Assembly: GCA_027449545.1 (NCBI GenBank)
Contig: DAIDLI010000140.1
Coordinates: 1 to 64,000, forward strand
Origin: Acidobacteriaceae bacterium
Lineage (GTDB): Bacteria; Acidobacteriota; Terriglobia; Terriglobales; Acidobacteriaceae
Direction of reading: 5' to 3'
Length of the DNA: 64,000 nucleotides
Below the pieces are notes generated by a model that made no database searches, was not told where the DNA came from, and was given only the letters and a program-made list of their open reading frames with translations. Of the stretch, positions 1 through 64,000 are shown in pieces. The stretch's first letter is position 1, and each line of letters begins with the position of its first letter. The position numbers and the translations under genes were made by a program.

Positions 1-85
1 AGTGGGCTTCTTACACTCGCTGTACAACTGAACGATTGCACAGACTCGACGACCTCAGAACTGATCGCCATCGCATTAGTTGGAA

Positions 86-1699
86 TCATCTCGAACAGAG
101 TAAGAATACATGGATCAATACACACCGATAGCCGGCAGGCGAAAACTGGGCAAGCCCCGCAGTATTCGGTTCCAAAGGAACACCAGGGATCGTCAGATCG
201 GCCGGGGGATATTTGACTCCGAAGACGGGAATGGATTGGTTGATGTGATACCAGTTAAATCCCAGACGGAATTCATTGACGAGATTAGGCGTGAAGGTGT
301 GGGTCTCACCGAGCGCTCCGCCCAGGATGTCTTCATAGTAATATCCGCCGTGCTGGCCGTAGGCAAGCCCGGGGAGTCTTGTCGGGGTCAAAGCGGTAGA
401 ACCGGCATCGGAGAAGCGGAAGAACCCTTGATCCTTTTGCGACGGATCATAATCACCGCGAAAATCTCCCTGTTGGAGAAGATAGGGCTGGTCAGGATCG
501 ATGTAATAGTTGTTCCCAGTCGCACCAGGCACGTTCGGCGCGGGATAAAGATTGACGAACGCCTGCGAGATGGGATCGATCATATTGGAAGGGATCTTAT
601 TGCTTCCATACTCGCTCATGAAGGATTGCCGCGTCACCACCTGCTGGCCGTTGACCGTCTGCACCGTCTGGGTTGTCGGGTCGTAAAGGGTAGGCCCGCC
701 GGTAAAATCGCCGGTCTTTTCCAGCGCGGTGGGTACAGTCGAGAAGATCGGGATGGGGTTGTGAATTGAAGTACCCTGATAGTCGCCGAACCAAAACAGC
801 TTGTTCCTCAGAATCGGGCCACCGATGGTTCCGCCCCACTGATTTTGTTTGAAGGGAGCTTTGGCGCCGGTGGTCTGGAAAAAGTTGCGCGCATCGAGCG
901 CAGAGTTGCGAATGAATTCAAAGACAGTGCCATGGTAGTGATTGGTGCCGGACTTGGTGACGGCATTGATGACGGCGCCGCCGCTACGGCCAAACTCCGC
1001 CGAATAGTTATTGGTCTGAATCTTGAATTCCTGGAGGGCATCGACCTGGGTGTTGAAGACGAGCCCACCGTTATCATTGGAGTTATTATCGATACCATCC
1101 AAAATAAAGTTATTCAGCGTGCCGCGCGAGCCGTCCGCGGCGAAGGTCACCTGGCCGGGCTGACCGCTGCTGCCGCCTGTATTCCCGTTCGTCTGCGTAT
1201 TTGCGCCGAAGCCTGTTTCAACCACGCCGGCGCTGAGGGCGGCAAGTTGGAGATAGCTGCGGCCGTTCAGAGGCATGGCGGCGATCGTTTTAGCCTCGAC
1301 TACCTGGCCAAGGCTTGAAGTCTGCGTATCAATCGTTGGGGTCGCGTTCGTGACCTCCACCGTCTGGGTGACTGCGCCCACCGCCATCTTGAAGTTGAGA
1401 TTGAGCCGGTCCTGGACCTGGAGCACGATGCCCGCCTGCGTCTGCGTCATGAAACCGGGTGCGGTCACCGTGACGGAATAGGTATCGGGATTTAGCGGCA
1501 CCGAAGTGAAGTAGCCGCTGCTGTTGGTGGTAAAGTCCCGGGCAACATTTGTCGTCACGCTGGTGATCCTGACTTTGGCGCCGGGAATCACTGCTCCCGC
1601 CGAGTCGGTCACATTGCCGGTGATCACAGCCGTATTGGTTTGACCCCACATGAGGGTCGCGGTCAGCACAACAAATAGACTTAGAAGAATCTTGCGCAT
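86..1699 (-). CDS. TonB-dependent receptor with carboxypeptidase-regulatory-like N-terminal domain; C-terminal barrel missing (truncated)
   Basis: Signal peptide MRKILLSLFVVLTATLMWGQ, 'ITGNVTDSAGAVIPGAKV' domain, plug motif 'MPLNGRSYLQL', 'ILDGIDNN'. ORF stops after ~538 aa while family members are usually about 1000+ aa. Start trimmed to the ATG after ggaggcgaa. Confidence 0.75.
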   Translation of the reverse strand: MRKILLSLFVVLTATLMWGQTNTAVITGNVTDSAGAVIPGAKVRITSVTTNVARDFTTNSSGYFTSVPLNPDTYSVTVTAPGFMTQTQAGIVLQVQDRLNLNFKMAVGAVTQTVEVTNATPTIDTQTSSLGQVVEAKTIAAMPLNGRSYLQLAALSAGVVETGFGANTQTNGNTGGSSGQPGQVTFAADGSRGTLNNFILDGIDNNSNDNGGLVFNTQVDALQEFKIQTNNYSAEFGRSGGAVINAVTKSGTNHYHGTVFEFIRNSALDARNFFQTTGAKAPFKQNQWGGTIGGPILRNKLFWFGDYQGTSIHNPIPIFSTVPTALEKTGDFTGGPTLYDPTTQTVQTVNGQQVVTRQSFMSEYGSNKIPSNMIDPISQAFVNLYPAPNVPGATGNNYYIDPDQPYLLQQGDFRGDYDPSQKDQGFFRFSDAGSTALTPTRLPGLAYGQHGGYYYEDILGGALGETHTFTPNLVNEFRLGFNWYHINQSIPVFGVKYPPADLTIPGVPLEPNTAGLAQFSPAGYRCVLIHVFLLCSR

Positions 1700-1748
1700 T
1701 TCGCCTCCAACATGAATGCCGTTCAGCCCGTCCAAAAGAGAAAGGCTA

Positions 1749-1760
1749 ATATTTCGTTTG
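1749..1760 (+). promoter_or_regulatory. Candidate DeoR-type operator upstream of the TonB receptor
   Basis: atatttcgtttg, exact inverse-strand match to caaacgaaatat at 15822-15833. Confidence 0.4.
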
Positions 1761-2262
1761 ATTTCGCACGCGATACTTTGGGGACGTTTTCTTACAGTGG
1801 CCGAAGTTTAAGCTGAACCACATAAAAATTGCAACGGAAAAATTCCCCGCCTTCGATTTTTTCTGTAGAGGAGAAAGCTCGCCGGTTTCTCGGAAGCCCT
1901 GGGCATCGCTCTTGCATTCCCCAGACCGCCAAGCCACAATTGCTTTCAGCAAGGCAGTTCATGCATAACTCCCTTCTCAGCAATGCTTTCCGTTTCAGCG
2001 AGGAGCATCGCCTGACGCGGGACAGCACCCCTTTACTGGGGTGACGCCTAGCCCCGCGTACTTCAGACATTCCCAGAGACCAATCACCTTCTGCCGAGAA
2101 AAAGCGTATGCGACCGCATTCTCTCGCAAATGAAAGAAAAAGATCTTGTCCTGTCGCCTCCCCCGGCGATGAAATTGCTCCCGCCGGGCCGGAGCTACCA
2201 GAGCACATCATCTCGAACTCGACGGCCTCGAGTGGGCGTAGACCCCGCATAGGCGAATCGCC

Positions 2263-3060
2263 CTAGACGCGAATTACCTCGATCCCCGCCGAGATAAGCG
2301 CCTCTCGATCCTTCTCGGATAAATTCATATCGGTGATCACGGTGTGGATCACTCCGGGCGGCCCGATAAGCGCCAGGCTCCGCCGGTTGAACTTTGTGGA
2401 GTCGCATACCGCGACCACTCGTGTCGCTGCGTTGACCATCGCCCGATTCACGCGGGACTCAGGAAAGTTCGGTGTCGTCAACCCGGCCTTGACATCGAAT
2501 CCGTCCACTCCGAGGAAGAGAATGTCGGCATGCATCTCGCTCAAGACGTCTTCAGCCAACGGTCCAACCAGAGAAGAGGAGTTCTTCCGCAGCGTTCCCC
2601 CTGTCAAGATCACCTCGAAACCGGTTCCCGCCAGTTCCACGGCGATATTCACTGCATTCGTAATCACAGTCAGATGTGAAAATCGGCGCAGTTCCCGGGC
2701 AATCGCTGTCGTCGTTGTGCCTGAATCCAATAGGATGCAGCATCCTTCTTTGACCATGTTGGCAGCGGCGATTGCGATTCTTTCCTTTTCCTGCAGCTGC
2801 TTTGTCTGCTTCTCCTGAAGAGAAAGATCGAGCAGAGCTCCGCCGTTCAAGGCAAGAGCTCCTCCGTGCGTCCGCTGCACCAGGCCTTTGGATTCGAGAT
2901 AGTCCAGATCCTTGCGGACCGTGATCCGCGAAATACCGAAGCTCTCGGAAAGACTGGCAACGAGGACACGGCCGTCCCGCTGAAGTTTTGCAAGCACGTG
3001 TTGACGGCGCTCGTCGATGAGCATGTTGCTTCGATCATGAGACGACTTTGGCATGCGCAC
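2263..3060 (-). CDS. DeoR-family transcriptional regulator
   Basis: N-terminal HTH 'RRQHVLAKLQRDGRVLVASLSESFGISRITVRKDLDYLESKGLVQRTHGGA' plus DeoR sensor motifs ('ILLDSGTTTTAIARELR', 'VNRAMVNAATRVVAVCDSTKF'). Confidence 0.93.
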   Translation of the reverse strand: MRMPKSSHDRSNMLIDERRQHVLAKLQRDGRVLVASLSESFGISRITVRKDLDYLESKGLVQRTHGGALALNGGALLDLSLQEKQTKQLQEKERIAIAAANMVKEGCCILLDSGTTTTAIARELRRFSHLTVITNAVNIAVELAGTGFEVILTGGTLRKNSSSLVGPLAEDVLSEMHADILFLGVDGFDVKAGLTTPNFPESRVNRAMVNAATRVVAVCDSTKFNRRSLALIGPPGVIHTVITDMNLSEKDREALISAGIEVIRV

Positions 3061-3137
3061 ACTACCCTATGGCCTCCTGACGAATGCCCGGAAGCACAGA
3101 AGCGAATGTCCCGGCCAGTAACCGGCACATACACTGT

Positions 3138-4847
3138 TTAATCAGGCAGCGCGAATGCGTACATCGTATCGGCGCCTGTTCCTATCACGTATTGTTTTCC
3201 GTGCACGGAGTAGCTCATGGGTCCACTGGCGTTTGGCCCGCCGAGATATACATGCCACAAGGGCTTGCCGGTCGTGGCATCCAAGGCGACGAAATTTCCG
3301 TCCATTCCGCCGCCGAACACCAGCCCGCCCGCCGTGGACAAGACTCCCGACTCGGTGTAGTCCACCATCTTGAACTCCCACCTCTTCTCCCCCGTCTGCG
3401 GATCGATGGCGAGGATCGCGCCATAACCTTCCGCCGCGGTTCTATAAGGGGCAGGTATGCGCTTGGCCGCAGCAGGGCGCACAGGTGGAGGAGGCCAATC
3501 CGCAGGGGGGGACGTTTCCCCAAAGCCAGGCCACCAGCCATCGCCGGTGTACATATGCATTCTCTGCCATGGAAGGATGGGCCGCTTCTCCGAAAATCCC
3601 TGGGAGTCTTGCCAAGTCGACACGTAGAAGAGCTGCGTCTGAGGATCGAAAGACGGCGGGTAATAGTTAGTGCCGCCTTGCGCCCCGGGCTTCACCAGAA
3701 TTCCGCCCATCGGCTTGGGCCAGTATTTTGCTACTCGGATAGGGCGCCCATTCTTATCCAAGCCCTTTGCCCAGGTCAGCTTGATAAACGGCTTGCCCAG
3801 CAGGAAACGGCCCGTTTGCCGGTCGAGCACATAGAAGAAGCCATTGCGATTTGCCCAGAGCATCAGCTTACGCGGTTTGCCGTGCCAGTTCAGATCCGCC
3901 AACACGGGCACCTGCGTTGCGTCGTAATCGTATTCATCGCCCGGCGTAAATTGAAAATGCCATTTGATCTTCCCGGTATCAGCATCGAGTGCAAGGACGC
4001 TATCCGAGTAGAGGTTGTCAAACTTACCCCCTGGGGACCGCTGATCGCCGTTCGCGACAGGATTCGGGTTGCCGGTGCCCCAGAACACCAGGTTTGTTTC
4101 AGGATCGTAGGAGCCGCTGTTCCAGACGGGGCTGCCGCCATGCTTCCATGTATCTCCTGCCCACGTTTTAGCGGCGGGATCGTCCGCGGAATTGGGGGCT
4201 GTATAGGTCTTCCAGAGTTGCTTTCCAGTATGAACATCGAATGCCGCCAGAAAGCAGTTGGCCCCCATATCATCGGTCGCCGGTCCGACAATCACCTCGT
4301 CTTTCACTACCAAGGGCGGCACATTAAACTGGTATCCCTTGCGCCAGTCCGCGGCCTTCACTTCCCATTTGACCCTTCCTGTTCTGGCATCGATCGCAAG
4401 CAGATGGCAATCCCATCCGGTCGTCCAGAACAGCGTGTTTCCCTCGATGGCCACACCCTTGTTGACCATGTACATGCGCTGCCCGTGAAAATCGTCTTCA
4501 TTGAACGGCCGTGAGAGCTTCCAGTACTGCCGTCCGGTAGCGGCATCGAGCGCCACAACTTCTGTGAGGCTGGTTGCGTACAGAACGCCGTTCACCACAA
4601 TCGGCGTGTTCTCCATCTTCTCGTCGGCGGGTGTCGTGGTTGGCCGCCAGACCCATTTGAGCTGAAGGTCCTTCACGTTCTTCTGATTGATTTGCTTCAA
4701 CAGACTGTAGCGATTGCTTGCGTATGTCCCCCCGTAGGTCAGCCAATTCTGCGGTTCCTGGTTGGCATGGAGCAGACGGGTAAACGTCACTTGCGCCTGT
4801 AACGAGCCTGTCAGCAAAGCAAACATCATCCATACCCGCAGCGTCAT
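3138..4847 (-). CDS. PQQ-dependent (quinoprotein) dehydrogenase, exported
   Basis: Signal peptide; 'NWLTYGGTYASNRYSLLKQINQKNVKDLQLKWVW', repeated 'ALDAxTGKxxW' propeller motifs, 'GTGNPNP', 'PGDEYDYDATQVPVLAD'. Confidence 0.9.
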   Translation of the reverse strand: MTLRVWMMFALLTGSLQAQVTFTRLLHANQEPQNWLTYGGTYASNRYSLLKQINQKNVKDLQLKWVWRPTTTPADEKMENTPIVVNGVLYATSLTEVVALDAATGRQYWKLSRPFNEDDFHGQRMYMVNKGVAIEGNTLFWTTGWDCHLLAIDARTGRVKWEVKAADWRKGYQFNVPPLVVKDEVIVGPATDDMGANCFLAAFDVHTGKQLWKTYTAPNSADDPAAKTWAGDTWKHGGSPVWNSGSYDPETNLVFWGTGNPNPVANGDQRSPGGKFDNLYSDSVLALDADTGKIKWHFQFTPGDEYDYDATQVPVLADLNWHGKPRKLMLWANRNGFFYVLDRQTGRFLLGKPFIKLTWAKGLDKNGRPIRVAKYWPKPMGGILVKPGAQGGTNYYPPSFDPQTQLFYVSTWQDSQGFSEKRPILPWQRMHMYTGDGWWPGFGETSPPADWPPPPVRPAAAKRIPAPYRTAAEGYGAILAIDPQTGEKRWEFKMVDYTESGVLSTAGGLVFGGGMDGNFVALDATTGKPLWHVYLGGPNASGPMSYSVHGKQYVIGTGADTMYAFALPD

Positions 4848-4886
4848 GTCCTTCTCCCAACGATGAGCAGTTCCCTATCTACTCGG

Positions 4887-5903
4887 TTACTTGCTGCGTT
4901 TTGTGAGGGGTACCAGTACGAGATTCCTGAACTCGGCCGCTGTCTCATCGCCCTGCAACTCGATCGGCCCCGGCCTGCCTTCGAACGGATCGATGGCGAT
5001 TCCGTTCAGCCCCTCGATGACCGCCTTCTTATACAGGGTTTTCCCATTCAGGACTGTAGTAACTTCGCGGCCGACCAGGCGGATGTCGTAAGTGTTCCAT
5101 TCGCCGGCAGGCTTGCTCGCGTTCACTCTCGGCAAGATTCGCGTGTACAGGGCACCCGTGCCATGCATGCCCGGAGGCGTTCCATAATCGGAGGCGATCT
5201 GAAGTTCATAGCGGCCGCGTAACCCAATGCCGTTGTTGCTCCGCTTGCCTACAGGCAATCTATATTCAACGTGCAGTTCAAAGTTCCAGAACTTCCTTAC
5301 GGTGATGAGATCGTCCGAGTTATCCGCGCACCTCAGGATTCCATCCTGGACCGACCAACCTGCCATCTTCGGCGAATTGACCCCCGTCCACCCCTTGAGG
5401 TCCTTACCGTCAAAGAGCCGAATCGGCTTACCCGGGACCCAGGTTCCATCATCGTGCTCATCGATCTTTGGAGAGCGATAGCCGGTGAACGTCAAATGAG
5501 TTGCGGGAGTGGTTGCGGGGCTGGTCACCGTACCCTGTAGAAGTCCGTTCACATACCTCACCTCATATTCGGCACGGTCGTTGGGGTTTGGAGTGTGCCC
5601 GTGGTGTGCCTTCTCTGTCCAGGTGAAGTTCAATACGCCGTTTTTGATGCTGGCGACTTTGATGTTGTCCAGGCTGCCGTCAGGCGATCCGACGAACTGA
5701 ATCCGCATCTGTGGGGTTCCCGCGCCCGTGACACTCAACCACCATGCAGCGGTCGTGGTGAACTGCACGAAAGAAGCAGGCTGCGCGTGGACCTGAATAT
5801 CCCACTTGCCATTGAAATCCTTATCTGCAGCCCGCGCGCTTGGCACGAAAGCCACACCCGCAAGCAGTCCAATCAGCGCGAAGAGCGATTTACGAGGGTA
5901 CAT
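4887..5903 (-). CDS. DUF1080 (3-keto-disaccharide hydrolase) domain protein, exported
   Basis: 'RLFDGKDLKGWTGVNSPKMAGWSVQDGILRC', 'NFELHVEYRLPVGKRSNNGIGLRGRYELQI', 'GPIELQGDETAAEFRNLVLVPL' typical of DUF1080. Confidence 0.85.
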   Translation of the reverse strand: MYPRKSLFALIGLLAGVAFVPSARAADKDFNGKWDIQVHAQPASFVQFTTTAAWWLSVTGAGTPQMRIQFVGSPDGSLDNIKVASIKNGVLNFTWTEKAHHGHTPNPNDRAEYEVRYVNGLLQGTVTSPATTPATHLTFTGYRSPKIDEHDDGTWVPGKPIRLFDGKDLKGWTGVNSPKMAGWSVQDGILRCADNSDDLITVRKFWNFELHVEYRLPVGKRSNNGIGLRGRYELQIASDYGTPPGMHGTGALYTRILPRVNASKPAGEWNTYDIRLVGREVTTVLNGKTLYKKAVIEGLNGIAIDPFEGRPGPIELQGDETAAEFRNLVLVPLTKRSK

Positions 5904-6135
5904 TCTTTCCGTCTCCTATCCTGGCCTGGAACAAGCCCAAACGACCGAAGCGGGATACTTCACTACGCCTCTGGCCGTTCCATTCCTTCTTCTCGTCGAA
6001 ACATACCGTAACTTTTCGATACTTTACGAAACAATCTGTAGCTTCCGGCGACAAGGCGTGTCAAGGGGAATTTCATCGCACCACTTGAAATCGGAGTGCC
6101 CCGAATCCCGATCCCTTCTGCCCTCGAAATGCCAG

Positions 6136-7068
6136 CTATACATCCAGGGTCTGGAGATAGGTGACGCTCTCCTTCGTCAGGTCCCAGTTCAGCTCAACGA
6201 AATAGTTCTTGACCCCACCTACCTTCGCAGCTGGGAAGATTCCGCGCCAATTGAGGCTATCTTTGCCAACCGCCACCTTCCAGGCCCGGCCGCGGTCGTT
6301 CAGGTCCACCCCTTGAAGATGCAGCGAGATAAAACGCCCAGGGTATTTATTGAAGTAGACAACCGGGTCTCCAATGACCGTCATGGCAGACATCTGAAAC
6401 TGCATCTTCACTAGATTGGGATCCAGCAGTTCCAGCAACGCCACGTAAGTCAGCCGCCCGTCCCCTTCAATCTTCGCCATCTCGAACTCTTCATCATGCA
6501 GAAATTGCTGGAGACCGGCGCTGGAGGCTACGGTCGCCATCTGGTTGTACTCCTCAGCGGCTCTTTTGACGGCATCCATCGTGACCACGCCATCTTGAAT
6601 AGGTCCCCTCAAAGTCGACACACCCATCTGTGTCATGCCGACCTCCTTCGCCCAGGAGATCATCTCCTGCTGCCGGGTCCGGAGCACATCCAGTCCAAAA
6701 TGGCCGCTCGGGCAGTTGAGTCCGTTCTCGTCCAGAATTCTTTTGACTTCCTTTGCATTTCCGAGACTCTCGAACTCTGCAAAGCTCAGCGGATCACACA
6801 ACTCCACCTCGCGAATGCCGATTGCGGCCATATCTCTGCACAACCCGGCGAAGTCGCCGTCCTTGATCCTCTGCCGGTGTGGGTACGTCTGGCTGCCGAT
6901 CGGCAACCCCAGCGGACCGCCAGAAATGCTCTGCTCCGCTGCGGAAGGGAAATGGCTCGCAGGTGCACCCTTTGCGGCTTTCCCGCACTCCTCTGTTTTG
7001 TACCCCATACGGATCACGACCTCCTTTATCTCGTTCCTAGCGACCTCGCGGTCAAGATTTCCTGCCAT
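6136..7068 (-). CDS. Sugar phosphate isomerase/epimerase (TIM barrel, AP endonuclease 2-like)
   Basis: 'GLPIGSQTYPHRQRIKDGDFAGLCRDMAAIGIREVELCD', 'FHLHDEEFE'-type segment, 'ISLHLQGVDLN', 'KNYFVELNWDLTKESVTYLQTL'. Start uncertain; the ORF extends to 7251. Confidence 0.75.
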   Translation of the reverse strand: MAGNLDREVARNEIKEVVIRMGYKTEECGKAAKGAPASHFPSAAEQSISGGPLGLPIGSQTYPHRQRIKDGDFAGLCRDMAAIGIREVELCDPLSFAEFESLGNAKEVKRILDENGLNCPSGHFGLDVLRTRQQEMISWAKEVGMTQMGVSTLRGPIQDGVVTMDAVKRAAEEYNQMATVASSAGLQQFLHDEEFEMAKIEGDGRLTYVALLELLDPNLVKMQFQMSAMTVIGDPVVYFNKYPGRFISLHLQGVDLNDRGRAWKVAVGKDSLNWRGIFPAAKVGGVKNYFVELNWDLTKESVTYLQTLDV

Positions 7069-7171
7069 GGGCAACAGGACAACTCGTTGCGTTCTTTCCC
7101 TTCGAACACCTACAACTTCGCGCATCTTGCAATCCGGCCGCATGGAACGCGGCTGATGTTCCACGTGACAA

Positions 7172-8485
7172 CTAGCCAGAGACCGGGCGAATGTCGGCTG
7201 ATCCCCGAATGAGAAGAAACACGAAGAAGGTTGCAGCGAGAGGCAGGACACTTGCGATCAGGAATGCCGGAGCGTAGGAGAAGCGGTCCACCGTGTCTCC
7301 CACGGCGAAGGTAAAGAGTGCACCGGCGAGTCCGGCCGCAAGCCCGCTCAATCCTGTTACAGATCCGACGATCGTGTGCGGAAAAAGATCTCCGGGCAGG
7401 GTGAGGCCCATCGTAGACCATGCAGCATAGGCCCACAGGGCGACGCAGATGAGAGCAATCGCCAGGTAGGAGTTTGCCACGCGCGGCACGAGAATGCCGA
7501 CCAGCATCGGCAGGCAGCAAATCGCGCAGATCCACTTCCGCACCACGATCACGCTATAACCGCGGCGGACGAAGTACGCTGCGACCAGTCCGCCGGTGAA
7601 ATTTCCGATGTCGGCCGCCACAAATGGAATCCAGGAAAAGAGGGCGATGCGGCGCAAATCAAAGCCGCGCGCATCACTGAGATACTGCGGCAGCCAAAAG
7701 ATATAAAACCACCAGATAGGATCGGTAAGCGCACGGCCTAGAACGATACCCCAGAGATTGCGATTCTGGGCGAGAGTGCCCCAGTCGGGGCGCACTGCTG
7801 ACCTCAGTTCCACCTCGCGACCAGCCTCGATTCGCGCGCGTTCCGCAGGAGTAACTCTTGGGTGCGACTGGAGCGGGTGATAGACCTTCATCCATGCAAG
7901 CACCCAGAGCAAACCGATGCCGCCGGTAAGGACGAATGCCCAGCGCCAGCCGAAGGCGAGAGCGATCAGCGGGACAGCAAGCGCAGCCAATGCGCCGCCC
8001 ACGCTGGACCCGCTGTAGAAGATAGCGACCGCGAGGCTGCGTTCTTCGCGCGGGAACCATTCGGCCACAGCCTTGTTCGCGCCCGGCCAGTTGAATCCTT
8101 CACCTATTCCGAGGAGAAAGCGGAAAAGGACGAAGGCAGGCACGGAGGAGGCCAGCGCCATCAACATATTGACGACTGACCACCACGTGGCCGCGACGAT
8201 CAGACCGATGCGCGTCCCGACCCAGTCCAGAAACATGCCACCGAGGAGCCATGTGGCGGCGTAGGAGATCTGAAACGCGCCCAGAATGCGCCCCAGTTCC
8301 TCGTGGTTCAGGTGGAACTGCGCCACGATCATCGGCGCGAGGACGGCGAAGGATTGGCGACTGAGATAATTGATCGCTGTCGAGCAAAACAATGTCCAAA
8401 CGATCCACCAGCGCACCCGGCCTGAGCCCCTGGCGGCTCGTCCTGTGGCGGTCGCATTTCCGGTTGGCTGCTCGTCCGTAATCAT
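7172..8485 (-). CDS. MFS transporter (hexuronate/anion:cation symporter-like)
   Basis: 12-TM pattern, 'RWWIVWTLFCSTAINYLSRQSFAVLAPMI', 'GIGEGFNWPGANKAVAEWFPREERSLAVAIFYSGSSVG'. ATGA overlap with the upstream nagB stop. Confidence 0.88.
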   Translation of the reverse strand: MITDEQPTGNATATGRAARGSGRVRWWIVWTLFCSTAINYLSRQSFAVLAPMIVAQFHLNHEELGRILGAFQISYAATWLLGGMFLDWVGTRIGLIVAATWWSVVNMLMALASSVPAFVLFRFLLGIGEGFNWPGANKAVAEWFPREERSLAVAIFYSGSSVGGALAALAVPLIALAFGWRWAFVLTGGIGLLWVLAWMKVYHPLQSHPRVTPAERARIEAGREVELRSAVRPDWGTLAQNRNLWGIVLGRALTDPIWWFYIFWLPQYLSDARGFDLRRIALFSWIPFVAADIGNFTGGLVAAYFVRRGYSVIVVRKWICAICCLPMLVGILVPRVANSYLAIALICVALWAYAAWSTMGLTLPGDLFPHTIVGSVTGLSGLAAGLAGALFTFAVGDTVDRFSYAPAFLIASVLPLAATFFVFLLIRGSADIRPVSG

Positions 8486-9270
8486 GGCAACTCTGCCGCA
8501 GATTCGAGATCGAGGTAGACCGTTGCATCGGGATGGGTGCGCAGGATGGTTGCGGGGCAAGCGGTGGAGATTGGCTCCTCAATCGTACGGCGCACGATCG
8601 CTGCCTTGCGCGGTCCCGGCACGGAGACGATCAGTTTCGGAGCGCGCAGCAGCGCGGGAATGGTCAGCGTCAGCGCTTTGCCCGGTACATCATTCAGGCT
8701 GGGAAACCATCCTTCGGCTGCCTGCTGGGCACGGCATGCATCATCGAGTGAGACAACTTTCATGTCCGCGGGATCCTGAAAGTCAGCTTCGCCCGGGTCA
8801 TTAAAGGCGAGGTGGCCATTTTCGCCGATACCGAGCAGGCATAGCTGAGGGTCCGCCTGTCGCAGCGCCTCAGAGTACGCACGGCACTCTTCGGTTGGAT
8901 CGTTGTTGCCGTTGACCCCCAGGAACTGGCATATGGGTACGCGACTCGTCAGCCGCTCACGCAGATACCGGCGGAAGGAAGCCGGATGATCTGGGCTGAT
9001 GCCAATGTACTCGTCCATGTGGAAGCCAAGGACCTTCTCCCACGGCAAGCCGGAGATGGCGGTGAGGGCATCAAGCGTGGCCATCTGCGAGGCGCCGGTG
9101 GCGAAGATGACGCCAATGCGGTCGCGCACGGCGGCGTGTTGGCGCATGGCAGCGGCTGCATCCCGGGCGGCGGCCGCTCCGGCGGCTTCCCTGCTGGAAT
9201 AGACCTGCAGACGCAGTTTTCCGACGACGATTTCCCGAACCGGTTCAATAGTCATGGATGAAGATGTCAT
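8482..9270 (-). CDS. nagB: Glucosamine-6-phosphate deaminase-like protein
   Basis: 'GVIFATGASQMATLDAL', 'WEKVLGFHMDEYIGISPDHPASFRRYL', 'LCLLGIGENGHLAFNDPGEADFQDP' are NagB motifs. Start is one of several in-frame ATGs. Confidence 0.88.
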   Translation of the reverse strand: MTSSSMTIEPVREIVVGKLRLQVYSSREAAGAAAARDAAAAMRQHAAVRDRIGVIFATGASQMATLDALTAISGLPWEKVLGFHMDEYIGISPDHPASFRRYLRERLTSRVPICQFLGVNGNNDPTEECRAYSEALRQADPQLCLLGIGENGHLAFNDPGEADFQDPADMKVVSLDDACRAQQAAEGWFPSLNDVPGKALTLTIPALLRAPKLIVSVPGPRKAAIVRRTIEEPISTACPATILRTHPDATVYLDLESAAELP

Positions 9271-9277
9271 AAATTCG

Positions 9278-10114
9278 TCAATTATCTCTTCCGGTGGCAT
9301 TTGCTTTTACGAAGTGGACAGTGCCGAAGGATTTCGGCTGATGGAAAGAATTCTGCGGAAGCTTCTGCGGAAGCGCACCCCAACTCATGTTGTGACGATG
9401 AGGAGCCGTACCGTCCGACCGATAGAAATTAAGATGCCAGACCTCGCCGCGCGCTATTCCTGAGGAAGTAAGGGCAGCGATCGGAATCCTCCACTCCGAG
9501 GTCCAGACGTGCTGTGCAGCGTCCACCCGTGTGACGTGGTCGAATCCGGAATTCCATTGCGGATCGTTGAAGGGCTTCTTGGTTAAATCGATCTCCAGGT
9601 CGATCCACTGATTATTCGGAGCCACTTCGAACTCGAAATAGTGGGAGGGCCGCATGGAGTCGGGTGCGATGAATGCCTCCACCACATCCTTTTCCCAGAG
9701 GCCCCAGCGCTCCTTGTGTGGATCCTCGCCCTCGAACACGTTGAGGGTTTCATAGTGGCACCAGAACGCGAGGTAAAGATAATCTCGGGTCCAGCGGCTG
9801 GCCACTTGCGTCTCCAATTGTGGATAGGAGGTGCGAACGAAGGCAGCCTGGTCGAAGCTCACCCGCTGAGCCGCCGACCAGAATGGCTTCTTCAGATTGC
9901 CGTCCGGCCGAATATCGTGGGACGCCCATGTCGAAAGGATTACCGGATGATTACGCTGCATTTCTTGCTTTTGGTCCGACCCGTTCGCACCTGCCTTTGC
10001 GATCGACAGCCCAGGACAGGGAGTCGCCAGCGCGATGCAGAGAATGGCTGCGCCAGCCGAAAGAGGCCGGCAGGCGCAGGACAAGTTTCGCAGTCGGGTC
10101 ATTTCTTTCCTCAT
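9278..10114 (-). CDS. Carbohydrate-binding family 9-like (CBM9-like) protein, exported
   Basis: 'YLYLAFWCHYETLNVF', 'DVVEAFIAPDSMRPSHYFEFEVAPNNQWIDLEIDLTKKPFNDPQWNSGFDHVTRVD', 'WTSEWRIPIAAL', 'WHLNFYRSDG'. Confidence 0.75.
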   Translation of the reverse strand: MRKEMTRLRNLSCACRPLSAGAAILCIALATPCPGLSIAKAGANGSDQKQEMQRNHPVILSTWASHDIRPDGNLKKPFWSAAQRVSFDQAAFVRTSYPQLETQVASRWTRDYLYLAFWCHYETLNVFEGEDPHKERWGLWEKDVVEAFIAPDSMRPSHYFEFEVAPNNQWIDLEIDLTKKPFNDPQWNSGFDHVTRVDAAQHVWTSEWRIPIAALTSSGIARGEVWHLNFYRSDGTAPHRHNMSWGALPQKLPQNSFHQPKSFGTVHFVKANATGRDN

Positions 10115-11547
10115 TGCGGCCGCACGTCAAGAGTGCCCAGGTCATACCAGCCATCGCTTTGGCGGCCAGCAATCGCGAGGCGGATCGCTGGAGCGCCGGT
10201 ATCCGGATCCACCAGCGCGATGCGGACATGGTAAGTGCCTGACGGCAAGTCGCGAGGTATATACACGGGCTCGTCTACTACGGAATCACCCGGCAGCCAG
10301 TTTCTTACGTCCGCGGGAATGTAAATTACGCTTTTGGCGCCCGAAGACCACAGTTGCATGGCCAGCCGATATTTGCGATACACAGGAGCTACGCCGGCGT
10401 TATACCACCACATGTTCACCGGCATCATCGCGCCGGGAGCGATCTGGCTGGAGTACTCCAGACGACGCAGGATGAACCTGTAGCCCATGCGCTTTTGGAA
10501 CTGATTAAACTGCGGCTTCCAAGCCTGCGGAATGGGCGAAGATTTCAAATTCACCGAGGTCACGTGCCAGCGCAGCGCCTGAGCAAGGATGTAGTTCACA
10601 TCATAGCCATCGCGCATCCACTGTGAGACGGTACCGCATACCTCGAGCGAAACCGGGCGGTGTTTCCACACGTCGCCGATGCCGGTTTGGACCACCTCTT
10701 CCGGATACTGATCCAGCATCTCGGGAGAGTGATGGGCGCTGATCCTCATGTCGCCCCAGCAATCGAGCCGCCAGCCCGCCCCGTGCTGGGTGCCATAGGC
10801 GAGCGCCTCGGGCTCGTCAAAGTTCATCAATAGCGTCGTATGGGGAAACGCATTGAGCCAGATGTCGATCAGAGGCTTCTGGTATTGGAACGCGGGCATA
10901 TAGTGGCTCCAGCCTTCGCCCCAATACCCCACCGAGGAGATGTCCACGCTGTCCAGGATCGGATTACCGTTGTAGCGGCGGCCGGCAGCCGCTACGAATT
11001 CGCCCCAGTACTTCAGGTAAAGCGGATCACCGAAGTCTGGCTGCCAGATCGCGCCGTCCTTGTCGGTCGGCTTGTTCGCGCGGCGTGCACCGGAGTTGCG
11101 ATACCACTCCGGCAGCGCGTCGCAGCGGGTGTTGGTTTGCACCACTCTGGGATTACAGTCCGAGTAAGGCATCAGACGAATGGCCAGCCTTTGTCCGTGC
11201 TTCTGCGCTTCGGCCAGGGCCAGATCGATGATGTCCCAGCGGTAGTGGCCGTGCTCCGGTTCGAGCGTATCCCAATACCAGCGCAGATACGCGATCGAGG
11301 TGTCCGGAAAATCTGGCTTGGTCGGCGCAGCATGGACCTCTGTTTCGGGACCACGCTCCGACCAGGTATACAGCGGATTGACCGCATCGCCATTGAAGCG
11401 TTGGAATGTTTCGACGCCCATGTCAGGATTCACCAGCACATCCTGGATCTCAGCCGGACGGACGACCACCGTCGGTTGCTGGGCTATGGCCGCTACCGCT
11501 GGGCCGAACAACAATGCGAAAGCTGCCACTGGGAGGACACGTCTCAT
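10111..11547 (-). CDS. GH-like (beta-galactosidase fold) secreted protein with DUF4832-type C-terminus
   Basis: Signal peptide 'MRRVLPVAAFALLFGPAVAAIAQQ', 'VNPDMGVETFQRF', 'AYLRWYWDTLEPEHGHYRWDIIDLALAEAQKHGQRLAIRLM'. 4-bp overlap with the downstream CBM9-like gene. Confidence 0.7.
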   Translation of the reverse strand: MRRVLPVAAFALLFGPAVAAIAQQPTVVVRPAEIQDVLVNPDMGVETFQRFNGDAVNPLYTWSERGPETEVHAAPTKPDFPDTSIAYLRWYWDTLEPEHGHYRWDIIDLALAEAQKHGQRLAIRLMPYSDCNPRVVQTNTRCDALPEWYRNSGARRANKPTDKDGAIWQPDFGDPLYLKYWGEFVAAAGRRYNGNPILDSVDISSVGYWGEGWSHYMPAFQYQKPLIDIWLNAFPHTTLLMNFDEPEALAYGTQHGAGWRLDCWGDMRISAHHSPEMLDQYPEEVVQTGIGDVWKHRPVSLEVCGTVSQWMRDGYDVNYILAQALRWHVTSVNLKSSPIPQAWKPQFNQFQKRMGYRFILRRLEYSSQIAPGAMMPVNMWWYNAGVAPVYRKYRLAMQLWSSGAKSVIYIPADVRNWLPGDSVVDEPVYIPRDLPSGTYHVRIALVDPDTGAPAIRLAIAGRQSDGWYDLGTLDVRPQ

Positions 11548-11817
11548 TCGGTCTTCTCGCACGCTCATGAAAGAAAGTGGAAAGTACGGGGAAGCTTTCC
11601 TTTGCCACATTGCCTTCTGTTTATAGGTCTTGCGCAAAAGCTCTCTCAGGAAGGCCAGCCTCGAGAGGTTCAGGAACTCCGCAAGAGTTCAACATGCGGA
11701 GCGTTCACCACTATGCACTGAGAGCCTGAAGAAAGGCAACTAAAAAATATTGCTTTTCTTACGATTGTGGACGATTATGTTTACTTTACGATCACTTTTA
11801 CAGACAGAGGATACTTT

Positions 11818-13443
11818 ATGGCGAATCATTCAGACCAGGATTCCGGCGTATCAGCCATTCCTTCGAGAGGCAGATGGTCGCGCCGCGGCTTTCTGCGCGC
11901 GGGCATGTCCGCCTCTCTGACCGCTCCCCTGGTCCTTAACGGGGGCCGGCTGGCCGCTGAGGATCGCGGAGGCGAAGCCCTCGATTCCGCCTCCAGCTTC
12001 GGGACGGCAAAAGACCGGCTCGAACAGGGCCCCTTCCCTATTACTCAGGACGAAGGCTGGATGACCCTGGCCGTGACCACGCCGACGAAAGAGCATATTC
12101 GCAACTTCGGCCTGGGGCTGGTTGGCTACACATGGGAGGAGAACGGCCCCGCACTGCGTGTGCGCAACGGCAAGCAGACACTCGCCGACGCCGTAGAACG
12201 GATGGCGAGCCTGCCCTTCGTAGATGTGCTCTACATTCGCTGCGACTGGCGAAACGTACAGTCGCAAGCCGGCAAGCTGGACCTGAACCCGGTATTCGAC
12301 CTGACTCGAGACGCCGCGCGCCGGCACAATTTGAAATTCGCTTTCCGCATCCAACTGTCGAATCCCGAGTTCGAGCCGCAGCAACTTGCGTTACCTGACT
12401 TCGTGCGTGAGCGGGTTCCCCTGGTACCCATCGGCAAGATGCATTACCGCGGCCGTACTACCGAATTCGTGGAGCCTCGCTACGATCATCCCGCATTCCA
12501 GCGCGCCTTCCGCGAGTTGAATGAACTGCTGGCAGCCAAGTTCGATGGCGATCCTCTGCTCGAGTGGATGGACCTGATGCAGTACGGCTTCTGGGGTGAG
12601 AGTCACACCAACAACCTGCCCAACCCCTTTCCCAACTTCTACACCGCCGAGCAGACTTTCCTCCACATGACGCAGTTCCAACTCGACACCTGGAAGAAAA
12701 CGCAATTGGCGGTAAATACCGAGCCGGACATCAGCGGCGTCGGCAACAACCAGGTGAGGGACCTGGCCATACGCAACGGGTGCTGGCCGCGGTCCGACAG
12801 CATTGTGGTGGAAGAGCCTATCCAGATCGACCACCTGGCAAACCGTCCCCCGTGGCTAGCCGCCATCCTGGAGGACGGCGCTTACCGCCAATACGACCTC
12901 TCGCATATGCCCATCGATGCGGCGGGAGTACCGGAGCGCGAGAACGCCATGCTGCATGTCCTGGACCTTGGCGCAAACTACTGGGCATTATGGACCGAGG
13001 CGGAAAACCTGGAGGCCTACAACGAGAAATATCCCGAAGGCTTCCGCGCGCTCCAGCAGCGTATGGGTTATCGAATCCGCCCCGCATGGGTCTGGCAGCG
13101 CAAGCGCTGGGGCACTGAAGAGGTCATCGTGGCCGTCGCCAATGACGGTGTTGCCGGAGTCCCCGGCGTACTGCGGCTCAGCCTGGAGAATGCGGATGGT
13201 TCTATCCGGGTGAGCGGCACCCTCGATACTGGCCAGCCCTACGGCGGCAGAATCCGCGAAGCCTCGCTCATTCTGCCGCCCGGTCTCGGCGCCGTGGACC
13301 TGAAATTGACTGCGCAGTTGGAGACCAAAGCCGGAGTCGCGCGCAAAGTGCGCTGGGCATGCCAGCAGCCTCTGGATTCCGACGGTGCCTTCCCGATCAA
13401 ACTGATGGCCCCGAACGATCCCAAATGGCGTAAGGGCATTTGA
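11818..13443 (+). CDS. Tat-exported glycosidase-like protein related to the divergently transcribed 10111-11547 protein
   Basis: Tat motif 'SRRGFLRAGMSASLTAPLVL'; 'GVLYIRCDWRNVQSQAGKLDL..' region matches the layout of the divergent paralog. ORF extends to 11767; the ATG after cagagg is preferred. Confidence 0.65.
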   Translation: MANHSDQDSGVSAIPSRGRWSRRGFLRAGMSASLTAPLVLNGGRLAAEDRGGEALDSASSFGTAKDRLEQGPFPITQDEGWMTLAVTTPTKEHIRNFGLGLVGYTWEENGPALRVRNGKQTLADAVERMASLPFVDVLYIRCDWRNVQSQAGKLDLNPVFDLTRDAARRHNLKFAFRIQLSNPEFEPQQLALPDFVRERVPLVPIGKMHYRGRTTEFVEPRYDHPAFQRAFRELNELLAAKFDGDPLLEWMDLMQYGFWGESHTNNLPNPFPNFYTAEQTFLHMTQFQLDTWKKTQLAVNTEPDISGVGNNQVRDLAIRNGCWPRSDSIVVEEPIQIDHLANRPPWLAAILEDGAYRQYDLSHMPIDAAGVPERENAMLHVLDLGANYWALWTEAENLEAYNEKYPEGFRALQQRMGYRIRPAWVWQRKRWGTEEVIVAVANDGVAGVPGVLRLSLENADGSIRVSGTLDTGQPYGGRIREASLILPPGLGAVDLKLTAQLETKAGVARKVRWACQQPLDSDGAFPIKLMAPNDPKWRKGI

Positions 13444-13457
13444 GATTCCCACCTTCA

Positions 13458-13490
13458 TCCCGGCTGCTCGATCGTGTGAGCAGCCCGGGA
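13458..13490. terminator. Intergenic GC-rich hairpin (possible terminator/attenuator)
   Basis: tcccggctgctc-gatcgtgt-gagcagcccggga, near-perfect inverted repeat with one bulged base, between two co-directional CDS. No U-tract. Confidence 0.5.
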
Positions 13491-13515
13491 TGTTCACACA
13501 CCGAGGACAGTTGAG

Positions 13516-15747
13516 ATGACGACGAGAAGGCGGTTTCTCGCTGCGAACCTGTTTGCCGCGGTGGGCTTCGGCTCCGGGCTAAGACGCTCCTTTGCGCAAG
13601 ATAAACAGGCCGATGCCGCCGGCCACAACGCGGCTCCCGGAGGAGCAGGGGTGGATTTCTGGAATGACTGGGCTGATCAACTCAAGGCCACGATGAACCG
13701 CAGCCGCGCAGCACGTATGAGCACGCTGGCTGAGATTCATTCGCCGTCGCAGGCAAACGCGCGCGTAGAGATGATTCGCTCCAAACTCTGGCAGTTGCTG
13801 GGCGGTCAACTGGAGCGCGGTGACCTGAATGCGAAGATCACCGGCTCTCTGCAAGGCTCCGGATTTCGTATTGAAAAGCTTGTCTACGAGAGCGCACCCG
13901 GGGTGGTGGTGACGGCCAACCTTTATCTTCCCGCTGCTGGAGATCCCCCGTACCCGGCAATTCTGGCGCCGGTCGGTCATTCGGATAACGGAAAGGCATA
14001 TCGACCGTATCAGCATCTCTATCAGAACCTCGCCCGCCAGGGTTACGTCGTGCTCGCCTATGATCCGTGGGGGCAGGGCGAGCGGCTCCAGTACATCCAT
14101 GCGAAAACCGGGCGCAGCTTGATGGAGCCCACCGACGAGCACTCCATGGCAGGGCGGCCCATGCTGCTGCTCGGCCAGAGTCTGGCCCAGTACTTTACGT
14201 GGGATGGTATCCGCGGAGTGGATTACCTGCTCACCCGCCCCGAGGTCGATTCGAAGCGCATTGGCTGCACCGGACAATCCGGGGGCGGCACCATGACCAT
14301 GTATCTGGCAGCGCTGGAGCCGCGCATTGCCGCTGCAGTGGTGAACGAGGGCAATAGCGAAAACGTGGCCGGCCCCCAGTACGACCCGCCCGGCGCCGTG
14401 GATGATGCGGAGCAGGACGTTGTGGGCATGCTGCCGCTACACCTCGACCGCGGCGACATCCTGGCTGCCGCCGCTCCCAAGCCGCTTCTCATCTGCTACA
14501 CCACTCACGATCGCGGAGAAACCTACTCACCTGTCTACGACCAGGCGACCCAGGAGGTCTATCGCGAAGCCGCAGAGGTGTACAAGCTTCTGGGCGCGGA
14601 AGAGAAGATTCGCCTCACCGCCTCACATCTACCCCACGGTCTCGATTACACCAATCGCCAGCATACCTACCGCTGGTTCAATCGCTGGCTGAAGGAACAT
14701 GACGATGGACCAGTTGCTGAACCGGCATTTACGCCCTTTGCAGATACCGAGCTGAATGCCACCCGCACCGGACAGGTGGTGACTTCCCTGCCCAGCCGCA
14801 GTTCCGTACAGGTAGACCGCGACCGCCTCGCGCCCCTGATGAAGGCGCGCAAGGCGCAGGCGCGAAATGCAGACGAACTCCGCTCTACCCTCACCTCTCT
14901 GCTGGCCCTGAATGCCGCGAGTGCCCCCCCTGCCTCGCAGGTGCTCTCGACCACCGTGCGCCCGGGGATGACGATCGAGCAGTTCTTCTTCGAAACCGAA
15001 CCGAATGTGCGCGCTCCCGGATGGCTGCTGCGCCCAACTTCAGTCGAGCGCCCCGCCGTCGTCCTGTATCTGGCGGATGACTGCGGCCATAGCCTGGTCG
15101 AAGATCTGGGCTCCTGCGATCGCCTCCTCGCCGCCGGCTACGCAATTTGCTCCATTGCCCCGCGTGGCCTGGGTATTGCACGGCCTCGATTTCCGCGTGG
15201 GGGTCCCAACTACTACACTCCCATCTCCATCGTCGCCGAACGCTACGCGTGGGCATGGCTCGCGCTCGGCGCTCCGGTGGCGGGACAGCGCGTCCATGAT
15301 GCCATCCGGGCCATCGACTACCTCTCTACGCGAACCGATGTCAATGCCACGCAGGTCCGCGTCCTGGGCACTGGCAGCGTTGCGATCGCAGCTCAGATGG
15401 CGGCTTTCCTCGATAAGCGCGTCCACTCTCTGCTGCTCGATCGCAGTTTGGTGAGCTTCGCCGCGCTAGTCCAGACTCCCAATTACTCTCTCGATCTTTC
15501 CTGGTTTGTTCCCGAAATCCTTCAGCACATGGATCTGCCCGATCTTGCCGCTGGACTCGCGCCTCACTCATGCTGGATTCGGAATAGCGTTGACGCCGAC
15601 GGCGCACCTCTCGATCGCAGCACCGTCAAGCAGCGCTTTCTCGAAGCGAGCAGCGGGCATCAGGAATTGCCGGGCAACCTTCATTTCGTCGTGGAAAGCT
15701 CCGACGATCCGCAGAGCACCTATCTCGACTGGCTGCGAAGCACATAG
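13516..15747 (+). CDS. Tat-exported alpha/beta hydrolase (acetyl xylan esterase-like), tandem hydrolase domains
   Basis: Tat-like 'TTRRRFLAANLFAAV'; first domain 'VLAYDPWGQGERLQY', 'RIGCTGQSGGGTMTMYLAAL'; second domain with degenerate elbow 'VRVLGTGSVAIAAQMAA'. Confidence 0.75.
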   Translation: MTTRRRFLAANLFAAVGFGSGLRRSFAQDKQADAAGHNAAPGGAGVDFWNDWADQLKATMNRSRAARMSTLAEIHSPSQANARVEMIRSKLWQLLGGQLERGDLNAKITGSLQGSGFRIEKLVYESAPGVVVTANLYLPAAGDPPYPAILAPVGHSDNGKAYRPYQHLYQNLARQGYVVLAYDPWGQGERLQYIHAKTGRSLMEPTDEHSMAGRPMLLLGQSLAQYFTWDGIRGVDYLLTRPEVDSKRIGCTGQSGGGTMTMYLAALEPRIAAAVVNEGNSENVAGPQYDPPGAVDDAEQDVVGMLPLHLDRGDILAAAAPKPLLICYTTHDRGETYSPVYDQATQEVYREAAEVYKLLGAEEKIRLTASHLPHGLDYTNRQHTYRWFNRWLKEHDDGPVAEPAFTPFADTELNATRTGQVVTSLPSRSSVQVDRDRLAPLMKARKAQARNADELRSTLTSLLALNAASAPPASQVLSTTVRPGMTIEQFFFETEPNVRAPGWLLRPTSVERPAVVLYLADDCGHSLVEDLGSCDRLLAAGYAICSIAPRGLGIARPRFPRGGPNYYTPISIVAERYAWAWLALGAPVAGQRVHDAIRAIDYLSTRTDVNATQVRVLGTGSVAIAAQMAAFLDKRVHSLLLDRSLVSFAALVQTPNYSLDLSWFVPEILQHMDLPDLAAGLAPHSCWIRNSVDADGAPLDRSTVKQRFLEASSGHQELPGNLHFVVESSDDPQSTYLDWLRST

Positions 15748-15802
15748 GCAGCTATCGAAGACACCTTTCGTTCTTGACATGTTTGGCTCCACACTCCTAT
15801 CC

Positions 15803-15833
15803 TTTCGTTCTTATTGGTAAGCAAACGAAATAT
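15803..15833. promoter_or_regulatory. Candidate DeoR-type operator upstream of the Gfo/Idh gene
   Basis: tttcgtt-N14-aacgaaa inverted repeat, includes caaacgaaatat. Confidence 0.4.
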
Positions 15834-15862
15834 CTTACGAATCTTCCCTGGAGAGGAATGCG

Positions 15863-17266
15863 ATGGACAGACGAGAATTTCTGATGGGCGCGGGAACAGC
15901 GCTGACGACCGCCAGCATGACAGCGCGTTCCTATGCCCGCATTGCCGGCGCCAATGACCGCATCCGGCTCGCACAGCTTGGCTGCGGCAGCCGCAGCGAG
16001 GGCCACGTCCACATGGCTCATCTGGCCAGCCGCACGGTTCCACTGGAGGTCGTGGCGGTCTGCGATCTCTGGAATAAGGCTCGCGATGCGCGCGCCGCCC
16101 AGGTGCAACAACTCTTTGGAAACCGGCCGCGCACCTTCCAGTATTCCGAACAGATGCTGGCACTGCCCGACATTGACGGAGTGATGATCGCTACGGGCGA
16201 CTTTCAACATGCCAAACTCTGTACGGAGGTGGTGAAGGCCGGCAAGGACTGCTACGTTGAGAAGCCTTTCGCCAATGTACTCTCAGAGGCAAAAGAGGCC
16301 CGAGACGCCGTCAAGGCTTCCAAGCAGGTAGTGCAAATGGGCACCCAGCACCGCAGCCAGCCCTATCCTCTGGCGGTCCGTGACATCATTCGTTCCGGAC
16401 GCATCGGCCAGGTAGTGCACATCGAGCAGGAATGGAACGTCAACGAGGAACGCTGGCGGTTCGTGGAAGGCGACACCGGCATCTCGCCTGAGATGCTGCA
16501 AGACCGTAGCATGGAATGGAAGCAGTGGCTCTATGGCCGCAAATCGGGCCTGCGGGAAGAAGACACGGACTGGAAGCGCTGGCTTCTGGGAAAACCCGAC
16601 CGCCCGTTCAATCCGCATCAATATCTCGAGTTCCGGCTCTACAAAGACTTCTCCTCCGGCATCTTCGACCAGTGGTTGAGCCACGGTAGCGACCTGGTCC
16701 ACCTCTGGACCGACGAAGCCTATCCGGTGAGCGTAGTGAGTAACGGCGGCATCTTCGTCTGGAAAGACGACCGCGAGAATCCAGATACCTGCGTTACCGC
16801 GATTACTTATCCCAAGGGCTTTCTGTATACCTATAAGACGACCTTCGGCAACAGCTACCGCAGCTTCTCCCGCATCCAGGGACGCGACGGAACGATCGAG
16901 AACTACGGCGGCGAGGGAGCATCCCTGTTCATCACAACCGCCGAAGGCGGCCGCAAGGAATACGATCCCTGGGATGCCGGGCTGGTCTACACCAAGCCGC
17001 CTTGCACCGGCCCCGCCGATGACCATCAGACCCAGTTGAGCGTTCCGGGCGCGCCGCAAGCCAATTCGCTAGGCCCGGATGATGACGACGTGGGCCACAT
17101 CCTCAACTGGCTCCGAGCCATGCAGGATCGCCGCGAACCCAACGCAAACGTCGATCACGGCTTTTCACACGCGCTCGTCTGCATCATGGCCACCGACTCC
17201 TATTGGAGCGGCAAGCGGCTCTATTGGGATCCGAAGACCGAGCAGATTCTGGATCACGCAGTCTGA
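15863..17266 (+). CDS. Gfo/Idh/MocA-family oxidoreductase with Tat signal
   Basis: 'MDRREFLMGAGTALTT', 'IRLAQLGCGSRSEGHVHMA', 'VMIATGDFQHAKLCTEVVKAGKDCYVEKPFANVLSEAKEARDAVKASKQVVQMGTQHRS'. Confidence 0.9.
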   Translation: MDRREFLMGAGTALTTASMTARSYARIAGANDRIRLAQLGCGSRSEGHVHMAHLASRTVPLEVVAVCDLWNKARDARAAQVQQLFGNRPRTFQYSEQMLALPDIDGVMIATGDFQHAKLCTEVVKAGKDCYVEKPFANVLSEAKEARDAVKASKQVVQMGTQHRSQPYPLAVRDIIRSGRIGQVVHIEQEWNVNEERWRFVEGDTGISPEMLQDRSMEWKQWLYGRKSGLREEDTDWKRWLLGKPDRPFNPHQYLEFRLYKDFSSGIFDQWLSHGSDLVHLWTDEAYPVSVVSNGGIFVWKDDRENPDTCVTAITYPKGFLYTYKTTFGNSYRSFSRIQGRDGTIENYGGEGASLFITTAEGGRKEYDPWDAGLVYTKPPCTGPADDHQTQLSVPGAPQANSLGPDDDDVGHILNWLRAMQDRREPNANVDHGFSHALVCIMATDSYWSGKRLYWDPKTEQILDHAV

Positions 17267-17369
17267 GTGCTCGATAGACAGCAAATTGGCCGCGGCGCCC
17301 GCACGCTGAGTCCTGCAATCTCCAGCGTGCGCTTTCCCGGGGCAATCGCGCATTGCTGAGGGTCCGTCA

Positions 17370-18848
17370 ATGTTTCGCAGAACTTTCTTGAAGACTGTCC
17401 TAGCCAGTGCGGGGGCCACTCTAGTCGAGTCCAGCATAAAAGCGGACGCTGCCGAGGCGATTGCCCCGCCCGCTGCCCGCGCCACCAAGAAGAGAGTTGT
17501 CATCGGCGGAGCGGGTATTACCGGTCTCTGTTGCGGCTATGAACTCATGAAGGCCGGCTTCGATGTAACCATTCTTGAAGCTGCGGGAAGATACAGCGGA
17601 CATGTCTTCACAGGTAGAGATGGCCTGTCCGATGGACTGTACGCCGACTTTGGCGCAGATCACATCACCAAGCCAGGATACGAACGCCTCTTCGCCTACG
17701 CCGACCAGTTCAACATCCCTGTGATTCCCTATCCCAACGCGGAGGGATCGTGGCTTCCGTACAACGACGACGACCTGCGATGGATACACGGCAAGTTTTA
17801 CACCAACAAGATGCTGGCAGATCCATTCACGATCCTGTCGCTGGGCTTCAATCATCGTGAAGCGCATTTCTTGTCGCAGCATCCATGGTACGAACTTCAG
17901 AATTTTTACCTCCAGCGCTACGTAGAGCAGATCAAAGACCCCTATCGGCCGTTCGGAATCGGCCTTGACGATCTCGACAAGATCCCAACGTCGGCACTCT
18001 ACAAAAAGGAGGGTGCGTCACAGGCCGCGATTGCCTATCTCGGAGGCGAAGACACCAGCGCCCTTTACAGAATTTGGCGGATGGCCGCCATGAAGTCTCG
18101 AGGAATTCCGCCCTCCGAAGGCCACATCTTCCGGCTCAAAGGTGGGAACGAGCAACTCCCGATCGCGTTTGCCAGGCGGCTCGGCAGCCGGGTCAAGCTA
18201 GCTCACCCGATCACCGCGATACAGCAGAACGAGAAAGGAGTCGGAGTCAGTTATCGAGAGTATGGCCGTCCTGGAGAGAAGGTTCTGCACGCAGACTATT
18301 TTGTGAACTGCATTAGCCTCACCATCTTCCGAAACATCCCTGTTACGCCTACTCTCTCCGCCGCAAAACAGTACGTAGTCGATAACCTGACTTACACCTC
18401 TCATCCTTTTTACGTGTTCGAGGCCAGTTCCAGGTTCTGGCTCGAGGATGGCCTTAAAAGCATCAACATGGAGTTCGATCACCCCGACATCTCTTCGATT
18501 TGGGAGGTGCCCAGCGAAGTGGAGACAACCCGCGTCCTCTTGAAGGCAAACGGACCGGGTGGTCTCTCTCCACAGCGCGTTCTGGCTGCATTCCGCCAGG
18601 TATACCCGGGCAAGCGCGATACCATCGTGCAGGCGTTAACCAAGGATTGGACGCAGGACAAGCTTGCGCCCAGTTGTGAAATGGAGCCGTTCCCCATAGG
18701 CCAGATGCACAGATTCTGGCCGGAGATTTTGAAGCCGGAGGGCAGAATCTACTTCGCGGGAACCTATGCAGACCTCCTCAGCCGCGGCATGGAATCCTGC
18801 ATTCGATCCGCTCAGCGAATAGCCCACGAGATTCAGGAGGCACAATGA
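17370..18848 (+). CDS. FAD-dependent amine oxidase-like oxidoreductase with Tat signal
   Basis: 'MFRRTFLKTVLASAGATL'; dinucleotide-binding 'KKRVVIGGAGITGLCCGYELMKAGFDVTILEAAGRYSGHVFTG'; C-terminal 'GRIYFAGTYADLLSRGMESCIRSAQRIAHEI'. Confidence 0.85.
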   Translation: MFRRTFLKTVLASAGATLVESSIKADAAEAIAPPAARATKKRVVIGGAGITGLCCGYELMKAGFDVTILEAAGRYSGHVFTGRDGLSDGLYADFGADHITKPGYERLFAYADQFNIPVIPYPNAEGSWLPYNDDDLRWIHGKFYTNKMLADPFTILSLGFNHREAHFLSQHPWYELQNFYLQRYVEQIKDPYRPFGIGLDDLDKIPTSALYKKEGASQAAIAYLGGEDTSALYRIWRMAAMKSRGIPPSEGHIFRLKGGNEQLPIAFARRLGSRVKLAHPITAIQQNEKGVGVSYREYGRPGEKVLHADYFVNCISLTIFRNIPVTPTLSAAKQYVVDNLTYTSHPFYVFEASSRFWLEDGLKSINMEFDHPDISSIWEVPSEVETTRVLLKANGPGGLSPQRVLAAFRQVYPGKRDTIVQALTKDWTQDKLAPSCEMEPFPIGQMHRFWPEILKPEGRIYFAGTYADLLSRGMESCIRSAQRIAHEIQEAQ

Positions 18849-19585
18849 CATCCCGGGATCGGATACGAGTTGTCGGGCTGCGACTCGCTTTTCCTGCTCT
18901 TTTTGTGGCGTTGCTTTTTCACGTAAGTCGCGCAATCTCACTCGCTGCCAGCGCCGACGAGCCAGCCGTCAAGATTACGTCGCCCAAAGAGAACAGCGCT
19001 TATGCGTGGAACACTCTTGTTCCCTACAGCGTAGTCGTCACTTACCAGGGTAAGTCCACGGAGTATCAGGAACTCCCGGCGGACCAGGTATTAATGACCG
19101 CTACCTACGTTTCGGACTTATCGGCGCTAACGGCAGCTCCTGGCAACATGCGCCCCCCTGCCGGTCTTCTCGACATCATCAGATCTAATTGCCTGGGATG
19201 TCACGAGTTCACGGCCAAGGCCATGGGGCCTTCTTTCGCTGCCATTGCAAAGCGGTATCCGCAAAGTCCGGCGACAATAAGCACGCTATCTCACTCCATC
19301 CGCAGCGGCTCCACGGGGGTCTGGGGTGCGCAGAGTATGCCTCCACACCCGGAGTTTACGGAGGATCAGGCCCATGCAATTGCACTTTGGATCATGAAGA
19401 TTGCAGCGAACCCGAACGTAAGTTATTACGTCGGAACGGAAGGAACGATCCGCATGAAGGCGCCGGGGAGCCCGGGCGCGCACGCAGGCATACTTCTTAC
19501 AGCGACTTATAGCAGCCCATCCTCTTCGGCAGACCCAAAGAGCGCTCCGTACGGCGAAGCCACGGTGATTCTCCGCGGCAAATGA
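18845..19585 (+). CDS. Exported c-type cytochrome
   Basis: Single CXXCH haem motif 'SNCLGCHEF' with a distal Met ('AQSMPPHPEFTEDQAHAIALWIMKI'). ATGA overlap with the upstream FAD enzyme. Confidence 0.85.
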   Translation: MTSRDRIRVVGLRLAFPALFVALLFHVSRAISLAASADEPAVKITSPKENSAYAWNTLVPYSVVVTYQGKSTEYQELPADQVLMTATYVSDLSALTAAPGNMRPPAGLLDIIRSNCLGCHEFTAKAMGPSFAAIAKRYPQSPATISTLSHSIRSGSTGVWGAQSMPPHPEFTEDQAHAIALWIMKIAANPNVSYYVGTEGTIRMKAPGSPGAHAGILLTATYSSPSSSADPKSAPYGEATVILRGK

Positions 19586-19749
19586 AGGCTCCAACCGAAT
19601 CGCAGATCTCCTGGCGCAGGTATCCCGGTCAACCAGCCCCACGACGAGGGCCATTCTTCACGACACAAGGCAGGCCATGGCGGGTTCCTCGATCGGGCAG
19701 ATCCGGCGTTGAAACCGACTCAGATTTTTTTGGGATTACTTCGAGGATC

Positions 19750-19842
19750 TGGCGGAGAGAGGGGGATTCGAACCCCCGATAGAGCTTTTGACCCTATAAC
19801 GGTTTAGCAAACCGCCGCCTTCAGCCACTCGGCCATCTCTCC
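19750..19842 (-). tRNA. tRNA-Ser(GCT)
   Basis: Reverse complement GGAGAGATGGCCGAGTGGCTGAAGGCGGCGGTTTGCTAAACC...GGGGGTTCGAATCCCCCTCTCTCCGCCA; acceptor GGAGAGA/TCTCTCC, anticodon GCT, long variable arm, encoded CCA. Confidence 0.95.
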
Positions 19843-19922
19843 TGGTCACAGTTGGGATTATACCGGAATCGGGCGCGATTCTCCCTACCCTTCACTGCCT
19901 GCGGCGATGATAAATTCACACT

Positions 19923-21287
19923 GTGCCGCCCCAAAAGAAATCTTTGCCGAGCCGGATGCCCCTGCTGCCCCTGGTGGCCGCCACGTTTTTCATGGTTTCG
20001 GGAGGCCCCTACGGCATCGAAGACATCCTTGGCGGCGCCGGTTTCCGGGATGCGATCCTCATTCTGCTGGCATTGCCGCTGGTCTGGTGTCTGCCCACGG
20101 CGCTCATGCTCGGCGAGCTCTCCGCCGCCATTCCCGCTGAGGGCGGCTTTTATGTGTGGGTGCGCCGCGCCATGGGCCCCTTCTGGGGCGCGCAGGAGAG
20201 CTGGCTTTCCCTCTCCGCCAGCATCTTCGACATGGCGCTCTACCCTTCGATCTTTGTTTTGTACCTGGGCCAGTTCAGCCCAGCTCTGACGGCGGGATGG
20301 CGAGGTTACGGCTGGTCGCTGGGCGTGGTGGCGCTGTGCTGCGCCTGGAACCTGCTGGGCGCGCCCGAGGTGGGCCGCGATTCTGTCGCCCTGTTCGCAC
20401 TACTGATGGCGCCCTTTGCGATCTTTGTCGTCTTGGGTATCCGGCATGGATTCAGCGCCCACCCCGCAATTGACTGGAGCCGCTCAGCCTCGCATGCGGG
20501 CTTCTCCACGGCTATTCTGGTGGCGCTGTGGAATTACATGGGCTGGGACAACGCCACGACAGTCGCGCAGGAGGTCGAGGATCCACAGCGGAACTACCCT
20601 CGAGCCATCTTCGGGGCGATCACGCTGACCGTGGCCAGCTACATTCTGCCCTTGCTGGCTATGGCCATGGCCGGCCTGCCGACCAGCAGCTTTGCTACCG
20701 GCGACTGGGCTTTGGCAGCCGGCGCGGTGGGCGGATCACTGCTGGCAATGGGCGTGATCGCTGGCGGCTGCATCACCGGAGTAGGCATGTTCAACGCCCT
20801 GGCCATGAGCTACGCGCGACTTCCGATGGCGATGGCCGAGGATGGTTTGTTGCCACGGCCGCTGGCGCGACGCAATCGCCGCGGCGCCCCCTGGTTGAGC
20901 GTGCTGGCATGTGGCGCTGCCTGGGCGCTGGCCCTCAAGCTGCCGTTCGAACGGCTGATTTCCATTGACCTTATTTTGTACGGCGGTAGCCTACTGCTGG
21001 AGTTTGCGGCGCTGGCCGTGTTGCGCATCCGCGAACCTGGACTCGCACGCCCCTTCCGGGCCGGCGGCAATGCGACGGCGTTCCTGCTGGGTGTGGGCCC
21101 AGCACTGCTGATCGCCTATGCGCTTTGGGCTTCGCGGGATGAGAAGCTGATCGGTTCGGTATCGGCCTTGGGGGCAGCGGCGGGAGTAGCCCTGATGGGA
21201 CCGCTGCTCTACTGGCTCACCGCGCCGCTTCGCACAGCGCGGGGCAAAGCCCTGGCCGCAGATCAAGCGGTAGAACAGGAGGGCTAG
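19923..21287 (+). CDS. APC-family amino acid permease
   Basis: 'FFMVSGGPYGIEDILGGAGFRDA', 'TALMLGELSAAIPAEGGFYVWVRRAMGPFWGAQESWLSL', 'ALWNYMGWDNATTVAQEVEDPQRNYPRAI'. Confidence 0.88.
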   Translation: MPPQKKSLPSRMPLLPLVAATFFMVSGGPYGIEDILGGAGFRDAILILLALPLVWCLPTALMLGELSAAIPAEGGFYVWVRRAMGPFWGAQESWLSLSASIFDMALYPSIFVLYLGQFSPALTAGWRGYGWSLGVVALCCAWNLLGAPEVGRDSVALFALLMAPFAIFVVLGIRHGFSAHPAIDWSRSASHAGFSTAILVALWNYMGWDNATTVAQEVEDPQRNYPRAIFGAITLTVASYILPLLAMAMAGLPTSSFATGDWALAAGAVGGSLLAMGVIAGGCITGVGMFNALAMSYARLPMAMAEDGLLPRPLARRNRRGAPWLSVLACGAAWALALKLPFERLISIDLILYGGSLLLEFAALAVLRIREPGLARPFRAGGNATAFLLGVGPALLIAYALWASRDEKLIGSVSALGAAAGVALMGPLLYWLTAPLRTARGKALAADQAVEQEG

Positions 21288-21295
21288 GCCTGGTG

Positions 21296-21318
21296 CTGCG
21301 CCGCGCCAGGCGGCGCAG
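21296..21318. terminator. Candidate bidirectional terminator hairpin between convergent genes
   Basis: ctgcgccg-cgccagg-cggcgcag perfect 8-bp stem between stops of the permease (+) and ppa (-). Confidence 0.5.
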
Positions 21319-21323
21319 CCGCC

Positions 21324-21893
21324 TCAAGCCTTGCTTACAGCTTCCTTGCTTGCTTCCAGCGCCAGAGCACTCTTGCCGTCGCTGAACAGCTTCATCGCAC
21401 GGGCCACCCGGTCGCGCGCGTACGCCGCGTCGTGCCAGCCCTTGATCTCCACCCGCTTGCCTTCCAAATCCTTATAGATAGAGAAGAAGTGCGTGATCTC
21501 CTTGAGCATGTGCGGATAGATATCGGTATAGTTCCACACCCCGTTGTAGCGGGGGTTGTTTTTACCTACGGCCAGCACCTTTTCGTCGAGAATGCCCTGG
21601 TCGAGCATCTCCAGCAGGCCGATGGGCCGGACCTCCTGCACACATCCAGGGAAAGTCGCATCGGGCACCAGCACCAGCACGTCCAGCGGGTCGCCGTCGT
21701 CGCTCAAGGTGGAAGGAATGAAGCCATAGTCCCCCGGATAATGCACTGGGGAGTGTAAGTTGCGGTCCAGCTTGAAGACGTGCAGCTTTTTGTCGTACTC
21801 GAACTTCTGGGTGCCGTCCTTGGGGATTTCGATCACCGCGCGGAACACCTCCGGCGCGCGATCGCCCACGGGCAGTTCAAGGTAATTGGTCAT
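21324..21893 (-). CDS. ppa: Inorganic pyrophosphatase
   Basis: 'IEIPKDGTQKFEYDKKLHVFKLDRNLHSPVHYPGDYGFIPSTLSDDGDPLDVLVL' family signature. Confidence 0.95.
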   Translation of the reverse strand: MTNYLELPVGDRAPEVFRAVIEIPKDGTQKFEYDKKLHVFKLDRNLHSPVHYPGDYGFIPSTLSDDGDPLDVLVLVPDATFPGCVQEVRPIGLLEMLDQGILDEKVLAVGKNNPRYNGVWNYTDIYPHMLKEITHFFSIYKDLEGKRVEIKGWHDAAYARDRVARAMKLFSDGKSALALEASKEAVSKA

Positions 21894-22041
21894 TCGGTCT
21901 AGCTCCTTGGATTGGGGAAATCTTCCGCGTCTCTTGCATGGCCCGGAAACATAAAAACACGCAATCTGCGGTGCTCAGCAAAGCTCCTGTTCGGGCTGCC
22001 GGGCGGGTGCAGCCCGCAGGGTCCTTCTATAATCAAGGATC

Positions 22042-22287
22042 ATGAAGGCGCATGTCTACGTGACTCTCAAAACTTCGGTTCTGGATCCCCAGGGCCAAAC
22101 CATCCAGAACGCTCTCCGCAAGCTCGGCTTTGGTGAAGTCTCGGCCGTGCGCCAGGGCAAGTATTTCGTGCTTTCACTGGCTGACGGGCTCAGTTCTGAA
22201 GCTGCCCGCGCCCAGGTGGAGCGGATCGCCGCGGACGTATTGACCAACCCGGTCATTGAAGAATACACGTACCGCATTGAGGACTGA
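22042..22287 (+). CDS. purS: Phosphoribosylformylglycinamidine synthase subunit PurS
   Basis: 81 aa 'MKAHVYVTLKTSVLDPQGQTIQNALRKLGFGEVSAVRQGKYFVL...NPVIEEYTYRIED', classic PurS. Confidence 0.93.
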   Translation: MKAHVYVTLKTSVLDPQGQTIQNALRKLGFGEVSAVRQGKYFVLSLADGLSSEAARAQVERIAADVLTNPVIEEYTYRIED

Positions 22288-22363
22288 GTCATCCGGGTCC
22301 GCGCCGCCTACCCATCTGATGCGCAAACCCGATTCGCTGCCGCCCTTCGCATAAAATCAGTGC

Positions 22364-24247
22364 ATGTGTGGAATCGTCGGTTACGTCGGCCGCAAGAAAG
22401 TTGTGCCTGTCATTGTGGAAGGGCTGCGCAGGCTGGAATATCGCGGTTATGACTCCGCGGGAATTGCCGTAGGCAACTGCGGCCGTCCCACTCTCGATGT
22501 GCGCCGCGCTCCCGGCAAGCTCTTCAACCTGGAGCAGGTGCTGCGCGAGGAACCGCTGGAGGGTACCTTCGGCATCGGCCACACCCGGTGGGCGACCCAC
22601 GGGCGACCCACCGAAGAGAATGCCCATCCGCATCGCGACTGCACCGGCCGGATCGTGGTAGTGCACAACGGCATCGTCGAAAATTATCTCGACCTGAAAC
22701 CCGAGCTGACGGCCAAAGGCCACCGGTTCGTCACCGAAACCGATACAGAAGTCATCGCCCACCTCATCGAGCAGGTGCAGAAAGACGCCGAGGCCGGTGG
22801 CGCACCGCTCACCCTGGAAGCCGCGGTGCGGCGTGCCGTAAAGAGATTGACCGGCGCCTTCGCCCTGGGCGTGCTATCCGCCTCCGAACCGGACAAGATT
22901 GTCGCTGCACGCATGGGCCCTCCCGTCGTCATCGGCGTAGGCGAGGGCGAAGCCTTTGTCGCCTCCGACGTGCCTGGCATTCTCAGCCATACGCGCAATA
23001 TCTACTTCCTGGCGGACGGCGACATGGCCGTCCTCACGCCTGATGCCGTCACCTTGACCGACTTCGAAGGCAAGGCCATCGAGCGCGAACTCACCCGTAT
23101 CCAGTGGGATCCCATCCAGGCGGAAAAGGGGGGGTTCAAGCACTTCATGCTGAAGGAAATCTGGGAGCAGCCCCGCGCCATCCGCGAAACCACCCTGAGC
23201 CGCGTCTCGCTGGATTCCGGCAAAGTCTTCCTTGGCGAGATGGAGATTGCCGACGAAGAGCTGGCGCGCGCCGCCAGCATCAGCATCGCCGCCTGCGGCA
23301 CCAGTTGGCACGCGGGGCTCGCCGGCAAATACATGATCGAGCGGCTCGCCCGCCTGCCCGTCGACGTAGACTACGCCAGCGAATATCGCTACCGCGATCC
23401 CATCGCCGGCCCGGATGCGCTCGGTCTGCTGATCACGCAATCCGGCGAAACCGCCGATACCCTGGCCGCCCAGCGAGAGATGAAGGCCCTCGGCTCCAAG
23501 ACCGTCGCCATTTGCAACGTGGTGGGCGCGATGGTGGCACGCGAAGCCCATGGAGCCATCTATACCCATGCCGGTCCGGAGATCGGCGTGGCCTCGACCA
23601 AAGCCTTCATCTCGCAACTCACGGCTCTATTCCTGCTTGCGCTCAAGCTGGGCCAACTGCGCGGCAAGGTCGATACGGCGCAGTCCATTGAACTGATTGA
23701 GCAACTCAGCAAGGTGCCGGTCAAGATCGAGGAGTTGCTGCGCACCCGGAGCGCCCAATGCGAGCAGCTCGCCAAAGAATTTGCGCACGCCCGCGATTTT
23801 CTCTATCTCGGCCGAGGCATCCACTTCCCGATCGCGCTGGAGGGGGCGCTCAAGCTGAAAGAAATCTCCTACATTCACGCCGAGGGCTATCCCGCCGGCG
23901 AGATGAAGCACGGACCCAACGCTCTCATCGACGAGGATCTACCCGTCGTCGTGCTGGCCACGCGCGATGCATCCGATCCGGCCTCGCAGCTCCGCTACGA
24001 GAAGACGCTCTCCAACATTCAGGAAGTGACCGCCCGTTCCGGCCGCGTGATCGCCATCGCGACCGAAGGGGACACCACAGTCAGCAGCCTGGTGGAACAC
24101 GTCATCCATGTTCCGCCGGCACCCGAGGTGCTGGCGCCGCTGATCGAGATTGTGCCCTTGCAGTTGCTGGCCTACTATATCGCCGTCCGTCGCGGCTGCG
24201 ACGTAGACCAGCCCCGCAACCTCGCCAAGTCCGTTACTGTCGAGTAG
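22364..24247 (+). CDS. glmS: Glutamine--fructose-6-phosphate aminotransferase (isomerizing)
   Basis: '[36 protein letters not shown]', two SIS domains, C-terminal '[15 protein letters not shown]'. Confidence 0.98.
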
Positions 24248-24355
24248 GAGCTTAAATACGGGCGGCGGGCGCGGCGGAATGCGTATCCGCGCACCCCGAC
24301 AGCTACAGCAAACTGCCCTCAGCCGCGACCGGTCCAATGCTACGCTGAGAGCACA

Positions 24356-24805
24356 ATGCGTTCGGTCATACAGCGTGTTTCAAGAGCGTCGGTCGAGGTT
24401 GAAGGAAAGATTGTCGGCGAAATCGGAAAGGGGCTCCTGGTGCTGCTGGGAGTTTCTAAAACCGACACTGAGGCCGATGCAGCCTACCTCGCCACGAAGA
24501 TCGCTGGGCTGCGCATCTTTGAAGATGACGAAGGCAAGATGAACCGCAGCGTGGCGGAGATCGCTGGCGCGATTCTCGCCGTCTCCCAATTCACGCTTTA
24601 CGGGGACGTCCGCCGCGGTAAACGGCCGTCGTTCGACGATGCCGCACGGCCGGAACGCGCCCGCGAACTCTACGATTTTTTCGTCGCGCAGATCCGCCAG
24701 ATCGGTCTGCGCTGCGAAACCGGCCAGTTCCAAGCCATAATGTCCGTCTCGCTCACCAATGAAGGCCCGGTGACCATTCTTCTGGACAGCTCCCGGCAGT
24801 TCTAG
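24356..24805 (+). CDS. dtd: D-aminoacyl-tRNA deacylase
   Basis: '[33 protein letters not shown]', catalytic motifs 'SQFTLYGD' and '[12 protein letters not shown]'. Confidence 0.95.
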
Positions 24806-24887
24806 CGATTTCACTCGGGAGGTGCGGCGCGAGTCTTGCAGGACGCCCGCAACACAACCTCGGCCCGTCTCTCGCGAGCAGACTCGG

Positions 24888-26882
24888 TTACTGGACGTCC
24901 ACGGGATCTGCTTCCGTCACAGTCGCCGGTGCCGTCATCGCTCTCAGCATGCTCAGATCGAAGTCCTTGTACAAATCTGGGCAGAACATGTCCGGAACCT
25001 TGCTGGAGGAGACTGAGGCACGCAGCAGGTAATCCAGGCTCCGCATTCCCTGATGGATGGTAACGCTTTTGAAGAGCTGCGGTTCCATTGCTGCGGCTAC
25101 CAGAGAAACCACCTGCATGCGGTAGCCGGAGCTCTCCAGCGTAATCTCTGGGGCATGCCAGTGCTGGTGCGCCCAATGCGTGATGCCGATCACCTGGGCC
25201 GCTTCCAGCCCCAGCGGCGGATGCCCTGCCGCCTGCATCATGCTGCCAAAGCGGCCCACCTCTCCTCGTGCCGGGTTCGCGTCCCCCGTAAACAGAACTG
25301 ACAGCACCAGTACCTGATGCCCGCGCTCTACCTGGTAGCCGACCTCCGGGTAGTGATCCCAGGTTTCTTTGTCAGCTCCTTCCCTTCCCGCATCGTTCAA
25401 AATCACAGTCAACGGTGCGCCGTCGGGCGTCCATTTGGATTTGATCCACACTCCGGTAGCGCTCAGGCCATTACTGAGCGCAAAGCGCAGCGACACGGAC
25501 TCGACCGTGTTGTGATCCGTATCCGTCACGTACCAGGGGCGCGCCACGGTCACAGGCTGGTAATGCACAACCTTCGCCAGCCTCGCCCGCTCCGTCTTCA
25601 CCCACGCCGTGCGCTGACCGGCATCCGCCGGAATCTCCGGATGCTGCAACTTCGAAGCAAACTGCCTGGCCAGCGCAAGAATCGTCAGGTTGTTTTGCGG
25701 CAGATCCACCGAAAGTTGGGTGTAAGTGTCAATATCCTGGCCCACCTGAATCTCATCCGGCTTATCTGCGAGCTTGAACCACTTATCAAGAAACCGGTAA
25801 GTCTGCTGCCGGTCATCGTGGTCGTAGTTGTGCATCAGCACTTCTGCGTCTGCGTGGAAACCGAAGACATCCTGCTTGCCATACAGCGCGAAGAACGGCA
25901 TCACGTCGTCGTAGATATGCGGCTTCACGAGCGGCGCCCGGAAGCAGCAAGAGTCTTCCGCATTGTTCAGTTCCAGCGTGGGCCGCGGCGCCAGCATGGC
26001 CACAAACGTCGGGTAATCCTGACCGTTCAGCAGGTCCGGCGCAATCTGCTCGTAATCCCCCGGCTCGCCCGGAACTCTCATTGCCCGCCCTGCCAAAGAC
26101 GCAAAACCGGCCACCGGAATCACCGCCTTGATCCTGGTATCCAGGGCAGAAAGCATCAGCGTTTGCCAGCCGCCGCCCGACTGCCCGGTCATGGCAATGC
26201 GGCTTCTGTCCACGTGCGGGTCGTCATAGAGGTAGTCGAGTCCGCGGCGCATGGCCAGATAGAAGAGCCCCACTCCACGCACTCCCACCAGATCGAGGTC
26301 CGAGCCAAAGTAGTGATCGTTGGCGGGAGCCCGCAACTGCCCCATGCCCACGAAGTCCAGGCTCAGGGCGATCATGCCGCGCAGGGCTTCGTTGATGCAC
26401 AGCTTCTGCTGAAAGGGCATCGACAACCCGTCGGGGTAATGGCCCAGCACATTAAGTACGGCCGGAACCTTGCCCGACACCTGCGCCGGCTCGTACAAAA
26501 CCGCGACCGAATAAAAGCCGGGAACAATCTCGTACCTGAACTTTTCAACCCGATATCCCGCTCCCGCGGGAACCGGCGCCGGCCCCATGTCTTCGAACTT
26601 CGGCGGCGCATCGATCCATGCCTGCGGCCATCCGCGATAGATCACGTCCTTCAGAACGTGGGCGCGGAGCTTTTGCGCATCCGATGTCCACTGCTCTGCG
26701 CTGGCCGGCTGCGGCAGCCCGGCCGCTCGATCCATCAAGAACTGCTGCATCTGGTAGGTCACCACATCGGCAGCTTGCAGCCGCTGCGGCAGGAATTGAT
26801 GCACGGTTCCAGGAACCGTTTGAGCCGCACACGACGCGGCCATTGCGCCCAGCACAAGGGAAAGAAGACATTTGAGCTTCAT
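24888..26882 (-). CDS. Exported alpha/beta hydrolase (acetyl xylan esterase-like), tandem domains
   Basis: Signal peptide 'MKLKCLLSLVLGAMAASCAAQ', 'ALSLDFVGMGQL', 'RIAMTGQSGGGWQTLMLSALD', 'YDHDDRQQTYRFLDKWFK'. ORF extends to 27443; start trimmed to the signal-peptide ATG. Confidence 0.75.
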   Translation of the reverse strand: MKLKCLLSLVLGAMAASCAAQTVPGTVHQFLPQRLQAADVVTYQMQQFLMDRAAGLPQPASAEQWTSDAQKLRAHVLKDVIYRGWPQAWIDAPPKFEDMGPAPVPAGAGYRVEKFRYEIVPGFYSVAVLYEPAQVSGKVPAVLNVLGHYPDGLSMPFQQKLCINEALRGMIALSLDFVGMGQLRAPANDHYFGSDLDLVGVRGVGLFYLAMRRGLDYLYDDPHVDRSRIAMTGQSGGGWQTLMLSALDTRIKAVIPVAGFASLAGRAMRVPGEPGDYEQIAPDLLNGQDYPTFVAMLAPRPTLELNNAEDSCCFRAPLVKPHIYDDVMPFFALYGKQDVFGFHADAEVLMHNYDHDDRQQTYRFLDKWFKLADKPDEIQVGQDIDTYTQLSVDLPQNNLTILALARQFASKLQHPEIPADAGQRTAWVKTERARLAKVVHYQPVTVARPWYVTDTDHNTVESVSLRFALSNGLSATGVWIKSKWTPDGAPLTVILNDAGREGADKETWDHYPEVGYQVERGHQVLVLSVLFTGDANPARGEVGRFGSMMQAAGHPPLGLEAAQVIGITHWAHQHWHAPEITLESSGYRMQVVSLVAAAMEPQLFKSVTIHQGMRSLDYLLRASVSSSKVPDMFCPDLYKDFDLSMLRAMTAPATVTEADPVDVQ

Positions 26883-27028
26883 CGGGTCTCCAGTTACTCG
26901 GGTGAAACAAGCTGCAAAGAGCTGCAATGATTCTCTTCGACGAAGGCGCAAAAACGGAACAGCGTTCAGCAGCAACTTGCGAACGCGGCGCCATCCGATC
27001 TGGCTTGTTCCGTGGAAAAAGGCGCCGT

Positions 27029-28522
27029 TCAGCGGGACGGCACTTTGGCCGCCGCCCCCGAAGCCAGCGCCCGCTGCACCTTGCTGTGATGGCGGCTGTA
27101 GGAGAAGTAGATCACCAGTCCCACAATCAGCCAGCTCCCGAACCCGATCCAGGCCGGCGCATCCAGTGAGAACATCAGCGACAGCGAGACGATCATTCCG
27201 CCAATCGGCACCAGCGGCACCAGTGGCGTGCGGAAGGGCCGGTGGATCTCCGGCGCGCGAGCGCGCATGATGATCACACCCAGGCAGACGATGGTAAAGG
27301 CCAGCAACGTGCCCAAGCTGACCAGTTCGCCCAGGAAGGCAATCGGGAAAAATGCTGCCAGAAACGCCACAAACACTCCCACCACCATGGAGGTGATGTA
27401 CGGTGTGCGAAAGCGCGGGTGGATGCGGCTGACCCACGGCCACAGCAGGCCGTCGTGGGACATGGTGTACAACACGCGCGACTGCCCCAGCAGCATGACC
27501 AGCATCACCGAGGCCAGCCCGGCGATGGCTCCCATGTCGATGAGAATCACGCCCCAGCGTGCGCCGATCTCCGCCGCGCCGTCAGCCACGGGCGCCGCCA
27601 CATTGAGGGTGGTGTAGGACTTCAGACCGGTCAACAGCCCGGCGACAATGATGTACAAAATCGTGCAGATGATCAACGATCCCAGAATTCCGAAAGGCAG
27701 GTCCTTCTGCGGATTGCGTGCCTCCTGCGCGGCCGTCGACACCGCGTCGAAGCCGATATAGGCAAAGAACACCACACCCGCCCCGCGCATGATGCCCGAC
27801 CACCCAAACTGGCCAAAGTGCCCGCCGTTCGCCGGAATAAACGGATGCCAGTTGTGCACCATGTGCGTCCAGTGCGCGAACGCAAAGCTCACGGCCAGCC
27901 CGATAAACACCAGCACCACCGATACCTTGATCATCACCGCGGCGCTGTTGAAGTTGGCCGACTCGCGCACGCCCACCACCAGCACAAACGTGATCACGAA
28001 GATCGCCGCCATCGCAAACACGTCCACCTGCGCGGAGATCGCATGGCCGAAGAGCGTGAATGCCAGATGCGGCGCGGCATTGAACGGTAGGTGGACACCG
28101 AAGAAGCCCAACAGACTGCTGACGTATCCGCTCCAGCCAACGGCGACAGTTGCCGCGCCAAAAGCATATTCCAGCACCAGTGCCCAACCGATCACCCACG
28201 CCACCAGCTCGCCCATGGTGGCGTAGCCGTAGGTATAGGCGCTGCCGGCGATGGGAATCATCGAAGAGAATTCGGCATAGCAGAGCCCCGCAAACACGCA
28301 CCCCAGCCCGGCGATGGCAAACGACAGCACAATTGCCGGACCGGCAAACTGCGCCGCCGCGGTGCCCGTCAGCACGAAGATGCCCGCGCCGATGATACCG
28401 CCGATACCCAGCGTCACCAGGTTGATCGGGCCCAGCGCGCGCTTCAGCGCGTGTTCGCCTTTGTTCTCAGCCTCGCTGAGAATCGTGCTGATCGGCTTGG
28501 TCGCCAGATATTTGGTGGCCAT
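27029..28522 (-). CDS. APC-family (cationic) amino acid permease
   Basis: 'LGPINLVTLGIGGIIGAGIFVLTGTAAAQFAGPAIVLSFAIAGLGCVFAGLCYAEFSSMIPIAGSAYTYGYATMGELVAWVIGW'. Confidence 0.93.
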   Translation of the reverse strand: MATKYLATKPISTILSEAENKGEHALKRALGPINLVTLGIGGIIGAGIFVLTGTAAAQFAGPAIVLSFAIAGLGCVFAGLCYAEFSSMIPIAGSAYTYGYATMGELVAWVIGWALVLEYAFGAATVAVGWSGYVSSLLGFFGVHLPFNAAPHLAFTLFGHAISAQVDVFAMAAIFVITFVLVVGVRESANFNSAAVMIKVSVVLVFIGLAVSFAFAHWTHMVHNWHPFIPANGGHFGQFGWSGIMRGAGVVFFAYIGFDAVSTAAQEARNPQKDLPFGILGSLIICTILYIIVAGLLTGLKSYTTLNVAAPVADGAAEIGARWGVILIDMGAIAGLASVMLVMLLGQSRVLYTMSHDGLLWPWVSRIHPRFRTPYITSMVVGVFVAFLAAFFPIAFLGELVSLGTLLAFTIVCLGVIIMRARAPEIHRPFRTPLVPLVPIGGMIVSLSLMFSLDAPAWIGFGSWLIVGLVIYFSYSRHHSKVQRALASGAAAKVPSR

Positions 28523-28626
28523 GCAACTCCTCTCTCAATCTCGTGCCGCGGCTTTCCGCCTGCGACGATCACGTTCCGGGCCGTCGCTCGCGCCAGAGTC
28601 AGGCCAGATGGTTAGATGGCATCGCT

Positions 28627-30180
28627 TCACGCCCTGTCCGCGGCGCCGCGCGACCAGAATAGATACACGGGAATACCCAGGATCACCAGCGCCAGCCCCG
28701 GCCATGTGTATTGAGGCTTATACCGCAATAATACGACGCAGATCCACGCCGCCATCACGATGTAGAGCGCCGGCAGCACAGGGTATCCGAACGCCTTGTA
28801 CGGCCGGGGCGCGTCGGGCCGCTTGACGCGGAGCACGAACAGACTCGCAATCGTCAGAATATAGAAGATCAGTTCCGCGAAGATGATGTAGTCGAGCAAC
28901 TGGCTATAGGAGCCGGAGACGCACAGCAGCATCGTCCACCCCCCCTGCACCAGCAGCGCCGCCACCGGAGTCTTGTAGCGGGGGTGCAGCTTGCCGGCGG
29001 ACTTGAAGAACAGACCGTCCTGACTCATGGCGTAGTACACGCGCGCGCCAGCGAGGGTCATGCCGTTCGCACAGCCGAAGGTCGAAATCAGGATCGCTCC
29101 GGCCATCAGCATGGCTCCGCCGGAGTGAAAGATCTGGCCCAGCACCGCGGTGGCCACGCGATCGTCCGCTGCATGCTGAATGCCCCGCGCCAGCGCCGTG
29201 ACGCCTTGAGGATCCCCGTGCATCGGCAGCACGAGCAGATAGCCCAGCGACACCAGGAAATAGACCGCGATCACGAACCCGGTGCCCAGCGCCAGCGAAA
29301 GCGGCAGATTTCTTTGGGGATTCTTCACCTCGCCCGCCGTGAAGGTGATGTTATTCCAGGCATCGGCCGAGAAGAGCGAACCCACCTGCACGACAGCCAG
29401 AATCACCAGCAGGTTGACCCAGGCCGTGGGGCCGCCCACGCCCACCTGCACCGCATGGAGCGAATGCCAGCCGGCGTTGCGCCAGAAGTGGCCGTGCGCG
29501 AAATTCGCCTGCCAGGCCGACACATTCACGCCCACTGTAAAGGCCAGCAGGATGAGCGCGGCCAGGGCAATCGCCTTGGCCGAGGTAAAAACATTCTGGA
29601 TGAGCGCGCCCAGTTGCACCCCGAAGATGTTGGCGATGGCCAGCAGCCCCACGACCAGGATCCCCGTCAAGTTTGCGGTGTTGACCCCGATCTCCATGTT
29701 GCCCAGGACCATCGGCCCCAGGTGCCACGCCGGAACATGGGCAATGTGCCACAGCCAGTGGGTCGCGGAGACGGACGGAAAAAACACGCCCAGGAATTTG
29801 CCGAAGGCAACGCACACTGCGGCGATGGTGCCGTTCTGGATCACCAGGAACAGCGTCCAGCCAAACAGAAAGCCCCATAGCGGCCCCATCGACTCGCGCA
29901 GATACACATACTGCCCGCCGGCCTTCGGCATCATGGCGGCCAGTTCGCCGTAGCTCAGGGCGCCGATCAGCGTCATTACCCCGGTGATGATCCACGCGCC
30001 CAGGTACAGAGCCGGCGAGTCGGTGCCGCGGGCAATGTCCGCGTCCACAATGTAGATGCCCGACCCGATCATCGAGCCGATCACAATCGCTGTGGAGCTG
30101 AAAAGACCCAGCGACTGGGAGAGCCGGGGCGTCCCAGCCGATTTTTCCACTGAAGCTGCCGCAGATTCGGGGACGTTCAC
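28627..30180 (-). CDS. APC-family amino acid permease
   Basis: 'LGLFSSTAIVIGSMIGSGIYIVDADIARG', 'LSYGELAAMMPKAGGQYVYLRESMGPLWGFLFGWTLF', 12-TM pattern. Confidence 0.93.
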   Translation of the reverse strand: MNVPESAAASVEKSAGTPRLSQSLGLFSSTAIVIGSMIGSGIYIVDADIARGTDSPALYLGAWIITGVMTLIGALSYGELAAMMPKAGGQYVYLRESMGPLWGFLFGWTLFLVIQNGTIAAVCVAFGKFLGVFFPSVSATHWLWHIAHVPAWHLGPMVLGNMEIGVNTANLTGILVVGLLAIANIFGVQLGALIQNVFTSAKAIALAALILLAFTVGVNVSAWQANFAHGHFWRNAGWHSLHAVQVGVGGPTAWVNLLVILAVVQVGSLFSADAWNNITFTAGEVKNPQRNLPLSLALGTGFVIAVYFLVSLGYLLVLPMHGDPQGVTALARGIQHAADDRVATAVLGQIFHSGGAMLMAGAILISTFGCANGMTLAGARVYYAMSQDGLFFKSAGKLHPRYKTPVAALLVQGGWTMLLCVSGSYSQLLDYIIFAELIFYILTIASLFVLRVKRPDAPRPYKAFGYPVLPALYIVMAAWICVVLLRYKPQYTWPGLALVILGIPVYLFWSRGAADRA

Positions 30181-30308
30181 GATAGGAGATTTGTAAACGA
30201 TCGCAGGGCTGCTTGTCTCGTTCGTGTCGACCCGCTCCGAAACTACCGCGAAATCTCACCTGCTGCCGGACATGACGCACCCCGGGCAGGGGGACTAACC
30301 TGTTTTCT

Positions 30309-30950
30309 ATGCCCTGGATTTTTCCCAAGATCTACCCCATCCTCGACGCATCCATGATTCCCGCCGCCGGCCGCAGCGAGTTTCTGCTCCGCTTGGGCTC
30401 CGAGCTCGCTGAAGCCGGCGTCACCCTGCTCGAGTACCGCAACAAGACTGGATCCGTCCCTGAAATCCTGGCGGACGGCGCCATTCTGCGCGCCGCCATG
30501 CATGGCCCGGAGATCAAGCTCATCCTCGACGACCGCGTCGAGCTGGTCCAGACTCTGGGCTTCGACGGCGTACATGTCGATATGGGAGACGCATCGCCTG
30601 GTGAGGCACGCGAGCGACTAGGAGCCGCCTGCATCGTGGGCACCTATGGCGGCACTGAGGAACTGCTCCCAGGGATTCTCAAGCAGCCGGCTACTTACCT
30701 CTCCATTGGCCCCATCGGCCCCACCCGAACCAAGCAGACGACCAAGGTCCCCATCGGGCCGGAAGGCGTGCGCAAGCTGCGCGAAGAAGCCGGCCCCGAT
30801 CCGATCCTCGTGGCCGCCGGCGGCGTAACGCTGGAGAACGCAGCGGCTGTCCTCGCAGCCGGCGCAAGTACTGTCGCCGTCGCAGGAGCGATCTTCCGCA
30901 CCCCGCAACCCGCCGCCGAGTTCCGCCGCTGGCGGAACCAGCTCTGCTAA
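30309..30950 (+). CDS. thiE: Thiamine phosphate synthase
   Basis: 'LAEAGVTLLEYRNKT', 'LILDDRVELVQTLGFDGVHVDMGDASPGEARERLG', 'YLSIGPIGPTRTKQ', 'ILVAAGGVTLENAAAVLAAGASTVAVAGAIF'. Confidence 0.88.
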   Translation: MPWIFPKIYPILDASMIPAAGRSEFLLRLGSELAEAGVTLLEYRNKTGSVPEILADGAILRAAMHGPEIKLILDDRVELVQTLGFDGVHVDMGDASPGEARERLGAACIVGTYGGTEELLPGILKQPATYLSIGPIGPTRTKQTTKVPIGPEGVRKLREEAGPDPILVAAGGVTLENAAAVLAAGASTVAVAGAIFRTPQPAAEFRRWRNQLC

Positions 30951-31081
30951 CGCCCGCAAACACTCAAAGCAATGCTCGAGGAATTTGCCGCGGTCATCTG
31001 AGTAATAAAAGGTTGTTCGATTTCGCCGCCGGAAAGCAGACTGGTTGAAGTGAGGGTCACCAGACCCTCACTCCAGGCCCT

Positions 31082-31585
31082 CTACATCTCGTCCGCCGAC
31101 GGCCCGTAGCTTCCCGGCACCTTTGCCCCCAGCAAGCGCAGATAGACGCTCAACTGGGCGCGGTGGTAAATCATGTGGTTGAGCACATAGTCCCGGAAGA
31201 CCTGATAGCGCGGCTCATCGATGAATGTGGTCCCGGCATAGATGAACTTCCAATGCTGGTCCCACTTCTCCGGCGTAGTTGCGCCGATCGCTTTACGCAC
31301 CTCCGCCAGATCGGCGTCGAGTTTCTTCAGGACTTCCTCCCGGTTGGCGGGAACATACGGCTCCCACTTATGGTCGGCTGCAAACTCCAGCTTGTCTTTC
31401 CGCAACGTATCCAGCGCCCACTGGCCGGTCATATCCGTCAGGTGCCCGGCCAGCCTGCCCAGGCTCATCGACTTCTCGTGCGGCTTGTAGCCCCTCTCCG
31501 CATCCGCCGGGATCGCCTCCAGTGTTTTGCGCGTCCGGGCAACTTCGCGATCGTACTCCGCCAGCAGTTCCTTCTGAAAATCCAT
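31082..31585 (-). CDS. DinB-family protein
   Basis: 'MDFQKELLAEYDREVARTRKTLEAIPADAERGYKPHEKSMSLGRLAGHLTDM' and 'FRDYVLNHMIYHRAQLSVYLRLLGAKVPGSYGPSADE'; RBS gaggagg upstream. Confidence 0.9.
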   Translation of the reverse strand: MDFQKELLAEYDREVARTRKTLEAIPADAERGYKPHEKSMSLGRLAGHLTDMTGQWALDTLRKDKLEFAADHKWEPYVPANREEVLKKLDADLAEVRKAIGATTPEKWDQHWKFIYAGTTFIDEPRYQVFRDYVLNHMIYHRAQLSVYLRLLGAKVPGSYGPSADEM

Positions 31586-31664
31586 GGCACAACCTCCTCG
31601 ATGAATCGAGAACCAGCATAGCCCAACTTCGCACCGGAAGGCGAATAAAAAGCGATAGTCACCT

Positions 31665-32537
31665 TCAACGGAATCGAGACGATTCGAATCCCGACGTAAA
31701 GGCCTCCTGCCAGCCGCGAGCGCCGCCGGCTGGCTCCGGCGTTCCCTGCGCGGGCACCTCCACCGGCAGCGGCAACACGGGAACTGGGGGCAAATCTGTT
31801 TGCAAGTAGTTCCCGTGATTGAACTTCCAACCATCGGGGATCTCAAAGGGAGCTACAAAGTTGGGCGGCCACGGCTGTGCGGGTCCGCAGTGCCCGAGCG
31901 CCGCGTGCCACCACGGGTGCCCTGCGTCCAAAATCTCGCCAATGAAGTTGCCGAGCGGGAACAGTCGCGACAGCACCGTATCTTTCCGCGAAGCCAAGGC
32001 CGAAATCGCACCCACCTTTCCAGTCGCGGCGGCAAACTCCTGCTTCAGGCAAGTGTCGTCAACGGCCGCTGCCATCAGGGTGAGGCGCCGCACCGGCCGG
32101 ACCATTGCCTGGACCGCTGACAGGACTACGCGCGCGCCGAGGCTGTGGGAAACGAGGGAGAGGCTGGCGGCCTGCTGAAAGTTTGCGTCCAGAAATCCAG
32201 CCAGCATGATGCCGGCATGATCCGCCACAGAGAGTTCGCCGGGATAATCCAGACCGTGCGCCCAAGTGGAATCCCCCGGCCACAACACTCCCACAAACGC
32301 CGCCGGTTCCGAGAGGCGCAGAAGTTGTTCCCAGTTCCCGAGCGAGGCAATTCCCGCAGCCCGAGTCACGTTATAGCCGTGCGTTGCCAGCAGCACATGA
32401 CGCCCACGAATCGCCGCCAGGAACTCCGATAGGGCCACCGTCGCATAATCGGCAAGACTGGTCGCGCGGACGATCTTCGGCTGGGCGGCCAGATCGCCGC
32501 CCACCGGTGCGTAGCGCAAATCCAGAAACAGGCTCAC
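31665..32537 (-). CDS. Alpha/beta hydrolase (DUF900/lipase-like)
   Basis: 'HVLLATHGYNVTRAAGIASL', 'ASLSLVSHSLGARVVLSAVQAM' (GHSLG-type elbow as SHSLG), 'DDTCLKQEFAAATGKVGAI'. Confidence 0.65.
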   Translation of the reverse strand: MSLFLDLRYAPVGGDLAAQPKIVRATSLADYATVALSEFLAAIRGRHVLLATHGYNVTRAAGIASLGNWEQLLRLSEPAAFVGVLWPGDSTWAHGLDYPGELSVADHAGIMLAGFLDANFQQAASLSLVSHSLGARVVLSAVQAMVRPVRRLTLMAAAVDDTCLKQEFAAATGKVGAISALASRKDTVLSRLFPLGNFIGEILDAGHPWWHAALGHCGPAQPWPPNFVAPFEIPDGWKFNHGNYLQTDLPPVPVLPLPVEVPAQGTPEPAGGARGWQEAFTSGFESSRFR

Positions 32538-33253
32538 GGCTTCTTCACCAGCTGCATCGCGTTCACAGCCGTGGCCAGCGCCGTCGACAGGTCCTTGGCC
32601 ACGGGTGCCAGCGGCGTCGCCAGCAACCCGACCAGCAGCGCCCTCCCGAAGTCGGGTGAAACCAGATAGGTCCCAAACGAGACCGTCGCCGAATTCACCA
32701 TCCAGCCCCCTGCAATCGCCAGCACGACCGCAATGGCCGCCGCCAGCCCGCGCATGGCATTGCGAAACACCTGGTCAGCACACTGATAGCTCTCATCCAG
32801 CATTGCGGTCACGATCAGGTCGAACCTTGACCACACATCCGACTCCTTCTCTGTGAGCGGAGCGCCCGACGCCATACTTGCCGCCACGGCCGTCAATGCT
32901 TCGGGATCGACATTCGCCGCAGCCGCCACCTGTGCTGCGTTGGCGGCGCTCAAATGAAGTTTAATGAGAGACTTGGCGATTGCCTTCTGATCTACCAAAT
33001 GAACTCCGTTCTCCCAGTTTGCCTGGAGCGTGTGCAGCACCGCGGCGGCCGGCAGCGCATTGAGCGGACTGCCCGCGCCTCGCTCGGCGGGGGTGAGTGC
33101 CGCCACCGTCCGGCGAATGAACTTGAATCCGATACGGTTCAAGAGCGGGCACGCCGGCTTCACGGCCTCCAGCAATCCGAAGGCAGCAATCCCCAGCCCC
33201 CCGATGGCACTGATCACAGTTGGCAATTGCAGATGCACGACCGCTGGCTGCAT
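32534..33253 (-). CDS. Hypothetical membrane protein, overlapping the hydrolase gene by 4 bp
   Basis: Two or more hydrophobic segments ('GLAAAIAVVLAIAGGWMV', 'ALLVGLLATPLAPVAKDL'). No family recognised; start trimmed from 33379. Confidence 0.55.
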   Translation of the reverse strand: MQPAVVHLQLPTVISAIGGLGIAAFGLLEAVKPACPLLNRIGFKFIRRTVAALTPAERGAGSPLNALPAAAVLHTLQANWENGVHLVDQKAIAKSLIKLHLSAANAAQVAAAANVDPEALTAVAASMASGAPLTEKESDVWSRFDLIVTAMLDESYQCADQVFRNAMRGLAAAIAVVLAIAGGWMVNSATVSFGTYLVSPDFGRALLVGLLATPLAPVAKDLSTALATAVNAMQLVKKP

Positions 33254-33582
33254 GCGTGTCCCTCCGGAGCAAAGCCCTGCGCGGCGCGCCAGCCCCTTCA
33301 GCAATTCTGCGCTCCACCAGGGAAATTGCCTGCAATTGTCGTCCCGCGATTCGCCTTCCGCAAGTCCCTGAAAAGCCACAATCGCACAGCGCTTCTCAGT
33401 CTCCCCACAGCGGCACCCCTCTTGACGGATCCTGTTGGGACTTGGGTCGTGAAGGGGAAGAGCCCCTCAGCCGGGAGAATCCGGCCTACATCGTGCGGAA
33501 GTCCCCTCCGGGACGCGCTTCGCCTTTGAAGAGGATGAACTTCAGCTTGGAAGAGATTGCAGGTAGCGCTGGGAGTGCTTCC

Positions 33583-34428
33583 CTACCGTGCCAGGTCCGC
33601 GAACGAGATCAGTTCCAGCTCCGGAAATTCCTTCAGCGCGCCCAGCGCCTCGCGTTCGGTATCGCGCGAGGTGCGCAGCCGCGTGCGGACACGATCCAGA
33701 TCGCTGTCGTTGTACCCCGGGTGCGTGACCAGTTCCCAGATCCCTGGCGGCGCGTGGCGAACCAGCGCGCGGACGGTTGCGGCATTCAGCGTGCCCGTGC
33801 CCACCACCGCAATCGTACCGTCGGTGGTGGCAAACTCCGCCTCGGCAATCAAGCGCCGGCAGCGTGGCTCAAGCGTGCGCAGCAGCGACACCTGCGCCAC
33901 GCGCATCCATGCGGCTCCCTGCGTCGCTTCCACCGCCCAGGCGGGTTCAAAAGGATTGCGAATGGCTCGAATCCCGCAACTTTCCGCCGCCCGCAATACC
34001 GCCCCCAGCACACGGGGAAACATGTGCGTATGTTTGTGGGTATCCACGTGGGTCAATCGCACGCCCCTGCTTTGCAGCAGTTCGATCTGCGCCTTTGCCT
34101 CGGCCTCGATCTCCTCGGTGCGCATGCGCCCCGTCCCCAGCCGAGCAAGAAACGCACCCAGGGTGGGCAAGAGCCTCCCGGTCTTGTTGTCGATCAGCGA
34201 AGGAATTTTTCGCGGCGGCAAAACCGACTCGCCATCCACCAGTACAACGTGGCACCCCACGCCGAGGGACGGCGTGGTCTGCGCCTTCTCCACGGCATCC
34301 CGGGTAGCACCGGCCAGCGCCATCAGGGTGGTGCTGGTCAGCACGCCCGCGGCGTGCAACTCCATCACCGCGCGATTTACGCCCGCCGTCAATCCAAAGT
34401 CGTCCGCATTCACAATCAGGCGGGTCAC
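33583..34428 (-). CDS. YdjC/ChbG-like carbohydrate deacetylase (HpnK-like)
   Basis: 'MTRLIVNADDFGLTAGVNRAVMELHAAGVLTSTTLMA', 'GVGCHVVLVDGESVLP', 'VRLTHVDTHKHTHMFPRVL'. Confidence 0.88.
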   Translation of the reverse strand: MTRLIVNADDFGLTAGVNRAVMELHAAGVLTSTTLMALAGATRDAVEKAQTTPSLGVGCHVVLVDGESVLPPRKIPSLIDNKTGRLLPTLGAFLARLGTGRMRTEEIEAEAKAQIELLQSRGVRLTHVDTHKHTHMFPRVLGAVLRAAESCGIRAIRNPFEPAWAVEATQGAAWMRVAQVSLLRTLEPRCRRLIAEAEFATTDGTIAVVGTGTLNAATVRALVRHAPPGIWELVTHPGYNDSDLDRVRTRLRTSRDTEREALGALKEFPELELISFADLAR

Positions 34429-34549
34429 GGCCTGAGTGTAGCAGTCCAGGCGCCGGCACGCTCCGTCCTTCCTCAGGCATTCGCCAGGACTTCTGCTTCC
34501 CCGCCGGGCCGCTGCTAGAATGACACAAGGCCTTTCGCGGGTCAGGGTG

Positions 34550-34626
<77 letters not shown>

Positions 34627-34632
34627 TTTCGC

Positions 34633-34722
34633 GGAGGGATGGGTGAGCGGTTGAAACCGGCGGTCTTGAAAACCGTTGTGCCCGCGAGGGTACCGGGGGT
34701 TCGAATCCCTCTCCCTCCGCCA
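34633..34722 (+). tRNA. tRNA-Ser(TGA), integration target
   Basis: GGAGGGATGGGTGAGCGGTTGAAACCGGCGGTCTTGAAAACCG...GGGGGTTCGAATCCCTCTCCCTCCGCCA; anticodon TGA, long variable arm, encoded CCA. Confidence 0.95.
34709..34722 (+). repeat. attL core (14-bp direct repeat copy 1, within tRNA-Ser 3' end)
   Basis: ctctccctccgcca; spans the 3' acceptor strand, discriminator and CCA. Confidence 0.85.
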
Positions 34723-34846
34723 CAGATTCTTCTCGAAGCAGATGAGTGACTCTTAATTCCGCTCGAGCAAACCTGTAAAGTTAATCTTTCTAGACAGATA
34801 ATCCTCCACATGGCTATTCATTGTCTCTGGTTTGCCCAGAGGGATC

Positions 34847-34906
34847 GACGGTAGGATTGACGGTACCGCATGGGACTTCCTGACGGTATGCGTTTGACTG
34901 ACGGTA
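34847..34906 (+). promoter_or_regulatory. Cluster of four GACGGTA motifs: candidate integrase arm-type/Xis sites (left end)
   Basis: GACGGTA at 34847, 34859, 34882 and 34900, all same orientation, upstream of the integrase ATG. Confidence 0.6.
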
Positions 34907-34952
34907 TCCATGCATGTATTGTATTTTTATTACATAAGAAGAGGCATGAGAC

Positions 34953-36233
34953 ATGGCGTTGACGGCAGCGGAAGTGAACGGCGCGAAGGTTCGGATAGAG
35001 GGGGGGCAGGCGAAGGCTTACAAGCTGTTCGATGGCGGCGGTCTGTACCTGCATGTCACCGAGACCGGCGCGAAGCTGTGGCGCTACCAGTTCCGACTCG
35101 ATGGAAAGCAGAGCATCTATTCCATCGGCAAATACACAGATGCTGGCAGCAACCGCGTCATCATGTCGCTGGCCGCTGCACGTGATGCGCACCGTGAAGC
35201 GAAGAAGCTGGTGGACGCTGGCACCAATCCCACCAGCCACCGGAAGTCTCGTATAGAGGCAGAGAAGGCCGCCAAAGTACACTCCTTCACCTCTGTCGCC
35301 CGGGAGTGGCTCGACTGGTTTCGTCATGGCAAGAGTGAACGGCACGTCACCGTGACCGAGTCTCGATTGAACCGTGTGATCCTTCCGGCACTCGGTGGAT
35401 ACGCCGTCAATGACATCAAGCCTCAGACACTGGTGGACTTCGCCAAGGCTATCGAGTCAGAGAGCGGAAGGGAAATGGCGGACCGCTGCCTGATGGTTGT
35501 GGGACAGGTGTTGCGGTGGGCTGTTTCTAACGGAATGGCGAAGCAGAACGTGCATGCGGGACTCAGGCCGTCGGAGATTCTCAAGCCTGCCAGGGTGGTC
35601 AACTTCGCTCGGCTCGAAGAGAAGGATCTGCCGGGGTTGCTGCGGTCCATCGACGTGTACAGCGGCACGCTGGCAAGACTGGCGATGAAACTGATGGCTT
35701 ACACCCTGCTTCGCACCGGCGAGCTTATTAATCTGCGGTGGTCCGACGTCTGCGTCGATTGTGGCGACACCGACGCTCCGAAGATCACGATACCCGGCGA
35801 AAGAATGAAGGCTGGACGCGATCATGTGGTGCCGCTCTCCAGGCAGGCCGCGCACATATGCACCTTGCTGAAGCAGTACCGCAAGATGACCGACTCCAAG
35901 AGTCAGTACGTGTTCCCGGGCACTCAGGGTGCCGCGACGATGTCGAACATGACACTGCTGGTGATGTTTAAGCGGATGGGCTATGGCAAAAAGATGACTG
36001 GCCATGGTTGGCGCGGAGTGGCGTCAACCATCTTGAACGAGAAGGGATTTAATCGTGACTGGATTGAGCTTGCGCTGGCGCACGTTCCGCAGGGCGTGCG
36101 GCACGATTACAACAAGGCGTTGTACCTTGACGGCAGGCGGAAAATGCTCCAGTGGTACGCAGACCGGCTCGATACGCTGGCGAAGCAGGCATCACAGCAG
36201 GAGGCGCATGATCCTAATCTTGGTGTCCGGTGA
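34953..36233 (+). CDS. int: Tyrosine recombinase/integrase, P4-type with N-terminal Arm-DBD (DUF4102)
   Basis: 'MALTAAEVNGAKVRIEGGQAKAYKLFDGGGLYLHVTETGAKLWRYQFRLDGKQSIYSIGKY'; catalytic-domain motifs 'AYTLLRTGELINLRWSDV' (Arg) and 'TGHGWRGVASTILNEKGF' (HxxR). Confidence 0.96.
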   Translation: MALTAAEVNGAKVRIEGGQAKAYKLFDGGGLYLHVTETGAKLWRYQFRLDGKQSIYSIGKYTDAGSNRVIMSLAAARDAHREAKKLVDAGTNPTSHRKSRIEAEKAAKVHSFTSVAREWLDWFRHGKSERHVTVTESRLNRVILPALGGYAVNDIKPQTLVDFAKAIESESGREMADRCLMVVGQVLRWAVSNGMAKQNVHAGLRPSEILKPARVVNFARLEEKDLPGLLRSIDVYSGTLARLAMKLMAYTLLRTGELINLRWSDVCVDCGDTDAPKITIPGERMKAGRDHVVPLSRQAAHICTLLKQYRKMTDSKSQYVFPGTQGAATMSNMTLLVMFKRMGYGKKMTGHGWRGVASTILNEKGFNRDWIELALAHVPQGVRHDYNKALYLDGRRKMLQWYADRLDTLAKQASQQEAHDPNLGVR

Positions 36234-36242
36234 ACTCTCCGA

Positions 36243-37166
36243 TCAGAGACTGTGTCGCGTCCGGAGCACCTGCTCTTGGATGTCACGTTCGATCGAGGCG
36301 TAGAGATCCGGGAGGCTCTTTTTACGTCTTCTTAGGCCATCTTTTACCTTCTCATGATCAAACTCCTCCGCCTTCCTCGTCCATCCTCCAGCAGCTATTC
36401 CGGCAGCGATGAGTACCGCGATTTTTGGATAGCTGCAGCCGTATCGGTCCCGAAGGAGGAGAACAAGCATGAGAAAACCTTCGTCGTTCATTTCATCCCG
36501 TTTTGCGTGCGAGATCGAACGGAAATGCTCTTCAAGCCGCGAGAGCAGACCCTTCCCTCTGGCAATCCAGTCAATCAACTCGTGCCGCTCCGCAGGCCAA
36601 TCTACGGGGTTCGTCCTGTCTTCAACTGCGAGGACCTTATCTGCACCCTCCTCTTCATTCCTCTCCCCCACTTGCTTAGGGTTTGCGAGAGCCTCAATCC
36701 TTACGAGTAGGGAACCCGCCTTGGAAAGATTCTTCTTCAGGAGCGAGTGAAGCTGCCGCTTATCTTCGACAGCGAATCCGGTTCCGACAGCACGGTCCAC
36801 CGAAAGTCCATCTGTGAGCCTGTGGATCCTTTCAGCCACGTCCCGGATACTTCCAAATGCGCTAATGGATCTCCAAGCGGCCGCACCGTTGTGACTGTTG
36901 AGGTACGCCTCAAACCGCTGAAGCCATCCTGCGTCGAGCGGCTCATCGATCCACGTTAAGCTGCCAGCCGGAACCTCCGCCTCGTAATCGGCGACAACGT
37001 TAAGACCATGTTGTACTTGCTGTGACTTCCCCATACTGCAATTGTCGTTGAAGACCAGAGGCTCCGCCAGCGGAGGGGCCAAAAATTTCAAATCGGGGAC
37101 CGTTTTCAACCACTGATTCCGTCCGCAAATGTACGTACAACTGTAGCTGAGGATGTGACTGAGCAC
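36243..37166 (-). CDS. Hypothetical protein, convergent to the integrase
   Basis: 307-aa ORF with protein-like composition and no recognised family; start uncertain (alternative Met 'MGKSQQVQHG'). Confidence 0.55.
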   Translation of the reverse strand: MLSHILSYSCTYICGRNQWLKTVPDLKFLAPPLAEPLVFNDNCSMGKSQQVQHGLNVVADYEAEVPAGSLTWIDEPLDAGWLQRFEAYLNSHNGAAAWRSISAFGSIRDVAERIHRLTDGLSVDRAVGTGFAVEDKRQLHSLLKKNLSKAGSLLVRIEALANPKQVGERNEEEGADKVLAVEDRTNPVDWPAERHELIDWIARGKGLLSRLEEHFRSISHAKRDEMNDEGFLMLVLLLRDRYGCSYPKIAVLIAAGIAAGGWTRKAEEFDHEKVKDGLRRRKKSLPDLYASIERDIQEQVLRTRHSL

Positions 37167-37345
37167 CTTGGCTCAGTTGCAGATCTCGCACGTCGGTTGC
37201 GTTCGGATGAGTCGGGTTCAGTGGCCGGAAATGCCGAGAATCGGGCATGATTTTGGCCACTGTATCTGCCCCTAGAAATTCGTAATCTACAAGAGCCTCG
37301 ACAAGAAATTGCAGGGCAATAGAGCACTGAACAAAAAAGGACAAA

Positions 37346-37639
37346 TTGACTAAATATCAACAACACTCATTTACATCAGCAAACGCAGTAATGCCTACCA
37401 ACGGAGGCCGTCATGCTCTTCGCGTCGGTAGGATCAACGATGTCGCATCAATCGTCAAAATGGCACCGTCAACCATCCGCGCAAAGATGCAGCGCGGTGA
37501 ATTCCCCTGCTCGATTCGCCTCTCCTACAAGCTGGCTGTCTGGAACCTCGATGAAATCGAAGCGTGGTTTCATGACAAGCTGAACGCCGCGCCGGTATAC
37601 GTTCCCTATCGCAGAACTGCGGAGGTGACAAATGGTTAA
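37346..37639 (+). CDS. AlpA-like/MerR-type DNA-binding regulator (excisionase-like)
   Basis: 'LRVGRINDVASIVKMAPSTIRAKMQRGEFPCSIRLSYKLAVWNLDEIEAWFHDKL' matches the AlpA pattern. Start TTG 37346 or ATG 37391. Confidence 0.8.
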   Translation: MTKYQQHSFTSANAVMPTNGGRHALRVGRINDVASIVKMAPSTIRAKMQRGEFPCSIRLSYKLAVWNLDEIEAWFHDKLNAAPVYVPYRRTAEVTNG

Positions 37640-38030
37640 TCCTCCGACTCGGATTCTGACCCACAAGAAGCAGCGCAAGCTGACGGATGCGCAGGTTCTC
37701 TTCCTGCTCCTAGAGTACGTCGAAACCGAGGCCACGTATCGGACGCTTGCCCAAAAGTACGCCATCTCGGAAAAAGCGATTAGCAACATCGTCAACAACA
37801 TGTCTTATCGTGAGCTAGCCACCATCACTCAGGTGCGCAAGAAGGCGCAACAGAAGGCCAGTGCGAGTTCTGGACGGTACAGCCACGCCGAACCTGCACG
37901 CGTTCCAGACGCAACGAAGACGCTGATAGAGGTCGATTTCAATTCGGTGTCCTCGATTAACACCGCCCTTCATCACCTTCTGGATAGGCGCTCGACGCTG
38001 ACCGACTCTGCTGAGGAGGTTGCGGCATAG
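37632..38030 (+). CDS. Small helix-turn-helix protein, translationally coupled
   Basis: 'LTDAQVLFLLLEYVETEATYRTLAQKYAISEKAISNIVNNMSYRELA' HTH-like; ggaggtg RBS; overlaps the preceding stop. Confidence 0.65.
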   Translation: MVNPPTRILTHKKQRKLTDAQVLFLLLEYVETEATYRTLAQKYAISEKAISNIVNNMSYRELATITQVRKKAQQKASASSGRYSHAEPARVPDATKTLIEVDFNSVSSINTALHHLLDRRSTLTDSAEEVAA

Positions 38031-39334
38031 TGAACCTGTCAGCTTTCTGCGTAGACGAGCACCGGCAGGCGCAGGAGATCATGGACGTGGGGGCGGTGCA
38101 AGCCGCTCCTGCCTTCTGTTCACCGCTTCCTTCGCTGCGCGTCTTTCCTGTGAAAAACAAGCGGCCACTGTCGCGAGGCTGGCAACATTCTGCACCTATC
38201 GACTTAAAACTAGTTGCCGGTTGGCAGGAGAAACATCTTGGCTGCAACTGGGGCGCTGCTCTCGACTCTGATACGATGGTGATCGATTGTGACAGCGACG
38301 CGGCGTTGTCCGCGCTCTGCGACATAGCCGAGTCGCATGGTGGCATTCCTTCAACGCTGACAACGATCACGGGACGCGGGTTTCACTTCTGGTTCCGCAC
38401 ACCAGTACCAGTCCATAACCGTGTAGCCGTGATGCCCGGTGTAGACGTTAGAACCAAGGGTGGGTTCGTTGTAATCCCGCCGTCGGTCCATCAGAATGGT
38501 ACGCCTTACCAGTTCGCATGGTCTGATGCTCCCGTTGCCGATGCACCTGAGTGGCTCCTGAGGCTCGTGACAGGAGCTGCTTCTGGCGCTCGCAAATCGA
38601 ACGCACACTCTGCGCCGACGGGGTCAACAACGCCCGAACTGCTGGAGGGTCTCACTCCTTTCGAGCGGGACATCGCAAGATGTGGCTGGGAGAGACGTCG
38701 CGCTCCGGGCAAGGTTCCTGATGGTCGTTCGCCGTTTGCACTGCTCATTGCGTTACAGCCACACAAGGTCATCAAAGGTATCAGAAACGGTGCGCTGTAC
38801 GCGTACCTTTGTCGCCTGAGGCACGAGGGCAAGGCCGAAGAGGCTATCCGTGTTGAGGCGAGGCGAGTAGCCGCACGTATTCCAGAACCCCTTAGCAGGT
38901 ACGAGGTGGAACGCGTAATCGCCAACGCACTAAAGTTCGATGCAGGGGCGATTGGCACTAACACTCTGGTACAGGCGTGGCGTACAGTCGAACAGATCGA
39001 CACCGGTCCCGGTATGACCCGGTGGTACAGGTTTCTGCTACTGGTGGAGCAATTGGCAGAGACCCGTCCGATGTCGAAGCCAACCATCCTGCTCCCAGTG
39101 CGGTCGATTGGCATCCTGATGAATGCTCATCACACGCAGGTGGCGAAGTGGAGGCGGAGGGCAGTGGAGATGGGCATCTTGTCGAATACGTCTCGATACG
39201 TCCGCCGTCGTTTGGCAGATGAGTTTACTGTCAAAGCCGGGTTTTCTCCTCTCACTGATGGTCCTGCCCTCTACAAGGTCAAGCGCGGGAGGAAGCCAAG
39301 GACAAAGCCTATCGAACTGGAACAGGGGGTGTAG
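38030..39334 (+). CDS. PrimPol-type bifunctional DNA primase/polymerase
   Basis: 'FPVKNKRPLSRGWQHSA', 'GCNWGAALDSDTMVIDCDSDAALSAL' (DxD-type acidic motif 38285-38299), 'TITGRGFHFWFRTP' (xHxxF motif 38372-38395). GTG start overlaps the previous TAG; gaggaggt RBS. Confidence 0.85.
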   Translation: MNLSAFCVDEHRQAQEIMDVGAVQAAPAFCSPLPSLRVFPVKNKRPLSRGWQHSAPIDLKLVAGWQEKHLGCNWGAALDSDTMVIDCDSDAALSALCDIAESHGGIPSTLTTITGRGFHFWFRTPVPVHNRVAVMPGVDVRTKGGFVVIPPSVHQNGTPYQFAWSDAPVADAPEWLLRLVTGAASGARKSNAHSAPTGSTTPELLEGLTPFERDIARCGWERRRAPGKVPDGRSPFALLIALQPHKVIKGIRNGALYAYLCRLRHEGKAEEAIRVEARRVAARIPEPLSRYEVERVIANALKFDAGAIGTNTLVQAWRTVEQIDTGPGMTRWYRFLLLVEQLAETRPMSKPTILLPVRSIGILMNAHHTQVAKWRRRAVEMGILSNTSRYVRRRLADEFTVKAGFSPLTDGPALYKVKRGRKPRTKPIELEQGV

Positions 39335-39595
39335 ACGCCGGACAAATAAATATGCTCACCATATCTTCCAGGCCCTTGGGGTATGGTGAGCACAATTCCG
39401 CTCCGAGCGCGGTTGTCGGTCGATGTTGCCGTTGTTCTGTGATTGCGGAACCGGCAGCGACAGATGGGCAGGTGACCCAGATTAAGGCCTACAGGCTGCC
39501 ACCAGATTGGGTACCTTGACCGCCTGCCCTTGGTGCTCCTGCCATTGCTGGACAGGGTGGCTGCAGCGGGTGTTTACTGACCGGTAACTGAAGAG

Positions 39596-39631
39596 TTGCC
39601 GACTAACCGGGAGCTATTGCCGATAAACCGG
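39596..39631 (+). repeat. Two iteron-like imperfect direct repeats, 21-bp period
   Basis: ttgccgactaaccgg (39596-39610) and ttgccgataaaccgg (39617-39631), 13/15 identical. Confidence 0.5.
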
Positions 39632-39633
39632 AC

Positions 39634-40059
39634 ATGATCAGAATTGACAGTGGCCACCTTCGCGGAGTCGGCACACTATGTGCAAGATGCACCAGACTGC
39701 TCAAGCCAATGATCAGCGCGAAGTGGATGAAACGAATAGTGGGCATCGCAGCTGGGGCTGGCTGTGCTGTGGCTGTTGACTTCTGGCCTCCGGAAGCAAT
39801 GGCCTTTCAGATGGCCCTCTACTCCATGATGGTGTTGGTGCCGCTGGGCTTCGGATCATGGTCTAAACGGCATTGTGATAGGTTCTCCCTTGCTATTTCG
39901 ATTGCTACTATTCTGCATTGTGCCTTCCTGTATTTAATCCACGGAGTCTTTCCATTCCGAAGCATTTTGCCCATTGTTCCTCTGGTTCTGTGCGAATCAT
40001 CAGTCTTGTTCCTCATGACAATGAAGATCACCGCTGAGGACAACGCCCAACGGGAATAA
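39634..40059 (+). CDS. Small predicted membrane protein (cargo, unknown)
   Basis: Hydrophobic segments 'IVGIAAGAGCAVAVDFW', 'MALYSMMVLVPLGFG', 'LAISIATILHCAFLYLIHGVF', 'ILPIVPLVLCESSVLFLM'; start uncertain. Confidence 0.55.
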   Translation: MIRIDSGHLRGVGTLCARCTRLLKPMISAKWMKRIVGIAAGAGCAVAVDFWPPEAMAFQMALYSMMVLVPLGFGSWSKRHCDRFSLAISIATILHCAFLYLIHGVFPFRSILPIVPLVLCESSVLFLMTMKITAEDNAQRE

Positions 40060-40106
40060 GCGATGTGTCGGTCAACTCTCGACCCCGTATTGGGACGGTT
40101 GACCGC

Positions 40107-40538
40107 CTACTCTTCCCCTACGTAGCCATCCAACCACTCGGCAGGTAGCGCACGAATAGCCTCTGCGATCCGAGCAATCATCGGGCGGGTATAGACCTCG
40201 ACGGGGTCTTCGAGTCGGTTGTCGTCGTGGTAGAACTCGCCTTGATCGAAAGCCCGGTAGACATCCCAAAAGAGCTGAGGCCTCGGCCCACTTGTGTTGG
40301 TCACGGCGACAGAAAGGTCATTCACCACTGCATCGCAAAACTCGAATGAAAGTTCGGACGAGTCGAATCCAAGCGCCAGATGGTGGGCAATCGCATTGAA
40401 GAGCTGAGATCGAGACCAGCCACATGCGGCAGTCCAACGCTGAACATCTTGCTCACTCAGGTGGCGATCAAGGTCGCCGTAGTGAACGCCGTCACGGTAA
40501 AAGGACTTTAGCTCACGGACGACGTCAGGCAGTTGCAT
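40107..40538 (-). CDS. Hypothetical protein (cargo, unknown)
   Basis: 143-aa ORF 'MQLPDVVRELKSFYRDGVHYGDLDRHLSEQDVQRWTAACGWSRSQLFNAIAHHLALGFDSSELSFEFCDAVVNDLS', protein-like composition. Confidence 0.65.
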   Translation of the reverse strand: MQLPDVVRELKSFYRDGVHYGDLDRHLSEQDVQRWTAACGWSRSQLFNAIAHHLALGFDSSELSFEFCDAVVNDLSVAVTNTSGPRPQLFWDVYRAFDQGEFYHDDNRLEDPVEVYTRPMIARIAEAIRALPAEWLDGYVGEE

Positions 40539-41248
40539 GGCACAAGTCTAATTAACCCAGTGCCGGCAGGTTGCGTTGCGATTCCGGGCGTTGCGGGCGG
40601 ATGACCGGCAAACGTCGCCCTTGGGTGATCCGGCTCACGCTGCGGCGACTATGGCCGATTACACCGACAACGCGTCAGCCACCGGATTCCCAATGGCGGG
40701 ATCCACCGCAGGCAGCATGGCCAGACGCTGGTGGTTTCTGCACCCGCTGGTGGTGAGAGGGGTGGCAAAGCTTCAGTGAAATGCGCAAAGTGTGCGCCTG
40801 CTGGAGGCAGATTGTGAAAACGCGGCTGTGTGCCGGAAACCAGGCGGCGGTTGGAGGTCATCTCATCGTCTGAACTCCATCGCCCCCCTATCCCCTTGCC
40901 ACAACCTGACGCACACTTTTCGCTCGTTCAATTCAGCCGTCCGTCTGCACCAGTTGGCCCCGTCATCTGTTCGCAGCCCTTGGAACGCGTCAGAAGCCAA
41001 ATGCGTGGCAGCAATGGGCACCGGAGTGGAGTGTGTGCCGACCGATCGACGATGCCTATCGCAGCTGAATGCGCTGGCGCTTGCGGGGGACTGGGATCCC
41101 ATGAGGACCGCTCGTGGATCCGGCTCTGGTTGCACTCGAATGAGGTGAACCGGAATAATTGTGGAACTGGACTGATGTGTCATTGTTTTGGCCTTGCCCC
41201 CATTCGAGGGAGTCGGTACAGTGGTCGAACATAGGAGAAAAGTTGAGA

Positions 41249-41719
41249 ATGACAAAGTTCGCTGCCGCGCTACTATTGATCGTAGGCTCAGTCTGTGCAG
41301 ACGCTAGGACGCAACTACAACAACAGAAGGCCACACCCTCTCGCCCCACTGTTTTGGTTACGGCCGGTACCGAAACCGATAGCGCCACGAATGCGGCCGG
41401 GGCAGGAACTGCCATTGGGCACGTAGCGGTTGGAGGAGCTAGCGTAGACACAAGCACCTATGAGCATTCTGAGGTATGGGAGGTTGTCCGTCATTTTCAA
41501 GAGGAGTGTCCTGCAGCAAATTTCGTGACGAACCCTGAAACGCCGCATACCCTGACAATTCACACTGATTACCAAAAGATCAGCAGTTGGATGACGGGAA
41601 CGATCGTAATTTACCAACTGGCTCTGCTGGACCACGCGAACAACCCCATCTACGTGAGCAAAAAAAAGCTGCTTCGCGGACAGATTAAGCCGATATGCAA
41701 GCTTATCCAGCGACAATAG
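41249..41719 (+). CDS. Hypothetical secreted protein (cargo, unknown)
   Basis: Signal peptide 'MTKFAAALLLIVGSVCADA'; RBS aggagaaaag; start trimmed from 41159. Confidence 0.65.
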   Translation: MTKFAAALLLIVGSVCADARTQLQQQKATPSRPTVLVTAGTETDSATNAAGAGTAIGHVAVGGASVDTSTYEHSEVWEVVRHFQEECPAANFVTNPETPHTLTIHTDYQKISSWMTGTIVIYQLALLDHANNPIYVSKKKLLRGQIKPICKLIQRQ

Positions 41720-41775
41720 TGGCGATAACCATTCAGGAGTCGAGCTGATAGACCAAGAGGACATCAGCTCGAAAA

Positions 41776-41794
41776 GACGGTACGAATGACGGTA
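41776..41794 (+). promoter_or_regulatory. Paired GACGGTA motifs: candidate integrase arm-type sites (right end)
   Basis: GACGGTA-CGAAT-GACGGTA; same 12-bp spacing and orientation as GACGGTA-GGATT-GACGGTA at 34847-34865. Confidence 0.6.
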
Positions 41795-41846
41795 TCTTCA
41801 CATACGAACGGAGCTAACCAACGCATATTCAAAGCGGAATGTCGGA

Positions 41847-41860
41847 CTCTCCCTCCGCCA
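41847..41860 (+). repeat. attR core (14-bp direct repeat copy 2)
   Basis: ctctccctccgcca identical to the tRNA-Ser(TGA) 3' end. Confidence 0.85.
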
Positions 41861-41972
41861 TTGCATGGAGCAGTCGCTCGCTTTTCGCTCGCACCAGTTG
41901 CGTACTGGGGCGGAGAGAAGCTCGCTACAGACTTCCGCCACCGCCAATTCCCTTCCATCGGATGACTTCCCG

Positions 41973-44747
41973 ATGATGCGAAAATTCGCTGTCCTATTCT
42001 TCCTGGCAATTCTGGCCCGCTTTGCCTGTGCCGTGGAGCCGGTGTGCACCCTCAAGCAGCCTCGGCTGCGTGTCAACCGCTCCGACATCTTTACGGATCA
42101 GCAGGAGCAGTGGCTGGGCGATGCGCAGGCCGACATGGTCGAGCCCCGCTACACCCTGCTGCCTGCCAGTGAAAGCACTTATCTGGATGTCATCGGACAG
42201 CGGCTCCTGCGCCAGCTTCCGCCCACGCCCATTCACTACACCTTCCGCATCTACGAATCGCCCGATCTGCGCGCCTTCTCCGTGGCCGGCGGCCATGTCT
42301 ACATCAGCCGCAAGCTGGTCATGGACGCGCGCAGCGAGGACGAACTTGCGGCAATGCTCGCACAGGAGATCGGGCGAATCTACATCCACCACGCGGCCAC
42401 TGCAGTCACGCGGCGCATGGAACATACGCTGCATGTGAAGAAGCTCGGCGGCCGCGCGGACGTTTATGACAAGTTTGAGCGCATGTTGAATGTGCCGACC
42501 GATGCCTACTCCTTCCTGGACACAGGCGAACAGGAGCACGACGAATTGATGGCGGACCGCGTAGGAATCTACGCGATGATCAAGGCGGGCTACAATCCCC
42601 AAGCCTTCGCCACCTTCCTCGATCGCGTCAACGACAACGGAGGATACACTGGCAATCTATTTACCGACGCCTTCGATCTGACCCCTCTGATCAGCCTGCG
42701 GGTGCGCATGGCCGACAAGCTGGTTTCGTCGCTTCCGCAAGGTTGCCGCAATCCTCGCCCTCTGTTTCGTCCCGGCTTTCAGCCTTTCCAGCAGGCCATC
42801 GGTCAGGAACGCATCAATCCCATCGTTCCCGCCACGCCGGGCCTGACCTCTTCTGCGCTTCCCCATCCCATCAATCCGGCGCTGGAGAATGTCGCTCTCA
42901 GCCTCGACGGGAAATACCTGCTCGCCCAGGATGGCTACCAGATCCACGTGTTCACCACCTCGCCGTTGCAACTTCGCTTCTCCGTCGACGCGCTGGGAGC
43001 GGAGATGGCTAAATTCACGCCCGACTCGCAGGGCCTGGTCTTCAACTACAACGATCTACACATGGAACGATGGCAGCTGGCCACCGGCCAGCCTGCGGAC
43101 ATTCAGGATTTCGTCGACTATGCCGGCTGCGTGCAGACCAGCTTGTCGCCCGACGGCAATGCCATGGCCTGCGTCAGCGAGTTCTTCGATTCCGTATGGT
43201 TGAAGCTCGCCGATATTCACACCGGCAGCATGCTCTACCAGAATCTGCATTTCTACGACAAATATGCGACCCCTGAAAACAGCAACGCCCGCATGAGCCC
43301 GCATTACCAGGCGTTGATGCACTGGTCGCGCGACGGACGCTACTTTGTGGCCGCATCCGGGGTGGCGGCCATGGCCTACGACCTCCAGAACCACCGCAGC
43401 GTGAAGCTGAGCGGCACGCTTTCCGACCTGGCCCAGCAGCGCTTCGCGTTTGTCGGATCAGACAAGATGGTTTCCACCTGCGACTGGAGCCTGAAAACCG
43501 GGGCCGCCGGCGAGACCTTCACCATGTGCTACACCACCTTTCCCGGCGGAAAGACTCTCAAAAAATTCCAATTGCCGCCGGGCTGGCTAGCCAGCACTGC
43601 CGGAGGCGAACGACTGCTATACGGGCCGGCTGGCAAGGCTGCCGCCGTTCTCGTCAATCCCGCTGCCGCACAGGCAGCAGATGAATTCCGGGATGAAGCA
43701 GTGGACGTGCGCGGTAATGAATGGGCCGCGGAGATGCCCGACGGAGGAATCGGCCTGGGAACCTTCGACGGGCATGTACAGCAGGCCGCTCTGCCGATAA
43801 CTCCGTTGACGGAGTTACCGGCGGTTGCCTTCAGCCCCAACGGCCGTTATCTTGCGCTCTCCAATCGAGCGCGCGGAGCGGAGTGGGACCTGCTAAGCGG
43901 CAAGCGAACGGCGGTCACGAATCCTTTCCGTGATGTCGAAGTCACCGACAGTGGGAATCTGGAGGCAGCGCTCATTCCGCATGACCTGAACCCCTCCAGC
44001 GACGTCCGCATTGACAAGCGCATGCACAGATATGTTCCGGGGCTAAGCGCACTCGCGGACCCCTTGCAGTTCGGAACCGTGCGGATTCGCTTTCAGCCGC
44101 TCAATCCGCGACAGGATTTGAATGCTGACGTCCGCATGAGCGCGTTTGACGCCCGCAGCGAAGCTCATCTTTGGTCGCGCACGTTCCTGGGTCCGCTTCC
44201 CAAGATGGCCGTCGCCGACGGGGATCAGACCGTCTTGACCATCGGGCGGAGTCTCTGGAGCGGAAGTGGCAAGCTGAAGCACACCTCCGACCTCACACTC
44301 CAGTTCATCAACCCGGTGGGCACTGTTGTCGAAGTGATCTCCAATCGCACCGGAAAAACAGAGCATGCGCTGTTTGCTCCGCAGCTCCCTCCGGCGAAGC
44401 GGAGAAGCGACGAGCGTACCGCAGAGCTGTTTGGCAGTCTGCTTGCGGTCTACGGAAACAATAACGATACGACGGTGTATGGCGTCTCCGACGGCAAGCG
44501 CCTTCTGGGCTTCTTTGGACGGGCACTGGCCGGGGATGACAGGCTGGGAATGGTGGCAGCGACCAATCGCATCCAGGAGCTGAACCTTTATGACACCGCC
44601 ACAGGAAAGCGTCTGGCGCACGATCTGCTGGATCAAGCCGTGATCGCCGCGCGCTTTCTTCCGGAACGCAAGCAGTTGCTGGTGCTCACAGCCTCGCAGC
44701 GACTCTATCGGATCGATGTTTCGACACTCGCTACGACAAAGCGGTGA
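41973..44747 (+). CDS. Exported M48-like pseudopeptidase fused to a beta-propeller/WD40-like region
   Basis: 'FRIYESPDLRAFSVAGGHVYISRKLVMDARSEDELAAMLAQEIGRIYIHHAAT' and 'EHDELMADRVGIYAMIKAGYNPQAFATFLDRV' are M48-like; C-terminal propeller repeats ('LSLDGKYLLAQDGYQIHVF', 'FSPNGRYLALSNRA'). Confidence 0.75.
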   Translation: MMRKFAVLFFLAILARFACAVEPVCTLKQPRLRVNRSDIFTDQQEQWLGDAQADMVEPRYTLLPASESTYLDVIGQRLLRQLPPTPIHYTFRIYESPDLRAFSVAGGHVYISRKLVMDARSEDELAAMLAQEIGRIYIHHAATAVTRRMEHTLHVKKLGGRADVYDKFERMLNVPTDAYSFLDTGEQEHDELMADRVGIYAMIKAGYNPQAFATFLDRVNDNGGYTGNLFTDAFDLTPLISLRVRMADKLVSSLPQGCRNPRPLFRPGFQPFQQAIGQERINPIVPATPGLTSSALPHPINPALENVALSLDGKYLLAQDGYQIHVFTTSPLQLRFSVDALGAEMAKFTPDSQGLVFNYNDLHMERWQLATGQPADIQDFVDYAGCVQTSLSPDGNAMACVSEFFDSVWLKLADIHTGSMLYQNLHFYDKYATPENSNARMSPHYQALMHWSRDGRYFVAASGVAAMAYDLQNHRSVKLSGTLSDLAQQRFAFVGSDKMVSTCDWSLKTGAAGETFTMCYTTFPGGKTLKKFQLPPGWLASTAGGERLLYGPAGKAAAVLVNPAAAQAADEFRDEAVDVRGNEWAAEMPDGGIGLGTFDGHVQQAALPITPLTELPAVAFSPNGRYLALSNRARGAEWDLLSGKRTAVTNPFRDVEVTDSGNLEAALIPHDLNPSSDVRIDKRMHRYVPGLSALADPLQFGTVRIRFQPLNPRQDLNADVRMSAFDARSEAHLWSRTFLGPLPKMAVADGDQTVLTIGRSLWSGSGKLKHTSDLTLQFINPVGTVVEVISNRTGKTEHALFAPQLPPAKRRSDERTAELFGSLLAVYGNNNDTTVYGVSDGKRLLGFFGRALAGDDRLGMVAATNRIQELNLYDTATGKRLAHDLLDQAVIAARFLPERKQLLVLTASQRLYRIDVSTLATTKR

Positions 44748-44852
44748 CATTGCTTCGCCTGTATCATGAACCCGCCTCTCTGGACTCGCCTTTGCCGCTC
44801 ATTGGATAGCTTGCAGGATCACGTGGCTACGGTTTGCGGCAGTGAAGAGGAC

Positions 44853-45902
44853 TCAGCGACGGGATTCGGCGAGAATGGCATGGGGAATCGCGGCAAGCGA
44901 AAGCACCTGGTCGACGGCACCTTGCCGGATGGCCTCTCGCGGCATCCCGAAGACCACGCAACTGCCTTCGTCCTGGGCAATGGTGCGCGCTCCAGCCTTC
45001 TTCAATGCCAGCATGCCCTGCGCTCCATCGGAGCCCATACCGGTAAGGATGGCCGCCGTGACGTGAGGCCCCGCAGCCTCCGCAGCGGAGTGAAACAGAA
45101 CATCGACCGCAGGACGTTGAAAGCACACCATGGGGCCGTCTTTGATCTCCACGTGATAGCCGGAAACCGACCGCCGCAGCAGCATATGGAAGTTGCCCGG
45201 TGCTACCAGGGCCAGGCCCGGCTCTAGCTTGTCCCCATCTTCCGCTTCGCGGACCCGAATCGGGCAAATCTCATTCAGGCGATTCGCAAACGAGCGGGAG
45301 AATACGGCCGGGATGTGCTGGACGATCACCACACCGGGACAATTCTCCGGAAAATTCATCAGAACTTTCAGGATGGCTTCGGTTCCCCCTGTGGATGCTC
45401 CGATGGCGATCACCGATGTGGCCGGGAATGACTTTGGTGAATTCGATGCAGTCGGCGTGGAGACCGGGACCTGCGGCTCATGAAGGGGCGTTCGCAGCCG
45501 GGCGATTCGCGCCGCACGGATCTTCGCTGCCAGACTCAGGCGCAGTTCCCCCACCGTCTGCGGTCCGCCCGGTTTCGCGAGGACATCGATTGCGCCCGCT
45601 TCGAGTGCCTCCAGAGCCGCCCGGCTCGATGCATTCCCCAGAGAACTGATCACAATCACCGGCAGCGGATGATAGTGCATCAGCTTTTTGAGGAAGGTCA
45701 CGCCATCCATACGCGGCATCTCGATATCCAGCGTGATCACGTCTGGATGCAGGGACAGAATCTTGTCGCGCGCCACGAAAGGATCAGGCGCCGTTCCCAC
45801 CACCTCGATGTCGTTCTCAGACGAAAGCGCATCCGCCAGCACTTTGCGTACGATGGCGGAGTCGTCCACGATCAGAACTTTGGTCCGGCTCAGGCAACTC
45901 AT
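44853..45902 (-). CDS. cheB: Chemotaxis protein-glutamate methylesterase CheB
   Basis: Receiver 'KVLIVDDSAIVRKVLADAL' plus methylesterase 'VIAIGASTGGTEAILKVLMNFPENCPGVVIVQHIP', 'LTGMGSDGAQGMLALKKAGARTIAQDE'. Confidence 0.96.
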   Translation of the reverse strand: MSCLSRTKVLIVDDSAIVRKVLADALSSENDIEVVGTAPDPFVARDKILSLHPDVITLDIEMPRMDGVTFLKKLMHYHPLPVIVISSLGNASSRAALEALEAGAIDVLAKPGGPQTVGELRLSLAAKIRAARIARLRTPLHEPQVPVSTPTASNSPKSFPATSVIAIGASTGGTEAILKVLMNFPENCPGVVIVQHIPAVFSRSFANRLNEICPIRVREAEDGDKLEPGLALVAPGNFHMLLRRSVSGYHVEIKDGPMVCFQRPAVDVLFHSAAEAAGPHVTAAILTGMGSDGAQGMLALKKAGARTIAQDEGSCVVFGMPREAIRQGAVDQVLSLAAIPHAILAESRR

Positions 45903-46008
45903 GCAGACACACCCGCAGGTAAGGGGAAGACACCAACCCTGCCGCGGGCTGCTCTGGTCCGCGGCCGATTATCCAAGGTAGTGGGTTGGGGGGTAGTGGG
46001 TTGGAGCG

Positions 46009-46536
46009 TCACCGCAAAGCCTCCGCGGATAAGGCGGTCTTCTCCAGGCAAGGCCTTAATTCTCTCGATCCACCGCCAGGGGATTGTAGCCACACGCGCC
46101 CGCTACCCACCTCCATGCGCACCGTTCGAACCAGCGCGCCCCCGGTTTCTTCGGCGTGAGGCACCAACCCGAACCTCCACAACTGCTTGTGCAACGCCAG
46201 GCAATTACGCCTGCCAATGTCGAAGACCGCATTGTCGTTCACCACTTGGACGCCGCCGGCAGCAAAGATGAGCAGGTGGCGCTGGTCCGCTCCAAGTTTC
46301 CGAGCCATGCGCAGCAAATACTCGATTCCGGTATCAGCGAATCTGCATGGCTGGTCCGCAGGCCCAGCCGCACTGGCCGGCGATTCCGGCAGTATGTAGT
46401 GCAGCATGCCCGCCACGCAACTTACCGGGTCATGCACCATCACCGCAACGCATGAGCCCAGCGCATAGGTCACCAGCATGGTCTCCCGATCGCTGCTTAC
46501 TGCGCCTTCACCGACTCCCACCACAAGCTCTCTCAT
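46009..46536 (-). CDS. cheD: Chemotaxis glutamine deamidase CheD
   Basis: 'LVTYALGSCVAVMVHDPVSCVAGMLHYILPES', 'VFDIGRRNCLALHKQLWRFGL'. ATGA overlap with cheR. Confidence 0.92.
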   Translation of the reverse strand: MRELVVGVGEGAVSSDRETMLVTYALGSCVAVMVHDPVSCVAGMLHYILPESPASAAGPADQPCRFADTGIEYLLRMARKLGADQRHLLIFAAGGVQVVNDNAVFDIGRRNCLALHKQLWRFGLVPHAEETGGALVRTVRMEVGSGRVWLQSPGGGSRELRPCLEKTALSAEALR

Positions 46537-47411
46537 CGTTTGCCGCCTCGCTTGCGATAGATCGCGGGCTGGAGATGCTGGAGGGGGTGCCGAATTCCGC
46601 TGAGGCTCTCCGAATGACCCACGAAAAGATACCCACCCGGTTGAAGACATGCTGCCAGACGATTTACCAGCAGTTCCTGCGTCTCTCGGCTGAAATAGAT
46701 CATCACATTGCGACAGAAGATCACGGCAAAGCTTCCCATCTCCGGTAGAGGCTCAATGAGGTTGATCCGGTGGAATTGGACCATCGCCAAGATCTCCGGC
46801 CGCATACGGTACCAGCCCCGCCAGTGCCCTTCCCCGTGCAGCAAGTGCTTTTTGAGCCAGGGCGTCAGAACTCCCTGAAAGCGCTCCTCCCGGTATATCC
46901 CTTTGCGCGCGGCTGCCAGTGCGCGGGTCGAGATGTCGGAGGCTACAATCTGCGGCAGGCTGCTGCTTTCAGCTCCGAAATATTCCCGCGCGAGCAGCGC
47001 AATAGTGTAAGGCTCTTCGCCCGTTGCACTGGCCGCGCTCCAAATGCGTTCCGGACCAGAGCGCTTCCAGTCCGGAAAGACCTGCTCGACCAGAAAATCG
47101 AAGTGTGCCTGTTCCCGAAAGAAACTGGTGTGATTGGTCGTCAGCGCATCAATCAGTTCCACCAGCGCCTCGCCGGTTGCATCCTGCTCAATGCGCTGGT
47201 AGTAATCGCGAAAGCTGAAAATTCCCTGCTGGCGCATGAGTTTGCCCAGGCGCGAAGCGACCAGATGTTGCTTGCCCTCGCCAAGCTCCAGCCCGAACTC
47301 CCGGCGCGCCAGTTCCGCAATCCTCCTGAACTGATTGCCGGTAAGCTCGAGAGGGACCGGACTCTGGCTCGACTCCATCTCCGTTGGGGCCGACGGACGA
47401 GATGCGCTCAT
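46533..47411 (-). CDS. cheR: Chemotaxis protein methyltransferase CheR
   Basis: 'FRRIAELARREFGLELGEGKQHLVASRLGKLMR', 'NHTSFFREQAHFDFL', 'IWSAASATGEEPYTIALLARE', 'AVIFCRNVMIYFSRETQ'. Confidence 0.96.
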   Translation of the reverse strand: MSASRPSAPTEMESSQSPVPLELTGNQFRRIAELARREFGLELGEGKQHLVASRLGKLMRQQGIFSFRDYYQRIEQDATGEALVELIDALTTNHTSFFREQAHFDFLVEQVFPDWKRSGPERIWSAASATGEEPYTIALLAREYFGAESSSLPQIVASDISTRALAAARKGIYREERFQGVLTPWLKKHLLHGEGHWRGWYRMRPEILAMVQFHRINLIEPLPEMGSFAVIFCRNVMIYFSRETQELLVNRLAACLQPGGYLFVGHSESLSGIRHPLQHLQPAIYRKRGGKR

Positions 47412-49498
47412 GCCGTCTCCTTGCGGCATTGCCCGCGAAAGATTCCTTCGAGATCGAGAATCAGTCCCACCCGGCCGTCGCCGAGGATCGCGCCGCCGGC
47501 CACACCGAGGACATCCTTCAGCATTTCGCCCAGGCTCTTGATCACCACCTCCTGCTTCCCGATCAGTTCATCCACCATCAGGCAAAAGGATCTCCCCGCA
47601 GCTTCCGCGACGATGAGCAGGCTGTCGGCCGGATTGTCAGAGCGCGGCGCCACGTGGAAACGCTGCGACAGCCGCACCACAGGTAGCAGACCGCCCCGAA
47701 TCAGCGCCATCTCCTGCCGACCTTCGACCGTAAACACCGTCTCGGCCGAGGGACGCAACATCTCCCGCACCGAAAAGATGGGGACGACGTAGCGCTCCCG
47801 GCCTACGCCCACAACGAGGCCGTCGATCATTGCCAGGGTCAGAGGCAGCCGCAGCAAGAACGAAGTGCCGATTCCGCAGGCGGATTCGATCCGAATCTGG
47901 CCGCGCAGCTTTTGAAGCTGCTTCTTGACCACATCCATGCCGACGCCGCGCCCGGAGACATCGGTGATCTTGTTGGCGGTGGAGAATCCGGGATGAAAGA
48001 TCAGGTTGAAGACCACGTCGTCAGAGATGTTCTGGCCTTCACTGATCAGGCCGGTGCGGCACGCCTTCTCCAGAATTCTGCCGCGGTCCAGCCCCCGGCC
48101 GTCGTCGGCGACCTCGATGACGATGTGACCTGCCTGGTGGAAGGCTCGAAGGCGAATGTGTCCGGCAGACGGCTTGCCTGCCGCGCGGCGTTCTTCAGGA
48201 GTTTCAAGACCGTGGTCGATCGCGTTGCGGACCATGTGCATCAGCGGATCGGCAAGCTCCTCCACAACATTGCGGTCCAATTCCGTGTCCGCACCAAAGG
48301 TTTCGAGTTCTACCTGCTTGCCGGTCTTGCGGCCCAAGTCCCGCACCAGCCGGTTCATCCGCTGGAACAGGCCCCCTATGGGCACCATGCGCATCGCCAT
48401 AGCCGCCTTCTGGAGATCGCCGGTGATCCGCGCAACCTGCGCCAGACTGTGCAGCAGGCCGGGACTGTGCAGTGTCGCAACTGCCGGATTGTGCCGCACC
48501 ATGGTCTGCGCAATTACCAATTCGCCGGCCATATCGACCAGAGAGTCCAGCTTGGCCGTATCCACCTTCACGCAGCGCGTCTCGGCGTTCTCTCCGCGCC
48601 GTTCATTCCCGCTGCGCCGCTCCGCACTGCTGCGCCGCTCCGGCCCGCTCCAGACTGCACTCTCGTCTCTTCTTCGGTCGCCGGAATCTCCCTGCTCCTC
48701 GGCGACCTGTATCGCGGCAGCAGATACTTGCGGGCGATTCGCGCCTCGCGCGGCGCCGCGCAGTTTCTCGATTAATCCAAGCTTCTCCGGAATCTGTTCG
48801 GCAGCGCGGCCGGCCAGCCTCTCGTCCAGGTGGTTGAGCCAGGCCTGGAGAAAATCCGCCGCCGCCAGCACCGCATCCACCGCATCTGCGGTAATGGTCA
48901 GCTCGCCCTCCCGAGCCTGTCCCAACAAGGTCTCGGTTTCATGCGCAACCTCGCGCATATCCGCCAAATCCAGGAAGCCAGCCAAGCCCTTGATGGTGTG
49001 AAAGGCGCGGAAGACGGTGTGGATCGCCTCCGTGTTCCCCGGTTCCTTCTCGAGGGTAATCATCTGCACTTCCACCTGCGCCAGATGATCGCGAGATTCA
49101 AGAATGAAATCGCCCAGCAGTTCGCGATCCTGGCACAGGGGAACAGCGGGGTGAGCTTCCGTGCTGTCGGAAAACTCGCAATTGAATTCCCGAGAAATCG
49201 CAGCAGCCGAGCTGCCGCCCAGAAGCTGCTGGATGCGCACAATGCCTTGCGAAGCAACAACAGCGCAGGCGCTCGCATCCTCGGCCTTCTCCATGGCATC
49301 GATGGTGTCCGCGGCGGCACGCTCCACCTCCGCATGCCCGGCGGCCGCTGCTTCGGTGCGAATACCTTTCAGCAGCCTCATGCGCGCCGCGCCGTCCGCA
49401 CCCCCCAGCACCATCTGCATCGCCGCGGTCTCGACACGGGCATGCAGACCGTCCGTTGAGACCAGTGCTGTGGATGGAACTTTGCCAGCTTTCGGCAT
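47408..49498 (-). CDS. cheA: Chemotaxis histidine kinase CheA
   Basis: Hpt 'VFRAFHTIKGLAGFLDLADMREVAHETETLL'; kinase 'LADPLMHMVRNAIDHGLETPEERRAAGK', 'DDGRGLDRGRI', 'GRGVGMDVVKKQL'; C-terminal CheW-like domain. Confidence 0.96.
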   Translation of the reverse strand: MPKAGKVPSTALVSTDGLHARVETAAMQMVLGGADGAARMRLLKGIRTEAAAAGHAEVERAAADTIDAMEKAEDASACAVVASQGIVRIQQLLGGSSAAAISREFNCEFSDSTEAHPAVPLCQDRELLGDFILESRDHLAQVEVQMITLEKEPGNTEAIHTVFRAFHTIKGLAGFLDLADMREVAHETETLLGQAREGELTITADAVDAVLAAADFLQAWLNHLDERLAGRAAEQIPEKLGLIEKLRGAARGANRPQVSAAAIQVAEEQGDSGDRRRDESAVWSGPERRSSAERRSGNERRGENAETRCVKVDTAKLDSLVDMAGELVIAQTMVRHNPAVATLHSPGLLHSLAQVARITGDLQKAAMAMRMVPIGGLFQRMNRLVRDLGRKTGKQVELETFGADTELDRNVVEELADPLMHMVRNAIDHGLETPEERRAAGKPSAGHIRLRAFHQAGHIVIEVADDGRGLDRGRILEKACRTGLISEGQNISDDVVFNLIFHPGFSTANKITDVSGRGVGMDVVKKQLQKLRGQIRIESACGIGTSFLLRLPLTLAMIDGLVVGVGRERYVVPIFSVREMLRPSAETVFTVEGRQEMALIRGGLLPVVRLSQRFHVAPRSDNPADSLLIVAEAAGRSFCLMVDELIGKQEVVIKSLGEMLKDVLGVAGGAILGDGRVGLILDLEGIFRGQCRKETA

Positions 49499-49538
49499 GA
49501 AATGGTCCCCCAGCTTTCCCGCCCTGCTTCCCTGCTCC

Positions 49539-51131
49539 TCATGCCATGGCTTTGAAATCCGTCTCCATCGGAATGGCATCGGCCTTCACCGCGACCTGCG
49601 AGCGGCGCAGCGCAGACACGCCCGTCAATGACCTCTCCGAGGATTCCCGCATGGAGTGCCATGCGGGCTGCGCCACCTGGTTCTTCTCGACTTCCTCCAT
49701 GCCTCCCACCATCGCGCCGAGCTGACGGACCACCTGCAACAGCATGGAGGCCTGCGCCGTCAGTTCTTCGGCCGCAGCGGCGCTTTGTTCGGAACTGGCG
49801 GCGGATTGCTGCGTCACCTGCTCCATCTGGGTCAGCGCCTTGGCGATCTGCTCGATCCCGCGGGTCTGTTCCGCGCTGCCCAGGCTCACCTCGTCCACCA
49901 GCGTCTTCACCTTGGCCGATTCCTCGGTGATGGCGCGGATAGCGACCGCCACCTGGTCCACCTTGCTCTGCCCGTCGTTGGATTTCACGATCGACTCTTC
50001 GATCAGCACCGCCGTATCCTTGGCCGCCTGCGCGCAGCGCTGCGCCAGATTGCGCACCTCATCGGCCACCACTGCGAAGCCCATACCCGCCTCGCCGGCC
50101 CGGGCTGCCTCCACCGCCGCATTCAGCGCCAGAATGTTGGTTTGAAAGGCAATCTCATCGATCACCTTGATGATCCTGGCCACCTTGTCGCTGGAGGACT
50201 TGATGTCGGCCATCGCCGCCACCATGGATTCCAGCGCAGCATCGGTCTCGGCGTACCGCTGCTGCGATTGCGTCACCAGAGCGTTCGCGATCTGCGAGTT
50301 CTCCGCGTTCTTGCGCGCCATGGAGTTGATCTCCTCGCTGGATGCTGAGGTCTCTTCCAGCGATGCGGCCTGCTCCGACGCGCCCTGCGCCAGCGACTGG
50401 CTGGACGAAGAGATCTGCCGGGCCGCCCCCGCCACCTGACGGGCGCCTTCCGATAATTCCGCTACCGCGGTGCACAAATATCTGTTCATCCGCACCGCCA
50501 TCACGGTGATGACTGCCACCACCACCAGCGCCAGCAGCATGATGAGGGCTGTAACCCAGCGGCCGAGTTGCACCTTTCCGTAAGCCCTGCCCACCGCGCC
50601 GGCAATCGCTTCGCCCTGCTGCCGCTCAAGGTTCCCCAGCAGATCGGCTACGTGGAGTAATCCGGGCAGCTCCGTCTGGCTGTAAAACATATAGGCCGCA
50701 TCCGTCTGCCCGGCGGCAATCAGTTGCAGAAAATGCCGGTGCTGCTCCCCGAGTGCTACGTAAGCCGAGTGGATCTGATCCAGATGGTCGCGCCCTTCGG
50801 AACTATCGGTCAACGCACGAAGCTTCTCGAAACTGCCCTCCCACTGCGCATAGCTGGCTTCAAAATCGCGGTTCAACTCAGTTACAGCGCCGCTATCCCT
50901 GCGCATGGCGCGAAGCAGGATGCCGCGCTCCGCGGAGGTCAGATTGGATTCACTCACATCCATTCGCGCAGCAAGGTATTGCTTTCTAGCCTCTACGTTC
51001 ACCGCCTCGTCCATGCTGGATGCGAAGCTGCCAATGAACCAGATGGCAACTGCTCCCACCAGCAGCGCCAGGAGCAGCGCACCGCCGAAGCTCATATAGA
51101 GCTTTCTGCCCATCGTCATTTGCGACGCCAT
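49539..51131 (-). CDS. Methyl-accepting chemotaxis protein
   Basis: TM-4HB_MCP-like N-terminus and signalling hairpin 'IDEIAFQTNILALNAAVEAARAGEAGMGFAVVADEVRNLAQRCAQAAKD'. Confidence 0.95.
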   Translation of the reverse strand: MASQMTMGRKLYMSFGGALLLALLVGAVAIWFIGSFASSMDEAVNVEARKQYLAARMDVSESNLTSAERGILLRAMRRDSGAVTELNRDFEASYAQWEGSFEKLRALTDSSEGRDHLDQIHSAYVALGEQHRHFLQLIAAGQTDAAYMFYSQTELPGLLHVADLLGNLERQQGEAIAGAVGRAYGKVQLGRWVTALIMLLALVVVAVITVMAVRMNRYLCTAVAELSEGARQVAGAARQISSSSQSLAQGASEQAASLEETSASSEEINSMARKNAENSQIANALVTQSQQRYAETDAALESMVAAMADIKSSSDKVARIIKVIDEIAFQTNILALNAAVEAARAGEAGMGFAVVADEVRNLAQRCAQAAKDTAVLIEESIVKSNDGQSKVDQVAVAIRAITEESAKVKTLVDEVSLGSAEQTRGIEQIAKALTQMEQVTQQSAASSEQSAAAAEELTAQASMLLQVVRQLGAMVGGMEEVEKNQVAQPAWHSMRESSERSLTGVSALRRSQVAVKADAIPMETDFKAMA

Positions 51132-51159
51132 TATCCTTCCTCTTTCTCCGAACTTCGAA

Positions 51160-51762
51160 TCAATCCGCCTGCAAGGATCCCAGGCTGCGGAACTCCTGGC
51201 AGCCAAGTGCGCGGTCGATATCCAGCAGGATCTTCACCCGGCCCTTCACCTTGGCCATGCCCAGCAGGTATCCCGACGATCCGCCGCCTTCTCCAAAATC
51301 CGGGGTATCTTCGATCTCGTCCGCGGCCAGGTTCAGCACCTCGCACACGGCGTCGACGAGGATGCCCGTGTGCAGGACCACTTCGCCGGCCTCCACTTGC
51401 ACGACGATGATGCAGGTGTGCTGGGTGTGGTCCACCTCTGGCAGGCGGAACTTGCGGCGCAGATCCACGACGGGGATCACTTTGCCGCGCAGATTGATCA
51501 CGCCGCGAAGATGCTGCGGGGTCTGGGGCACCGCCGTAATCTCCTGCATGCCCATGATCTCCCGGACCTTCAGAACCTGGATGGCGAACTCCTCGCCGGC
51601 CAGCAGGAAGCTGAGGTACTTCCCTGGGCGTCGATCCCCCGCCGCGGAGGAGGGTTCCCGCTTCTCCGGCCCTGACGTCGTTCGCCGGTCTTGCTGTGCT
51701 GCGCTCAGATTGCCTCCTGCGGTCAGGCCGCTGCGCGAGGTTTCCATCACCGCACCAGGCAT
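51160..51762 (-). CDS. cheW: Chemotaxis coupling protein CheW
   Basis: 'KYLSFLLAGEEFAIQVLKVREIMGMQEITAVPQTPQHLRGVINLRGKVIPVVDLRRKF'. Confidence 0.95.
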   Translation of the reverse strand: MPGAVMETSRSGLTAGGNLSAAQQDRRTTSGPEKREPSSAAGDRRPGKYLSFLLAGEEFAIQVLKVREIMGMQEITAVPQTPQHLRGVINLRGKVIPVVDLRRKFRLPEVDHTQHTCIIVVQVEAGEVVLHTGILVDAVCEVLNLAADEIEDTPDFGEGGGSSGYLLGMAKVKGRVKILLDIDRALGCQEFRSLGSLQAD

Positions 51763-51962
51763 ACCTCTCCTCTACTTCCTCCGGCCGGACGCCGGAATTC
51801 TGTGCCCGCAAAACTGCTCCCGCGGCGCTGAAATCCTACTCTTGCTAGTCGTCTCACTTGCATTCACCGTGCCGGGCACATCCGCTCCTTCATGCTTTAT
51901 CGACAGCATGGGCGCTCGGTTTAGCGCCTCATGTGCAGCGCCCAACTGCCGATAGGCTGGGT

Positions 51963-52346
51963 ATGAAGCAGATTCGGGCGCTGATCATGGACGACTCGTC
52001 TGTGATGCGCAAAATCGTCGAGCGCACACTGCGGCAGGCGGGAGTCGAACTGGAATGTGTCCTGGAGGCGGCCAACGGGCATGAAGGGCTTGATCTGCTC
52101 GAAAGGCATCCTGTCGACCTGATCCTCTCCGATGTGAACATGCCCTCGATGGATGGGCTTGAGTTCCTGCGCCAGTTGCGCGGCCGCAACCTGGCCCCGC
52201 AAACTCCGGTGGTCATGATCACCACGGAAGGCAGCGAAGAACAGGTCAGGCAGGCTGTCCAGGCGGGAGCCCAGGGCTATATTCGCAAGCCCTTCACCGT
52301 CGAGCAGATCAAGCAACGCATCGTCCCGCTGGTCAGCACAGGATAG
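51963..52346 (+). CDS. cheY: CheY-like response regulator
   Basis: 'IRALIMDDSSVMRKIVERTLRQAGVE', 'DLILSDVNMPSMDGLEFLRQLR', 'GYIRKPFTVEQIKQRI'. Confidence 0.93.
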   Translation: MKQIRALIMDDSSVMRKIVERTLRQAGVELECVLEAANGHEGLDLLERHPVDLILSDVNMPSMDGLEFLRQLRGRNLAPQTPVVMITTEGSEEQVRQAVQAGAQGYIRKPFTVEQIKQRIVPLVSTG

Positions 52347-52351
52347 CTACC

Positions 52352-52398
52352 GGGCGCGCAGGATGGCTGCGGGCGCGCAGGATGGCTGCGGGCGCGCG
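52352..52398 (+). repeat. 19-bp tandem repeat (2 full copies plus partial)
   Basis: gggcgcgcaggatggctgc x2 followed by gggcgcgcg. Confidence 0.85.
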
Positions 52399-52497
52399 CG
52401 GGTGCTGCCCCAAGCTCCAGTCCTGTGAAATCGTGTCCGGCGCGCCTGCATTCGCCCGGCGCGGAATGGGGGCACATGCAAAAGGAGAGCACCGTCC

Positions 52498-52983
52498 ATG
52501 TCCGCTTCTCTACGGGATTCCATCCCCCAGATCGCCAACCCTGGCAATCTGGATGCGAGCGTGCAGGAAGCGTTCGCTCTCATGCTGGGATGTGAATGCC
52601 GCCGCATCGCCGCTTCCAGGTTCAACGCAGAGGATTCTCTGATTGCTGTGGTCGGCTTCGGAGGCATCCTGAGCGGGGCCTGCGTGATCCGCTCGAGCGT
52701 GCCGTCTGCGATCAGGATGACCGCGCTCATAACCGGAATGGAGATCGCAGCCCTGGATGCAACCGTTCAGGATGCGCTGGGCGAGATCTGCAATGTGATC
52801 GCCGGATCCTGGAAGAGCAGAATACCGGAGTTGGCCGCCCATTGCGCGCTATCTGTCCCTGCCGTGATTTCCGGCAACGAGTACTGGATCCGCGTGCATC
52901 CGCCGGAGTCCAAGCTGCACCACATGTACCAGTTCGATGAATCCACCTTTGAAGTGATGATCGTGTGCGAGGGGCTGCGCTGA
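52498..52983 (+). CDS. CheX-like chemotaxis phosphatase
   Basis: 'VQDALGEICNVIAGSWKSRI' (ExxN phosphatase helix) in a CheC/CheX-sized protein next to cheY. Confidence 0.8.
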   Translation: MSASLRDSIPQIANPGNLDASVQEAFALMLGCECRRIAASRFNAEDSLIAVVGFGGILSGACVIRSSVPSAIRMTALITGMEIAALDATVQDALGEICNVIAGSWKSRIPELAAHCALSVPAVISGNEYWIRVHPPESKLHHMYQFDESTFEVMIVCEGLR

Positions 52984-53220
52984 ACCACAGTGCACGCGCT
53001 GCGCTCGGTCGGCAGGCTGCCACGGGACACCTGCTCAGACCAAGAAGAAACCGCCTGCCGGGCCGCCACTGGCGAGTGGCGCATCCTTTTTCTCCTCTAC
53101 CCCACCCATCGAGGGTGCCCTATCCTTCGCTGCTTGCTAGCGAAGGGAAGGAGGACACGAATCTTGACCGCCGATTTCGCGGTGACAAAGGTCTTCGGGT
53201 ACCACTCGCCCGCACCTGCC

Positions 53221-54495
53221 TCACTCGTACCGCAGCGCCTCGGCGGGGAGGATGCGCGATGCCGAGGTCGACGGATACAGCGTTGCCAGCAGCGAGATGC
53301 CGATCGACACCGCTGACACAATGACCCCATCCAGCACGCGCGGCGCGAAGGGCAGTGTGTCGATCGAGTAGACCTCGGCGGAGAGATGGATGAAGTGGTA
53401 GTGGCCGCCCGCCCAGGACGCTGCATAGCCCAGCACCAGTCCCAGCGCCGTGCCGATCGCGCTGATCAGCAGCCCCTGCATCATGAAGATGCGTCGCACC
53501 TGTTCCGGACGCACGCCGAAGCTCATCATCACTGCGATATCGCGCGTTTTTTCCATCACCATCATGGTGAGTGCGATGAGAATGTTCAGCGCCGCCACGA
53601 TCACGATCAATGCAATGATGATGAAGGTGACCACCTGTTCCAGCTTCATCGCGCGGAACAGCTCGCGGTTCTGCTCCATCCAGTTGGTGGTCATGAAGCC
53701 AGGCCCCGCCGCCTTCTCAATCTCCTGTCCAATCTCGGGCGCGCGATAAAGATTGTCAATCTTGAAGCTGATCACCGAGAGCAGGTCGGGCTCGCTGAAG
53801 AGCCGCTGCGCGTCGCTCAGGCGCATGAAGCCCATGGCGGCGTCGTACTGGTAAAAGCCGGAGTGGTAGATCCCCGCCACTCGGAACCGCTCATACTTGG
53901 GCGCCAGACCCAGCGGCGTCAACTCACCCTGCGGGCTGGTCACCAGCACGCTGTCGCCCACCTCGGCGCCGATCTGCTGCGCCAGGTCGCTGCCCAGCAC
54001 CAGCGGCGGCTCGGGCGCAATCGTCACAGCTCCGCTCGGGCCCGGCTCTCCGGCCTGATTGGCCGTGCCCGGATTCAGCTCCTTCGTCGAACCGGCGGTG
54101 ATGGTGTCCAGAACGTTGCTGACCTTGCGTTCATCCGCGGGAACAATGCCCTTCACCAGTGCGAAGCCGGCGCGCGGTCCGCGCGACACCAGCACCTGGC
54201 CGTAAATCCCCGGCGCCGCGGCCACCACGTGGGGCAACTCGCTCAAGTGCGCCAGCAGCGGACGCCAGTCCTTGATGCCGTCCGACTCGGTGCGCATCAG
54301 GTCCACCGCCGAGGTGGCCCCCAGCAGCTTGTCCTGCAAGTCGCGGCGCATGCCGGTGGTGATCGCCAGCGCAATGATCAGGGCGGCCACGCCCGCCGCC
54401 ACCCCGGCCACCGAGATCGCCGTTACCACGCCGACTACTGCCTGCCGCCGCTTGGCCTTCAGGTAGCGCGCCGCCACATAGAGCTCAAACCGCAT
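53221..54495 (-). CDS. LolC/LolE-type ABC transporter permease (FtsX-like)
   Basis: 'FELYVAARYLKAKRRQAVVGVVTAISVAGVAAGVAALIIALAITTGMRRDLQDKLLG', 'TRDIAVMMSFGVRPEQVRRIFMMQGLLISAIGTALGLVLG'. Confidence 0.93.
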   Translation of the reverse strand: MRFELYVAARYLKAKRRQAVVGVVTAISVAGVAAGVAALIIALAITTGMRRDLQDKLLGATSAVDLMRTESDGIKDWRPLLAHLSELPHVVAAAPGIYGQVLVSRGPRAGFALVKGIVPADERKVSNVLDTITAGSTKELNPGTANQAGEPGPSGAVTIAPEPPLVLGSDLAQQIGAEVGDSVLVTSPQGELTPLGLAPKYERFRVAGIYHSGFYQYDAAMGFMRLSDAQRLFSEPDLLSVISFKIDNLYRAPEIGQEIEKAAGPGFMTTNWMEQNRELFRAMKLEQVVTFIIIALIVIVAALNILIALTMMVMEKTRDIAVMMSFGVRPEQVRRIFMMQGLLISAIGTALGLVLGYAASWAGGHYHFIHLSAEVYSIDTLPFAPRVLDGVIVSAVSIGISLLATLYPSTSASRILPAEALRYE

Positions 54496-54497
54496 CG

Positions 54498-56774
54498 CTA
54501 TTCCTGTGCCCGCACCACGGTCTTGGCTACCGCCACATTCTCATAGCGGTCGTAGACACGCACCGTGATCAGGTGTTCCGCGGGCTTGGCGCCCTTGCCA
54601 TCCACCGTGACCTTGAAGTCGTAGCGCTCCTGTTGCGAGTCCGAGATCTTGCCCACCGGATCCACATAGGTCCACGGCCCGGCGTCTACCGAGTATTCAG
54701 CATGCGCAATCGGCGAGGTCGCATCCTGCGCATCGAGCGTCACCTCAATCGAACGCGGACAGGGGGCATTCGTGCAGCGCGTCGCTTCTGCCGCCGTCTT
54801 CAAGTTGCTGATCACCGGCGGAGTGGTGTCCACCACAAACCGGTCGCTGACCTTGTCGCCGGTCAGCACATCGGCCGGCGGCTCCGACGGCGCATCCGAG
54901 GCCACTACCTTCAATTGATATCCGCCATCGGGAATCCGCGTTGCGTCGAAGCTGTACGCCGTGTCGCTGATCTTGTCCTTGAGCAGCCGCCACACCGTCT
55001 CGCCGTCGCCGCGAAGGTAGAGCGCGTAGATCAGGTTGTCGCCGTCGTCGTCGTGCGCGCTCCAGTGCGCGGTGACCGCCGTCCTGTCCTTGACGGCCGA
55101 AACGGAACTCGACGCGCTGCTGTCGAAGCTGACGGTGCTCTGTCCGCCCGACGGAAACGAGATCGTGATGGATTGCGGCGAGGAGACGGTGCTCTGCTGA
55201 TTCAGCTTCGCACCGGGAACAACCACCAGGTTATCGACTACCGGGGCCGTGCTGGCTGGCAGGTAGTTGACGCCCACGCTGCCCAGGTTGCCGCCGGGTT
55301 GCAGTTCCACCTTCCATTGCAGGAAGCGCCCCGCCGGCGATGCCACCACGCCATCCTTCAGCGCCTGCCAGTCGTTCCAGCCGCGTGCCGGCTGGTCGAT
55401 GTTGCCGGTGCGGGTGTAGAGCGCGTAGCCGCTTGAGCCCGGCTCCACCTCCACCCGCCCGAAGCTAGCAAAGTTGCCGGTATCCAGAACATCGCTGGCG
55501 TATTCGTGAGTCGTAGCCGATGTCCCCAACCGCACCAGCTTGCCCGTGTTGCCCGTGCCGATCAGCACGTTCGCGCCGTCCGCGGCCAGGCTCAGGCCCT
55601 GCTGGGCATCCAGGTGACCTACATCTGCATACTCTCCGTCGTCCTGAATCAGGAACAGCCGGCCGCGATTGCCGCTCAGCGCCAGCAGCCCGTCTTTGCG
55701 CTCCGCCAGCGCGTACACAATCTCGTCCTTGCCCGCCCACACCTTGCGCGGAGCTCGCCCCTCGGCCAGCGCGTAGATCTCGCTGCCTCCGGGAATTGAT
55801 GTGCTTTGGTTGGCCGCGCCCAGCGAGCCCGGCTGTACCACAGTGATCGTCACCGTGCCCACACCCTGCACCGGCAACGGCGGCAGCGGGTTCTGCCCTT
55901 TGTCGCCCACGCAGGCCGCGTAGATGGTTCCATCGGGGGCAACCGCCAGCGACGTCACTTCGCGTCGCGGCGAATCGAACAGCACATAGCCCTTGCCCTC
56001 CGGGTTAATCCTGTAGACGAGCCCAGTCCCGTCCGAGCCGGCAATCAGGTTGCCCTTGCCATCCCACGCCAGCGAGCGGATGTGCGCCTCATCGGTCTTG
56101 AAAAACGTCTCCGCCGTCGAGCCCGGCTTGCTCGGATCGATACGGTACACCGCGCCAGGCCCTCCGGCAGCGATATACATCCGTCCCGCACGGTCGAACG
56201 TCAGGTCCCAGATGTAGTGCGCCCGCGACGAGGCTTTCCCCTCATCCTGACTGGTGCTGGTTGCAGCCAGCTTCCCGGCGTCAAACACGACGGTCGCGTT
56301 CTCATCCGTCTGCGTCTGCGTTGCATTGGGATTGAGCTTGTAGATCTTGCCGCTGGGCAGCGTCGCCGCATAGAGCGCGCCATCCGGACCGAAGCGCACC
56401 ACCTGCACCGTCAGGTCCTTGGTCTTGAACAGCGGGAACGGCTTGTTGTCCTTGCCCACGCGCAGCACCGAAGCCGGCGACCCGGTCCCCAGAAAGGCGG
56501 TGCCACTCTTATCCACCGCCACCGACCACACGAAGGTCGAGGGCGTCGTCAGCAGCGGCGTCAGCCCCGGCCCCTGGCGCAGATGCCCGTCGCTGGTCAG
56601 CTCCACGCCCTGCGGCGTGCCCTTCTCAAATTCGGAGAGCTGCGACTGCGTCCACAGATGCGTGCCCTGGGCATGCAGGGTCGGCTGGTTCAAAGCAAGG
56701 AAGGCAAAGCTCAGCAGCAGGGGAGTCAGGAGAGCGGCGGCGGGGCGAAAAAGCTGGCGCGAAGAAGCACTCAT
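54498..56774 (-). CDS. Exported beta-propeller protein, hypothetical
   Basis: Signal peptide after 'MSASSRQLFRPAAALLTPLLLSFAFLALNQPTLHAQ'; repeated 'DGTIYAA'/'AGRMYIAAGG' propeller segments; C-terminal Ig-like region. Start trimmed from 56939. Confidence 0.7.
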   Translation of the reverse strand: MSASSRQLFRPAAALLTPLLLSFAFLALNQPTLHAQGTHLWTQSQLSEFEKGTPQGVELTSDGHLRQGPGLTPLLTTPSTFVWSVAVDKSGTAFLGTGSPASVLRVGKDNKPFPLFKTKDLTVQVVRFGPDGALYAATLPSGKIYKLNPNATQTQTDENATVVFDAGKLAATSTSQDEGKASSRAHYIWDLTFDRAGRMYIAAGGPGAVYRIDPSKPGSTAETFFKTDEAHIRSLAWDGKGNLIAGSDGTGLVYRINPEGKGYVLFDSPRREVTSLAVAPDGTIYAACVGDKGQNPLPPLPVQGVGTVTITVVQPGSLGAANQSTSIPGGSEIYALAEGRAPRKVWAGKDEIVYALAERKDGLLALSGNRGRLFLIQDDGEYADVGHLDAQQGLSLAADGANVLIGTGNTGKLVRLGTSATTHEYASDVLDTGNFASFGRVEVEPGSSGYALYTRTGNIDQPARGWNDWQALKDGVVASPAGRFLQWKVELQPGGNLGSVGVNYLPASTAPVVDNLVVVPGAKLNQQSTVSSPQSITISFPSGGQSTVSFDSSASSSVSAVKDRTAVTAHWSAHDDDGDNLIYALYLRGDGETVWRLLKDKISDTAYSFDATRIPDGGYQLKVVASDAPSEPPADVLTGDKVSDRFVVDTTPPVISNLKTAAEATRCTNAPCPRSIEVTLDAQDATSPIAHAEYSVDAGPWTYVDPVGKISDSQQERYDFKVTVDGKGAKPAEHLITVRVYDRYENVAVAKTVVRAQE

Positions 56775-57204
56775 GCTGCCGTTGAGTCTACTAGACTTGG
56801 CCGAAGCGCATCCATCACTCCGCCCTGCCCGCCGGTGCAGATCGATCCGCGAAAGAGGCAGACGGATAGCCCAGGTTTCACACCACCCAGCACAAAGGAT
56901 GGGTGCCCCAGGTCTCGATTCTGAGACCTGGGAGAGCACTTGCCCTAACCAGGCTGACGCTTCAGCTCGAAACCTTGCGCAAGTGGCTCACCCAGATCCT
57001 TTGCGCAATCAGCCCCCACGATCGTGCGGGCGCCATTCACAATGTGCCTTTGCTTTTTGAGTGCGAGACACGCCCCCGCCTCGCTCCGCGCGCGAAAAAT
57101 CCCGAGCAGCGGACGGTAGACGCTTGAAAACTGTGCCTTATTTCGAAGCGGATATTTTGAAGCGCCCAGCAGTGAGCCGCCGACCCCTGATCCCTGACCC
57201 GTGC

Positions 57205-58179
57205 CTACAGTTCCAGCACGTTGTCTTCGATCGCCAGCCGCACATTGCCGTCCGACTTGGCCAGCCGGCGCACCGCCTCCGGCTTGTCCACGCCCGCCTT
57301 CAGCATCACCAGCGCCACCGGCACGCTGCGCCCGGCGCTCTTGATGGTGTCCACCGCCTTGGCGCGGTCGATGTGGCAGGCGTCCATCAGAATGCGGATG
57401 CCGCGCTCCACCAGCTTGGAGTTCTGCATGTGCAGGTTGACCATCAGGTTGTCGTACACCAGGCCCAGCCGCGTCATCGCGCCCGTGGTGATCATGTTCA
57501 GGATCATCTTCTGGGCGGTACCGGCCTTCATGCGCGTCGAGCCGGAGATCACTTCGGGGCCCACCTCCGCCACGATCGTGATATCGGCCGCTCCGGCGAG
57601 GGGCGTGTTCTGGTTGCAGGTCACCGCCGCCGTCTTGGCGCCGCGGGCGCGGGCATAGGCCACCGCCGCCACGACATAAGGAGTCCGTCCCGAGGCCGAA
57701 ACCCCGATCACCACATCCTTGCGCATCGGCCGCCGGCGGGCGATATCGCGCTGCCCCAGCTCTTCGGAATCTTCATTGACCTCGACCGCCGAGGCCAGCG
57801 CCTTGGGCCCTCCGGCCATGATGTACTGCACCTGGCCAGGCGCGCAGGAGTAGGAAGGCGGACATTCGGAGGAATCCAGCGCGGCAATGCGCCCGCTCGA
57901 GCCGGCGCCCACATAAATCAGACGCCCCCCGTCCCGCAGGCTGCGCGCGACCTGGTCGATAACCTGGGCAATCTCCGGCAAAGCCTTCTTGACCGCACCC
58001 GCAACCTTGGAGTCTTCATGGTTGATGATGCGCGCGATATCGATGGCCGACTTGGTGTCGAGTCCCTGCGAGGCCTCGTTGAGGCTCTCGGTGGTTAACT
58101 GTTGCAACAGGGAAGCCGGATCGCTACCGGTGCCATCTACATGCGCGCCCGCCGTTCCCGGCATCGTGGTGGTTACCAT
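57205..58179 (-). CDS. murQ: N-acetylmuramic acid 6-phosphate etherase
   Basis: 'GGRLIYVGAGSSGRIAALDSSECPPSY', 'VIGVSASGRTPYVVAA', 'EVISGSTRMKAGTAQKMILNMITTGAMTRLGLVYDNLMVNL'. Confidence 0.96.
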   Translation of the reverse strand: MVTTTMPGTAGAHVDGTGSDPASLLQQLTTESLNEASQGLDTKSAIDIARIINHEDSKVAGAVKKALPEIAQVIDQVARSLRDGGRLIYVGAGSSGRIAALDSSECPPSYSCAPGQVQYIMAGGPKALASAVEVNEDSEELGQRDIARRRPMRKDVVIGVSASGRTPYVVAAVAYARARGAKTAAVTCNQNTPLAGAADITIVAEVGPEVISGSTRMKAGTAQKMILNMITTGAMTRLGLVYDNLMVNLHMQNSKLVERGIRILMDACHIDRAKAVDTIKSAGRSVPVALVMLKAGVDKPEAVRRLAKSDGNVRLAIEDNVLEL

Positions 58180-58520
58180 CAGTTTTGCCCCAGTGGGTTC
58201 ATTGTATATGGAATCCTGTTATCGCCCAAGCCTTCCCCACCGGTGCGCCTGGCTCGGGCCCCTGCTGGTTGGACGCGTCCGCGCGGCAATCCGTTTCGGG
58301 ACGAGCCGGCTCCCCCCGTGCCGCTTTGACACGCCCCCGCATTCTTTTCTCATTCCAATCTTGAGTCTTAGCCTGCCCCGCGGGAAGGTGGAGGTACGCG
58401 ATTCGATAAGGCTCTCCTCATGAACTGGCTCGCTTTCGGCCACTCGCTTTTGACCGGCGAGGCGCCGGTGGAAGCGGCTGAGGAGCTGGGCAACAGCGAG
58501 TCGCGCGGGAGAACGAAACC

Positions 58521-59285
58521 ATGAGGCTGCTCATTGCCGAGGACGACAAGGCGCTGGGAATGTTCTTGAGCCGCGGGCTGGAAGCCGACGGGCACCGCGT
58601 ACGCCTGGTTCTGGATGGCGGCGCCGCCAGCGCGGCCTTTCGCGAGGACCTCCCCGACCTGACCATCCTCGATCTCAATCTGCCGATCAAGGATGGCGAA
58701 CAGGTGCTCGAGGAGGTGCGCGCCCTCGATCCCGATCTGCCCGTGCTGGTGCTCACCGGCCGCCAGGAGGTGGAGACCCGGGTGCGATGCCTCGATCGCG
58801 GCGCCGACGACCTCATGCTCAAGCCCTTCAGCCTCCACGAACTTCGGGCCCGCTGCCGGGCCCTGTTGCGGCGCAAACGCGAAGCCCGCCTGCAACTCCG
58901 CGCCGGCGATCTGGAACTCGACCGCTTGGAGCACACCGCCCGCCGCGCCGGCCAGTCCGTCGAGCTGACCAACAAGGAGTTCGCGCTGCTGGAGCACCTG
59001 ATGCTCAACCGCGGCCAGTGCATCTCGCGGGTCGAGTTGCTGGACGCCGTCTGGAACCTGGAGCCCGCCCAGACCACCAACATTGTGGATGTCTACGTAA
59101 ATTACCTGCGCCGCAAGCTCAACGACGCGCCCCCGGGCCGGCTGGTGCGCACCGTCCGCGGACAGGGCTACATGATTCCCTCCGAGGCTGAGCTGGCTCT
59201 CGCCCATCTGCTTCCGGGCCGGGAACTGCCCCTGCCGGCGGACCAGGCGGATCGCCCGCGCGCGCATCCCGCCCTCCGTCCTTGA
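58521..59285 (+). CDS. OmpR-family response regulator
   Basis: Receiver 'MRLLIAEDDKALGMFLSRGLEADGHRV...TILDLNLPIKDGEQVL' plus winged helix 'VELTNKEFALLEHLMLNRGQCISRVELLDAVWNL...VDVYVNYLRRKL...VRTVRGQGYMI'. Confidence 0.94.
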   Translation: MRLLIAEDDKALGMFLSRGLEADGHRVRLVLDGGAASAAFREDLPDLTILDLNLPIKDGEQVLEEVRALDPDLPVLVLTGRQEVETRVRCLDRGADDLMLKPFSLHELRARCRALLRRKREARLQLRAGDLELDRLEHTARRAGQSVELTNKEFALLEHLMLNRGQCISRVELLDAVWNLEPAQTTNIVDVYVNYLRRKLNDAPPGRLVRTVRGQGYMIPSEAELALAHLLPGRELPLPADQADRPRAHPALRP

Positions 59286-59324
59286 TCTCTCTTCATTGTC
59301 CTCACCTTTCAGGAGACCGTCGCC

Positions 59325-60581
59325 ATGCAGCAGACCCTGCCCGTTACCATGCTTCCCGTTCCGCCCCGTCTCCGGCCGCGCACCGCGTTGGTCGCCAGCG
59401 CCGACGGCAGCTTCCGCCAGCGCCTCGCTCAAGTCCTGATCGGCCTGCGCTGGCAGGTGCGCGAGGCCGAAGGCGGCGCCCAGGCCTGGGCCGAGGCTGA
59501 GACCTCCCACCCCGAGGCCATGATCGTCGATTCCTGGCTTCCCGATCTCGACCTGGAGGAGTTTTTGAAGGACTTCCGCGCCAGTTTTCCCGAGGTGGAC
59601 CTGGTGGCCGCGGGCGGATCGTCTGCGCAGGACCATCCGCGCGGGCCCTACCGGCAGGAGTTGCTCTACGCCTTGCAGCACTGCCAGGACAACGATACGG
59701 CGGTATGGAAGGCTGCGCCCGTCACCCAGGAGCCGGCGCCCGTGAAAATCTGTGCTGTACTCCTTCCCACCAGGCCTGCCGCCGAAGTTCGCACCGAGAA
59801 GGACACCGCGGCCAGCGGCGAAAGGCTGCCCGAGCTGATCGGCAACGCTGCCTGCATGCTGGATGTGAGCCGCCGCGTCAGGCTGGTGGCGCCGCGCATG
59901 ACTCCGGTGCTGATCGAAGGGCCCACCGGCTCCGGCAAGGAACTGGTGGCCGAGGCCCTGCACCGGCTTTCCACGCGCAGCCGCAAGCCGTTCGTGGCGC
60001 TCAACTGCGCGGCCATCCCCGAAGCGCTGCTCGAGGCCGAGCTCTTCGGCCACACCCGCGGCGCTTTTACCGGCGCGGTGCAGGGCAGGGTGGGACGCAT
60101 CGAAGCGGCCGACGGCGGAACTCTGTTTCTCGATGAGATCGGCGAAATGCCGCCGGGACTTCAGGCCAAGCTGCTGCGCTTCGTGGAGTGCGGCGAGTTG
60201 CAGCGGGTGGGCGACAACGAGACGGTGCGGGTGGACGTGCGCATTCTTGCGGCCACCCACCGGCCGCTGGCGCAGCTGGCCGTGACCGGCGCCTTCCGCT
60301 CCGATCTTTACTACCGGCTGGCCGTCTTTCTCATCCGCACCCCGGCCCTGGCCGCCCACCTTGAAGATCTGCCGCTGCTGGTCGAGCACTTTCTGGCCCG
60401 TCTGGGGCGCGAGATGCCGGTCAAGCGCCTCGACGACGGTGCCCTCGCCAAGTTGAAGGCCCACGACTGGCCCGGCAACGTGCGGGAACTGGAGCACGTG
60501 CTCGAGCGGGCGGTGATTCTGGCCGGCGATGCTCCCCTGGTCACGGCCGCCGAGATCGACTTCGGAACCCTGGTGAATTGA
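59325..60581 (+). CDS. Sigma-54 interacting AAA+ activator with receiver-like N-terminus, lacking a Fis-type HTH
   Basis: '[15 protein letters not shown]', '[38 protein letters not shown]', '[21 protein letters not shown]'; ends at '[11 protein letters not shown]'. Confidence 0.92.
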
Positions 60582-60604
60582 GAGCAGAGAAAGGAGCCGG
60601 AAGC

Positions 60605-60964
60605 ATGGAGATTGCAACGCGCATGAGCGAGGAACTCGGCCGCTATCTCGATCTGGCATCGGATCAGGCCAAGCTCACCGCCGCCAACATGGCCAACATC
60701 GATACCCCCGGTTACCGCGCCGTGGGCATGGACTTCGAAGCGGAGATGCGTGGCGCGCTGGCGGAGGTGGCGGCGGGCCGCTCCGCGCACCCGGTGCGGG
60801 TGTCGGAGGTGGACGGCCTGGTGGCCCGGCCCGATGGCAACGATGTCTCGATGGATCGCGAGAGCCTGAACCTAGCCGAGGCCCAGTTGCGCTTCAAGAC
60901 CGGCGTGGCCTTGCTGCGCCAGGAGTATCAACGGGTGATGGATGCGATCCACGCGGATAAGTGA
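60605..60964 (+). CDS. flgB: Flagellar basal body rod protein FlgB
   Basis: 'YLDLASDQAKLTAANMANIDTPGYRAVGMDFEAEM', 'ESLNLAEAQLRFKTGVALLRQEYQRVMDAI'. Confidence 0.93.
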   Translation: MEIATRMSEELGRYLDLASDQAKLTAANMANIDTPGYRAVGMDFEAEMRGALAEVAAGRSAHPVRVSEVDGLVARPDGNDVSMDRESLNLAEAQLRFKTGVALLRQEYQRVMDAIHADK

Positions 60965-60973
60965 GACCCACGG

Positions 60974-61008
60974 CTCACGATTCACGAACCACGCATCACG
61001 AAGCACGA
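60974..61008 (+). repeat. Heptamer tandem repeat NNCACGA x5 (one degenerate) in flgB-flgC spacer
   Basis: ctcacga-ttcacga-accacgc-atcacga-agcacga. Confidence 0.7.
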
Positions 61009-61016
61009 GGTGAACC

Positions 61017-61490
61017 ATGAACCTCTTCGGACTGATGGATACATCGGGGAGCGCCATGCAGGCCGAGCGCATGCGCGCCGAGGTGGTGGCGGCCAACATG
61101 GCCAACGCCGAGACCACGCGCACCGCCGCCGGCGGTCCCTATCGCCGCCAGGAGGTGGTCTTTGCCGCCGACCGCGGCGATCCCAACTTTCTCGATTCGA
61201 TCGGCAGTGCGATCTCTCGGCCCGGGCTGCCGCCGCTGCCGGGCGCCGGTGCGGTGGCGCCCGGGGTGCGCGTCGCCCGTGTGGTCGCGGATCCGTCGCC
61301 GCCGCTCAAGCGTTACGATCCCGGACATCCCGATGCGGACGGCGAGGGCTATGTTGCGTACCCGGACATTAATCCGCTCACAGAGATGGTGGACCTGCTG
61401 GGGGCGACGCGTGCTTACGGGCTCAACGGTTCGGCGGTGCAGGCGGAGAAGGGCATGATCGCCGCAGCGCTGGAGATCGCGAAGAGCTAG
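61017..61490 (+). CDS. flgC: Flagellar basal body rod protein FlgC
   Basis: 'MNLFGLMDTSGSAMQAERMRAEVVAANMANAETTRTAAGGPYRRQEVVF', 'PDINPLTEMVDLLGATRAYGLNGSAVQAEKGMIAAALEIAKS'. Confidence 0.94.
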   Translation: MNLFGLMDTSGSAMQAERMRAEVVAANMANAETTRTAAGGPYRRQEVVFAADRGDPNFLDSIGSAISRPGLPPLPGAGAVAPGVRVARVVADPSPPLKRYDPGHPDADGEGYVAYPDINPLTEMVDLLGATRAYGLNGSAVQAEKGMIAAALEIAKS

Positions 61491-61567
61491 CCGGCAGTGT
61501 TCGGACGTCAGCCCGGGCTCGCGGATGGAGGGATCGTGTGGAGAGCTTTTCCTGAAGGGAGGAAATC

Positions 61568-61897
61568 ATGACGATGGCCATCAATCCGGCAACCATCGCG
61601 GCATCCCTGCGCGCTGCGAAAGGTTTCGGGGTACCCGCGTCATCGGCGGAAGGGGCAGCGGGCGCGTGGAGCGCCGCCACTCCGTTTGCCGATCTGCTCA
61701 ACGATGCGGTGGCAGATGTGAATACGTTGGAAGGCCAGGCGCGCTCCGCGGCCGAGGGGCTGATGACCGGCACGGGCGTCGATGTGCACCAGGCGGTGAT
61801 CGCGACCCAGAAGGCGGAGATGGCCTTCGAACTGACGCTGGCCGTGCGCAACAAGGCCGTGCAGGCCTACGAGCAGGTCATCGGCATGCAGTTTTGA
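61568..61897 (+). CDS. fliE: Flagellar hook-basal body protein FliE
   Basis: 'FADLLNDAVADVNTLEGQARSAAEGLMTGTGVDVHQAVIATQKAEMAFELTLAVRNKAVQAYEQVIGMQF'. Confidence 0.93.
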   Translation: MTMAINPATIAASLRAAKGFGVPASSAEGAAGAWSAATPFADLLNDAVADVNTLEGQARSAAEGLMTGTGVDVHQAVIATQKAEMAFELTLAVRNKAVQAYEQVIGMQF

Positions 61898-62005
61898 ATT
61901 CGCAGCGATAGGCTTCCAGCGGCCAGCCCCCGTCTCCTTGCGGGAGTACGCGGCTGATCCAACACAGAAGCGAGCATCTGGAATCGAGGAACTGGCAGTT
62001 GTCTT

Positions 62006-63640
62006 ATGGCGACCGGAACCCAATTGGAGAAGAGCGCTGTCCTCCAGCCGGCGCTTCCCGCATTCGGGGGGCGGCTGGAAGCGCTGTGGACCTTCGGCCG
62101 CTTGCGCTGGGCGGCCATGTCCGCGCGCCAGCGCCGCTGGACATCAGGCGTTCTCCTCGCTCTGGCCGCGCTGGTTGGCGGGCTCTTCTGGTACGGTCTG
62201 CGCACGGACTGGCGCACCCTTTACGACGGCCTCGATCCGGACGACGCGCGGCAGATCGGCACGATCCTCACCCAGGCGCAGATTCCTTACGATGTCGCCA
62301 ACAACGGCGCAGGCATTCGGGTTCCGGCCCCGCAGATCGACAAGGCGCGTCTGGCCACCGCGGCCAAGGGCGGCGTCAAAAGCGGCCGCATGGGATTTGA
62401 GATCTTCGACAAGCCCAACTGGGTGGGCTCGGAGTTCGATGAGCAGGTGAACTACCAGCGCGCCCTGGAGGGCGAACTGGAGCATACCGTGGCCACGCTC
62501 TCCGATATTCAGTCCGCGCGCGTGCACCTGGTGCTGCCCCACGACTCGCTCTTTCGCGAACAGGAGCGGCCCGCCAAGGCCTCAGTGGTGCTCAAGCTGC
62601 GCCATCGCTCGCTGGCCGACGGAGAGGCCGACGCCATTCGCAACCTGATTGCCTCGGCGGTGGACGGGCTGACCCCGGACCATGTAGTCCTCGTCGATGC
62701 GGACGGGCACTTGCCGCTGGGGCCGAGGACCGCACAGATGCTCGAGCTCAGCGCCGAACAAGCGCTCGAAGACAAGCTGGTCTCCACCCTCGAGCCGGTC
62801 ACCGGCCCGGGCAACGTGCGCGCTTCGGTCACCCTCGACTACAACCCCGCGGCCATGGACGAGACCCAGGAAACCTACGACCCCAACCAGACGGTGACGC
62901 TCTCGATGCAGCGCAGCGAGCAGTCCACCGGACCGCAGCCGGTGGCCTCCGGCGTCCCGGGAGCGGCCTCCAACGCGCCCAATACGCAGGCGCTGCCGGT
63001 GTATCCGCGGGAGAGCACGCCTCCGGCCAGCGCCAAATCGGAGTCGGGCACCTACGGGGCTTCGAAGACCGTCAAGCACGTCGTCGAAAATCCCGGCCGT
63101 GTGCGGCGGCTGACCGCAGCCATTGTGGTCAACGATCGACTGGTGAAGCCGGCTGGCAAGGACGGGCCGGCGGTGTGGCAGGCGCGCTCGCCCCAGGAAC
63201 TGCGCGAACTGACCGCGCTGGCGCAGGCCGCGGTGGGCTTCGATCCGGCTCGCGGTGACGTGCTCAGCATGGAAGATATCTCCTTCGACGGCAATCGCGG
63301 CACGACGCCGCCTCCGCTGCCGCAAAAACTGCTCGACGTTGCCGAGAGCTCGCCGCTGCTGCTCAAGTATCTGTGCCTGCTTCTGTGCCTGGGGGCGGTG
63401 CTGGCCTTCGGCGTGCGCCCCGCGCTCCGTCAGATGGGAAAGCCCGGTGCGGCTCGCTCCGGCAGCGGAAAAGCGCTCGCCGCGGCGCAGCCAGACCCTC
63501 AGGCGTTGCGCGCGCAGCAGCCGGGCGCGGAGCCGGAGCGCAGCCAGAACCAGGAGATCTTCGAGCAGGTAACGGCACAGCTGAAACGCGAGCCCACCCA
63601 GAGCTCGCGCCTGTTGCAGAGCTGGATCCATTCGGAGTAG
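62006..63640 (+). CDS. fliF: Flagellar M-ring protein FliF
   Basis: 'WRTLYDGLDPDDARQIGTILTQAQIPYDVANNGAGIRVPAPQIDKARLATAAKGGVKSGRMGFEIFDKPNWVGSEFDEQVNYQRALEGELEHTVATLSDIQSARVHLVLP'. Confidence 0.96.
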   Translation: MATGTQLEKSAVLQPALPAFGGRLEALWTFGRLRWAAMSARQRRWTSGVLLALAALVGGLFWYGLRTDWRTLYDGLDPDDARQIGTILTQAQIPYDVANNGAGIRVPAPQIDKARLATAAKGGVKSGRMGFEIFDKPNWVGSEFDEQVNYQRALEGELEHTVATLSDIQSARVHLVLPHDSLFREQERPAKASVVLKLRHRSLADGEADAIRNLIASAVDGLTPDHVVLVDADGHLPLGPRTAQMLELSAEQALEDKLVSTLEPVTGPGNVRASVTLDYNPAAMDETQETYDPNQTVTLSMQRSEQSTGPQPVASGVPGAASNAPNTQALPVYPRESTPPASAKSESGTYGASKTVKHVVENPGRVRRLTAAIVVNDRLVKPAGKDGPAVWQARSPQELRELTALAQAAVGFDPARGDVLSMEDISFDGNRGTTPPPLPQKLLDVAESSPLLLKYLCLLLCLGAVLAFGVRPALRQMGKPGAARSGSGKALAAAQPDPQALRAQQPGAEPERSQNQEIFEQVTAQLKREPTQSSRLLQSWIHSE

Positions 63641-63649
63641 AGCGTGCCC

Positions 63650-64000
63650 ATGGAAGCTTCCGCAGAAAGGACCGACCAGGCGAAGGAAACGGCGGCGCCG
63701 CGCAGACGCCGGTCTTCGGGCATGAGCGGGCTGCGCAAGGCGGCGGTGCTGCTGGTGGCTGTGGGCGAGGAGTTGGCTCGCGAGGTGCTGCGCGTATTGC
63801 CCGACGCGGACGTGCAGAGGCTCGCCGAAGAGATGGCCGATCTGCGCGGCATCACCCCCGATCTGGCCTCCGATGTGATGGAGGAGTTCTGGCAGCTGCT
63901 CGAGACGCAGAACTTCATGGTGCACGGCGGACTCGACTACGCCAGCCGCCTGCTGGTGGATACCTTCGGCAAGGCCCGCGCCGACAACCTGCTGATGATG
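63650..64000 (+). CDS. fliG: Flagellar motor switch protein FliG (N-terminal part; cut by window end)
   Basis: Open frame to the window edge: 'MSGLRKAAVLLVAVGEELAREVLRVLPDADVQRLAEEMADLRGITPDLASDVMEEFWQLL...DYASRLLVDTFGKARADNLLMM'. Confidence 0.92.
   Translation, partial: MEASAERTDQAKETAAPRRRRSSGMSGLRKAAVLLVAVGEELAREVLRVLPDADVQRLAEEMADLRGITPDLASDVMEEFWQLLETQNFMVHGGLDYASRLLVDTFGKARADNLLMM

Follow-up and report, generated by a model that had tools for sequence, protein, structure and literature searches.

What is inserted at the 3' end of the tRNA-Ser(TGA) gene of this Acidobacteriaceae bacterium, where exactly does it begin and end, and by what means could it move? In the window, the whole 64-kb stretch of DNA that was analysed, ARAGORN places tRNA-Val(tac) at 34550–34626 (+), as the left neighbour of the element, and the target gene tRNA-Ser(tga) at 34633–34722 (+). 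The last 14 bp of the latter, CTCTCCCTCCGCCA, form the left attachment core (attL, 34709–34722, +) and recur exactly, as the original prediction had stated, at 41847–41860 (attR, +), in direct orientation; nowhere else in the 64 kb is this sequence present. Exact matches to this core averaged 0.00 in 100 dinucleotide shuffles; with up to two mismatches, four sites were found against 0.95 expected, and therefore the exact core match alone is meaningful. The inserted DNA (34723–41860) measures 7138 bp, in agreement with the predicted element of about 7.1 kb with precise boundaries; the core repeat is exact and unique and encloses the genes. The tRNA gene remains whole thanks to the 14 bp supplied by the element, whose GC content is 55.7%, versus 60.7% outside it on the left and 63.8% on the right. 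The order ChbG–tRNA-Val is conserved in the genus, and the right chromosomal neighbour (41973–44747, +) encodes a 924-aa protein which is 93% identical, and collinear, in the closest relative, G074.

The integrase gene int (34953–36233, +) starts 231 bp past the tRNA, where it had been predicted at about 230 bp, and encodes a P4-type tyrosine integrase of 426 aa. Pfam recognises Arm-DNA-bind_3, Phage_int_M and Phage_integrase, that is, the arm-binding, central and catalytic domains of the P4-type tRNA-integrated family, and the catalytic RKHRHY residues (R254, K286, H351, R354, H377 and Y386) are all intact. The copy of the tRNA 3' end, repeated directly at the far border, also belongs to the pattern of this family, as do, by sequence and geometry, predicted arm-type sites inside both ends. 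These are copies of GACGGTA, all on the forward strand: four on the left (34847–34906; starts at 34847, 34859, 34882 and 34900), which lie 125, 137, 160 and 178 bp past the core and overlap the int promoter region, and two on the right (41776–41794; starts at 41776 and 41788), 71 and 59 bp ahead of the attR core. Of 2000 shuffles, none yielded a 7-mer with two or more copies on each side.

A motif pair with the same 12-bp spacing was found at 14 of 28 left ends next to tRNA-linked integrases of other acidobacteria (0.4 expected; 13 of the 26 independent ends) and at four of five right ends (two of three independent). The left-arm offsets of the window correspond to 126, 139, 161 and 182 bp in a relative, G431, and another element beside tRNA-Ser(GCT), in G059, has the same motif as the window at 126, 138 and about 160 bp. 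On the right, the pair lies 59–71 bp from the core in the window, 63–75 bp in L176 and L228 and 71–83 bp in L251. Judging by sequence and spacing, the GACGGTA repeats are almost certainly the arm sites of the integrase and, if the satellite reading proposed below is true, the arm-site rule would be a simple means to delimit many further islands of this sort exactly. Together, the exact core repeat and the arm-site-like repeats at both ends support the view that a P4-type integrase probably inserted the element precisely at its tRNA target.

Beyond int, a 307-aa protein of no assigned function is encoded at 36243–37166 (−), possibly in a shorter form from an internal ATG; it had no relative in 119 genomes, and a link to helical proteins of L063 and L064 was dropped because the alignment was only 23% identical. 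It is followed by alpA (37391–37639, +; frame open from 37346), whose product is an AlpA-type HTH regulator or excisionase (Pfam, E 1.9e-7), by a 132-aa ORF (37632–38030, +) and by the gene for PrimPol (38030–39334, +), the 132-aa ORF overlapping alpA by 8 nt and the PrimPol gene by 1 nt. Pfam thus bore out the integrase, AlpA-like and PrimPol calls made earlier; of the predicted HTH gene the ORF stands, while its HTH match is only weak, and the protein had no relative in 199 genomes. The remaining genes appear to be cargo: an uncertain hydrophobic ORF of 141 aa (39634–40059, +), probably a membrane protein; a 143-aa protein of no assigned function (40107–40538, −), without a match in a scan of IMG/VR, which has relatives in G002 (64% identity) and G070 (about 50%), neither adjoining an integrase or a tRNA; and a 156-aa protein with a signal-peptide-like N terminus (41249–41719, +), which has a 57% identical relative inside a 6.4-kb tRNA-Glu element of G026. 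A defence search of the window proteins gave chance-level matches only (e.g. BrxB, E 0.02). Intergenic DNA makes up about 23% of the element, including 710 bp without a convincing gene (40539–41248), in which we found no iterons, no significant fold (z −1.02) and no phage gene, and which might be a candidate for an origin or a packaging site.

PrimPol (434 aa) combines an AEP domain, PriCT-1-like helices and a C-terminal winged helix, with no helicase domain. PF09250 (Prim-Pol, E 6.6e-31) is the only Pfam match, and the AEP residues D86, D88, H119 and D139 are kept in the protein and invariant across the alignment. PriCT_1 is matched in four of five aligned relatives, whereas the window protein falls below detection, although it can be aligned. 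A structure model of low confidence (mean pLDDT 51) has the winged helix, and its best fold matches are the pRN1 PrimPol and RepB'. Short AEP–PriCT-1–HTH primases without a helicase have been described in integrated elements, many of them in tRNA genes with direct repeats, and the window protein fits this layout without an NTPase domain, as in the RepE/RepS, PrimHYQ and ColE2-type Rep elements (PMC5862659); the likeness is one of layout, not an assignment to an AEP family. In IMG/VR, a single-sequence scan with PrimPol gave no match and an alignment-based scan five distant loci, and phage and plasmid records gave partial matches only, below 45% identity among the matches listed.

The original prediction had suggested a search for the same gene order in other acidobacteria. 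In all six elements with a short PrimPol, AlpA lies directly ahead of PrimPol or one small gene ahead. Short helicase-less PrimPols are also present in tRNA-Glu islands of 5.0–17.8 kb, one of which carries type I restriction-modification; the tRNA-Glu relatives L063–L066 hold AlpA, PrimPol, integrase and cargo only, with no packaging genes. A 9.7-kb island in G431 combines an integrase (40% identity), AlpA and PrimPol with TerS, a prohead protease and an HK97-type capsid. The TerS of a tRNA-Glu element in G054 and the head protease of a 9.4-kb tRNA-Gln element in G002 lend support to a satellite setting.

Within the window element itself, Pfam and further profile searches gave no match to families of capsid, terminase, portal, relaxase or T4SS proteins, as had been read from the sequence, and no packaging or helper-interference gene (terS, ppi, capsid redirection) was found by Pfam, PHROGs or NCBIfam, divergent ones being possible. 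PICIs of Gram-negative bacteria occupy a fixed site in the chromosome and combine an integrase, AlpA and a primase-replication module, with no virion genes. The window element likewise unites int, alpA and primase, without virion genes, in one island within the 7–20 kb range, but it has no recognised terS or capsid-interference gene, stands at the short end of sizes and is acidobacterial. The cf-PICIs are resembled by the G431 island, of the same integrase, AlpA and PrimPol types, and differ from the window element in having their own packaging and capsid genes, the latter present in the relative L176. P4-like satellites share a P4-type arm-domain integrase in a tRNA gene; P4 alpha is a primase-helicase, unlike the helicase-less PrimPol, and the window element is not known to carry psu-, delta- or sid-type genes. 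Tycheposons and VEIMEs, suspected satellites that marine bacteria carry as islands linked to tRNA genes or in the chromosome, differ in their hosts and are set beside the window element by description only. Phage-inducible chromosomal minimalist islands (PICMIs) of Vibrionaceae, whose type element is 6.1 kb, are similarly very small (6–7 kb), with a core of integrase, AlpA and primase and direct repeats at the ends, and int-alpA-prim alone suffices for a phage satellite there (PMC10803314). Like them, the window element lacks capsid remodelling and structural genes, but PICMIs adjoin fis and use a DUF3987/DUF5906 primase, whereas the window element lies in tRNA-Ser(TGA) and has PF09250 only. 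Strict PICI and PICMI membership therefore fails, because there is no packaging gene and because the site and the primase are different.

We consider that the element was integrated by its own P4-type integrase at the tRNA-Ser(TGA) 3' end and is most likely a minimal PICI/PICMI-like phage satellite (probability roughly 0.6), a class that we infer. The earlier view of a satellite, phage-inducible-island-like or cryptic element is upheld and, given the TerS, capsid and protease of G431, strengthened. In the cycle we propose, integrase at a low level would bind the putative arm sites overlapping its own promoter; upon induction AlpA, by analogy with PICMI and P4-like elements, might activate int, act in excision, or both; and, as the anatomy suggests, the integrase would recombine the two 14-bp cores into a circle, restoring attB. 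The DNA would exit in helper-phage particles, perhaps as a concatemer, a route proposed because the element has neither capsid nor terminase nor conjugation genes, and the other genes would be cargo. Several element genes without an informative homologue, the lack of any recognised packaging or capsid-interference gene and the low confidence of the PrimPol model count against this explanation.

The tRNA-Glu relatives carry restriction-modification-type cargo and no packaging genes, and therefore a non-phage route is possible. The element could be an autonomous, integrative-plasmid-like replicon that hijacks no specific phage, is copied by PrimPol after excision and spreads by transformation, vesicles or general transduction, as the absence of packaging genes, the bare gene content of L063–L066 and the tRNA-integrated elements with helicase-less primases (PMC5862659) would allow. 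We regard this as unlikely, as G431 has TerS, capsid and protease alongside a PrimPol of this family and an integrase of this type, and int-alpA-prim is by itself enough in PICMI (PMC10803314). Conjugation is a considerably poorer explanation: elements without a relaxase can be mobilised in trans through the oriT of a conjugative helper (reviewed in PMC11389934), and an unrecognised oriT could serve here, but no relaxase, coupling or T4SS gene was found in the element, where an integrative conjugative or mobilizable element would have a relaxase, a T4SS or both.

It also seems rather improbable that the element is what decay has left of a larger prophage or island and has lost its mobility. 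The intergenic share, the 710-bp stretch and two orphan ORFs would fit decay, but the two cores do not differ, neither arm cluster is missing, integrase and PrimPol retain their catalytic residues, every core ORF is open and alpA, the HTH ORF and PrimPol form a tight overlapping operon. That the repeat, only 14 bp long, arose by chance and the true boundary lies elsewhere is hardly credible, given the shuffles and the distance of the right arm pair from this same core, matched in L176, L228 and L251. In its favour, comparison of empty sites gave no intact counterpart: the predicted attB had 0 exact matches in a pattern scan of genome contigs, and in G074, where both flanks are collinear and the element DNA is absent, the contigs break inside the gap, with their ends at positions 33929 and 42008 of the window. 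The remaining relatives that were inspected have tRNA-Ser(TGA) and the right neighbour in other contexts, and therefore synteny cannot prove the junction. An empty strain is predicted to join tRNA-Ser directly to ttgcatggagcag, its attB to read from tRNA-Ser into ttgcatggagcagtcgctcg, and the excised circle to carry the junction tgtcggaCTCTCCCTCCGCCAcagattcttc.

More tentatively, acidobacteria may have a satellite lineage of their own, built on a module of AlpA and helicase-less PrimPol shuffled among integrases and tRNA sites, in which the stripped form (the window element and the tRNA-Glu islands) and the capsid-forming form (G431) would be stages of one family. As the module is present in both forms, minimal and capsid-forming satellites would therefore be one family rather than separate kinds. 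Most of the known phage satellites belong to Proteobacteria and Firmicutes, and in the paper library that was searched nothing linked acidobacteria with phage satellites; if our reading is true, an abundant soil and peat phylum also has them, and some use a one-protein origin-binding primase and may need no helicase of their own. One of the tRNA-Glu PrimPol islands lies in the same genome as the window element.

The window comes from contig 140 of a draft genome of 4.43 Mb that is 93% complete. Tandem tRNA-Val(tac) and tRNA-Ser(tga) genes occupy positions 34550-34722, and the 14 bp 3' end of tRNA-Ser (34709-34722) recurs exactly at 41847-41860, as had been claimed, with no third copy in the window and no exact match in shuffled sequences used as a chance control. 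The enclosed 7138 bp (34723-41860) have a GC content of 55.7%, against 60.7% and 63.8% in the flanks. Inside both ends we found arm-like GACGGTA repeats, all on the + strand: four at 34847-34906 (125, 137, 160 and 178 bp after the left core) and two at 41776-41794 (71 and 59 bp before the right core). In none of 2000 dinucleotide shuffles of these end segments did any 7-mer appear two or more times at each end. The exact repeat and these arm-like repeats bear out the precise boundaries of the original prediction, and the window almost certainly carries a real, precisely bounded integrative element.

The most plausible role for the GACGGTA repeats is that of integrase arm sites, and the repeats define both element ends. 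A capsid-encoding element at tRNA-Arg in genome G431, whose integrase is 40% identical to that of the window, has GGGGTA-type repeats 126, 139, 161 and 182 bp after its left core and 75 and 63 bp before its right core. A 12-bp-spaced pair of one 6-mer is present in the left interval of 14 of 28 tRNA-linked integrases of the window type (0.4 expected), and a matching pair at the right core in 4/5 elements with a right core (chance about 0.006 each), counts which come from related integrases and are hence not fully independent. The left interval and the spacing were picked after viewing the window and G431; with these two left out, 13/26 left ends and 2/3 right ends still support the pair. Downstream of tRNA-Ser(GCT), genome G059 has GACGGTA at distances of 126 and 138 bp and a one-mismatch GACGGTG at about 160 bp. 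These patterns suggest a general rule for the arm sites of P4-type integrases in acidobacterial tRNA genes, drawn from the left ends of loci L222-L256 and the right ends of L176, L228 and L251: GGGGGTA-like repeats on the left at about +115/+127/+149 from the tRNA, and on the right a pair spaced by 12 bp that precedes the distal core by 59-85 bp. The rule could serve for locating element ends. The intS gene of KplE1 is self-repressing, and its promoter is overlapped by arm sites (PMC2951348); by analogy, self-repression of the window int is likely.

The predicted integrase, AlpA-like and PrimPol genes were recovered by their domains, and the HTH gene by a weak match. The integrase gene (34953-36233) encodes an arm-binding, a central and a catalytic domain, and its six catalytic residues can all be aligned with those of two relatives. 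The AlpA, small HTH and PrimPol genes (37391-39334) form a tight operon with overlaps of 8 nt and 1 nt. The PrimPol keeps AEP residues D86, D88, H119 and D139 and has no helicase domain; Pfam detected PriCT_1 in four of five aligned PrimPol proteins but gave no such hit in the window protein. In a low-confidence model, helices follow the AEP domain and the protein closes with a winged helix; the best structural matches of the model are pRN1 PrimPol and RepB'. The layout matches that of helicase-less AEP-PriCT-1-HTH primases known from integrated MGEs; by analogy to ColE2 Rep, their PriCT-1/HTH part has been proposed to do the unwinding (PMC5862659). The ORFs of 307, 141, 143 and 156 aa matched no known family; the 156-aa protein has one close relative (57%), within a 6.4 kb tRNA-Glu PrimPol element of G026. 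Virion, terminase, relaxase and secretion genes were sought in the element and none was found, in agreement with the reported lack of capsid, terminase, portal, relaxase and T4SS genes. The element looks intact, is exactly delimited and carries a replication operon.

A similar gene order, proposed as a search in other acidobacteria, was found as AlpA-PrimPol islands in G053, G027, G002 and G431. A short PrimPol with an AlpA-like gene directly upstream is present in G053 (5.0 kb), G027 (6.4 kb), G002 and the window's own genome, in islands that all lie at tRNA-Glu and carry an integrase of another type at their far end. The last, a second PrimPol island in that genome (L063:5676-11169, G000:C128; about 5.4 kb), lies at tRNA-Glu(ctc) between 53 bp perfect repeats, its integrase belonging to a different family. 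The G002 island (L066:3-7089, L179 and L178; G002:C1, about 2018847-2036685) spans 17.8 kb at tRNA-Glu(ctc) with 47 bp repeats, and its cargo, identified by reading the sequences, comprises type I restriction-modification genes together with a DUF262-like gene.

Other relatives carry phage packaging genes. The G431 element, in a closed genome (L176:420-10238, G431:C1:2899419-2909237; 9.7 kb, tRNA-Arg(cct), 21 bp att repeats), combines PrimPol and AlpA of the window kind and a P4-type integrase with TerS, a prohead protease and an HK97-type capsid, and by its gene content is capsid-forming-PICI-like. One of its ORFs resembles PADLOC PDC-S31. In G054, a tRNA-Glu element with a P4-type integrase, cut by the contig end (L250, G054:C6:1-6500), has a PrimPol of about 680 aa followed by a terminase small subunit (TerS). 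A second G002 element (L246:479-9976, G002:C1; tRNA-Gln(ctg), 22 bp repeats, 9.4 kb) encodes a head maturation protease and sigma-factor-like and DnaD-like genes; no capsid was recognised in it. The G054 TerS and G002 head protease point in the same direction as G431, towards phage satellites.

We consider it probable (about 0.6) that the window element is a phage satellite. The closest described systems to this element are PICMIs, PICIs and cf-PICIs. Unlike PICIs, it lacks packaging genes, and it differs in integration site and primase from PICMIs, which carry int, alpA and prim in 6.1 kb and are packaged as concatemers (PMC10803314). These differences favour the label satellite-like over PICI or PICMI membership, and the proposed satellite or phage-inducible-island-like class is retained in that form, given the G431 relative with TerS, capsid and protease. 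Excision would involve AlpA, PrimPol would start replication without a helicase of its own, and the element would be disseminated by the particles of a helper phage.

The closest relative, G074 (right neighbour, the 924-aa protein gene at 41973-44747 (+), 93% identical), is collinear with the window on both flanks and contains no element DNA; its contigs end at window positions 33929 and 42008. An exact-sequence scan of genome contigs gave no match to an empty attB. ChbG and tRNA-Val remain together in those relatives that were checked, with tRNA-Ser(TGA) located elsewhere. Related integrases lie at tRNA-Ser(TGA) in G018, G022, G072, G051 and G117, and at the counterpart in G072 of the window's ChbG-tRNA-Val locus (L120:2798-4275, G072:C93) a related integrase (44%) adjoins tRNA-Val, not tRNA-Ser. 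The tRNA-Val/tRNA-Ser region is therefore an integration hotspot.
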